Below, piece by piece: positions 1 to 36,732 of a DNA stretch of 36,732 bases (within the stretch, counting starts at the first letter, position 1; the number at the start of each line of letters is the position of its first letter). The notes beneath the pieces are model-generated. The model was not told the origin of the DNA. It did not search any database and saw only the letters and a program-made list of their open reading frames with translations. The position numbers were made by a program, and so were the translations under genes. This DNA comes from a virus. Where the stretch lies: IMG/VR virus record IMGVR_UViG_3300030943_001110, positions 1 to 36,732 of that record; one strand, written 5' to 3'.

Positions 1-214
1 CTGTTTAATATCTTGGTGGTTTGGTGCAGCGGACTTACTTTATTATTATATCTTGGGTGTCAAGGTTGAGGACGATTTACCTTGGATGGATAATTGGTCA
101 GTGCATTGGTTATTAAGTAAGTTAGGCATACATTGTAATAGAACAACATTCTATTTCTTTGCGATACTCGGATTCTTAATCTCTTGCACTTACTTAGTGT
201 GGTTTGTGAAATGA
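1..214 (+). CDS. C-terminal end of a small membrane protein (partial)
   Basis: An open frame runs from the window edge (first full codon at position 2) to TGA at 212-214 and encodes 70 residues without an upstream start. It is aromatic and hydrophobic, with a segment near the beginning (WWFGAADLLYYYILGV) and a clear membrane span at the end (FYFFAILGFLISCTYLVWF). The stop overlaps the ATG of the HNH gene in an ATGA arrangement, which supports a real, translationally coupled gene. The family is not recognised. A small phage membrane protein is the simplest reading. Confidence 0.6.
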   Translation, partial: CLISWWFGAADLLYYYILGVKVEDDLPWMDNWSVHWLLSKLGIHCNRTTFYFFAILGFLISCTYLVWFVK

Positions 215-755
215 ACAGTGGGTGTTTTAAGAAAGGGCAACATTGGCGAACTCCAAAAAATCACTGGAATAAAGATTGGCTTATTAAAAAATACTTTGAT
301 GAAAAGATAGTATTCCTGATTTAGCAAAATTATGCGGATGCACTGATAGCAATATTTCTTATTGGATGAAGAAGCATAAAATAAAAGGCAGGAATATTTC
401 AGATGCAAGAAAAATAAAGACATGGGGAACATTAGGCAAACTTAATGGTATGTATGGTCGTACGAAATCAAAAAATCCGAACTGGAAAGGTGGCGTAAGT
501 CCTGAACGACAGCAGTTTTATTCATCAGAAATTTGGAAAAAGCTGGCTATTGATGTTCGGAAAAGAGATAACTATTCGTGCGTAAGATGTGGCGTTAAAA
601 AAGATGGTAATGAATCACTACATATCCACCACCTAAGAAGTTTTGCTATAAAAAAATATAGACTGCAAAAAAGCAATCTAATCCTTTTATGTAAAAAATG
701 TCACAATTGGGTTCATTCAAATAAAAATATAAAAAAGGAATTTATAATTGAATAA
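211..755 (+). CDS. HNH homing-type endonuclease, frameshifted near its N-terminus
   Basis: Predicted HNH nuclease that nicks or cuts DNA, typical of free-standing phage endonucleases. The intact C-terminal part (ATG 366 onward, 129 residues) has a CVRCG zinc pair, an HIHHL core, a conserved Asn in KSNLILLC and a second CKKCH pair: the complete HNH/zinc-ribbon pattern. Upstream, ATG 211 opens a frame (MNSGCFKKGQHWRTP...) that stops at 322-324. Adding one A to the A run at 302-305 joins it to the second frame and gives a 181-residue protein whose middle (PDLAKLCGCTDSNISYWMKK) is a helix-turn-helix common in front of HNH domains. The ATG overlaps the preceding stop. This is either a one-base deletion or sequencing error, or a truly broken gene; a shorter product from 366 retains the nuclease core. 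Confidence 0.85.
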
Positions 756-1754
756 TTTAAATGAAAGATTAAATACGGTGGAGTGTGGAGATGCTATTCA
801 GTTTCTCAAAACCATTCCAGATGAATGTCTGGATTCGGTAATCACAAGTCCACCGTATTGGTAAGGCAGTTACGAGATTATGGCTGGTCAGGACAATGGG
901 GATTAGAACCTACGTATCAACAATACTTAGATCATTTGATAGAGTTTATGGTTGAGGTCAAACGTGCATTGAAACCCGAAGGAACTATATGGATAAATTT
1001 GGGCGATACTTATTCTACTCAATCTGGTTCTATGGGATCTGGGAAGTGGACTGATCCAAAAAATCCAATTGCGAGCAATACCACATTTACGCAATCATCC
1101 CCCGAAATGCAGAAAAAATGTCTCATGCTTATCCCTCAACGCTTTGCAATTCGATGTATTGATGAACTTGATTTAATTTTACGCAACGATATAATTTGGG
1201 CTAAAAGAAATGGAATGCCAGAAAGCGTAACGGATAGATTTTCAAAGAAACATGAATTTTTCTTTTTCTTTGCAAAGCAAGAGAAATATTATTTTGATTT
1301 AGATGCAATAAGAGATAAACAGAAAGAAATATCAATAAAACGATCTATGAGTATTAACCATCTTGAACAAAGAGAAGATTTTGGTTCAAAAAGTTTTTCT
1401 ATAAGTAGTGTAGCGCAAAACTCTTACTATAAAAAATTTAGAGAGAATTACAGTAAAGGGATATTACAGGGTAAAAATCCAGGAGATGTTTCTGATTTTT
1501 GGGATATAACCACTAAAGCGAACTCGGCAGAACACTACGCCGCTTTTAACAGCGAACTTATAGATAAGCCGATAGTATCGGGCAGTCCAAAGGGTGGTAT
1601 AATTTGTGATCCTTTCTGTGGAACAGGAACTACGCTTTTCAGATCATACGAACTTGGCAGGAACTTCATAGGCAATGATGGCAAGAAAGAATATGTAGAT
1701 GATGCAAATAAATTATGGCAAGAAATTAGATCACAGGAGAGACTTTTTCAATGA
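748..1754 (+). CDS. Site-specific DNA methyltransferase (N4-cytosine/N6-adenine type), frameshifted after motif IV
   Basis: S-adenosylmethionine-dependent DNA methylase of the permuted beta class: catalytic motif IV (TSPPYW) comes first and the cofactor motif I (DPFCGTGTT) lies near the C-terminus, with the recognition region between. The start is a TTG at 748 with AAAGGAA upstream; a TAA at 745-747 excludes anything earlier in that frame. The frame breaks directly after TSPPYW, where TAA at 862-864 follows. The rest (QLRDYG...GLEPTYQQYL...) continues in another frame, open from 825. Family members usually have one residue between the W and LRDYG, so five extra bases near 862-869 would explain the break; a one-base change is also possible. 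Start and end overlap its neighbours. No restriction enzyme gene is visible beside it, so it may be a solitary protective methylase, or inactive. Confidence 0.85.
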
Positions 1755-2482
1755 TACGTAACGACCTGATTGCCGATATAGAAACGGTAATTGTATCACT
1801 CGAAACCACGAAAGGTTATACGGAGTTTGACATAATCGATTGCATGGCTCATGTCATTCAGGAAAGGAGCAAGGTGAACCAGAAAGATTTATTTGCTGGC
1901 ACGAAAAGAAGAAAAACTAAAGTTATTGATATTCCAGATCAAGCCATCAAGTTATCAGAATTGTTTGCTAAACTATTTACCGAGAACAGGAAGCCAACAA
2001 AGCCTATCAATATCGCATCAGGGGCAAGGTTGCTGATGAAGTTACTCGACTTGACTGGCAATTGGGAACAAGTGGAATGGGCTATCAGATACAGTCAGGA
2101 TAAAGAGAATATTAAAGATAAGTTTATGCCAGTCATTTGGAGTATGGATTCTTTGTTAGAGAAATATCCTCAGCTAATCGCTCATAAAAATAGAAAAGAA
2201 AATACAGAAAAAAATGATGCTTTTAATAAGAACTCATCTAATTATAGCAAACCCAGCAGAACTGTAGTTTGGTGTGATTTAAAAGAAAAAAAATTTTACC
2301 AGTTTATAGAGCAAAACAATCACGTATGTATTCATATTCCAAATGTTGAGTTAAGTATATTTAATTCTTGGAATAAAGAACAGATAAGAAAGTTTTTTAG
2401 GATTTTAACTGACGAAGAAAGAGAAGAAGAAGAAAAAAATATAAAAGAAACCATGAAAAAATTAAAGGAGGAATTAAAATGA
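1751..2482 (+). CDS. Unassigned protein, possibly replication-related
   Basis: A 243-residue protein whose ATG overlaps the methylase stop (ATGA). Residues about 70-140 form a helical segment (KLFTENRKPTKPINIASGAR ... WEQVEWAIRYSQDK ... FMPVIWSMDSLLEKYPQL). Its ending W-S-M-D-S-L-L-E-K resembles C-terminal regions of some phage replication initiators, where a similar W-I-x-S-x-x-L-x-x-K pattern occurs. That resemblance is by eye only. An Asn/Lys-rich linker follows, then a short domain, and the end is a highly charged helix (EEREEEEKNIKETMKK). The clear AAAGGAGG site near its end serves the next ORF. Function remains open. Confidence 0.7.
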   Translation: MIRNDLIADIETVIVSLETTKGYTEFDIIDCMAHVIQERSKVNQKDLFAGTKRRKTKVIDIPDQAIKLSELFAKLFTENRKPTKPINIASGARLLMKLLDLTGNWEQVEWAIRYSQDKENIKDKFMPVIWSMDSLLEKYPQLIAHKNRKENTEKNDAFNKNSSNYSKPSRTVVWCDLKEKKFYQFIEQNNHVCIHIPNVELSIFNSWNKEQIRKFFRILTDEEREEEEKNIKETMKKLKEELK

Positions 2483-2586
2483 TCAACATACATACTATGG
2501 AAGATCACAAAAAATTTGATGAACTCTTGGCAAAGGCTAATGAGTTTTTAAAAGAACTTGACCAATTAAAGGAGGAGTTACGGTGA
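2479..2586 (+). CDS. 35-residue charged helical ORF
   Basis: ATG 2479 overlaps the previous stop (ATGA) and is preceded by AAAGGAGGA. The 35-residue product (MINIHTMEDHKKFDELLAKA...) reads as one amphipathic, probably coiled-coil helix. Its TGA overlaps the GTG start of the next gene (GTGA), and its last codons contain the next gene's AAAGGAGGAG site. Strong ribosome binding sites on both sides and overlaps at both ends argue for a real translated gene, or at least a coupling leader. The family is not recognised. Confidence 0.6.
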   Translation: MINIHTMEDHKKFDELLAKANEFLKELDQLKEELR

Positions 2587-3722
2587 ATCTTAGAGGATTA
2601 TTTTATTTTGTTACAAAAGCGGAAAGAGAAAGGGAAAGACGGGAAGCTGAATTAGACACGTTAAAATGGAAAAACAAAAATTACATTCATAATTTACGTT
2701 ACACTCTCGAAAATTTACCTGCAACAAAACCTTTACTTGAATGGTTCCCCGGATTACCTGATTTTACGGGAGACTATTTTATTTTGGCTGATCGATTTAG
2801 GTCGATTGGCAGAGAAGATTTAGCTGTGCATTACGAATCAGCAGTATTAAAAGCAATCGGCGTGCCAACAGTGGATGAACTTAAATACAAAGTCTGTGTA
2901 AATTGTCAATGCTTAGAAAATTGTTCATGGCGCATAAGTTTTAGTAATGAATTTGAAGTGCCATGCTGGAGAACAGAATATCAACCAATACAAATAAACA
3001 AGGAGAACAAAATGAAAGAGGAAGAACAAAGAAGAATCTATATGTATGGTTGTATAGATTATTGTAGAAAACATTGCCTTTTAAAAAATAATTGTGATTT
3101 TTTAGATATAATATTTTTATGTGGTGATTCACCAAGATTTAGTTGTCAGCATTATGATCATTATTTATCACTTAAAACAAAGGAGAACAAAATGAAAGTA
3201 AGAGTAAAAAATGAATTTTTGTATTTACACGATTTTTCAGCAAAACTCAAAAAATTTACACTTGGTATTTATGAGGGAGAAAAATTAAATCCTGACAATC
3301 TGATTGCAATTAACGGCATACTACTTACACCCGATACTATTAGGTTAAATAGTGATGTTTTCGAGATAATCGAAGACTGGAAACCGAATCCCTGTCATAC
3401 CGATATTTTTAAAAAATATGCAAGCGATATAAATAACTATCGTGGCGGTTATCATCCTTGGGTTGAGTACCTTACCAAACAAGAACGCGCACTCCGAAAG
3501 CTGAGACAAATAGCGGATCACTTCAACTCTCTATCGCCGACCGATGGAACTAAATATTGTATCAAACAGTTATCGACGCTTGAGGGATGGCGTTACGAAA
3601 TAATATATAAAGACTACCGTCCGGGAGATATTTATTTCAACAATATGAGTGAAAGTTCTTTAAAATCCGTCATTTCTTTGATGAATAACGGAGATGGTAT
3701 TTCTATGAACGACCTTTTATAA
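2583..3722 (+). CDS. Cys-rich protein with two repeated internal start sites
   Basis: A 379-residue ORF starting with GTG behind AAAGGAGGAG. Residues 1-100 are charged and helical. Two Cys-rich stretches follow (C105, C108, C110, C114, C128; then C157, C161, C165, C171, C180, C188) that could bind metal. The third part (204-379) has no cysteine cluster. Each Cys stretch ends in KENKMK, and the DNA there is an identical 19-base block holding a strong Shine-Dalgarno and an in-frame ATG (Met144 and Met204). The frame could therefore yield three nested products, or it may be three former genes joined in frame. It is the last gene of the plus-strand operon, ending 19 bases before a strong terminator. 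No known family recognised. Confidence 0.75.
   Translation: MNLRGLFYFVTKAERERERREAELDTLKWKNKNYIHNLRYTLENLPATKPLLEWFPGLPDFTGDYFILADRFRSIGREDLAVHYESAVLKAIGVPTVDELKYKVCVNCQCLENCSWRISFSNEFEVPCWRTEYQPIQINKENKMKEEEQRRIYMYGCIDYCRKHCLLKNNCDFLDIIFLCGDSPRFSCQHYDHYLSLKTKENKMKVRVKNEFLYLHDFSAKLKKFTLGIYEGEKLNPDNLIAINGILLTPDTIRLNSDVFEIIEDWKPNPCHTDIFKKYASDINNYRGGYHPWVEYLTKQERALRKLRQIADHFNSLSPTDGTKYCIKQLSTLEGWRYEIIYKDYRPGDIYFNNMSESSLKSVISLMNNGDGISMNDLL
3000..3018 (+). repeat. Copy 1 of a 19-base translation-start repeat
   Basis: The sequence AAGGAGAACAAAATGAAAG is identical to the copy at 3180-3198, exactly 180 bases away and in the same frame. It contains AGGAG, a six-base spacer and an ATG (3012-3014) inside the larger ORF. 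It looks like a functional ribosome binding site. Confidence 0.8.
3180..3198 (+). repeat. Copy 2 of a 19-base translation-start repeat
   Basis: Second identical copy of the Shine-Dalgarno plus ATG block; its ATG at 3192-3194 would start a 176-residue product (MKVRVKNEFLYLHDF...). This product has no cysteine cluster and looks like an ordinary separate protein. Confidence 0.8.
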
Positions 3723-3741
3723 CTCACCTCCAATGAGTAAG

Positions 3742-3780
3742 AAAAAAGCCTACTTAGTTTTTGACCAAGTAGGCTTTTTT
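3742..3780. terminator. Bidirectional intrinsic terminator between convergent operons
   Basis: Arms AAAAAAGCCTACTT (3742-3755) and AAGTAGGCTTTTTT (3767-3780) pair perfectly over 14 bases around an 11-base loop. The stem has a T run on its 3' side on both strands, so it can stop transcription from both directions. It lies between the last plus-strand gene and the last minus-strand gene, and its final base is shared with the stop codon of the latter. Confidence 0.93.
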
Positions 3781-6700
3781 TATTTGTTAGCAGTTTCAAC
3801 GTAAGTTTTTCTGTAATAATCCTTGGCGGTTTTTAATACTTCTCTTTCATATGAAGAGAGATAGTTGTTTTCAAAATCATACCTATCTGCTTTACTTATT
3901 GCGTGGAGAGGTTCGTAATTTTGAACCGTACTACGTAAACCCTGATTTATTTGTTGAGGAGTTTTATTGTTCATTTTTTGAAGTCTAATATATTCACTCT
4001 TGTAATAGTCCTTAGCTTCGCTATCTCCATATTTTATGGCTGTTTTATAATAATATAAAGCTTCACCGGCAGCATCCTTAACGCTTGATGGTGATTCCTT
4101 CCCTTTAACTTCTTGCTGATATTGAAATGTTTTGGCTCTTATTATGTTATATGCAAGCTCATCCAAATTAGTTTTATTAAAAATAGAACCGGCTACTGTA
4201 TTATACAAAAAACCTACTGTTTTATCTGGTAGTTTCATATTTACAAGTGGCACCTCCGCTTCTCTTTCTGGCAACCTTTCTCCTACCATACTCTTAACCA
4301 TTCTATAGATAGGTTCAGCTTGAGCGGCTCTTGCTAAATATATCTTTCTATCTGTTATTGGTGTTGGATTAAATACATTATAATTAGATTTACCCGATCC
4401 ATATTCATAAAGTATTTTTGGTAAAGGAAGCATTGATTGAACTAACTTATTTAATGGAGCTTGAGTAGATTCTTTCTTAATATCCTTTAAAGATTTTCTA
4501 CCTGCAATTAAATCTACTGCGTCATTTAAATAATCATCAGCGCCAACCCATCCGAGGAAATCATTAAAATAAGATTCAAGAGGTAACGTCATAACATTAC
4601 CATCTCCATCTACATTTATAATCATATCGCCTGATCTTGCTTGAGATGCTGTTAGTTTTTTAGATGCTTCGGGAAATAAAGTTCTGTTATAAAGTTGAAC
4701 TAAACCATACGCTGCCTGTGATAAAACAGCATATTTGATAAGTTTTGCTCCTACGATTGTAGTTCCTCTGATACCAAACTTACCCGCATTTTTAAAAATA
4801 GAACCATCCTCAAAAGGGATATTCTTTATTTGATTAACTATATTTTTAGGATTACCCTCAATCCATCTGTAAAAAGGCGCAACTCCTCTACCTACACGAT
4901 TAGCTAAAGCAGTTGAATTACCGTAGTCAATCATAAAATCTCTTGCAAGCTGAGCGGCTTTATCAATTGGGTCTTTTATGGAATCAATAACTTTTCTATT
5001 GCTTGCGCCATAAAGAGGTTTATCGGGATTTTTTAATAGTCTTTCCTTGAAATACTTAAAGGCTGCAAGTCTTGTGAAGTTCTCTCTAAAATCGTTTAAT
5101 TCAACCATTTTTTTTAGATATTTACTCGGTAAATTCCACGTCTTAGGTTTTATTGGATTGAACATTTCTGTTAAATCTTTGTCGCTCACGGATTTTATTG
5201 CGTCCATAAACTCTTTAGAATTTACTCCGGATTTGAAAACACTTCTCTCAATAGCCTGATTTACATCCTCCGACATAACCTTATTTTTATCGTGGTCAGC
5301 TGTTTCTTTCCATGCTTCTTTGAACTTTGCGAATATACCCGGATAAGCTCCTAATATTCTTGAGTTATCTGACCAAGCATTTCTTAGTTCGTATTTTGCA
5401 AACCTAAAAGGATTAAACAAAGTATTGACTTTCCAAGCTTTATCAAGCGTTCTAAAAGCTTTATTCAATATGTCTTTATCGTAATAAATTGCTTCGTTTA
5501 ATAATTTCGCAATATTTTTATGAACAACAAACTCTTTGCCTGCAATTTTTGTATCATCTATTCCGAGTATGTGGTTCATTAAATCCTCTGATAAACTATT
5601 AACAGCCTTAAAGGTTGATTTAGGGTCGGATACATACCTTACATAATTTTCCGGGATTTCAATTTTATTCTGTCCTGATTCTTTAGCTTTTTTAATAAGT
5701 TCCGGACGTATATCAAATTCCTTCATCCCTTCCATAAAGTGTTTCATTTCAAGAGTTTTTCTTGCCATATGGTTCATCACCATTCCCTGCGATACAAACC
5801 AATTTGTTGAAAAGGATTTATCCGAACCGGTTCTTTTGAGATTCACATTACTTTGATCTCTCCATAAATCACCATTTAATATATCCTCTCTTGGGAAATA
5901 TTCTAATATTTGTTTATGGAAATAGGAACCTTTGTTTTTTAACCATTTTTTAGGTATCGCCCCTTGCTCTATTCCTTGAAAAAGTATATCATCCCAATGA
6001 AGCTTATAAATATCATCGGCAGCTTTTAAATATTTATTGTCAACAAACTGCTTATCAAGTTTTGATACTTCCTGATTTATAAAGTTTATATCCAGTCCGT
6101 CAGGCAATGGCAATGTCTCTCCGGTTTCTTTATTTGTATAAAGTCCATTATCGAAGTCATTCTTTAAGGTCTTATAATATGCTCTCATAGAAAATGCTTC
6201 TAATCCGCCTTCAACTTTTTTTAAAGGTTTATTGATATAATAAAGTGCTGCGTCTGCCTTATTAAACGCTGCGTCTTTTAACCCTTCATATGTTCTTCCC
6301 CATGAGCTTGCAAACGCTTGTCTTGGATCATTATAATCTAACGTTGGAAATTTTTGAGAAACATAATATTTAAAATCTATAAGTTTTTGAGCAAATCTTT
6401 TTCCTATAGGATCGGCTTTAAAATCCTTTAGATTTCTTCTATAAGTTTCGGCGGTTTTTGGGTCAAGAGGATCAATCTTCTGAACTGGTTTTCCTTCTAA
6501 TTCGTTAAGAATATTGATAGAATCTTGCGTTGGTTTATCCATAGCAAGTCCACCCTGATATGAAGTTTCCTTAGAATTTAAACCCCTGAGTTCAATATCA
6601 CCGCTAAACTTCTGGACTTTCTGATTTCCTAAATTGTCGTAACCATCCTTTGCTATTATATCGCCCTCTGGAGTTGTCTTTGCCACCTCCCAAATCTTAC

Positions 6701-8570
6701 CTTCTTTATCAAAAAACTTATGACCTTCCGAGATTTCTTTTGTGTTCTTAATTTCCAGTGGAATTTCTTTGGGAACTCTTACCGGTTCAGACTTCTTTAC
6801 CATTTCTTCTGGTGTAGGCTCGTAATCATCGTAAAGATTCGACATATCCTCCAGTGGTGGCTCCTCAATCTTCTTTTGTTCGGGAAAAGATTTGGGCTGT
6901 TCTGGCATCGGTGGAATATCTTTATCGATAGCGCCAACATCCTCCGCTACTTCTTCTTTAATAGGTTTCTGTTCCTCCGCAACTTTTATCGGTTCTTCCG
7001 CAGCAACTTCTGGCTTTGGCATAGTTTCAACCTGCTTAGCCAACTCATCTTCTTTAGCCATAAGGTCTCTTGCAAAATCAGCCTTAGTCTTGCCTGATGC
7101 TTTCCATTCCTCTTGTAATTTAGCGTATTCTTCGGGTTTACTTAAAGCTTCACTTGATGTGAATATTTCAGATTTTCTTTTGGCTAAATCATATGCCTGT
7201 TGTAGTTCGTTCGGATTGATTGGCGTAGATTCCGGAATATTCTTTTGGCTTGCCATATCTTTTACTACTTCTGAGCCAATTGGCAACGCTTCTTTATTAG
7301 GAACCTCAACGCCTTCTTTAGCATTTATCGCAAGAGCAGCATCCTCAGCGAGGGAATTATCTTTTCGTAATTTGCCTTCCTGAATCTTTTCTCCTAATCC
7401 TTTTGTTAAAGCATCGGTATATTTTTCTTTAAACGCAGGAATAGCCATCAGAGTAGCGCCATTAGCAATACTTGATATTGACTGCAATAAATCAGGATCA
7501 GTTACGCCAAGTTGTTTTGATACCTCAACAGCAGCAGTTCCGGGCAGGTTCAATATTTGCATAGCAGCATTGTTTACTAAATTAAACTGATTCTCAACCA
7601 TCGAACCTTTGGATGCTCCAATAATTGGATTTATACCCGAAGCGCCCATTCCTATAGAAAATCCAAGATCAAGTAATCCGCCAAGGGTATTGGTAATGTT
7701 CTTTATGCTGTCTCCAATGTTCTGATCAGGAGTATCAATAGCCTTATTTACTTTTTCCACTGACTGCTTTATAGGCTCTACAGTCGATTGAATTATGTTC
7801 CCAACACTTCCCAACACGTCTCTTTTCATATTACTGAACCAATCGTTGCCTTGTACGGCTTCTGATGCGTTGGTTGCAAAGTTCTGTTCTGATTTTCTCT
7901 TGTCTTCACCCTGTTTAATCTTTTCAGTCTGCTTTGTTTTCCATGAAAGATATTGTTGCTCAGCTTCGGTCGAATTATTTAAAATATCGACTTTTTTATC
8001 AACAGGAACTTTTGCAAAGTTTTCCGGCATAGATTGGAGAATAGTCTTTGCTGTTTTATAATTACCTTTTTTTAATTCAGACGAAACATACTGGTTTAAT
8101 TGATCCATCTGTTCAGGAGTTCTATTCTCTATTTTATTGCTTGCTAAGTTCTGATATTGCTCTGCTTCGTTAAGTTTCTTGATTTTTGAATCAAGAAACA
8201 TATCGCCATAATTAGCGTTCCATACCGGATGTTCTGGCTTTTGACCAAACCAAGAACCCACAGCATTAGAAATATTCTGCATGAATAAAGGATTTGTCGG
8301 CAGATAGTTGGAAAGCGATTGCAATGGATGCTCTTGTTCAACTTCTTGCGGAGTAGGATCATCAATGGATTCTATTAGTTTAGTTCTATCCGCCGCCATT
8401 CTTCCGGCATAATTCGCTGTTGACTGTAAGTTTTCTGCATTCTGACGTAAATTAGTGAAATAACTGCCAAGGCGTTGCAATTTTTCTTCATCTGTTTCTT
8501 GAGGTACTCCGGGATCAACATAAACAGATTTAAAATAATTCGGTTCATTCCTAAAGGTTAGTTTAGACAT
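3780..8570 (-). CDS. Very large internal virion / DNA-ejection protein candidate
   Basis: The largest gene of the window (1596 residues) and last of the late operon. Its N-terminal 270 residues are polar and helical. Residues about 290-390 are rich in Gly, Ala and small hydrophobics (LGGLLDLGFSIGMGASG...), possibly membrane-active. About 500-640 is a Pro/Glu/Lys-rich linker. The last 900 residues form a helical region with motifs such as YFHKQILEYFPRE, NPFRFAKYELRNAW and PFYRWIEGNP. These recall the large polyvalent-protein domains of phage giant virion proteins (LPD38-like), by eye only. Size, final position and the two upstream partners mirror the gp14-gp15-gp16 set of T7, in which gp16 is the large ejected protein. 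No peptidase or lysozyme motif is evident. The stop shares a base with the terminator. Confidence 0.8.
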   Translation of the reverse strand: MSKLTFRNEPNYFKSVYVDPGVPQETDEEKLQRLGSYFTNLRQNAENLQSTANYAGRMAADRTKLIESIDDPTPQEVEQEHPLQSLSNYLPTNPLFMQNISNAVGSWFGQKPEHPVWNANYGDMFLDSKIKKLNEAEQYQNLASNKIENRTPEQMDQLNQYVSSELKKGNYKTAKTILQSMPENFAKVPVDKKVDILNNSTEAEQQYLSWKTKQTEKIKQGEDKRKSEQNFATNASEAVQGNDWFSNMKRDVLGSVGNIIQSTVEPIKQSVEKVNKAIDTPDQNIGDSIKNITNTLGGLLDLGFSIGMGASGINPIIGASKGSMVENQFNLVNNAAMQILNLPGTAAVEVSKQLGVTDPDLLQSISSIANGATLMAIPAFKEKYTDALTKGLGEKIQEGKLRKDNSLAEDAALAINAKEGVEVPNKEALPIGSEVVKDMASQKNIPESTPINPNELQQAYDLAKRKSEIFTSSEALSKPEEYAKLQEEWKASGKTKADFARDLMAKEDELAKQVETMPKPEVAAEEPIKVAEEQKPIKEEVAEDVGAIDKDIPPMPEQPKSFPEQKKIEEPPLEDMSNLYDDYEPTPEEMVKKSEPVRVPKEIPLEIKNTKEISEGHKFFDKEGKIWEVAKTTPEGDIIAKDGYDNLGNQKVQKFSGDIELRGLNSKETSYQGGLAMDKPTQDSINILNELEGKPVQKIDPLDPKTAETYRRNLKDFKADPIGKRFAQKLIDFKYYVSQKFPTLDYNDPRQAFASSWGRTYEGLKDAAFNKADAALYYINKPLKKVEGGLEAFSMRAYYKTLKNDFDNGLYTNKETGETLPLPDGLDINFINQEVSKLDKQFVDNKYLKAADDIYKLHWDDILFQGIEQGAIPKKWLKNKGSYFHKQILEYFPREDILNGDLWRDQSNVNLKRTGSDKSFSTNWFVSQGMVMNHMARKTLEMKHFMEGMKEFDIRPELIKKAKESGQNKIEIPENYVRYVSDPKSTFKAVNSLSEDLMNHILGIDDTKIAGKEFVVHKNIAKLLNEAIYYDKDILNKAFRTLDKAWKVNTLFNPFRFAKYELRNAWSDNSRILGAYPGIFAKFKEAWKETADHDKNKVMSEDVNQAIERSVFKSGVNSKEFMDAIKSVSDKDLTEMFNPIKPKTWNLPSKYLKKMVELNDFRENFTRLAAFKYFKERLLKNPDKPLYGASNRKVIDSIKDPIDKAAQLARDFMIDYGNSTALANRVGRGVAPFYRWIEGNPKNIVNQIKNIPFEDGSIFKNAGKFGIRGTTIVGAKLIKYAVLSQAAYGLVQLYNRTLFPEASKKLTASQARSGDMIINVDGDGNVMTLPLESYFNDFLGWVGADDYLNDAVDLIAGRKSLKDIKKESTQAPLNKLVQSMLPLPKILYEYGSGKSNYNVFNPTPITDRKIYLARAAQAEPIYRMVKSMVGERLPEREAEVPLVNMKLPDKTVGFLYNTVAGSIFNKTNLDELAYNIIRAKTFQYQQEVKGKESPSSVKDAAGEALYYYKTAIKYGDSEAKDYYKSEYIRLQKMNNKTPQQINQGLRSTVQNYEPLHAISKADRYDFENNYLSSYEREVLKTAKDYYRKTYVETANK

Positions 8571-8575
8571 TAGCT

Positions 8576-10105
8576 TTATCTCTTATATTTATACTGTTCC
8601 GTAGTTCCTGTTGGTCCATAAGTTCTTGTTACTTCTGTTCCCGGCTGATCAGCGTTTGTTCCTTCCGCGTTTTTGCCTGTCTTTATCCTATTTGCAGCGT
8701 TGAATCCACCCCAATAATCTTTTTTCCTACCGTAATAAGAAAGTCCATAGTTGATTTTTGCTGCCGTTTGAGCTTCGGCAAGCTGAGTACCTCTATTATA
8801 TTTAAAACTACTATTGTCTCTCTCGGTTGTAACAGAATAGTTATTAGGATTGCCTAACCCTTCTGTATTGTCTGTAAGTTGACTCCACATAGCATCGGCA
8901 GAAGATTGTTTGCCTGTCTTTTTCCCATTTGCATCGTATTCGTCATAACTTCCATTTGAGTTTAATCTCCACGTTGAATTAGTTTTATTCTGTTTGTCAT
9001 AAACTTTTATTTTATAAGTCTCAATAGATGGAGAATTGGCTATTAAATTAGGATGATCTTTATACACGGTAAAGTTCAAAGGTGAGCCTTGTCCTCCTTT
9101 TTCGTCTGGGAAAGTTATATAACTGGATTCTGTCGGATATTCTTTAGTGCTTTGTCTCTCTTGATTTTGTGCTTCTGGAGAATAAATTGCGTTATATTCT
9201 CTCTTAAATCCTTGACCGCCTTTATCAATTGGAGCAGTATAATACTTGCCAAGAGTTCCTGTTTCTCCAATAAATTTGGCTATCTCATTTCTTGCATCAG
9301 CTGAAACTCCCGGAGATTTTTCATTGTTATATTTGAATGCACCATTAGCATCTATTGTAAGCGTGCCATTCTGTAAGGCTGCATGTGCTTGCGGATATTT
9401 TGCTATTAATTCAGATATAGTCTGCTCTGCTCTTTGAGAATTATACAAATCCTCTTTAGATAAAGCTTCGTTTTGTAAATTAATTCTTTGTTTGTTTATA
9501 TCTTCCGGCATTGTAAGTAAGTTTTGCATTGAAGGTATGCCTGTTGGGTTTGTTCTTCTAACTTCATTTGGGTCTTGCATTGCAAAACTTCCAGTCATGT
9601 CCATTTTTGTTCCTTGGTTTGCTTCTACAGCCATAAGTTCATTCATAAAATCCGCCATACCCTTTTTGGTTCCGGCATAACTTTGCAGTTGATCATTATA
9701 ATAATTAATCATAGGAACATCCTGAATTTGTGTTCCACCTGAACCATTCATCGTTACATTCACTGGTCCGGATATTTCGGGAGTTTTAGGCGTAATAGCG
9801 TTAGCCAAAGAGGGTATATTAGGACCATAAGGAACATTTCCATTCAACTTACCAATATTACCCATATTCCTTGGCTGAGCAATAACCGATGGCGAAGAAG
9901 TCATAGACTGCTTATCCGCGTTATCCTTTAAAACCTGTGCCATATTCGCAAAAGCTTGTCTCTGTGCTTCCCTATATTTTGCGACCGCATCGTAATAGTT
10001 CTGCGTAATACCAGTGCCATTTATAGCACTACCAAAATCTCCGTAAGCATTTTGCATTAAAGTATTACCGCCACTATTCCTATTGTTCCAGTTTCCGTAT
10101 GCCAT
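8576..10105 (-). CDS. Probable internal virion protein, middle of the ejection set
   Basis: A 509-residue Asn/Gln/Gly/Ser-rich protein. The N-terminal 100 residues include a helical stretch (YYDAVAKYREAQRQAFANMA); the rest is low in hydrophobics. It has no signal peptide or membrane span. The ATG follows AGAGGGGAAATT. Only five bases separate it from the giant gene downstream and eleven from the smaller gene upstream. Position and composition suggest the equivalent of T7 gp15, a structural protein delivered with the DNA, but I see no diagnostic motif. A structural tail role is the alternative. Confidence 0.65.
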   Translation of the reverse strand: MAYGNWNNRNSGGNTLMQNAYGDFGSAINGTGITQNYYDAVAKYREAQRQAFANMAQVLKDNADKQSMTSSPSVIAQPRNMGNIGKLNGNVPYGPNIPSLANAITPKTPEISGPVNVTMNGSGGTQIQDVPMINYYNDQLQSYAGTKKGMADFMNELMAVEANQGTKMDMTGSFAMQDPNEVRRTNPTGIPSMQNLLTMPEDINKQRINLQNEALSKEDLYNSQRAEQTISELIAKYPQAHAALQNGTLTIDANGAFKYNNEKSPGVSADARNEIAKFIGETGTLGKYYTAPIDKGGQGFKREYNAIYSPEAQNQERQSTKEYPTESSYITFPDEKGGQGSPLNFTVYKDHPNLIANSPSIETYKIKVYDKQNKTNSTWRLNSNGSYDEYDANGKKTGKQSSADAMWSQLTDNTEGLGNPNNYSVTTERDNSSFKYNRGTQLAEAQTAAKINYGLSYYGRKKDYWGGFNAANRIKTGKNAEGTNADQPGTEVTRTYGPTGTTEQYKYKR

Positions 10106-10116
10106 AATTTCCCCTC

Positions 10117-10851
10117 TTAATATCCTTCTCTTTTTCTTCTACCCATTGCATCTAATCCGGTTATCGGGTCGTATTCTGCGTATTGCGCACCACCATAATT
10201 AACTTTATTCGTCGAATTACCACCGGCTAATAATTTTTTATAACTATCGATAAGACTTGCCATATCCCCTAACTCTGAACTTCTATAAGGGGTAGTTTGA
10301 TTCTGACCACCATTACTTATCCCCTGTCCATACATCTGTGCAATATTATTTGTCCTATCTTCATATGTTGTTTTTAAAGGTTTTGCATAAGCTAAAGCAG
10401 CGCTTGTGTTTGCTTGATTCATTGATTCCATCATTGGAGCCATTGAAGATAAGCTTATTTTCATACCGGAAGAACCAACGCCCGAACTTAATCCAAGTTG
10501 TGATAAAGCGTTATTTACTGACGCTCCCTGTTGACTTAACTGAGATTGTAAAGTATTTGCGTATCCTTGATCAATTCTTCCTTGGGTGTTCTCCCAAGGT
10601 GTAGCAAACTTTTCTTCGCTTGAAACAAAAGGTTGAGTTATATCGATTCCCAACTCTTTCATTTTTGCAAGATAATCATTTACACCTGTCCGGGCATTTT
10701 CAGAACTTTGATTTCCGGTTTCATCTGTGCCAAATAAGGCGTTATATAAACCACCGGCAGCCGATACTCCCGTACTTATACCGGAACCTGCGCCTAAAAC
10801 ACTTGCCGCTCCTCCTAATCCTTTTAATAAATTCCCCCATTCAAAAGCCAT
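10117..10851 (-). CDS. Probable small internal virion protein (T7 gp14-like)
   Basis: A 244-residue protein with a Gly/Ala/Ser-rich, weakly hydrophobic N-terminus (MAFEWGNLLKGLGGAASVLG then ISTGVSAAGGLYNALFG) typical of small phage proteins that insert into the host envelope during DNA ejection. The centre is Gln/Ser/Asn-rich and helical (TLQSQLSQQGASVNNALSQL); the C-terminus is polar and basic. The start has a strong GGGGAGG site. It begins the three-gene block that ends the late operon, as gp14 precedes gp15 and gp16 in T7-like phages. The assignment rests on composition and order. Confidence 0.6.
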   Translation of the reverse strand: MAFEWGNLLKGLGGAASVLGAGSGISTGVSAAGGLYNALFGTDETGNQSSENARTGVNDYLAKMKELGIDITQPFVSSEEKFATPWENTQGRIDQGYANTLQSQLSQQGASVNNALSQLGLSSGVGSSGMKISLSSMAPMMESMNQANTSAALAYAKPLKTTYEDRTNNIAQMYGQGISNGGQNQTTPYRSSELGDMASLIDSYKKLLAGGNSTNKVNYGGAQYAEYDPITGLDAMGRRKREGY

Positions 10852-10897
10852 AACTACCTCCCCTTATATTACTATAAATTTAAATACTTTTTAGCTA

Positions 10898-11371
10898 CTA
10901 ATCAATAGACTTCCACAGGTCATATCTTGCCTTGCATCTTTTTGTTAGTCCTGGCATTACAATATATTGCTTTTTCTTTTCGCTGAAAGCCTTATTGTAC
11001 CTGAACAATCTTTCTGCCGCTTCATCAAACTTCTTCTCGTTTACCAATCGAACAACACTACTGTTCATAAAGGCTAAATATTGTAGGTTGAAAGCCATGT
11101 CAACCAAAACATCAAATATGTTTTGTGGAACATCTACGTGGACAGCTGCTTTAACTCTAGCTTCTCCGACACCTAAGACATCTTTTCTGTAAAGATCGTA
11201 AACTTCTGCATCGGTTAATTTGTGATCAAAAACTTCGCCCTCTTTTATTAAGTGACCAATGCCGATAGTCATATTTCCGCATCCATCATCATAAGGGGTA
11301 TACCTTATCCCTTCAAATTGTTCGGCAAGCTTTATACCCTTATTGCTTATATGCATTAATTTAATATCCAT
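10898..11371 (-). CDS. Endolysin, GH24 (T4-type) lysozyme
   Basis: A 157-residue lysozyme that cleaves the glycan chain of peptidoglycan at the end of infection. The family triad is complete and correctly spaced: Glu20 in QFEG, Asp29 in YDDGCGN and Thr35 in MTIGIGH (E-x8-D-x5-T). Later family segments are present (LTDAEVYDLYRKDV; ALVDMAFNL-like DVLVDMAFNL; GLTKRCKARYDLW, the C-terminal R-R-x-E/E-region equivalent). Length matches family members. There is no signal peptide, so release must rely on the holin encoded 10 bases upstream. It ends in TAG. The Shine-Dalgarno is weak (GATGGAA), which may delay or limit synthesis. Confidence 0.95.
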   Translation of the reverse strand: MDIKLMHISNKGIKLAEQFEGIRYTPYDDGCGNMTIGIGHLIKEGEVFDHKLTDAEVYDLYRKDVLGVGEARVKAAVHVDVPQNIFDVLVDMAFNLQYLAFMNSSVVRLVNEKKFDEAAERLFRYNKAFSEKKKQYIVMPGLTKRCKARYDLWKSID

Positions 11372-11381
11372 AGTATTCCAT

Positions 11382-11591
11382 CTATTTTTTTATTTTAGTT
11401 ATTGCGTCTTTTACTTCGGTTGTTATATTGCCGCCAATTGTTATAGCTATTAAACACCCAATTTTATAAATTAAAGTATATTCCGGGGCAAAAAATATTG
11501 CCCCGGCAGAAACTACGGTTCCTATCCTTTCTAAAGTTTTCCAAAAATTTGGATTCTTATAGAAAGGAACTGATTTAACTTCATCCGCCAT
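11382..11591 (-). CDS. Holin candidate
   Basis: A 69-residue protein with a short polar N-terminus, two adjacent hydrophobic stretches (about 22-36, IGTVVSAGAIFFAP, and 38-54, YTLIYKIGCLIAITIGG) and a charged tail ending in Lys-Lys. Size, topology and its place directly before the lysozyme gene are typical of phage holins, which make holes in the inner membrane and time lysis. Its ATG overlaps the upstream TAA (TAATG). The precise holin family is not recognisable. Confidence 0.8.
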   Translation of the reverse strand: MADEVKSVPFYKNPNFWKTLERIGTVVSAGAIFFAPEYTLIYKIGCLIAITIGGNITTEVKDAITKIKK

Positions 11592-12175
11592 TATGCACCT
11601 GCTACTGCTGTTGTATTGGTAGTAGTTGTGTTTGCTTTCTCGGCGGCTTTCATTGCCCTATTGTGCCAGCCCTGCTGAATAATAATTGTTTGTTTGGCTA
11701 TCAAACCAACAAGTTCTTTGTCATAATCATTTTCAAACGGCATTTCGGCTACAACGGTATTGATGATATCTTCTTCCTCTTCCTTGGTTATAATATCTCC
11801 AAGTTCGAGTTTTGCGTTGGAAATCTCAGTACCTATACTAAAGAGTTCCGGAAGTATAGGAACAAGAACCATTAAATCGCCCGCTTGAAATCCATTACCC
11901 AAAGCGTTTATTCCTGAATAGATTATTTCGGCAAGAGTTCCGTAAAGTTTTTTAATGTTCTCTACGCCGTATTTGTTAATTTCGGTCATTTCGACCTCCT
12001 TTAAATTGGTTGTTTCGTTTTGTTTATTATTTAATGGGAGCAAATCAGGGAATGGAAACGGAGTTTGATTTACCCTCATTACTTCTTCGGTCTGTTGAAT
12101 ATCGCTATCAACCAATTCAATATTGGTGTTAGGTTTATCATTATTAACTTCTTGTCGTTCTTTGCCATCTTGCAT
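11591..12175 (-). CDS. Unassigned protein in the lysis region, with a possible second internal start
   Basis: A 194-residue acidic protein. I choose ATG 12175 (MQDGKERQEV) because GGAGG lies eight bases upstream and the ATG overlaps the preceding stop (TGATG); the in-frame ATG at 12190 would overlap that Shine-Dalgarno itself. The first 60 residues look disordered. A second ATG at 11989 (MTEINKYGVENIKKL) has an excellent AAAGGAGG site and starts the folded-looking part, of 132 residues, with a hydrophobic stretch (GDLMVLVPILPELFSIG). Long and short forms may both be made. The tail is rich in Thr/Asn/Ala. Function unknown; the position before the holin suggests a lysis-related or holin-regulating role as inference only. 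Confidence 0.7.
   Translation of the reverse strand: MQDGKERQEVNNDKPNTNIELVDSDIQQTEEVMRVNQTPFPFPDLLPLNNKQNETTNLKEVEMTEINKYGVENIKKLYGTLAEIIYSGINALGNGFQAGDLMVLVPILPELFSIGTEISNAKLELGDIITKEEEEDIINTVVAEMPFENDYDKELVGLIAKQTIIIQQGWHNRAMKAAEKANTTTTNTTAVAGA
11995..12002 (-). promoter_or_regulatory. Internal ribosome binding site for a short form
   Basis: On the minus strand AAAGGAGG lies five bases before the in-frame ATG at 11989-11987, as good as any start site in the window. It suggests independent translation of the C-terminal 132 residues of the surrounding gene. Confidence 0.6.
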
Positions 12176-12606
12176 CAACGGTACCTCCATATTGCGTAAT
12201 CTAATTCGTTAATGTATTTATAATTATATATAATGTCGTCGCTTTCTTCATAATAAATATGTACTTTGTAATCTTTAAATGGTGGAACTTTATAAACTTT
12301 TATTTTACATTTAAACAGTTTATCTGTCTCTCCTTTTGCCTGTTCTGCCATTCTATCCCACTGCGAATCAAGCGTAAATCCGGTATGTTTATTTACCTGA
12401 ACACGCTTTTTAAATTCTAAACTATCAAACGATGGATATACTTTCCAGTTAGGATTAATAGGAACATCTCCACCCCAATATTTCTCCACATAAACTGTAT
12501 CACGAATGATTACTGGTTTTTGTGTATTTACAGCAAGCGTGCATCCGGAAATTAGCAGCCCGATTACGCCTAATAGAAATACTATATTTATTTTTACATG
12601 TTTCAT
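12175..12606 (-). CDS. Predicted lipoprotein, possible outer-membrane spanin
   Basis: A 143-residue protein with a basic N-terminus, a hydrophobic core and a lipobox (LISGC, Cys22), so it should be lipidated and anchored in the envelope after signal peptidase II cleavage. The mature part is basic and aromatic (VEKYWGGDVPINPNW..., KVPPFKDYKVHIYYEE), with no coiled coil visible. It shares a TGATG overlap with the next gene. In Gram-negative phages a lipoprotein in the lysis region is often the outer-membrane spanin, but this one is larger than classical Rz1. No acidic lipoprotein-export signal follows the Cys. AGGAG lies 11 bases before its ATG, just after a hairpin. Confidence 0.7.
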   Translation of the reverse strand: MKHVKINIVFLLGVIGLLISGCTLAVNTQKPVIIRDTVYVEKYWGGDVPINPNWKVYPSFDSLEFKKRVQVNKHTGFTLDSQWDRMAEQAKGETDKLFKCKIKVYKVPPFKDYKVHIYYEESDDIIYNYKYINELDYAIWRYR

Positions 12607-12637
12607 GCCACTTAATTCTCCTAAAGTTTTTAAATAA

Positions 12638-12657
12638 GTGGCTCATCATCGAGCCAC
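12638..12657 (-). terminator. Hairpin between micro-ORF and lipoprotein gene
   Basis: GTGGCTC (12638-12644) and GAGCCAC (12651-12657) form a perfect 7-bp stem with a six-base loop. In the direction of transcription it is followed by TTATTTAAAAACTTT, so it could act as a weak terminator/attenuator or protect a processed mRNA end. It sits just upstream of the lipoprotein's Shine-Dalgarno. Confidence 0.4.
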
Positions 12658-12684
12658 CCCTAAATGAAAATAAATATTAGACTG

Positions 12685-12723
12685 TTAACAGCCCTTGCCC
12701 TTACCTTTGCCTTTTTTAGCCAT
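12685..12723 (-). CDS. 12-residue Lys-Gly micro-ORF
   Basis: A complete minimal ORF, MAKKGKGKGKGC then TAA, preceded by AAGGAATAAAATC. It starts four bases after the previous gene ends and lies in an otherwise empty interval of about 120 bases before the lipoprotein gene. The product is a very basic alternating Lys-Gly peptide with a terminal Cys. Good spacing and a plausible ribosome binding site argue for translation, but such a short frame can occur by chance. Function unknown. Confidence 0.4.
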   Translation of the reverse strand: MAKKGKGKGKGC

Positions 12724-12727
12724 GATT

Positions 12728-12952
12728 TTATTCCTTATGTGGTTTAAGTTCCTTCTTATCCTCAGAAGGTTTTTTAATATTTTTCTTTTTCCATTCTTTC
12801 CAATATTCTAATCTTTTTTCAAAAATGATTTTCACCATTTCCAATTCAGGTATAGCTACCTTCTCTCCAAACTCTTCTGTCAAAATTATGTCGTCAAGTT
12901 TTGATAGATGGTCTTCTATAGTTTTTATTCTGTTATTGGAATAGTCGCACAT
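12728..12952 (-). CDS. Small charged helical protein
   Basis: A 74-residue, mostly helical protein (KTIEDHLSKLDDIILTEEFG ... MVKIIFEKRLEYWKEWKKKN) with a Lys/Glu-rich tail. There is no membrane span or signal peptide. The ATG overlaps the preceding stop (TAATG) and follows AGAGGGAAAC. It lies among small membrane proteins of the lysis region. Family unknown. Confidence 0.65.
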   Translation of the reverse strand: MCDYSNNRIKTIEDHLSKLDDIILTEEFGEKVAIPELEMVKIIFEKRLEYWKEWKKKNIKKPSEDKKELKPHKE

Positions 12953-13221
12953 TAGTTTCCCTCTAAAATAAATACACTATCAATTATCATTTGTATATTA
13001 CCAGTATCATTGTATCCCCAATGAACAATAGCATGTGTTATTTCCTTTGTAAGGAACTCCTTACTCTTGGAATATTGTATCATTGATATTTTTTTCTCTT
13101 TCGGTTTTTCTTGCGAAATAGTTGCATCGGTAAAACAAAATAATAAAAATATCGTTAGAAATATCGCTATTATTAAACCGGCAATGACCATCAATATTTT
13201 AGACGTTAATGTGTTTTTCAT
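12952..13221 (-). CDS. Small membrane-anchored protein, possible inner-membrane spanin
   Basis: An 89-residue protein with one long hydrophobic segment (about 8-31, ILMVIAGLIIAIFLTIFLLF) and a polar, mostly helical remainder of about 55 residues. The segment may stay as an N-terminal anchor, or be cut after DATIS, which would again put Gln at +1 (QEKPKEKK). N-terminal anchor plus periplasmic helix resembles an inner-membrane spanin, and a lipoprotein gene lies two genes on. That pairing is inference. The start has AGGA eight bases upstream. Confidence 0.65.
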   Translation of the reverse strand: MKNTLTSKILMVIAGLIIAIFLTIFLLFCFTDATISQEKPKEKKISMIQYSKSKEFLTKEITHAIVHWGYNDTGNIQMIIDSVFILEGN

Positions 13222-13261
13222 GTTAAAATCCTATATTGTAATTTATAAATTTTTTAGGTGT

Positions 13262-13369
13262 CTAATGGTTTTTGATCCAACCATTACTCGGCTTAATTAT
13301 AAAACAAGAAGCTACTACTGCCAAAACTACAAGTATGGGAACTCCAATAATTGCATAAAATACTATCAT
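13262..13369 (-). CDS. 35-residue single-span membrane peptide
   Basis: ATG 13369 is preceded by GGAGG at four bases and overlaps the upstream TGA (ATGA). The product has a hydrophobic span over about residues 2-25 (VFYAIIGVPILVVLAVVASC) and a short basic tail ending WIKNH, then TAG. Strong ribosome binding site, overlap and clean transmembrane pattern make it likely real. It could be an accessory holin or an anti-holin-like peptide, but nothing specific identifies it. Confidence 0.65.
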   Translation of the reverse strand: MIVFYAIIGVPILVVLAVVASCFIIKPSNGWIKNH

Positions 13370-13584
13370 ATAGCCTCCATCCAGTTTAATATAGCCCAAT
13401 ACTTTCCTAGTTTAGTCTCGTTATCCTCGTTACTGTTTTTTAATATCTCTGTTTCCATTGCTCTGATGTCGTCTGTAACATCAACATTTTTCTTGACGTA
13501 ACGATCAAACTTGATTACCTTCCATCCTGTGTGCAACACATTTTTTTCTTTAAATGCTGCTAATTTTACTAAGAACTCATTCAT
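13366..13584 (-). CDS. Unassigned 72-residue protein
   Basis: A small soluble-looking protein (MNEFLVKLAAFKEKNVLHTG...) with a conserved-looking WKVIKFDRYV segment and an acidic middle (VTDDIRAMETEILKNSNEDN). The start follows AAGGAGAAAAGAAG. Its stop overlaps the next start. It is the first gene after the fibre block. I do not recognise the family. Confidence 0.65.
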   Translation of the reverse strand: MNEFLVKLAAFKEKNVLHTGWKVIKFDRYVKKNVDVTDDIRAMETEILKNSNEDNETKLGKYWAILNWMEAI

Positions 13585-13596
13585 CTTCTTTTCTCC

Positions 13597-13689
13597 TTAA
13601 AACGGTTTTTTAGTTGGTGTAAATGCTGCCGAATATCGAGAAATTCCTTTTGTCACTCTAAAGTTTTGAATCTGAAATTTACCGAAACA
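13597..13689 (-). other. In-frame continuation of the LamG domain beyond TGA
   Basis: Thirty sense codons after the TGA encode CFGKFQIQNFRVTKG... and end PTKKPF before TAA. This matches the usual end of LamG domains in phage fibres (F-x-G-x-I-x-x-F-R-V/I-T-K-G, A-R-Y-T-x-x-F-T-P). The TAA sits directly at the Shine-Dalgarno of the next gene, the spacing expected of an intact gene in this operon, while the TGA leaves an unusual gap. Confidence 0.75.
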
Positions 13690-14322
13690 TCATGCTTTAT
13701 ATGATCCAATTTGTAATTTATAGTCTGTGCCATAATATATCGCTCCGGCACTATTGTCTGTCCAAACCTCTACACCATTAGTATATCCTTTCCAAGCTCC
13801 CGAAACTCTAGTCATTGCAATATGATACCACGTACTTCCGGACAAAGTGAATGTTTTATTAGGCACTAAATTCCACGAACTACCATCTGTACTACCATAA
13901 CTATACATACCGGAAGTTGCAGCAGTGAATAAACCTACGCCAATATAATCACCAACATAATTTATATAGAATACCCCACCCGCAGCGGAAGTTGAAGCAT
14001 AGAAATAAATCCAAAACTCAATGGTCATATCTGATGAACCGATATTCAGTTGTGCGTTATTGCTCGGAACAGATAAGCTAGTGGTAGAACCGTCAAAATA
14101 TCCACTATATAAACCCATAACAGGATTATTTGCAGTGGTAGTTTTTGTGGTTCCAGCATTCGTTATAACGTTACTATACTGGCTTACATCATATATCGTA
14201 CTTTGTGGAGAATTATTAAATCTTACTAACATAGAAGTATATCTATCGGGCAATGATTGTTGAAACTTAAACTGCCCAAATAAAGAAGAAACCGTCAATA
14301 ATAATATTATTAGTTTTTTCAT
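13690..14322 (-). CDS. Secreted LamG/concanavalin-like protein, cut short by an in-frame TGA
   Basis: A 210-residue protein with a signal peptide (MKKLIILLLTVSSLFG, then Gln17) and a LamG-like jelly-roll domain (YSGYFDGSTTSLSVP, MTIEFWIYF, WYHIAMTR, GYTNGVEVW), a fold used for sugar binding in fibres. I start it at ATG 14322, five bases after GGAG; upstream ATGs lie before or inside that site. TGA at 13690-13692 comes right after LQIGSYKA, where the last strands of the domain should follow. They do follow in the same frame: 30 more codons including QIQNFRVTKGISRYSAAF, then TAA at 13597. The product is therefore either truncated by mutation or extended by readthrough. It follows a long fibre-like gene with which its start is coupled. 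Confidence 0.8.
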   Translation of the reverse strand: MKKLIILLLTVSSLFGQFKFQQSLPDRYTSMLVRFNNSPQSTIYDVSQYSNVITNAGTTKTTTANNPVMGLYSGYFDGSTTSLSVPSNNAQLNIGSSDMTIEFWIYFYASTSAAGGVFYINYVGDYIGVGLFTAATSGMYSYGSTDGSSWNLVPNKTFTLSGSTWYHIAMTRVSGAWKGYTNGVEVWTDNSAGAIYYGTDYKLQIGSYKA

Positions 14323-14324
14323 CA

Positions 14325-16643
14325 TTACTCCAGAATGAACCAAAATGAAAGTGTTAAATTACGTGCATCAGGTGTTGTGTCTGCTCTGTAAACTCTTACG
14401 TCAATACTGTTTCCATAAGATACTTTATAATTAGAGGTATTTATATAATAAGAACTACTATACATCCAATTTCCCGAACCCAATGTCATATCTATCCCTT
14501 TAGCGCCAATTAGATTCTCGGCATTTTTCCACGGATAAATTGTGGTGCCGGCAGTTACGTCAATAACTCTACTAACCGCTCCCCACATTACCAAATAAGC
14601 ATCACTCATTCCCCACTTAAACTCTGCGCCGGTATGCAAATAAATTAAACTATCAAAGAATCCTCCCGATGTTGGATAATTACTCCAATATTCGGCTAAA
14701 CCAAAATCACATTTTACGACCTTTTCGGGGGTTCCGAGCCAAAAAGAATCAGCCACAGCGTAATAAGCAGGGCCAGAAAGAATAAGCGTATCATTTGTTG
14801 CTCCTGTTTTAACCAAAGTTATTAAGGCAAATCTATAAACGCTATCAACATCTCTAAATCTTATCGGTAGTCCTGCTTTGTTATTTGTGCTATGACCTAC
14901 ATAAATTAAAGTATCACTTAATCTTGTCACAGAATAAAGCGTCCAAGGCGAATAACTTCCCCCGCTTCCCGCTGTTCCATTTGCGGCATTTGTTAATCTG
15001 CCGTCAGCGCCAATAGTTATATTCGCATTTGTATAACTTCCCGGAGTTGCTGTATTCTTTTTCGCAATCGTTGAAACCGTATCTGTCTTTCCATTTACAA
15101 ACGCCTTTGTTGCTATTGTATTTGTTGTATCTACTGATCCTGCGTTAGCAAGAACGTATGCCTTTGTAGCCACTTTGTTGGTATCTACCCAATGAATGAG
15201 AGTGGAGGTATCTGCCTGATTAAATTTCAACGCAAGCTGACTATTGGTATAAGTCCTTTGGTTACTCGTATCAGTCGCAAAACTTGATATTGTTTTGTAA
15301 GCACCCAGTCTCCACTGTCTTGCCAAACTCGAGGTAGTATCAGAGTATGGGAGTTTTAACGCTAACAAATTTGTGGTATAAGTTCTTTGTCCGGTAGTAT
15401 CAACTCCGTACTTTGTTACATGTGTCCACCTATTAGCTGTATCTGATGCAGTGAGTTTCAAAGCTAACTGATTATTAGTATAAGTTCTGGCATTTGTAGT
15501 GTCTGTCGCAAAACTGCTTATAGTTTTATATGCTCCCAACTCCCAAGGCATTACAACACTACCAGAATCAATCTTCGTATTTATTCTATTTGATAAAGAT
15601 GTTGTGTCAAATGTAGACGAATGCGCAAGAACATATTTTTGAGTTGCCAATGTACTCGACGTATCACCAAACGTTAAATAATCTCCTATAGGTTGTTTCC
15701 CATTTACAGAGTTTCTTAATGTTTGTAATGAGTCTTGACCTCCTAAAATATTTATAAAAGAATGTTGATGGTTTAATCTTGAGAAATTATCTATACTATC
15801 TTTAAAAGTTTGTGGAGTAATATAAGCGCTATTGCTGTCAGATTTACTTATTTTTAAGAGCAATAAATTAGTTGTATAATTTCTTTGCCCTAATGTGTCC
15901 ACTCCATATTTCCAAACAGGAACTCTGTTAGCTTTTACCGTATCTAATCTAAACTGTGTAGCAAGTAAAGAAGAATCTAACTCCACATCTTCTAATTGCA
16001 TGGCTTCTGTAAGAGAATCAACATAAAACTTTGAAGCTATACCCGGTTTTGAGGAGGTATCAATTGACATAACGTTTTGCAAATCCTCCGCCCATTGTTG
16101 AACGCTACCAACCATTTTCCAGACATAACCACTGGTTCCGTTTTCTATTTTGTTATTATATTTTAAATCGGAATATGTTCTGATATTAACTGAATCAGAT
16201 GGAACAAGAAAAGTTCCTTTTAGTTGATACTTATTATCAGAATAAATTCTTGCGTTATTCGTATCAGAATAATAAACCGATTTATCGAGCTTAGTATTTA
16301 TCAATGTCCACTTACCGGAAGTATCAGAAGCAATTAAATAACTTCCTTTTGCCTGATATAATCCATCGGAATATATTCTTGCATTTAAGGTATCAGAAAA
16401 ATATCTCCAAAATGGAACTCTGTTATTTTTTATTGTGTCAACTCTGAATTGTGTGGCAATCAAACTTGTGTCCGATATACCGGTCGGTACATGACTTATA
16501 GAAGAATCAACATAAGCTTTTGAAGCTACACCGGGCTTTGAGGTTGTGTCCACTCTGCCACCTGCCCTATGAATTTGTGATATACCTATGTTATAATATA
16601 ACACAAATAAAATAAAAGTCAAGAAAATTCTTTTGGTTTTCAT
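14325..16643 (-). CDS. Long repetitive tail-fibre-like protein with signal peptide
   Basis: A 772-residue protein beginning with a predicted signal peptide (MKTKRIFLTFILFVLYYNIGIS, then Gln23 in the cleaved form). The body is repetitive and Ser/Thr/Asp/Asn-rich: several KAYVDS units, paired YSD-N-ARIYSD repeats near 80-150, two GQRxYTTNLLxLK units, and two copies of GAYKTISSFATDT about 80 residues apart. This composition fits slender trimeric fibres. The last 200 residues (from about 565) are less repetitive and could be a receptor-binding head. The ATG overlaps the previous stop (TAATG). A signal peptide on a tail fibre is not normal, because tails assemble in the cytoplasm; it may be exported, or the segment may serve as a hydrophobic attachment. 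Confidence 0.8.
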   Translation of the reverse strand: MKTKRIFLTFILFVLYYNIGISQIHRAGGRVDTTSKPGVASKAYVDSSISHVPTGISDTSLIATQFRVDTIKNNRVPFWRYFSDTLNARIYSDGLYQAKGSYLIASDTSGKWTLINTKLDKSVYYSDTNNARIYSDNKYQLKGTFLVPSDSVNIRTYSDLKYNNKIENGTSGYVWKMVGSVQQWAEDLQNVMSIDTSSKPGIASKFYVDSLTEAMQLEDVELDSSLLATQFRLDTVKANRVPVWKYGVDTLGQRNYTTNLLLLKISKSDSNSAYITPQTFKDSIDNFSRLNHQHSFINILGGQDSLQTLRNSVNGKQPIGDYLTFGDTSSTLATQKYVLAHSSTFDTTSLSNRINTKIDSGSVVMPWELGAYKTISSFATDTTNARTYTNNQLALKLTASDTANRWTHVTKYGVDTTGQRTYTTNLLALKLPYSDTTSSLARQWRLGAYKTISSFATDTSNQRTYTNSQLALKFNQADTSTLIHWVDTNKVATKAYVLANAGSVDTTNTIATKAFVNGKTDTVSTIAKKNTATPGSYTNANITIGADGRLTNAANGTAGSGGSYSPWTLYSVTRLSDTLIYVGHSTNNKAGLPIRFRDVDSVYRFALITLVKTGATNDTLILSGPAYYAVADSFWLGTPEKVVKCDFGLAEYWSNYPTSGGFFDSLIYLHTGAEFKWGMSDAYLVMWGAVSRVIDVTAGTTIYPWKNAENLIGAKGIDMTLGSGNWMYSSSYYINTSNYKVSYGNSIDVRVYRADTTPDARNLTLSFWFILE

Positions 16644-17182
16644 TATTTTTTTCCCGCTAATTTTACTCTTATCGTATTAGTACCCACAGAAGTTCCCATA
16701 TGATATAAAACGTTGGTATTACTAACATAAAAAGTTGCCGCATCTCCTGCTCTCAATTCTATACCGTTCCCTGTTGTCAGTCCTACCGACCCAACATAAA
16801 CCGTGCCAGAATAATCATAGGAAACCGAGACATCAACCTGCCTACATGGATAACTCGGCAAAGGATTTGAGGTAACAGCAACATCTCTTGAAAACGTAAT
16901 ACTTGTATCCATCGGTAATATTTGTTGTAGTACTAAAGTATTATAATGCTGAGCGGATGTATCTAAATTTACATCGCCTATACTAATATCTCCGGCAATT
17001 CTAACAGGTAAAAACGTCCCTCTGGCGCTGTCAACAACAATTACAGTGTCTCTACCCGATACCGGATTCTTCCCAATGTAACCGATTATAACGGCAGTCC
17101 TATTCCACGGATAAGTGGTCTGTGCCTGTAACCATATCGTGGATAATAACGATATGGTTAATAAAAATAATATTCTTTTCAT
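16643..17182 (-). CDS. Secreted small beta-rich protein in the fibre block
   Basis: A 179-residue protein with a clear signal peptide (MKRILFLLTISLLSTIWLQA, then Gln21). The mature part is Val/Thr/Ser/Gly-rich, with alternating strand patterns (DTVIVVDSARGTFLPVRIAG, YDYSGTVYVGSVGLTTGNGI) suggesting a small beta-sandwich, and only one cysteine. It contains a TYPWNRT start reminiscent of the IYPWKNAENL segment in the neighbouring long fibre-like protein. The start follows AGGGAAACAT. It may be a partner or cap of the adjacent secreted fibre-like proteins. Family unknown. Confidence 0.7.
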   Translation of the reverse strand: MKRILFLLTISLLSTIWLQAQTTYPWNRTAVIIGYIGKNPVSGRDTVIVVDSARGTFLPVRIAGDISIGDVNLDTSAQHYNTLVLQQILPMDTSITFSRDVAVTSNPLPSYPCRQVDVSVSYDYSGTVYVGSVGLTTGNGIELRAGDAATFYVSNTNVLYHMGTSVGTNTIRVKLAGKK

Positions 17183-17190
17183 ATGTTTCC

Positions 17191-17484
17191 CTATTTACCT
17201 CTTCTATTTTCACGTTCGGTTTTTAATATTACCACATCTTCTTTCAATTCGTCTTGCGTTGCTTTATAAGCATCATTTTCTTTTTTTAATTCATCCAACT
17301 TTGTATTCATACTGTCAATTTTGTCAAACAACTTCTGTAACTTTAGGTCAATTTCCTTTAGTTCTTTCATAACCATTTCCTTGTCTGCTTTATTGTTGTT
17401 TAGTTTCCAGTATGCTCCAACACCAGTGATTATAAACACAAGTGTAGCAACAATAGCCGAAACCCATTCTCCTGTAATTAACAT
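17191..17484 (-). CDS. Membrane-anchored coiled-coil protein (holin- or spanin-like)
   Basis: A 97-residue protein with one N-terminal membrane span (about 5-25, GEWVSAIVATLVFIITGVGA) and a long charged coiled coil (about 34-90, KEMVMKELKEIDLKLQKLFD...KKENDAYKA). The layout matches inner-membrane spanins (anchor plus periplasmic coiled coil) and also certain small holin-associated proteins. It lies inside the fibre block, not beside the lysozyme. AGGAG precedes the ATG at a good distance. Which role it has cannot be decided from sequence alone. Confidence 0.7.
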   Translation of the reverse strand: MLITGEWVSAIVATLVFIITGVGAYWKLNNNKADKEMVMKELKEIDLKLQKLFDKIDSMNTKLDELKKENDAYKATQDELKEDVVILKTERENRRGK

Positions 17485-17501
17485 ATTTATCTCCTAAATT
17501 A

Positions 17502-20500
17502 TTATCTATTCAATATTGGCGGTTCTACCCATTCCGAGCCTCTAACCATATCAACCAATATCCCACCTTTGAAATATAAAACATCATATTGTATTTGCAT
17601 ACCACTACCACACCCACTACACTTCCTAATATTACCGACCAAAGTCATGGTGTAAGTTATTCCGCTATATTCTGTCCCATGATAATTAACTCTAAATTTA
17701 TTATGGGATGTAACGCCGGCGGTAGTTGTATCGCCTGCCGGTCTATAACCATAAACACCGGTGTTGCTGACGATATTACCAGAAGCATTTAAAGCGTCTC
17801 TTACAGACAATACACCATCCCTCCCGAACAATATCGATGGCTTTAAATATGAAACAGTGATAGTGTCGTTAACTTGCTCTAAAGTAGAATTTTGTATTGA
17901 TGTAGTCCCATTAAATACTGGTATTTTCCCACTTGTGCCACTACCAGAAATAAAATCTCCAAAATCCGCTTTATTATTAAAAATATTCCAATCCGTTGAA
18001 CTTAAATAACCATCTTGTGATGAACTAGCAAGTTGAATCATTACTTCGTTTGTGCCACCATCAATGGTTATGGGTAATTTCGTTTTCACTCCTAAGTAAT
18101 CATCAGCGCCAACCAAATTTAGTCCAAGTCCACTATTATAAAGTAATCTTACCGTGCTATCTGTTTTTTTTAATGGGTTACTGAAATATAATGGCGTTTG
18201 ATACCAATGCGTATGGTAGGCATCGTGTAATCTGTAATATTTATTAGTTATTAAAGAATCACCATAATACATTGGATAAGCCCCCTGTGCAATCAAACTT
18301 GGAACCAAACTAAAGTGTGAACCGCCCGATGTAGCCGAATCCCTTAAACCCATTCCGTTTCCGATATATCCCAAAGTCTTTGTGCCAGTCCAATTAGAAT
18401 AGTTTTTTACATAAGTTGAAGTAATTCCAGTCCCTGTTAAATCTCCGGAACCACCACTACCAGTTCCAACGCTATCTGTTCCCCACATTAAAACTCCACC
18501 TGATCCTACTTTTAATACTTTGCCAACATAATCACCATAATATCCGGAGAAATGGTCATCACTTATTATATTATGTCTGCGATCATGTAATCTCCAGTAA
18601 TTTTTAGTAACCATTGTATCCCCATTCCAAAAAGGCGCACCTGATGTTTCAGAGAAAAGACTTCCTCTTATTGTATGACCATCATACCATTTAGTCAAAT
18701 ATCCTGCCGTTGTATCTGCTATCTTATAAACCTGTCCACCACTGCCACCGGCTGTTTGCAAATCATTTCCCCATTCAAGCGCCGTGCCACCGCTATTCAT
18801 TTTTGGGATTTGACCGGCAGAACCAAGCGAAGTTAAGCCCTTTAAAGTTAGGGTTGTATCGTTGGTTTTATATAAAGGAAGAACCGCGCTTTTAATTTCT
18901 CTGCCGGAAACTCCTGTTCCTCCGGTAGCGCTTATTGTTAAATAAGTTGAGTTGTCTGTTATACTGATTCCTGCTCCAGCCGTAACTCCTTTGAATGGAA
19001 GATTTACTCCAGACTTTGTTTTTGTCCATTCTAAATTTCCACCAACAGTTGAATAAGTATTTGCTTCCCCACTTCCAACGCTTCCCAATAAATCATTTGC
19101 TCTATGCCATGCTCTGGTTGCAAGAGTATCAAAAGAAGAGCCATTCCACCACATAGGATAAGAGCCATCGAAAAATTTGCTTGAGGTGATATATCTGTTT
19201 CCACCTACCCATTTTGTGAGATAATTTGCTGTTGAATCCGAACTATTATAAACATTTCCTCCTCCGGTTCCACCCGATCCAAGTTGATCTGTTCCCCAGT
19301 CTAATTGTACTAAATAAGGATTTGAACCGGAAATCGACCATGCCTTTAAATACTGACCTGTAGAAGGATAACTAACTGGAAGTCTATATTTTATATTATA
19401 TGATTGAGAATAAGGTTCAATTACGACATATTTTGTATATCCGGTATGATTTTCATAAAGAGTTAAACCATCGGCTAAACTTGTTATCATTCCGTTGGCT
19501 TGTAAAGTTCCGCCTATTTCAGCTTTATAATTTGTTTTTGTAATTGCATCTATGGTAATTGAATCGGCAGCCGAACTTTGCCTTATCTTACTATCAGCAA
19601 AATTAATTGATGAACCCTCATACATTTGTATTGAGCCTATCATTATTTTATAAATTCTTCCCCAGACAAGCGCAGGGTTTGCATAAAAAGACTTATATTT
19701 TATTTTATAATAATAGAAAGAAGATATACTTTTTTTATTAGTGAAAGAATTTCTTATCGCAGGTGTCATAGAATATTTACAACCACAGTTAACAAAGAAT
19801 CCAGTTGTATCAGTGCTACCCCAAGCAGAATAACTTGTGCTGTCCAATACAACCCAAGTTGTGCTATCATTACTTCCATAAAAAGTCCAAGAAGTAGGAT
19901 AAGCTGTCAAATAATATTTATATGCCGTACCCTCTCCGGAACAATTATACGCTGTCCCATTATCACTCCACCATCCGGCTCCTATAATATACTTTGATAT
20001 TGATTTCTGAGTAGAGAACCTATAAATTATCCAGCAATTATTTGAATCTGCATCATCCCATGTTACCTGATTAAAATCCGTATAATTAGTAGGATTATAA
20101 ATATTTCCAGTAGTATAGCTTAGCGCTGTTTCATTAAACGCTTTATAAGCTCCTGAATTATCATAAAGACTTGAGGCATGACCACTCGGTAGATAATTTG
20201 TAGTCATTATCGGTATAGCCGCCGATTGAGCTGAAGTAGTAAATTTTGCCAAGTAGTTATCAGTGCCTTCACCAAGATAACCATAAGCAGATTTATTATT
20301 TAAATAATTGAATAACGAATCATAAGTCAAAAGATTATATTTTTTAGTCATATCTTTTTTAAACCATAGTGCGTTTCTGCCGCCATCATACCACATAGTT
20401 TGATTGAACGCATTATTGGTATCTCTCCTGCTGTGAGTGAACTGGAAAGATGGTCCGGAAACTGGAGATAACTGAGGATAAATTAGAGTATCAGCCTTAT

Positions 20501-20603
20501 TCACATTATTCACCGTATCTCTGTGAATAGTAATTATCGTGTCATACTGTCCGTAACATATTGCCGATGTCAGCAAAATGATCAATAATAATTTACGATA
20601 CAT
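17502..20603 (-). CDS. Long fibre-like protein with signal peptide and discoidin (F5/8 type C)-like domain
   Basis: A 1033-residue protein. It starts with a signal peptide (MYRKLLLIILLTSAICYG, then Gln19). Residues about 140-330 look like a discoidin/galactose-binding domain: YNPTNYTDFNQVTW near its start, WIIYRFSTQKSISKYIIG, then the typical YPTSWTFYGSNDSTTWVVLD and a closing YYYKIKYKS...IGSIQMYEG. This fold binds carbohydrates. The remainder is Gly/Ser/Thr-rich with repeating elements (NYLTKW/GYLTKW, YYRLHDAYH/YWRLHDRRH, FWNGDT/WWNGSS), as in trimeric fibres. A CSGCG motif lies near the C-terminus. It overlaps the gene before it by 11 bases. Probable receptor binding; whether it is in the virion or exported is open. 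Confidence 0.8.
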   Translation of the reverse strand: MYRKLLLIILLTSAICYGQYDTIITIHRDTVNNVNKADTLIYPQLSPVSGPSFQFTHSRRDTNNAFNQTMWYDGGRNALWFKKDMTKKYNLLTYDSLFNYLNNKSAYGYLGEGTDNYLAKFTTSAQSAAIPIMTTNYLPSGHASSLYDNSGAYKAFNETALSYTTGNIYNPTNYTDFNQVTWDDADSNNCWIIYRFSTQKSISKYIIGAGWWSDNGTAYNCSGEGTAYKYYLTAYPTSWTFYGSNDSTTWVVLDSTSYSAWGSTDTTGFFVNCGCKYSMTPAIRNSFTNKKSISSFYYYKIKYKSFYANPALVWGRIYKIMIGSIQMYEGSSINFADSKIRQSSAADSITIDAITKTNYKAEIGGTLQANGMITSLADGLTLYENHTGYTKYVVIEPYSQSYNIKYRLPVSYPSTGQYLKAWSISGSNPYLVQLDWGTDQLGSGGTGGGNVYNSSDSTANYLTKWVGGNRYITSSKFFDGSYPMWWNGSSFDTLATRAWHRANDLLGSVGSGEANTYSTVGGNLEWTKTKSGVNLPFKGVTAGAGISITDNSTYLTISATGGTGVSGREIKSAVLPLYKTNDTTLTLKGLTSLGSAGQIPKMNSGGTALEWGNDLQTAGGSGGQVYKIADTTAGYLTKWYDGHTIRGSLFSETSGAPFWNGDTMVTKNYWRLHDRRHNIISDDHFSGYYGDYVGKVLKVGSGGVLMWGTDSVGTGSGGSGDLTGTGITSTYVKNYSNWTGTKTLGYIGNGMGLRDSATSGGSHFSLVPSLIAQGAYPMYYGDSLITNKYYRLHDAYHTHWYQTPLYFSNPLKKTDSTVRLLYNSGLGLNLVGADDYLGVKTKLPITIDGGTNEVMIQLASSSQDGYLSSTDWNIFNNKADFGDFISGSGTSGKIPVFNGTTSIQNSTLEQVNDTITVSYLKPSILFGRDGVLSVRDALNASGNIVSNTGVYGYRPAGDTTTAGVTSHNKFRVNYHGTEYSGITYTMTLVGNIRKCSGCGSGMQIQYDVLYFKGGILVDMVRGSEWVEPPILNR

Positions 20604-21267
20604 TTATTAGCATCTCCAAGAATATAATTAGTTTGTTATCAGTATAGGCAGTTTGTAAATCCGGCAAAGAATCTTCACCGTTATTCAAAACTACTTTACC
20701 TAAAAAAAGAGATTGCTTTACATTTTGATAGAATAAATTTTTCTCGGTTACTCTTAATCTTAACTTGAAATCACTATCGTACTGTAAAGCAAACTCTAAG
20801 CTATTGCCTTTGTTTACTGTCATTGTACCTGTTAAAGTATCAACATACTTTTGATATAAAGTATCGCCATCACTAACAGTCAAATAACAGGTTATTTTAT
20901 TTATCTTTGTAAAATCAATTGGTAGTTTTATGCTGTCCGCAATATTGCCATGCTGCTGTGCTAATGTAATCCATCCGTTATTAAACAGATCCACCACGTG
21001 TGATACTCTTAAAGAGTAATTGTTATTACCCGCAGTAGTGGTCGTGTTGTTGGTTACAGAACTTGAACTATTGACAACTATGTTACCGGCAGAATTAGTT
21101 ATGCTTTTCAACTGTCCTTTATATTTAGCATACAGCCCTTTGCCATCTACATATAATAGAGAACCTTCTTCAATATCTTTCGGATTAGGCATACCCATCA
21201 ATGCTCTGGTAGTGCTTTTATCGTCAATTTGAACCTGCATTTTTTTTAGATTATTATTCTGAAACAT
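20593..21267 (-). CDS. Fibre adaptor or small tail structural protein
   Basis: A 224-residue protein without signal peptide. The N-terminal part (ALMGMPNPKDIEEGSLLYVD, GLYAKYKGQLKSI) resembles the short beta modules that open phage fibre or adaptor proteins. A Ser/Thr/Asn linker (about 68-82) follows, then a beta-rich C-terminal domain. It overlaps the nozzle-like gene by 14 bases and the long fibre-like gene by 11. AAGGAGAAAT precedes ATG 21267. Lying between nozzle and fibre genes, it probably joins the two, in contrast to its signal-peptide-bearing neighbours. Confidence 0.65.
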   Translation of the reverse strand: MFQNNNLKKMQVQIDDKSTTRALMGMPNPKDIEEGSLLYVDGKGLYAKYKGQLKSITNSAGNIVVNSSSSVTNNTTTTAGNNNYSLRVSHVVDLFNNGWITLAQQHGNIADSIKLPIDFTKINKITCYLTVSDGDTLYQKYVDTLTGTMTVNKGNSLEFALQYDSDFKLRLRVTEKNLFYQNVKQSLFLGKVVLNNGEDSLPDLQTAYTDNKLIIFLEMLINVS

Positions 21268-24200
21268 ATTTCTCCTTTCTGGTTAATACGTTCAGTCCAA
21301 AGGCTCTTAGCTTCTTTACTGTTGTTCCGTTACCGCTGGTATTATCTCCTGCTCCGGTATTCGCACCCATGTCAACTCTCATGCTTATATCATTGATTGC
21401 ATTGCCGATATTGACAGGTCGAACACAAATCAAATTTTCCTGATTCGTGCAATTACCAAACATCTTAATGGTCTGTCTTGCAGTTGCGGAGTCGTTCACA
21501 AATAATTTAATATTAAATTTCCAATCATTCACCGCATCTTTTAAAGTTTCAGTCAATACCTCATAAACCTTTAACATCGGAGAATATTGAGTGATTATCT
21601 TGCTATCTACGTATAGCTCGTTATATGCTGCACCTGCCATAGCAAAGACAGATAAATCGTCAAAGTAAACTGCTCCTGCATCTGCAAAAATTAAACCGCC
21701 ATAACTATCGATTGTGAAATCGGAAATAGTCATAGAGTTAAATTTCTTCTTTCTCCAGGGAACCAGCACTTTCTCTTTATCTTTCATCAAAGCCATAGAC
21801 TGGTCCAAACTCTGCATATTTTTAAAATCTGCTATGTAAATAACTCCAGAAATATAAAGCCAATATTCTTCTGTTTGTCCGTTCCAACATGCAAACATTC
21901 CAGTTTTGTCTGTAATTGTTTGTTTATAATAATTATCCCATTGCCAGTTTATTTGTATAACATTCATTGATCCTGATGATAAACCCTGATAAAGCCAGAT
22001 ACCATTATCATCTGCAAAGATAACTCCATATCTCGAAGTAACAACACTTCTTGGGTATTTACACCCAACATAATTACCGCCCTGTTTAACCGATATGGTT
22101 TCTACGCCGGTTTTTATGCTAAAGAAACTATTATCTCTTAGCACTATAAGTTCATCGTCTTTACTTGCAAGTGCTGTGATATGACCAGGGCTATCCTGTC
22201 CTATCATCTCAAAACCAATCGATGAATCGAAGTCATAACTGAACACATCAAGGTTATTTGTTCCGGTTGAGCCTACTCTCGAAAATCTTAACACTTCAAC
22301 CTTATCATCCGTATCTGCTATCCAAGATATATTATTGTGGATAGTAGCCGCACCATATTTAGCTGCTATACCTACGCTTGGCTCATATTTCAAAGTAGCA
22401 AGCAACTGTGGTATATCTTTCAAGTCTGATAATTCTGCCTGTAACGCATCGGATATTTCCGAATCATCTGAAAGATTAGCGTAATTAGTTCCATAAATAT
22501 TATTTATATAAGTCTCATACTGAAAGGTATTATCTACTACCGACCAACCCAAAGTATTTGATAATGGATTTTTTGTTTTATCATCAGAAGTATTTACGTC
22601 ATCTTTGTTTGTATCATTAACATAAATTCTTTTTAAAAGATAAAACGGTTTTAACCAACTACTTGTAGTGTCTTCGCTATCTGTATTCGGAGAATAACGC
22701 CCCCAAATATTATATGCAGTTATTCTTCTGTTCGTAAGAGCAGGATCGACAGTTATAGTTGCTTTAATAGAATCGAATCCGGTAGGTACTTGAAGTTTGG
22801 TAATAACTGAATCAATCGTTGCACCGGTAGTTCCATTGTAAAAGAAATAAGTTTTTGTATCAAGGAAATGATTTGGAGGTGTATCTTCATTTTCTACGTC
22901 TAAAGTTGTCTGATATAAAGCAGAAACAGTAAATGCAGGAAATTCAGATACATTACTTGTGATTTTCCATTCTGAACCGGTCGCATATTCGCCAACTGCT
23001 TTTGCACCAATTATTAAAGACGGATAAAGTATGGCATTTGAATTGTCTTTGGAATCGTCAGCGTTAGCTTCAATTAACTGTTTAACTTCAAACTCATCCC
23101 AAGTGAACGAACCCCTATAGTTATCGTCTATCCCACCTGTATTGCCCGCACCACCACGAGAAATCGCTACCTGTAAATTAGTTGCAATTTTATTTCTCTC
23201 AACAAATCCGTTCTCAACAAATCCGTCAATTTTTACCGCTAATTTATTTGTAAACCACGAAGGAACTGCACTGAAATAGTCTAACACATTGCTCCAGTAT
23301 TGACTTTCAATAAATAGTATTGTAAGTTTTAATGTGTCGCCAACATAAAAATCAAAATAACACGAATAAGGCGTAAAGGTTAATGATCCGGCAGACGTAG
23401 TTCCAAATAATAAACTTTTCCCCACGTTCTTTACAGTTATTAAGGCATTTATATTTGAATCCGGCAAACCCCCAGACAGTGTTGCTGGCACTATCTCTTG
23501 ATAACCATCAAATGTTGCGGTTAAAGCAATTTCAATATCTGTTTCTGGAGATATTTTACCTTCGTTTTTAGCGAAGTCCATATCGAGTGTTCCGGTAAAC
23601 TCCGGTATTCTCTTTTCCAATATCACATTTCTTTGTGCAGATATTCCGGAGTTATCAAGCAAATAAACCGAATCAGTTTTATTGTAAAAATAATGTTTAT
23701 TGATATATCCCATCCATAAAGGCTGAACTTCTTTCCCCAATCCTATCATCATCTTTGACATAATATTGTTTACAATAAAAGCGGAGTATTCAGAGGAAGG
23801 ATTAAAGATAGAATCAAAATCCGCTGTTTCAAGCATAGATAATCGAGAACGGTAAAAGGTAATTGTGCCAGTAGGGGTAAATTCCGGAGTAACACGTACC
23901 GACATATCGTCTGTAAAAATAACTGTTCTATAGTTTGATCCTGATTTTACTATCCATCCATCAAGAATGTTCGGTATGAGAAAGCCGTCACCAGTTAAAA
24001 TTTCACTTGCCAACGCTGTGTGATCAATTGTGAACTCTATTTCGTTTACGTGAGCGCTAACACTTGGCGTTGCGGTTACTGTCGCATCAAAAGACAATAA
24101 AAGGTTATACCATCTATCAACTGTCGAATCAGATAGTTTTGCATCATTTACTATCATGTCTCGAATAATCCATTTATACTTAACGTCTGCTGTTGCCAAA

Positions 24201-24499
24201 TATGCAACTGCCAGAAGTAAATCAGACTGCAAGGGAATGCCTAAAGAATAATTATGGATATGCTTTATGGCGTGAGGATCTCCAGTCGGATTACTTAATA
24301 TTCCGGTTAAAGATGCAGCATAAACAGAATCCGCAGCATATCCATTTGTCTTTACCAGTCCACCCTTTACAGAATCCACATCAAAATTCACAATATCGGT
24401 AGCCGAATCATTAGGATTGCCATTAGGAAAAACCTCTGTGCTTGGTATCCACCCCTTTGAAAATGAATTAAACTTTAATGTGTTTTTTTGGAATAACAT
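21254..24499 (-). CDS. Large tail-hub/nozzle protein (tail tubular B-like)
   Basis: A 1081-residue structural protein. It begins FNSFSKGWIPSTEVFPNGNP and GGLVKTNGYAAD, an opening typical of phage nozzle proteins, which describe themselves as a ring of beta-propeller blades. In the second half (about 735-930) lie propeller-like segments: HNNISWIADTDDKVEVLRFS, GHITALASKDDELIVLRDNS, YPRSVVTSRYGVIFADDNGI and EEYWLYISGVIYIADF. These match the known layout of short-tail nozzle proteins (T7 gp12 and P22 gp10 functional class). It directly follows the connector gene, as gp12 follows gp11. The ATG overlaps the previous stop (TAATG). Function is well supported by order and pattern, though not by any single motif. 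Confidence 0.8.
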   Translation of the reverse strand: MLFQKNTLKFNSFSKGWIPSTEVFPNGNPNDSATDIVNFDVDSVKGGLVKTNGYAADSVYAASLTGILSNPTGDPHAIKHIHNYSLGIPLQSDLLLAVAYLATADVKYKWIIRDMIVNDAKLSDSTVDRWYNLLLSFDATVTATPSVSAHVNEIEFTIDHTALASEILTGDGFLIPNILDGWIVKSGSNYRTVIFTDDMSVRVTPEFTPTGTITFYRSRLSMLETADFDSIFNPSSEYSAFIVNNIMSKMMIGLGKEVQPLWMGYINKHYFYNKTDSVYLLDNSGISAQRNVILEKRIPEFTGTLDMDFAKNEGKISPETDIEIALTATFDGYQEIVPATLSGGLPDSNINALITVKNVGKSLLFGTTSAGSLTFTPYSCYFDFYVGDTLKLTILFIESQYWSNVLDYFSAVPSWFTNKLAVKIDGFVENGFVERNKIATNLQVAISRGGAGNTGGIDDNYRGSFTWDEFEVKQLIEANADDSKDNSNAILYPSLIIGAKAVGEYATGSEWKITSNVSEFPAFTVSALYQTTLDVENEDTPPNHFLDTKTYFFYNGTTGATIDSVITKLQVPTGFDSIKATITVDPALTNRRITAYNIWGRYSPNTDSEDTTSSWLKPFYLLKRIYVNDTNKDDVNTSDDKTKNPLSNTLGWSVVDNTFQYETYINNIYGTNYANLSDDSEISDALQAELSDLKDIPQLLATLKYEPSVGIAAKYGAATIHNNISWIADTDDKVEVLRFSRVGSTGTNNLDVFSYDFDSSIGFEMIGQDSPGHITALASKDDELIVLRDNSFFSIKTGVETISVKQGGNYVGCKYPRSVVTSRYGVIFADDNGIWLYQGLSSGSMNVIQINWQWDNYYKQTITDKTGMFACWNGQTEEYWLYISGVIYIADFKNMQSLDQSMALMKDKEKVLVPWRKKKFNSMTISDFTIDSYGGLIFADAGAVYFDDLSVFAMAGAAYNELYVDSKIITQYSPMLKVYEVLTETLKDAVNDWKFNIKLFVNDSATARQTIKMFGNCTNQENLICVRPVNIGNAINDISMRVDMGANTGAGDNTSGNGTTVKKLRAFGLNVLTRKEKYVSE

Positions 24500-25203
24500 T
24501 AGTAACTCTCCGGCTTATCATAGAAATTAAAACCTTTTAGCTGTGCTGTTTCTGCTCTCTGTTGTGAGTAAACAGCAAACTTTTCTTTACCCTGTGTGAA
24601 TGTTTTCTCGTGAGAACTAACTACGGTTAGCCATGCAGTTAGTAACTCAGGGTTTTTATCTTTCGCAATTTCGGCAATCTGTTTTCTTGCAAGATAGAAT
24701 GTAGCGCCATCAATAATAAAAGAATGAAATCTTGGATGAATAGGTGGAGCCATTTGAGATTTAATGTCTATCTGTTCATTCACCATTTGTTCATAAGAGA
24801 TATAAGCAACTCCGGTGAAAGTAGGATAAACAAATATATCTGTTCCTTCGCCTGTCCTGTGAAACGCATAAAGGGTTTTACTGGAATATCTTGCGTTGGT
24901 TTCCGAATCGCTTCCCAATCTGTAAAGTAGTAATTCCCCGTACTCTACTTCAAAAGTTTCAATGCCTACCCCATTCTCTGAAAATAATACTTTGCTTGGT
25001 TTCAAGAAATCAGAAGGCATTGGATAACTTTCTTTATTAAGATATGTTTGAACTTGTATATCAGTTTTAAGTGCGCCTGATTCTGCGGTCAATTCTTGCA
25101 GCGCCCAGAAGATAGCAAATCTTATGTTCCTGGTGTATTGATCCTGGTAGCCATCCCATCCCAAATTTCCTGCCACTTGACCTAATATATCTTCGTAAGT
25201 CAT
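24499..25203 (-). CDS. Head-to-tail connector / tail adaptor (tail tubular A-like)
   Basis: A 234-residue protein with an N-terminal helical section (YTRNIRFAIFWALQELTAES), a beta segment with the characteristic KESYPMPSDFLKPSKVLF, and C-terminal helices (HPRFHSFIIDGATFYLARKQ). This helix-beta-helix plan and the Y-x-M/L-P-S-D-F motif are typical of ring adaptors joining portal and nozzle in podoviruses. The next gene downstream is the nozzle-like protein, the usual order. AAGGCTTAAA precedes the start. Confidence 0.75.
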   Translation of the reverse strand: MTYEDILGQVAGNLGWDGYQDQYTRNIRFAIFWALQELTAESGALKTDIQVQTYLNKESYPMPSDFLKPSKVLFSENGVGIETFEVEYGELLLYRLGSDSETNARYSSKTLYAFHRTGEGTDIFVYPTFTGVAYISYEQMVNEQIDIKSQMAPPIHPRFHSFIIDGATFYLARKQIAEIAKDKNPELLTAWLTVVSSHEKTFTQGKEKFAVYSQQRAETAQLKGFNFYDKPESY

Positions 25204-25204
25204 T

Positions 25205-25807
25205 TTAAGCCTTATTGATTATTTTATATTCATTTAAAGCTATTTCATCGTATATGTTTTTAGGAACAGTGTAGTTCCCTCTTTCATATAGACTTTTTCT
25301 ACAAAGCGCTACCAGATAAGTGATATACTCTGGTGGAACTGTAACGGTCGCAGTATCATCTGTTGGCATTTCCGGATAAGAAAAAATTGTAACATAAAGA
25401 CTATAATCGCCTGTAACCGCTGATGGTGGATGAACATAGAACGCTGCATTGGAGAACGCTATCGATGCTGTCTCTTTCTCATTTAAGGTGTCCTGATGAA
25501 CACTATCGACTGTCGAGATGGTAACAGCATAAAGAGTGCTGTCGGCACTGATGTACGCAGTGCTAAGTTTATAGATAAAAACCTCTGCACTGTATAATAT
25601 TTTATCCACAAGTCCGAATCCGGAATAAGACTGCTCGAAAGCAATCTTCTCTTTATAGAACTCGTGGCTATAATCATTCATCAATTTTGCGACTTCCTGC
25701 AATTTACTATACACCAACATATCAAGTTCGGTTTCACTGATAGAGTAACTTGTCAGCACGTCATTAGCCGATGAACGGATAAGTTGTTTTATCTGATACA
25801 GTGTCAT
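25205..25807 (-). CDS. Connector-type structural protein
   Basis: A 200-residue protein with N-terminal helices (TLYQIKQLIRSSANDVLTSY, ELDMLVYSKLQEVAKLMNDY), a beta-rich middle and a C-terminal helix after PPEYITYLVALCRKSLYERG. The plan is the same as in the neighbouring adaptor, so it is likely a second head-completion ring, but sequence similarity between the two is not obvious. AGGAG lies before its ATG, and one base separates it from the adaptor gene. Confidence 0.6.
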   Translation of the reverse strand: MTLYQIKQLIRSSANDVLTSYSISETELDMLVYSKLQEVAKLMNDYSHEFYKEKIAFEQSYSGFGLVDKILYSAEVFIYKLSTAYISADSTLYAVTISTVDSVHQDTLNEKETASIAFSNAAFYVHPPSAVTGDYSLYVTIFSYPEMPTDDTATVTVPPEYITYLVALCRKSLYERGNYTVPKNIYDEIALNEYKIINKA

Positions 25808-25809
25808 TA

Positions 25810-26880
25810 TTATCTCCTAAGTTGTGCTGCTGTTTGGTCTATCATAGGCTGATAAGAACCTCTAACATCTGCTGCCATCATTGCATTTATTTGATTATAG
25901 TCATTCACAATGTCAGCGCCTAACTGCTGTGGAATATCCTGCTGTAACTGTAACAAACAGTAGGTATAAATTCTTTTCGCAAGTAAAGGCATGTGCTTGT
26001 CGGGAAGATCGATAAATCTACTCGGAGAAGTTGAATCCGGTCTCCATCCATCGGTAGAAGCAGTTGTTCCCTCTGTCGGGAAGTTTGGCAATCTGTTGAA
26101 CCAGATAGTATAGAGTATGCGGAAATAATCTGCTGCCGAAATCCAATTTGGAGCAAGTGCGATATGCGAATTTAATCTATCCCTTCTGATTCTAATCCAG
26201 TATGCGTTAAAGCTAACATCGGTAGCAACTGTTCCGGTGGTAGGCAAATAATCACAACCTGTTTCAGCGGTAGTCCACGCAGTAGTTGTTGCCACCTGTG
26301 GAACTGCTACAACTGGATCACCACCAATTTCAAGATAGGTTAAATCATCTTTATATGCACCATGAGCAAAGTCAAGCTTCATAATAGACTGCATTTCACC
26401 AAGTTTGACCGGCTTAATCTGTCCGGAAAAATCCTGGACTGCCTGATAAGTTGCTCCTGTTCCTTCTACTCTTTGTTCGACTGAAAGAATCCTGTCAATC
26501 TGTTTACCTTTTAAAGGATCAGATATAATACCAGTTGTAGTGCTGCCACCGGTTTTAACTCTTTTTTGAAGTATGTTTATACCTCGCATAAAGGTTACTC
26601 CCGAACCCATGATAGGATCAGCTTGAACTACAATCTGTTTCTCTGTTGCTGCTGTGCTTGTAACGTCGCTTGCATGGAGGTCAACCGCTTCAACCTTAGT
26701 TAGGTATGATCTATCGACTGCCCCATTTAGAAGTGTTACTATTTCAATTAAAGCGGCTCGATAAAAATTGTGGATCTGCGCTTCTAATACTTGTGCCTGT
26801 TCCACCGTCTTGGCTAAATTCCTTGCCATCGATGTAACTGTATATGCTGTGAATTGATTACTTGGGGCAAAGCCACCCAT
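25810..26880 (-). CDS. Unassigned virion structural protein
   Basis: A 356-residue protein. I place the start at ATG 26880 (MGGFAPSNQF), five bases after GGAGG; the earlier in-frame TTG at 26892 would contain that site. Helical ends (MARNLAKTVEQAQVLEAQIH; LLAKRIYTYCLLQLQQDIPQ) enclose a mixed alpha/beta middle. There is no signal peptide. Its position in the connector cluster suggests a head-completion or tail component. Family not recognised. Confidence 0.65.
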   Translation of the reverse strand: MGGFAPSNQFTAYTVTSMARNLAKTVEQAQVLEAQIHNFYRAALIEIVTLLNGAVDRSYLTKVEAVDLHASDVTSTAATEKQIVVQADPIMGSGVTFMRGINILQKRVKTGGSTTTGIISDPLKGKQIDRILSVEQRVEGTGATYQAVQDFSGQIKPVKLGEMQSIMKLDFAHGAYKDDLTYLEIGGDPVVAVPQVATTTAWTTAETGCDYLPTTGTVATDVSFNAYWIRIRRDRLNSHIALAPNWISAADYFRILYTIWFNRLPNFPTEGTTASTDGWRPDSTSPSRFIDLPDKHMPLLAKRIYTYCLLQLQQDIPQQLGADIVNDYNQINAMMAADVRGSYQPMIDQTAAQLRR

Positions 26881-26881
26881 A

Positions 26882-27643
26882 TTAACCTCCAATTATTTTG
26901 ATTGTTTCACTTATTCTTTGAGTATTGATAGCAAATTCATCAAACTGCCTTCTGGCAATATATTCTCTTTCTGCCAAATTTAATATTACGTCAAGAGTTG
27001 AAACAGGAATAGCTGCGGTCGATAAATCTGTTCCTGTTGACTGAACTAAATCAACATGGTTCTTTAAGAATACAATAGAGTATTTAGCATCTGCCGCTAC
27101 CGTTGACTTTGGAGATATTACAATTGCGTTCATATAAGTTTGATTCACCGATGTATTCATTATCGTAAACATAGTCTGATTCTTATACACCTCATTACTT
27201 TGGGAAATTACTTCCTGCAATAAATTCGGTGGATAATAAACTCCAATATTATATCCCGATTTAGCAACTAACGGAGTTGCCGCCACCGCTCTTAACTCTA
27301 TTATTGAATTAACCGTTTCGCTGGTTTTAACTTTTGTTAGATCAATAAAGTCTGCCTGAAAATCGTTTGCATGAATTGTTTCACAACCAATAGACGGAAC
27401 GGCAATAACATATCCCGGCAATAAATATCCCCATCTTTGCTTAGGTATAGAAGAAGCCATAAGCCGAATAAATTCTCTTATAGATTGATTATAAATATCA
27501 ACCAATTCTGCCGATGTAATCGCTGAACCATCCAGATTAAGATTAGAAGTGGAGGTAGTAAACAAACTACCTCCGGTTGTGTAAGTATCCCCTATTCTAA
27601 CTCTAAGTCTCAATAACTCTTTATCTAAGTTTGGTGTTGCCAT
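26882..27643 (-). CDS. Connector-type structural protein
   Basis: A 253-residue protein with N-terminal helices (DKELLRLRVRIGDTY; SAELVDIYNQSIREFIRLMA), a beta middle (WGYLLPGYVIAVP...) and a C-terminal helix (DVILNLAEREYIARRQFDEF). This again is the helix-beta-helix plan of phage head-tail adaptors. The stop is one base from the next start. AAGGTG precedes its ATG. A role in head completion is inferred from plan and place. Confidence 0.6.
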   Translation of the reverse strand: MATPNLDKELLRLRVRIGDTYTTGGSLFTTSTSNLNLDGSAITSAELVDIYNQSIREFIRLMASSIPKQRWGYLLPGYVIAVPSIGCETIHANDFQADFIDLTKVKTSETVNSIIELRAVAATPLVAKSGYNIGVYYPPNLLQEVISQSNEVYKNQTMFTIMNTSVNQTYMNAIVISPKSTVAADAKYSIVFLKNHVDLVQSTGTDLSTAAIPVSTLDVILNLAEREYIARRQFDEFAINTQRISETIKIIGG

Positions 27644-27661
27644 TTAGTTATTCACCTTAGT

Positions 27662-28045
27662 TTAACTCGCTGTGAGTGTTGCCCAATTAACGTAGGCGTT
27701 ATCAGCAATGACAGAATAAACCACTACGTTTAACTCTACCGCAGTAGCAATAGTAGCTGTTCTGATATAATATCCAGCCGCTATATCACCGCTTCCTTTG
27801 CTATAAGTTCCAGCCGCTTCGGTCGGAATAATAGCGCCGGTAGTAGCGTTTGTAATTGACCATCCTGTTATCTGTTTTGCTCCCGGAAGCCGAATTTCGA
27901 TCTTATCGCCATTGGCGTATTGACCGACTGCTATTTTAAAATTGTGCATCACCCAATTTTTTCTAATATTTTGTGTAGATGCAGCAATATTATCAACACA
28001 GCTTAAACCGCTTTTTGGAGCAATTCTTAAATATTTTGTTGCCAT
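27662..28045 (-). CDS. Small beta-rich virion protein, possible head decoration
   Basis: A 127-residue protein, strongly beta in pattern (FKIAVGQYANGDKIEIRLPG, GYYIRTATIATAVELNVVVY), with few charges after residue 60 and no signal peptide. Together with the preceding small gene it follows the capsid gene, the usual site for decoration or head-stabilising proteins. GGAGGG precedes the ATG. No recognised family. Confidence 0.6.
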   Translation of the reverse strand: MATKYLRIAPKSGLSCVDNIAASTQNIRKNWVMHNFKIAVGQYANGDKIEIRLPGAKQITGWSITNATTGAIIPTEAAGTYSKGSGDIAAGYYIRTATIATAVELNVVVYSVIADNAYVNWATLTAS

Positions 28046-28051
28046 AGGTTA

Positions 28052-28342
28052 TTAACCCTCCACAGCTTTAAAATAACCAACTAAGAAGAATGCTGTTGCA
28101 GTGCCAGTTGCTTCGATTGTCTTTACACCATCAGTGGTAGTAACAGCGCAATTAGTGAGAGCAGTTGTGGCAGCGGATGAACTATTCTGAATTGGTATCG
28201 CTCCAATTACTACATCAAACTGCGTAGTAACAGTTCCCTCTGAACCCAAATCCTGCTCGTGATATTCCTGATACATATCTCCTTCTCTTGTATAAGATGA
28301 ATTACCAAGAGATTCCATTTTTACAACATTTTGCAAACCCAT
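28052..28342 (-). CDS. Small virion protein next to the capsid gene
   Basis: A 96-residue protein; the first 35 residues are polar (SSYTREGDMYQEYHEQDLGS), the rest Ala/Thr/Val-rich and beta-like (TEATGTATAFFLVGYFKAVE-type ending). It starts 11 bases after the capsid gene behind AGGAG and ends six bases before the next small protein. A decoration or head-fibre base is plausible, without direct evidence. Confidence 0.6.
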   Translation of the reverse strand: MGLQNVVKMESLGNSSYTREGDMYQEYHEQDLGSEGTVTTQFDVVIGAIPIQNSSSAATTALTNCAVTTTDGVKTIEATGTATAFFLVGYFKAVEG

Positions 28343-28353
28343 TTTATTTTCTC

Positions 28354-29736
28354 CTATAATAGGTTGTGAACAAAGAAATGTGTCTCAGGTAATCTTCTGA
28401 TCATTCCCCACATTCCGTAAATTTCTCTCATATCAGAATACTGCGCAGTAGGTTCAAGTCCTGTTTTTTCGCTAAACGATTCTTTCTCCGCAATCTGGAA
28501 ACACTGATACTTATCAGTTAAGTTCAGAACAAACGCAGAGTTAGTATAACCAAGGATATCAAGAACCCTTGCAGGGAAGAATAGGTGTCGCGTATTGCTT
28601 GAATGATCCAAGAACTCTTTGACTTTCAATTCATAACGAATTGATTCTGCTTCTGCTTTCTGCCAAACAACTTTGCTTTCATAGGCGTTGTCAAGTTTAA
28701 GCAGATAATCTCTTGTACAGAAGTGACAAAGTTCGTTTACGGTTGAACCAACTCTTGAAGATATGTCGCTAATTAAAGCTCTCATATTGTCGGGTGTCGT
28801 TATACCGTAAGTTGTGCCTACATCAATGTAGTTAGCTGACGGAATATACTCAGCCAAACCGCCGGTATGATACTCTGTCAAGCCGCCTTTCTTTTTCACC
28901 GCTCTTCTACCTTCGATGATTGAATTTTCGACTGTTCTCATCAGTCTGTTCTGAGCCATTAAATAACCCCTATTGAGTGGGTCCATATTAAGGTAAGTCT
29001 GTATGCCCGACTTAACGTGTGAACTTACTCCAAAACTTTCTCTACTTGTTTGGATGTAGTTGTAATCTCCTTCAATATTTTTATTTATTGGAGGATTATT
29101 CAGCCCATTTTCGATGCTTACGTTACCGACAATAAGCAATTCCATAGTAACAATGATAGGGACGATTGCGGCGGCTGGAGAATCAATCGGGTACATTCTT
29201 TTCAGCGTTACATAAGTGTAACCAACACCGGCAGTATCTTCCGGATCAATCTTAACAACCCTGGTAATTTCACCAAGATTGTTGGTTGAACTAAAAGTTG
29301 TGGATGCTGTCGCGCCGGTAGCCGCCATATAAATACCTGTCGCGCCGGACGTGTTTTCTTTAGCTACAATTTTAAGTAAATGATTTGTATGCAGCGATGA
29401 AGCGTTGTCATTAGTCATTTTTACTTTTGATGTAACCATTGTAGAGATATCCTCTGAAGTTGCGAGAACAGCGAATTTCATAGGAAGTTCATAGTCCTGA
29501 TTGGTTATCAGTTTGAAATCCTTTACGTCGCCGGAACCTACAACACCGAACTTTTCGGAAATAACTCTTAAAATTGACAGTTCGTCTTTCTCGAACATTG
29601 TCATAAAATTGAAGATTTTTCCACCTTCACCGTACTTTCTTAGCCTTTCCTGATAATTTTCATTTGCAAAAACTTTGCCGCCAATTATCTGATTAGCTGT
29701 GCCAACGGATTCTACTCCTAAGTCTTCTGTTGCCAT
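28354..29736 (-). CDS. Major capsid protein
   Basis: A 460-residue protein following the scaffold gene, in the place and size of the HK97-fold capsid protein. It has an N-terminal arm (QERLRKYGEGGKIFNFMTMF), a region with the usual long helix (LNRGYLMAQNRLMRTVENSI then IEGRRAVKK), a TPDNMRALISDISSRV segment typical of the A domain, and a beta-rich C-terminal part (FFPARVLDILGYTNSAFVLN). AGAGG precedes its ATG. No protease gene is nearby, so cleavage during maturation seems unlikely. The assignment is strong from order, size and fold pattern; the exact subfamily is not determined. Confidence 0.85.
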   Translation of the reverse strand: MATEDLGVESVGTANQIIGGKVFANENYQERLRKYGEGGKIFNFMTMFEKDELSILRVISEKFGVVGSGDVKDFKLITNQDYELPMKFAVLATSEDISTMVTSKVKMTNDNASSLHTNHLLKIVAKENTSGATGIYMAATGATASTTFSSTNNLGEITRVVKIDPEDTAGVGYTYVTLKRMYPIDSPAAAIVPIIVTMELLIVGNVSIENGLNNPPINKNIEGDYNYIQTSRESFGVSSHVKSGIQTYLNMDPLNRGYLMAQNRLMRTVENSIIEGRRAVKKKGGLTEYHTGGLAEYIPSANYIDVGTTYGITTPDNMRALISDISSRVGSTVNELCHFCTRDYLLKLDNAYESKVVWQKAEAESIRYELKVKEFLDHSSNTRHLFFPARVLDILGYTNSAFVLNLTDKYQCFQIAEKESFSEKTGLEPTAQYSDMREIYGMWGMIRRLPETHFFVHNLL

Positions 29737-29744
29737 TTTAACCT

Positions 29745-30899
29745 CTATTTAATTGTTGAAGCTTGATTTATAACTTGATTCATAATTGTACCGTTATTTG
29801 GTCTCATCGTGGGTTGCGGTGTTTGAACTGTCTGTGTGTTTATTTTTGTTACATCTACCGGCATCTGCTTTTGAGGGAGTGTCATTCCCTTCATCTTATA
29901 CTCTTGATGTAACCTATTAACTGCTTCATTAACTGCCTTCTGAACTTTAATATCGCTTAACTCATCAAAGAACGCAGCCTTCATAAGATTTTGTACTCTG
30001 AACGGATAGGTTGCAGGGTACGGATCATTGGGATCAATCTTAGCTGTCATTTCATCAAATCGTTTTGCGTAAGCCATCATTTGTTCGTCATTGAATCCGA
30101 ATGTTTCCATAATATATTTTTTATCTTCTAGATTACGTTCTACGACAATCTGTTCCATTTCGTGGTTTATTTGTTCGGACTGCTGTCTTTGCTGAACCGA
30201 CATATTCTGTCTTTGTTCCAATTCTCTTCTCTTATCCTCTGAATGAGTAAAGAAATAATTTGTTGGTGAACCTGGTATAAACAATTCGCTCTGATCAGGC
30301 TGCCAATCATCATCAACTAAATTGGGGAACATCTGTTTCAGTTCAGGTTTTAGAACACTTTCCTGCCATCTTTGTAAGGTAGCCGGAATAGGCTGTTGTA
30401 GATCGAGGACATCTGATAGTTCAGGCGCAATTTGTTTAAAAGCATTTATTGGGTCTTTATAAATTGTTTGGAGAATATTATCCCTTTCGGCTAATCCCTT
30501 CTGCAATTTTGTTAACTCCGATTTTGCTTTATCCGCCGCTGATTGAAATTTTTTAGCTTTCTCAATCACTTCGGGCTGTGTCATTTCTTCCCATTTTTTA
30601 AATGGTATATTTGGTTCACCGCTTTCTAAAAGCGATTTATCATCCGTCTTAGGTTCTTCAGGAGTTTCGGCTGGTGAAGGAATTTCTTCAACCTTTGGGG
30701 TTGGTTCTTGATCTTCCACTTTACTTTCAACTTGATTTTTAGCTGGTCCGATCTGAATATTCTTTGCTTCATTGATTAGTCTCTCCAGTCCGGTTAATTT
30801 TTTACCACTTTCTGGTTCCTGTTTCGTTTCCGGCTGAGGAATCTCATTACCCTGAACGACTTCGGCAACTGTTGTTTGTGATACATTACTGTCCTGCAT
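29745..30899 (-). CDS. Scaffolding protein
   Basis: A 384-residue, highly charged Gln/Glu/Lys/Pro-rich protein that should guide capsid assembly and then leave. I start it at ATG 30899 (MQDSNVSQTT), with AGGAA upstream; this overlaps the portal stop by 14 bases, while the longer frame would add an odd hydrophobic-basic leader. The first 110 residues are Pro/Glu-rich and disordered. Coiled coil follows (KSELTKLQKGLAERD...; RRELEQRQNMSVQQRQQSEQ), and the C-terminal helix (AVNRLHQEYKMKG) is basic, as needed to bind coat protein. It lies between portal and capsid, the usual place. Confidence 0.85.
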   Translation of the reverse strand: MQDSNVSQTTVAEVVQGNEIPQPETKQEPESGKKLTGLERLINEAKNIQIGPAKNQVESKVEDQEPTPKVEEIPSPAETPEEPKTDDKSLLESGEPNIPFKKWEEMTQPEVIEKAKKFQSAADKAKSELTKLQKGLAERDNILQTIYKDPINAFKQIAPELSDVLDLQQPIPATLQRWQESVLKPELKQMFPNLVDDDWQPDQSELFIPGSPTNYFFTHSEDKRRELEQRQNMSVQQRQQSEQINHEMEQIVVERNLEDKKYIMETFGFNDEQMMAYAKRFDEMTAKIDPNDPYPATYPFRVQNLMKAAFFDELSDIKVQKAVNEAVNRLHQEYKMKGMTLPQKQMPVDVTKINTQTVQTPQPTMRPNNGTIMNQVINQASTIK

Positions 30900-32937
30900 T
30901 TTCTTTTTCCTGTATATTATTATTTGGATTAAATACATTTAATAAATCATCTATTCCTTTTCTCGCGCTGAGATCGTCTTTAAACTTAGTTTTAAAACCT
31001 TCAAGTGAGCGCGTCAGTTTTTTCTCAAAATCAGATATACTCAATTCTTGAGATTTAGTTTCAATCTCCCCTGCCTGTTTCTGTGAAATACCTTCCAGTT
31101 GTTGAACTCTTTGCTGTAGTTGCTCTATTGTCATTTGAGATTGCTTCTTAACGTCCATAGCTTCCAATATTTCTTCTGTTTCGGGTATATTGAGTTTCTT
31201 TAAAATAACAGGAACAATCTCAGGAACCGACAACTGAGTAGCAAGCAAGGTCAACATCTGCGCCATATTAGCGTTTTCATAACCTTGGTTGCTGGTTGAA
31301 ACGAATCTTAAACTTCTAAATCCAACGCCTAAATCTGTTTCCGGAACCATCTCAACCTTTGTTGGGTCCTGCGAATTTGCCTGTAACTGGTTATACATTT
31401 CAGATTTAACTTTATTAAGTCCTTCTATCCAAGTCATTTCTCCATTTGCCGGGGCATACTCTTTATAGAACTTAGCAATAACTTCACCAACTACAGACAG
31501 AGAAGCGTCAAGATTTCTCAATCTTCTCTTTATCCTTTCTCCTCCGGCATTTTGCATAGCTGCAACGGTTCTAAATACGTCGGGAGTGCTTTCATTGGCG
31601 CTACCCATCAAAACACCGGTTATACCGGAAACATATTCCATTGTGTATTGTAGATACCTTGGGAACTGCAAAAAGGTATCTGATAATGGAAGTGGTTGAA
31701 CCGGTATAGGTGGAACAGTTTCCGGACTTATTTTTCTGTAATAAAGTATAGAGCCGGGTTTTGACTGGTTATTAATCCAGTTATCAACATTTACTAAACT
31801 CTTATCTTCTGCAACCCATTTCATGTTGTTGCTTAAAGAAGCATTTAGGATCGCAATCATAAGACATTTATTTAAAGCTCTTTGAAGAGGATAAATGTAA
31901 TGCACTCTGCCTAAAGGATAAGGATGTTCGTTGTGGTCGTAGACAAATGGGACTATATTAAAACAGTCAATTGGATAAGCACGCTTTATACCATAATTAC
32001 CTACCGAAATATATTCATGTAGAAACAAACCTTTTTTCTGTTGTATCTCAAGCAATCCCTGTTGTGCGAGAGTTTTAACCTCTTCCGGAATTTCAAACCA
32101 ATTTTGACCTTGGTATTGCCAATAAGTTTCAATACTTTGCTGGAATATTTCAGGGGTAGGAGCCGTCTGTATCGGAGTGCAATAATATATCATTTGATCT
32201 TCGAGTGTCATTCTAATAATAATTCTGATTCTTTTCTCTTTAGATAATCCCCTGGTAATATATTTATCTTCCTCGCCATCAATAGCTAAATCTGTTAACA
32301 TGGCGTTATTGGCAACGAAATCTGTTTCGTAATTTTTCCACTCCATTTCCGGATCATACATTTTCAAAAATCTGTATGCTTGCATTTTACCGGTAACGTA
32401 ACTAAGTATCATATTCTCCGAATCCCTATAATGCGGGTCTCGCGAATTAGGATCAGGATAAAAGTCTCTAAACGAAACATGCTTCATGTCAACCGTAAAT
32501 TCACCATTTTGGAACTTCGGAACAATATACATCAAGCCTCTACCAACATTATTATAATCTTGGACCACCTGATCATAAGTATATGAGCCAAGACTATTAT
32601 ACCATGTAGATTTTAAGGCTGATTCATATTTATAAGCAACTGCCTGAGCAATTTTCCTCTGTTCATCACCGATAAATCTTGCCGGCATAACGCTTATAAT
32701 AGGATCAGATGAGGTCAATAAAGCTTCCGCGGTTTCACAGATAGCGGTCGTAACGTTTATAGGAATAGGCGCTTGTCTCTGTGCTATAATATCGTCTTGC
32801 TCCGTTTTAGAAAAATGGAATCCTCTTCTGAAATTATTATATTTTATAGCGTCCTTAAACCATTTTTCGCGGTAATCGCGATAATCTTTAAATATTTTAA
32901 AATTCTCAGCCGCTATTTCTTTTGACCATTCAGCCAT
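30886..32937 (-). CDS. Portal protein
   Basis: A 683-residue portal, the twelve-subunit ring through which DNA enters and leaves the head. Start chosen at ATG 32937 (MAEWSKEIAA), with AGAGGAA five bases upstream; the in-frame frame extends earlier only through the terminase stop region. Features include the N-terminal clip/stem area with VTTAICETAEALLTSSDPII, the FRDFYPDPNSRDPHYRD wing segment, and the helix-rich crown with DVFRTVAAMQNAGGERIKRR and LDASLSVVGEVIAKFYKEYA. The C-terminus (from about 590) is coiled coil (MTIEQLQQRVQQLEGISQKQ). Length and pattern resemble P22-type portals. It lies 14 bases downstream of the terminase. Confidence 0.9.
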   Translation of the reverse strand: MAEWSKEIAAENFKIFKDYRDYREKWFKDAIKYNNFRRGFHFSKTEQDDIIAQRQAPIPINVTTAICETAEALLTSSDPIISVMPARFIGDEQRKIAQAVAYKYESALKSTWYNSLGSYTYDQVVQDYNNVGRGLMYIVPKFQNGEFTVDMKHVSFRDFYPDPNSRDPHYRDSENMILSYVTGKMQAYRFLKMYDPEMEWKNYETDFVANNAMLTDLAIDGEEDKYITRGLSKEKRIRIIIRMTLEDQMIYYCTPIQTAPTPEIFQQSIETYWQYQGQNWFEIPEEVKTLAQQGLLEIQQKKGLFLHEYISVGNYGIKRAYPIDCFNIVPFVYDHNEHPYPLGRVHYIYPLQRALNKCLMIAILNASLSNNMKWVAEDKSLVNVDNWINNQSKPGSILYYRKISPETVPPIPVQPLPLSDTFLQFPRYLQYTMEYVSGITGVLMGSANESTPDVFRTVAAMQNAGGERIKRRLRNLDASLSVVGEVIAKFYKEYAPANGEMTWIEGLNKVKSEMYNQLQANSQDPTKVEMVPETDLGVGFRSLRFVSTSNQGYENANMAQMLTLLATQLSVPEIVPVILKKLNIPETEEILEAMDVKKQSQMTIEQLQQRVQQLEGISQKQAGEIETKSQELSISDFEKKLTRSLEGFKTKFKDDLSARKGIDDLLNVFNPNNNIQEKENAGQ

Positions 32938-32951
32938 TATTTCCTCTTTTG

Positions 32952-34637
32952 TTATTGAACAATCCAAGCCTCCTCAGATTTGTATTGTGGTGCATCGATT
33001 ATTTTAGGTTGTAAATTTCTAACAAGCGGATTATATATAACTTTATTAGGCATAGTCAAAATTCTGTCAGCCAGATAAAGTCCGTCAAGAATATCAAGTT
33101 TTGAATCAGGAAAAGTTTCTACCGCAATTCTTAACTCCGGTCTTGGGTTAAGGACCGTAAATAATCCACATTCAAAATCTTTCATAACGCTTGCAGCAAG
33201 TTTTTGTTGTTTATCAATATGAGGAGTAAAGGGTTCCCCTATAACGCTTCTCAACGACCTGCCTTTTAATCCTTTACTTGCCATAAAATCAGGAGTAACT
33301 CTATCCAATCTATCTCTAATATCGTTATATATTCCTCTTTGCTGTGAAGCAGTTTCAACACTGAAGGCATCAGCATCATATTTAACGATATACCTACAAA
33401 CTTCCTCAATACCACCCCTTTTCCACACTCCCTCTAAGTCCGCAGGCGTAACAGCAAACGGATAAATTGGTATTAGTTTTTCTTCATATTTATCGTGTAA
33501 ATCCAGTTTTCCCAAAAACCAATCAAGAACATATTTATTACCATCGCTATCCATAGCGCAAACAACAATAGCCGAATCAGAACTTTGACTTTTTTCTGAT
33601 TGAGCAGGGTCATAGCCAATAGTGATATAAATATTTTTATATTCTCCATTACGGACAATAAAGTTCATATTATTCTTTCTAACATATTTCCATTCAAAAT
33701 CAGTCTTATAAACCGGAGAAGAATCGGAAATAATCTTATTATAATATTCCATATAATAAGTTTTCAAGCCCCCTTTTGCCTGGTTATTTCTAAAGAATAA
33801 TTTTCTTTCATTGATTATTGGCATTGGGAATCTTTTTTCCCATGTAGCTTTTTCAACACCATTTTTATCGTGATAGCTAAGCGCATAAAGTCTACGAATC
33901 CAACTTGGATTTTTGAGAAGATTAGCTCCTATACAGTCCTGATGCACAAAGTTACAGATATAAACCAGTCTGCCGTCAAAGGTATCCATAGCAGGAATAG
34001 TTTCACTAATCAAATCTTCATAGTTTACTTTACGTCTTTCTTCAGTTCTGGTATTCTCTTTATTTTCCGGATCATCGAAACAGATATACTGTGGTCGCAT
34101 ATCAAACATATTGGCGCCACGAATCATTTTCCCGATGGAAAGCGCTTCGAGAATAAACCTATTATCTCTGGTAACAAGGAGTTTACTATTAGCTGTTCCA
34201 TTCTTGTCTTTCACATTCTTGATAGTAGGAACCATTTGACCGAACACGTTAGTAATTTTAGGCGACATGAGGTTGGTTACGACTCTTTTGAAGGTTCTTT
34301 CGGCAGCAGGAGCATTCTTACCTTTTATGACATTGTATTGAATAGGTGGCAGGTTATATTTGCCCCACCATATATCTCCGTTCATACAGGCAAAATAAGA
34401 GGGTACAACGACACCAAACCAGGTAGTTTTGGCTGCGTCACGGAAAGTAAGATAACAGAACAACCTATTAAGGTTGATATTCCCGGGTTTATCGTTTAGG
34501 AAAGTTCTAAGTAGGTCCACGTGCATGGGAGCGATCCCAAATTTGGGATTCATACCAGAAATAAAGTCAAACGCAAACCTAACTATGCCTAAGTATTTGT
34601 TATCATTGTACCCATATTTTTTTACAAAAGGAGTCAT
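32952..34637 (-). CDS. terL: Terminase large subunit
   Basis: The 561-residue packaging motor. The ATPase half carries a Walker A variant (TFRDAAKTT, Lys70-Thr71) and Walker B (ICFDDPE, Asp188-Asp189). The nuclease half has the RNase H-like acidic residues Asp343 (IGYDPAQS), Glu428 (AFSVETAS) and Asp516/Asp519 (KLDILDGLYLA). The Walker A lacks the usual glycines but keeps the R-x-x-x-K-T pattern seen in many phage terminases. It pumps DNA into the prohead through the portal and cuts the concatemer. CAGGTAAAA precedes the ATG. Length is normal. Confidence 0.95.
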   Translation of the reverse strand: MTPFVKKYGYNDNKYLGIVRFAFDFISGMNPKFGIAPMHVDLLRTFLNDKPGNINLNRLFCYLTFRDAAKTTWFGVVVPSYFACMNGDIWWGKYNLPPIQYNVIKGKNAPAAERTFKRVVTNLMSPKITNVFGQMVPTIKNVKDKNGTANSKLLVTRDNRFILEALSIGKMIRGANMFDMRPQYICFDDPENKENTRTEERRKVNYEDLISETIPAMDTFDGRLVYICNFVHQDCIGANLLKNPSWIRRLYALSYHDKNGVEKATWEKRFPMPIINERKLFFRNNQAKGGLKTYYMEYYNKIISDSSPVYKTDFEWKYVRKNNMNFIVRNGEYKNIYITIGYDPAQSEKSQSSDSAIVVCAMDSDGNKYVLDWFLGKLDLHDKYEEKLIPIYPFAVTPADLEGVWKRGGIEEVCRYIVKYDADAFSVETASQQRGIYNDIRDRLDRVTPDFMASKGLKGRSLRSVIGEPFTPHIDKQQKLAASVMKDFECGLFTVLNPRPELRIAVETFPDSKLDILDGLYLADRILTMPNKVIYNPLVRNLQPKIIDAPQYKSEEAWIVQ

Positions 34638-34651
34638 TTTTACCTGTTCAA

Positions 34652-35107
34652 CTATGGTTTTTTACAAAGCCATCCAAATTTATAGGTGCCGCCTAATGCT
34701 GCGTTACCTGCCAATAAGAATCTCAAACGATATCCATAGTTCCACCCGGTAACCCCTGTAGTTGTTAGCCAATTTGCGCTTAATACTAAATTACCAAAAC
34801 CGGTTGTAGTTCCATTATTAGTTGTGCCTTTAAGTGAATCAACCAAAGCCCATGAACCCTTAGCGGTATTTGCCAACGAAGGATCCATAGAAATTCTATC
34901 AACATAAACAGCGACACTATCACTGGCGGCGATCCAATATTTAATCGAATCATAGCCAACATGCGAATAACTTCCGGAAACATTACCCACGCTGGTAATG
35001 GTCACAGTGTCCATATCCAGATAAGTTCCGGATTTTACATAAGTTCTCTGTGCAAAAGCCATAACAGCCATCAGCATCAGAATAAAAATCATTATTTTTT
35101 TCATCAT
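34652..35107 (-). CDS. Small secreted protein upstream of the terminase
   Basis: A 151-residue protein with a strong signal peptide (MMKKIMIFILMLMAVMAFA, then Gln20) and a mature beta-rich domain (TYVKSGTYLDMDTVTITSVG, WALVDSLKGTTNNGTT, WNYGYRLRFLLAGNAALGGT). A single Cys is near the C-terminus. It stands apart from the other secreted genes, between the candidate small terminase and the large terminase. The start follows AAAAGGGTAA. The mature part resembles short fibre or surface beta domains. Function unknown; superinfection exclusion at the envelope is one possibility (inference). Confidence 0.75.
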   Translation of the reverse strand: MMKKIMIFILMLMAVMAFAQRTYVKSGTYLDMDTVTITSVGNVSGSYSHVGYDSIKYWIAASDSVAVYVDRISMDPSLANTAKGSWALVDSLKGTTNNGTTTGFGNLVLSANWLTTTGVTGWNYGYRLRFLLAGNAALGGTYKFGWLCKKP

Positions 35108-35116
35108 TTTACCCTT

Positions 35117-36061
35117 TTAATTATTTGTTTTATCGTTTTCTTCAATTACTACCGCTTCTTCCATCGTCATTCCCTGGTTGACATATTCATCTCCAAGGTC
35201 GTCAAGTTCATCAGATGCTTCCATAATAGCTTTCTGCATATCATCAGGAACGTCATACTTCCCTTCCCCTGTATCGCCATCACCAATTCTTTTTGCGACC
35301 TCAAACCCATCAGAGGAAGAAGATTCAGATAACTCATTAAGATCTTTAATTTTCTTTTCTTCGTATTCCCCTTCTTTGACCAACCTTTCAAGCTCTTTAG
35401 TAGCCATAAAAGAAGCCTTTTTATCCTCATCCTGATCAGCTAATTTCTGGTAATAGCTCAAAACCGAGCCATAACTGATTCCCAGACTTTTTAGTGATGC
35501 TTGTAAACTTGACATAATATACTTTCCCATAGGAGTTTCTTTAACATTTCTTAACCATTGTTGCTTGAAAATACGTTCGATATACTGATCATTTAAACAA
35601 CTACTTCTAATCATGTGCTTTTCAAGCATATCTTTAAATATAATCTTTAGTGCTTCATCCGGATTTGCGAATTGTTTACTGTTCGGGAACATGACCAAAG
35701 CGAAAAAGTGCATCTTCGTAGGAGTAACTCTATCCCCAAGCAATACCTTTAGATGTTTAACCGATGGTCCGTAACCTTTACCGGCGTAATTGTCAATCCT
35801 TTTAGGAAAAGCCAGTTCTACCTTAAACTGCCCGAAATAGGCGTTTTTATAATCAACAGTCAAACAATTGACTATTTTATTGTTGGTAGTTTGGTAATAC
35901 TCACCAGGAACAAAGGGATTGTCAATTACCTTCGGTTCAATTCCCAATCCGGCAGTCTCACCTTCTTCAAATAAGACAGAAGGCATATAGTTAAGGATAG
36001 CATACACACTTTTCTTAAAAGGATTCAGCGTATATTCTGTCCTATAAACAGTGACTAACAT
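35117..36061 (-). CDS. Unassigned protein, candidate terminase small subunit
   Basis: A 314-residue protein. The first half is mixed alpha/beta (TVDYKNAYFGQFKVELAFPK, MHFFALVMFPNSKQF). About 160-230 is helical (KYIMSSLQASLKSLGISYGS, ASFMATKELERLVKEGEYEE), recalling helical regions of small terminases, and the tail is very acidic (about 240-314). Its place upstream of the large terminase supports that guess, but a 151-residue secreted protein lies between them and no clear DNA-binding helix-turn-helix is visible. There is no recognisable Shine-Dalgarno before ATG 36061, unusual here; it may depend on coupling to the previous gene, 12 bases away. Confidence 0.65.
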   Translation of the reverse strand: MLVTVYRTEYTLNPFKKSVYAILNYMPSVLFEEGETAGLGIEPKVIDNPFVPGEYYQTTNNKIVNCLTVDYKNAYFGQFKVELAFPKRIDNYAGKGYGPSVKHLKVLLGDRVTPTKMHFFALVMFPNSKQFANPDEALKIIFKDMLEKHMIRSSCLNDQYIERIFKQQWLRNVKETPMGKYIMSSLQASLKSLGISYGSVLSYYQKLADQDEDKKASFMATKELERLVKEGEYEEKKIKDLNELSESSSSDGFEVAKRIGDGDTGEGKYDVPDDMQKAIMEASDELDDLGDEYVNQGMTMEEAVVIEENDKTNN

Positions 36062-36073
36062 AACAAAGAACAG

Positions 36074-36508
36074 TTACTTATTATCAATAATCTTATCTAA
36101 TCTTTTCAACACTGCTTTCCAGAACAACAGATCAGCAGGACTGATTCTATTTACCACTTTAGCTGCATTTAACTTTAGATATTCAAACAACTCAGTATCT
36201 GTTTCCTCTTCCTTAAACATATCGTAAATCTGCTGCACCATCTTATCCCCTATCATACCTAAATTCTGGACAATCTTCTTTGGTTCGATAGGGATAACCA
36301 CTATGTCAGGATCAATACTTATGGTGTTTTTAACAACAGGAGTGGCTACTGGAGGCTCTAAACTAACTTCCTCGACAATAGGTTCATCTTTAATCACGAT
36401 ATCGGCTGTAATAGGCTCTGAGGTAGGATCAACAGGGTCGTTGACAATAGGTTGAATCTCATTTACCGTTTTACCAGGATTGCGAATTCTATTATTTGAT
36501 CTTGACAT
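36074..36508 (-). CDS. Unassigned first gene of the late operon
   Basis: A 144-residue protein with a disordered Pro/Val/Glu/Ile-rich N-terminal half (PIVNDPVDPTSEPITADIVI and similar) and a helical C-terminal half (MVQQIYDMFKEEETDTELFE, LLFWKAVLKRLDKIIDNK). There is no signal peptide. GGAG lies nine bases upstream of its ATG, and promoter-like elements lie just beyond. As the first gene before the packaging genes it may take part in packaging or head assembly, but nothing in it is diagnostic. Confidence 0.65.
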   Translation of the reverse strand: MSRSNNRIRNPGKTVNEIQPIVNDPVDPTSEPITADIVIKDEPIVEEVSLEPPVATPVVKNTISIDPDIVVIPIEPKKIVQNLGMIGDKMVQQIYDMFKEEETDTELFEYLKLNAAKVVNRISPADLLFWKAVLKRLDKIIDNK

Positions 36509-36526
36509 AACTTAATCTCCATTTCA

Positions 36527-36556
36527 TATATGCAACACAATATACTTTATATGCAA
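36527..36556. repeat. Two direct copies of TATATGCAA, possible operator
   Basis: TATATGCAA occurs at 36527-36535 and 36548-36556, starts 21 bases apart (two helix turns). The copies lie around the expected transcription start of the late operon, as sites for a regulator on one face of the DNA would. Confidence 0.45.
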
Positions 36557-36583
36557 GATAAGTTAACGATTCTAATTTGTAAA
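36555..36583 (-). promoter_or_regulatory. Candidate promoter of the late operon
   Basis: On the minus strand TTTACA and TATCTT are 17 bases apart, 47 bases or more before the first start codon. TATCTTG also approaches the Bacteroidota -7 pattern TAnnTTTG. The matches are partial, so this is a candidate only. Confidence 0.35.
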
Positions 36584-36636
36584 GAGATAAAAATATCAAG
36601 GAAAAATTTTTACACTAACAGTCAAACCGAATTGAA

Positions 36637-36665
36637 TTGACAATGTGTTTCCTATATAGTAGATT
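36637..36665 (+). promoter_or_regulatory. Weak candidate promoter reading out of the window
   Basis: TTGACA and TAGATT are separated by 17 bases on the plus strand. The first box is a perfect -35, the second a moderate -10. If real, it would make 36509-36732 a divergent control region; no gene start is visible before the window ends. Confidence 0.25.
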
Positions 36666-36732
36666 GCCTATGTCTTTTTCTCTCTCGCCTTTCTTCATTG
36701 GGTTACTTTGACACTCTCTCTTTTTCTCATTT

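Follow-up and report, generated by a model that had tools for sequence, protein, structure and literature searches.

We consider a viral DNA of 36,732 nucleotides (IMG/VR record IMGVR_UViG_3300030943_001110; this whole stretch is called the window) in which a cluster of genes that includes fibre-like proteins carries predicted Sec leaders, each with a glutamine directly after the predicted cut. The best reading of this cluster, in our judgment just on the probable side, is that the fibres would be exported by Sec, trimmed, and joined to the tail outside the cytoplasm.

Export signals in the window

The proteins that carry these leaders, and the leaders themselves, are as follows.

17502..20603, minus strand: 1033-aa fibre-like protein, Q-rule Sec leader, match to PHROG 17517 (tail protein)
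20550..20603, minus strand: its signal peptide, MYRKLLLIILLTSAICYG followed by Q, predicted cut between CYG and Q
16643..17182, minus strand: 179-aa protein, Q-rule Sec leader, no family match to the body
17123..17182, minus strand: its signal peptide, MKRILFLLTISLLSTIWLQA followed by Q, predicted cut between LQA and Q
14325..16643, minus strand: 772-aa repetitive stalk protein, Q-rule Sec leader
16578..16643, minus strand: its signal peptide, MKTKRIFLTFILFVLYYNIGIS followed by Q, predicted cut between GIS and Q
13690..14322, minus strand: 210-aa protein with a LamG-like (concanavalin-type) lectin domain (PF13385), Q-rule Sec leader
14275..14322, minus strand: its signal peptide, MKKLIILLLTVSSLFG followed by Q, predicted cut between LFG and Q
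34652..35107, minus strand: 151-aa protein beside the terminase gene, outside the cluster, Q-rule Sec leader
35051..35107, minus strand: its signal peptide, MMKKIMIFILMLMAVMAFA followed by Q, predicted cut between AFA and Q

The leaders are called by our own crude predictor, which combines hydropathy with site rules. In the four cluster leaders a basic n-region precedes an 11-residue core with a mean hydropathy of 2.6-3.0, and the cut site ends in a small residue that is followed by Gln. An earlier note on this DNA had assigned type I signal peptides to these same four proteins, and the predictor bears it out for each of them. The 151-aa leader protein, as well as a 143-aa lipoprotein listed below, are additions to that list. 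All five leaders are built from the n-, h- and c-regions that mark a type I signal peptide. Each has a small residue at -1 and, at +1 of the predicted cut, Gln, the Bacteroidota "Q-rule" (in Bacteroidota, about 71% of SPI substrates have Gln at this position; PMC5837995). By shuffling, the joint probability that such a site is rightly placed in all five leaders by chance is about 10^-6.6, a test that rules out chance hydrophobic N-termini.

Export of the five proteins is a well supported prediction from these signals, and the leaders are presumably cleaved. Searches against NCBIfam and Pfam find no T9SS C-terminal sorting domain in the leader proteins, which should therefore remain periplasmic until lysis.

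Several neighbours serve as a comparison.

20593..21267, minus strand: 224-aa tail protein, no leader (predictor); candidate docking partner, as its position suggests
21254..24499, minus strand: 1081-aa protein, no leader (predictor) and no family match (family search); called nozzle-like in the earlier note
17191..17484, minus strand: 97-aa protein within the cluster, one membrane helix and then a coiled coil, no leader (predictor); possibly holin- or spanin-like
12175..12606, minus strand: 143-aa lipoprotein, lipoprotein leader with the lipobox LISGC; possibly o-spanin-like

The predictor likewise finds no leader in the capsid, portal and terminase of the window, so that the earlier statement that leaders are not general to the structural genes holds for these three and for the 224- and 1081-aa proteins. 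The cluster is located 3' of the terminase, portal and presumed tail genes, adjoins the lysis genes, and is transcribed in the same direction; the 772-aa gene begins with a start codon that shares one base with the stop codon of the 179-aa gene. The Bacteroidota promoter pattern TTTG-N-TANNTTTG does not occur above its chance frequency.

The bodies had been described as fibre-like or sugar-binding. The LamG-like fold of the 210-aa protein stands (PF13385, E 8e-10), but the label "discoidin-like" for the 1033-aa protein does not, the only match being that of residues 123-278 to PHROG 17517 "tail protein" (E 2e-6). The 1033-aa protein also contains, at residues about 804-933, a stalk module that is common to other phage fibres. 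Through its LamG domain the 210-aa protein has a partial similarity to known fibre modules, and the 772-, 179- and 151-aa proteins have no match to such modules in the family searches. AlphaFold without an alignment gives a pLDDT of about 30 both for the 1033-aa protein (residues 100-345) and for the mature 179-aa protein. With the 1081-aa protein, terminase, portal and capsid as queries, the searches return no relatives of the window phage or remote terminases only, and its leader proteins are therefore assigned to the virion by analogy.

A glycosylation motif

The motif D(S/T)(A/I/L/V/M/T), the site of Bacteroidota periplasmic O-glycosylation, is glycosylated in non-cytoplasmic proteins only (PMC12871550). 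In the window leader proteins 46 such sites are observed against 11.3 expected (about 4-fold), none of them in the 210-aa protein, and no enrichment is seen for any of 13 further motifs of the form X(S/T)(A/I/L/V/M/T). Stalk composition as the source of the motif in fibres generally is ruled out because 16 leaderless fibres with the same stalk module lack the enrichment (69 sites vs 82 expected). The leaderless window proteins of 224, 1081 and 200 aa are weakly enriched, and the leader proteins of Cellulophaga phages are not enriched (0.41-fold), so that fibres with leaders do not have the motif as a general property.

Leader fibres in other phages

Among 24 uncultured viral fibres that contain the stalk module of the 1033-aa protein, Q-rule leaders are found in just two, in keeping with the earlier claim that tail fibres are usually leaderless. 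In cultured Cellulophaga phages, fibre or spike genes that each have a Q-rule leader follow one another in uninterrupted runs in three families: Assiduviridae (phi10:1, phi19:1, Nekkels), Pachyviridae (phi18:3, phi13:2) and Duneviridae (Ingeline), and also in phi19:3 and phi46:3. These runs resemble the window cluster in lying near tail and lysis genes; they differ from it in the phage families and in the missing motif enrichment, and the leader proteins of the two have no significant sequence similarity. Some of them are annotated as structural: GenBank notes record phi10:1 gp091-094, phi19:1 gp101-102 and phi18:3 gp085-087, all with a leader of the Q-rule type, from MS/MS proteomics. Protein lists of this kind may contain co-purified vesicle or periplasmic proteins.

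The Cellulophaga leader and the short stub behind it are kept as the bodies are swapped: in Nekkels residues 1-132 are about 95% identical, in phi18:3 residues 1-118 are 83% identical, and neither alignment extends further. The leader modules of phi10:1 and phi18:3 are 91-94% identical in DNA, whereas the terminases and portals of the two phages have no similarity. Across seven phages the gp093 leader has 8 synonymous codon sites and no replacement site, where neutral change would give 72% replacements, and this codon pattern indicates that the gp093-family leader is under purifying selection in phages.

The earlier note had held that homologues without the leader would speak against export. 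In one sense such homologues exist: phi14:2 g086 and phi17:2 gp054 contain the pectate-lyase body of phi10:1 gp093 without a leader. There a different N-terminal part replaces the leader and stub, so that phages seem to have two options, a leader or a cytoplasmic N-terminus, and the difference does not look like an annotation artefact. No leader is found in the large tail proteins of FCL-2, P12024S, B40-8, RAP44, P12002L and half of crAss001, and the 147-aa gp71 of FCL-2 has one. With such a mixed census of Bacteroidota phages, the trait is patchy.

Proposed assembly route and its alternatives

According to the reading that we favour, the cluster would encode the fibres with which a tailed phage of a Bacteroidota host binds its receptor. 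The fibres would be made as Sec precursors and pass through the inner membrane, where signal peptidase I would cut before the Gln and a host glutaminyl cyclase would convert it to pyroglutamate. O-glycosylation in the periplasm at D(S/T)-hydrophobic sites is probable for the window phage. Held in the periplasm until lysis, the fibres would then bind the tail by their mature N-terminal stubs, and the last step of virion assembly would thus be outside the cytoplasm. By analogy with the Cellulophaga phages, the window phage would have such fibres in its virion, and they would presumably be attached after lysis. The earlier note had offered three options, namely coating or modifying the cell surface, release of free fibres, and the addition of exported fibres to virions once the cell has lysed; the Cellulophaga MS/MS annotations give the most support to the third.

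It is unlikely that the proteins are exported for a role outside the virion, either to coat or alter the envelope of the infected cell (masking or removing receptors, blocking superinfection) or to act as free lectins or depolymerases at lysis. The clear export signals fit such a role, Cellulophaga pectate lyases are classed as morons in PHROGs, the stalk module occurs together with a Q-rule leader in cellular secreted proteins of Bacteroidota (Ferruginibacter L057, Chryseobacterium L065 and L067), and Q-rule proteins reported in the Nixviridae that infect Porphyromonas gingivalis, which resemble those of the window in their leaders but are the products of five genes of unknown function and are not given as fibres or virion proteins, have been read as possible outer-membrane modifiers (PMC10367356). 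However, the phi10:1, phi19:1 and phi18:3 proteins are annotated as structural, the genes lie at the tail-fibre position, and the five window proteins lack both an outer-membrane export domain and the lipobox Cys of Llp-like superinfection-exclusion lipoproteins, a residue that only the separate 143-aa protein has. In phi10:1, moreover, every fibre- or spike-like gene (gp091-095) has a leader, so a non-virion role would leave this phage without an obvious receptor-binding protein. The cellular proteins with the short stalk module would also fit a recent capture of host secreted adhesins, with leaders as left-overs that have no phage role; given the purifying selection on the gp093-family leader and the presence in the window phage of five separate proteins that differ in body but all have a leader, this is very improbable indeed.

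Tail fibres and spikes are normally assembled in the cytoplasm, and the fibres could fold there without export, the N-terminal helix being a tail-hub anchor or a membrane actor at DNA entry. Fast trimer folding could outrun Sec, and virion MS/MS annotations by themselves do not prove that a leader is cut. An anchor, however, needs no signal peptidase site followed by Gln, and this combination is present in 5 of 5 window leaders and, among 12 distinct leaders of Cellulophaga phages, in about 11. SPI substrates typically have a leader of this kind, and periplasmic glycosylation motifs are present in the window proteins. We regard the absence of export as quite improbable. What counts against assembly outside the cytoplasm is that large trimeric fibres would have to cross Sec unfolded and then fold in the periplasm.

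Relation to known systems and meaning

The coat proteins of filamentous phages are virion proteins with Sec leaders, as proposed here for the fibres. Filamentous virions, however, are built in the inner membrane and extruded, whereas in tailed phages the DNA is packed in the cytoplasm and the virions are freed by lysis. Ordinary fibres and tailspikes of Caudoviricetes share with the window cluster the genome position, the repetitive stalks and the lectin-like tips, and the fibres share with the Cellulophaga cassettes an N-terminal part that is conserved while the bodies are swapped, but they are leaderless. Sec leaders on tailed-phage fibres have no report in the literature searched, with preprints and most subscription journals outside its scope, and one flavophage paper (PMC8776804) does not mention signal peptides. 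The probable route, export of fibres followed by attachment from outside, is described for no tailed phage in the literature searched.

As a general proposal, which we put forward tentatively and which falls somewhat short of probable, some tailed phages of Bacteroidota may finish their virions outside the cytoplasm, through Sec export, periplasmic modification (pyroglutamate, possibly host O-glycans) and joining after lysis; their virions would carry host-type modifications on the receptor-binding proteins and could take up fibres that come from other phages sharing the cell or lysate. The leader fibres are a recurrent trait of cultured Cellulophaga phages, apparently unremarked so far, that is open to N-terminal peptide analysis. 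If the proposal is true, the final assembly step of a tailed phage would not be cytoplasmic, and the view of fibre swapping, phenotypic mixing, host-range assays and recombinant receptor-binding proteins of Bacteroidota phages would change.

Signal peptides in the window

We consider the late genes of this viral record of 36,732 bases, which lie on the minus strand in the order terminase (PHROG 38), portal (PHROG 156), adaptor (weak SU10-adaptor match), 1081-aa protein, 224-aa protein, fibre-like cluster, lysozyme and, last, three more proteins, 244-1596 aa long. The arrow marks a predicted cut.

366-1754, opposite strand, left end of the window: HNH endonuclease and N6/N4 DNA methylase genes
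12175-12606: lipoprotein with an LISGC lipobox and two O-glycosylation motifs
12952-13221: 89-aa protein, long hydrophobic N-terminus ending TIS↓Q
13597-20603, minus strand: cluster of 1033-, 179-, 772- and 210-aa proteins
34652-35107: 151-aa protein between a 314-aa gene and the terminase, distant from the cluster; four D(S/T)-hydrophobic motifs within 131 residues

The earlier note gave type I signal peptides to the four cluster proteins and held that they are not general among the phage's structural genes, and both points hold: our crude predictor (hydropathy and a site rule) scores a typical leader at the N-terminus of each and none in the rest of the window's presumed structural proteins. 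The 151-residue protein, absent from that list, has one too. In all five the predicted cut falls between a small residue and Gln (the Q-rule); shuffling the residues after each hydrophobic core gives such a site with a probability of 0.03-0.09 in single proteins and about 10^-6.6 in all five together. Gln follows the cut in 71% of Bacteroidota signal peptidase I substrates on average (PMC5837995), and because all five leaders obey this rule, the sequence points to a Bacteroidota host; searches with the window proteins found neither a close relative nor a host link. The 89-aa protein may be a signal anchor or a candidate sixth Q-rule leader, and the lipoprotein is a candidate o-spanin or a possible partner of the fibres in the outer membrane.

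The 210-aa protein, noted earlier as LamG-like, indeed matches PF13385, and the 1033-aa protein has a "tail protein" match, PHROG 17517. By inspection the 772-aa protein has a repetitive stalk; no family match was obtained for it, or for the 179- and 151-aa proteins. A short stalk module of the 1033-aa protein (about residues 804-933, ...SSTDWNxFNNK) is common to proteins in 25 IMG/VR loci. On such fibres the leader is an exception, since only 2 of the 24 viral loci with a complete start have a Q-rule leader: a 1261-aa protein (L008, ...SYS↓QQ) and a 643-aa protein (L025, ...ATA↓QV) that matches PHROG tail fibre families, both with endolysin genes nearby. A borderline leader at another locus (L026) was discounted for want of a Gln site. 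On the uncultured viral contig L008 (8735-16922), the 1261-aa protein and a 1409-aa leader protein (...ASA↓RK, fn3-like matches) stand in succession, followed by a lipoprotein-like gene and an endolysin.

Leader fibres of cultured phages

Runs of Q-rule fibre/spike genes are found in the Cellulophaga phages listed below and in phi19:3 and phi46:3; among the records examined they span three families (Assiduviridae, Duneviridae and Pachyviridae).

Q-rule fibre/spike genes in Cellulophaga phages
phi10:1: gp091-095
phi19:1: gp101-102 at least
Nekkels: gp53-55
Ingeline: gp31-34
phi18:3: gp085-087
phi13:2: gp084, 086, 087

GenBank notes cite experimental MS/MS proteomics for the annotation of phi10:1 gp091-094, phi19:1 gp101-102 and phi18:3 gp085-087 as structural, tail or lyase proteins. 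Leader-bearing fibres are thus on record as virion proteins, though vesicle contamination may affect these sets. In phi19:3 two proteins of the phi10:1 gp094 type share one cassette (L037:8339-9250 and L037:11638-12552). Flavobacterium phage FCL-2 gp71 (L050:45363-45806, 147 aa), away from the tail genes, has a Q-rule leader and then a fibre-like 'VGIATTTPTETLDVNG' start.

Seven phages have the same first 20 residues in the phi10:1 gp093 family. Their leader codons show 8 silent differences and 0 replacements; random change would alter the residue in 72% of cases. The gp094 leader varies conservatively (4 silent and 5 replacement sites) around an invariant A↓Q cut site. The gp093 codons show selection on this one leader family, and indicate that the leader is functional. 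The bodies differ behind a leader-plus-stub that keeps about 95% identity in Nekkels (residues 1-132) and 83% in phi18:3 (1-118); the gp094 leader module keeps about 90% over residues 1-42. An N-terminal part that stays constant while the bodies change looks like a docking domain, here beginning with an export signal. Leader modules of phi10:1 and phi18:3 share 91-94% DNA identity, and their terminases and portals show no similarity; since phages that carry the module thus differ in their packaging and portal genes, its docking partner may be another cassette protein rather than a family-specific tail protein.

The earlier note held that homologues without a leader would speak against exported fibres. 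They exist for the spike body: that of phi10:1 gp093 (a pectate lyase, residues 117-774) shares 44% identity with phi14:2 g086 and 49% with phi17:2 gp054, both leaderless; the N-terminal part there is a different one. By its record, phi14:2 g086 is also a virion part by MS/MS. Evidently one spike type can be built with or without a leader in phages that infect one host species.

O-glycosylation motifs

In Bacteroidota, proteins outside the cytoplasm are glycosylated at D(S/T)(A/I/L/V/M/T) (PMC8550257, PMC12871550). The five window leader proteins contain 46 such motifs, where their composition predicts 11.3 (z 11), and among 14 X(S/T)(A/I/L/V/M/T) motifs compared in them enrichment is clear only for X = D; repeats are not the cause in the 1033-aa protein, because its sites stand in different contexts. 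Counts are 69 against 82 expected in 16 leaderless fibres with the stalk module, 7 against 10.6 in capsid-side window proteins and, in small samples, 43 against 26.6 in Bacteroidota Q-rule proteins and 12 against 18.5 in leaderless ones. The leaderless 224-, 1081- and 200-aa window proteins are mildly enriched, the 210-aa leader protein has zero motifs, and Cellulophaga leader fibres are depleted (0.41-fold). The enrichment favours export in the window phage, independently of the leaders, and offers no rule for leader fibres as a class.

Proposed route and origin

Most likely, fibre precursors would be exported by Sec and cleaved, and the mature N-terminus would become pyroglutamate; the fibres would then fold in the periplasm, possibly be glycosylated there, and wait until lysis releases them to dock to tails. 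By extension, the window phage would use this route as well. Surface display ahead of lysis, an option of the earlier note, is disfavoured because no outer-membrane export domain is seen in the window leader proteins.

Leader fibres may stem from gene exchange with surface proteins of the host, since the stalk module is also present in secreted Q-rule proteins encoded by cells of the Bacteroidota Ferruginibacter (L057:7026-9464) and Chryseobacterium (L065:7638-11165, L067:7638-10038), with further secreted genes adjoining. Phage Q-rule proteins as such are already known from P. gingivalis phages (PMC10367356), as proteins of unknown function. In the literature searched, with preprints and most subscription journals outside its scope, we found neither Sec leaders on the fibres of tailed phages nor such a route to the virion described, and the North Sea flavophage paper (PMC8776804) nowhere mentions signal peptides.

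What a phage might gain is a matter for speculation: fibres could be modified and made protease-resistant, spikes kept from heads until lysis, receptors masked from inside the envelope, or fibres shared in the lysate.
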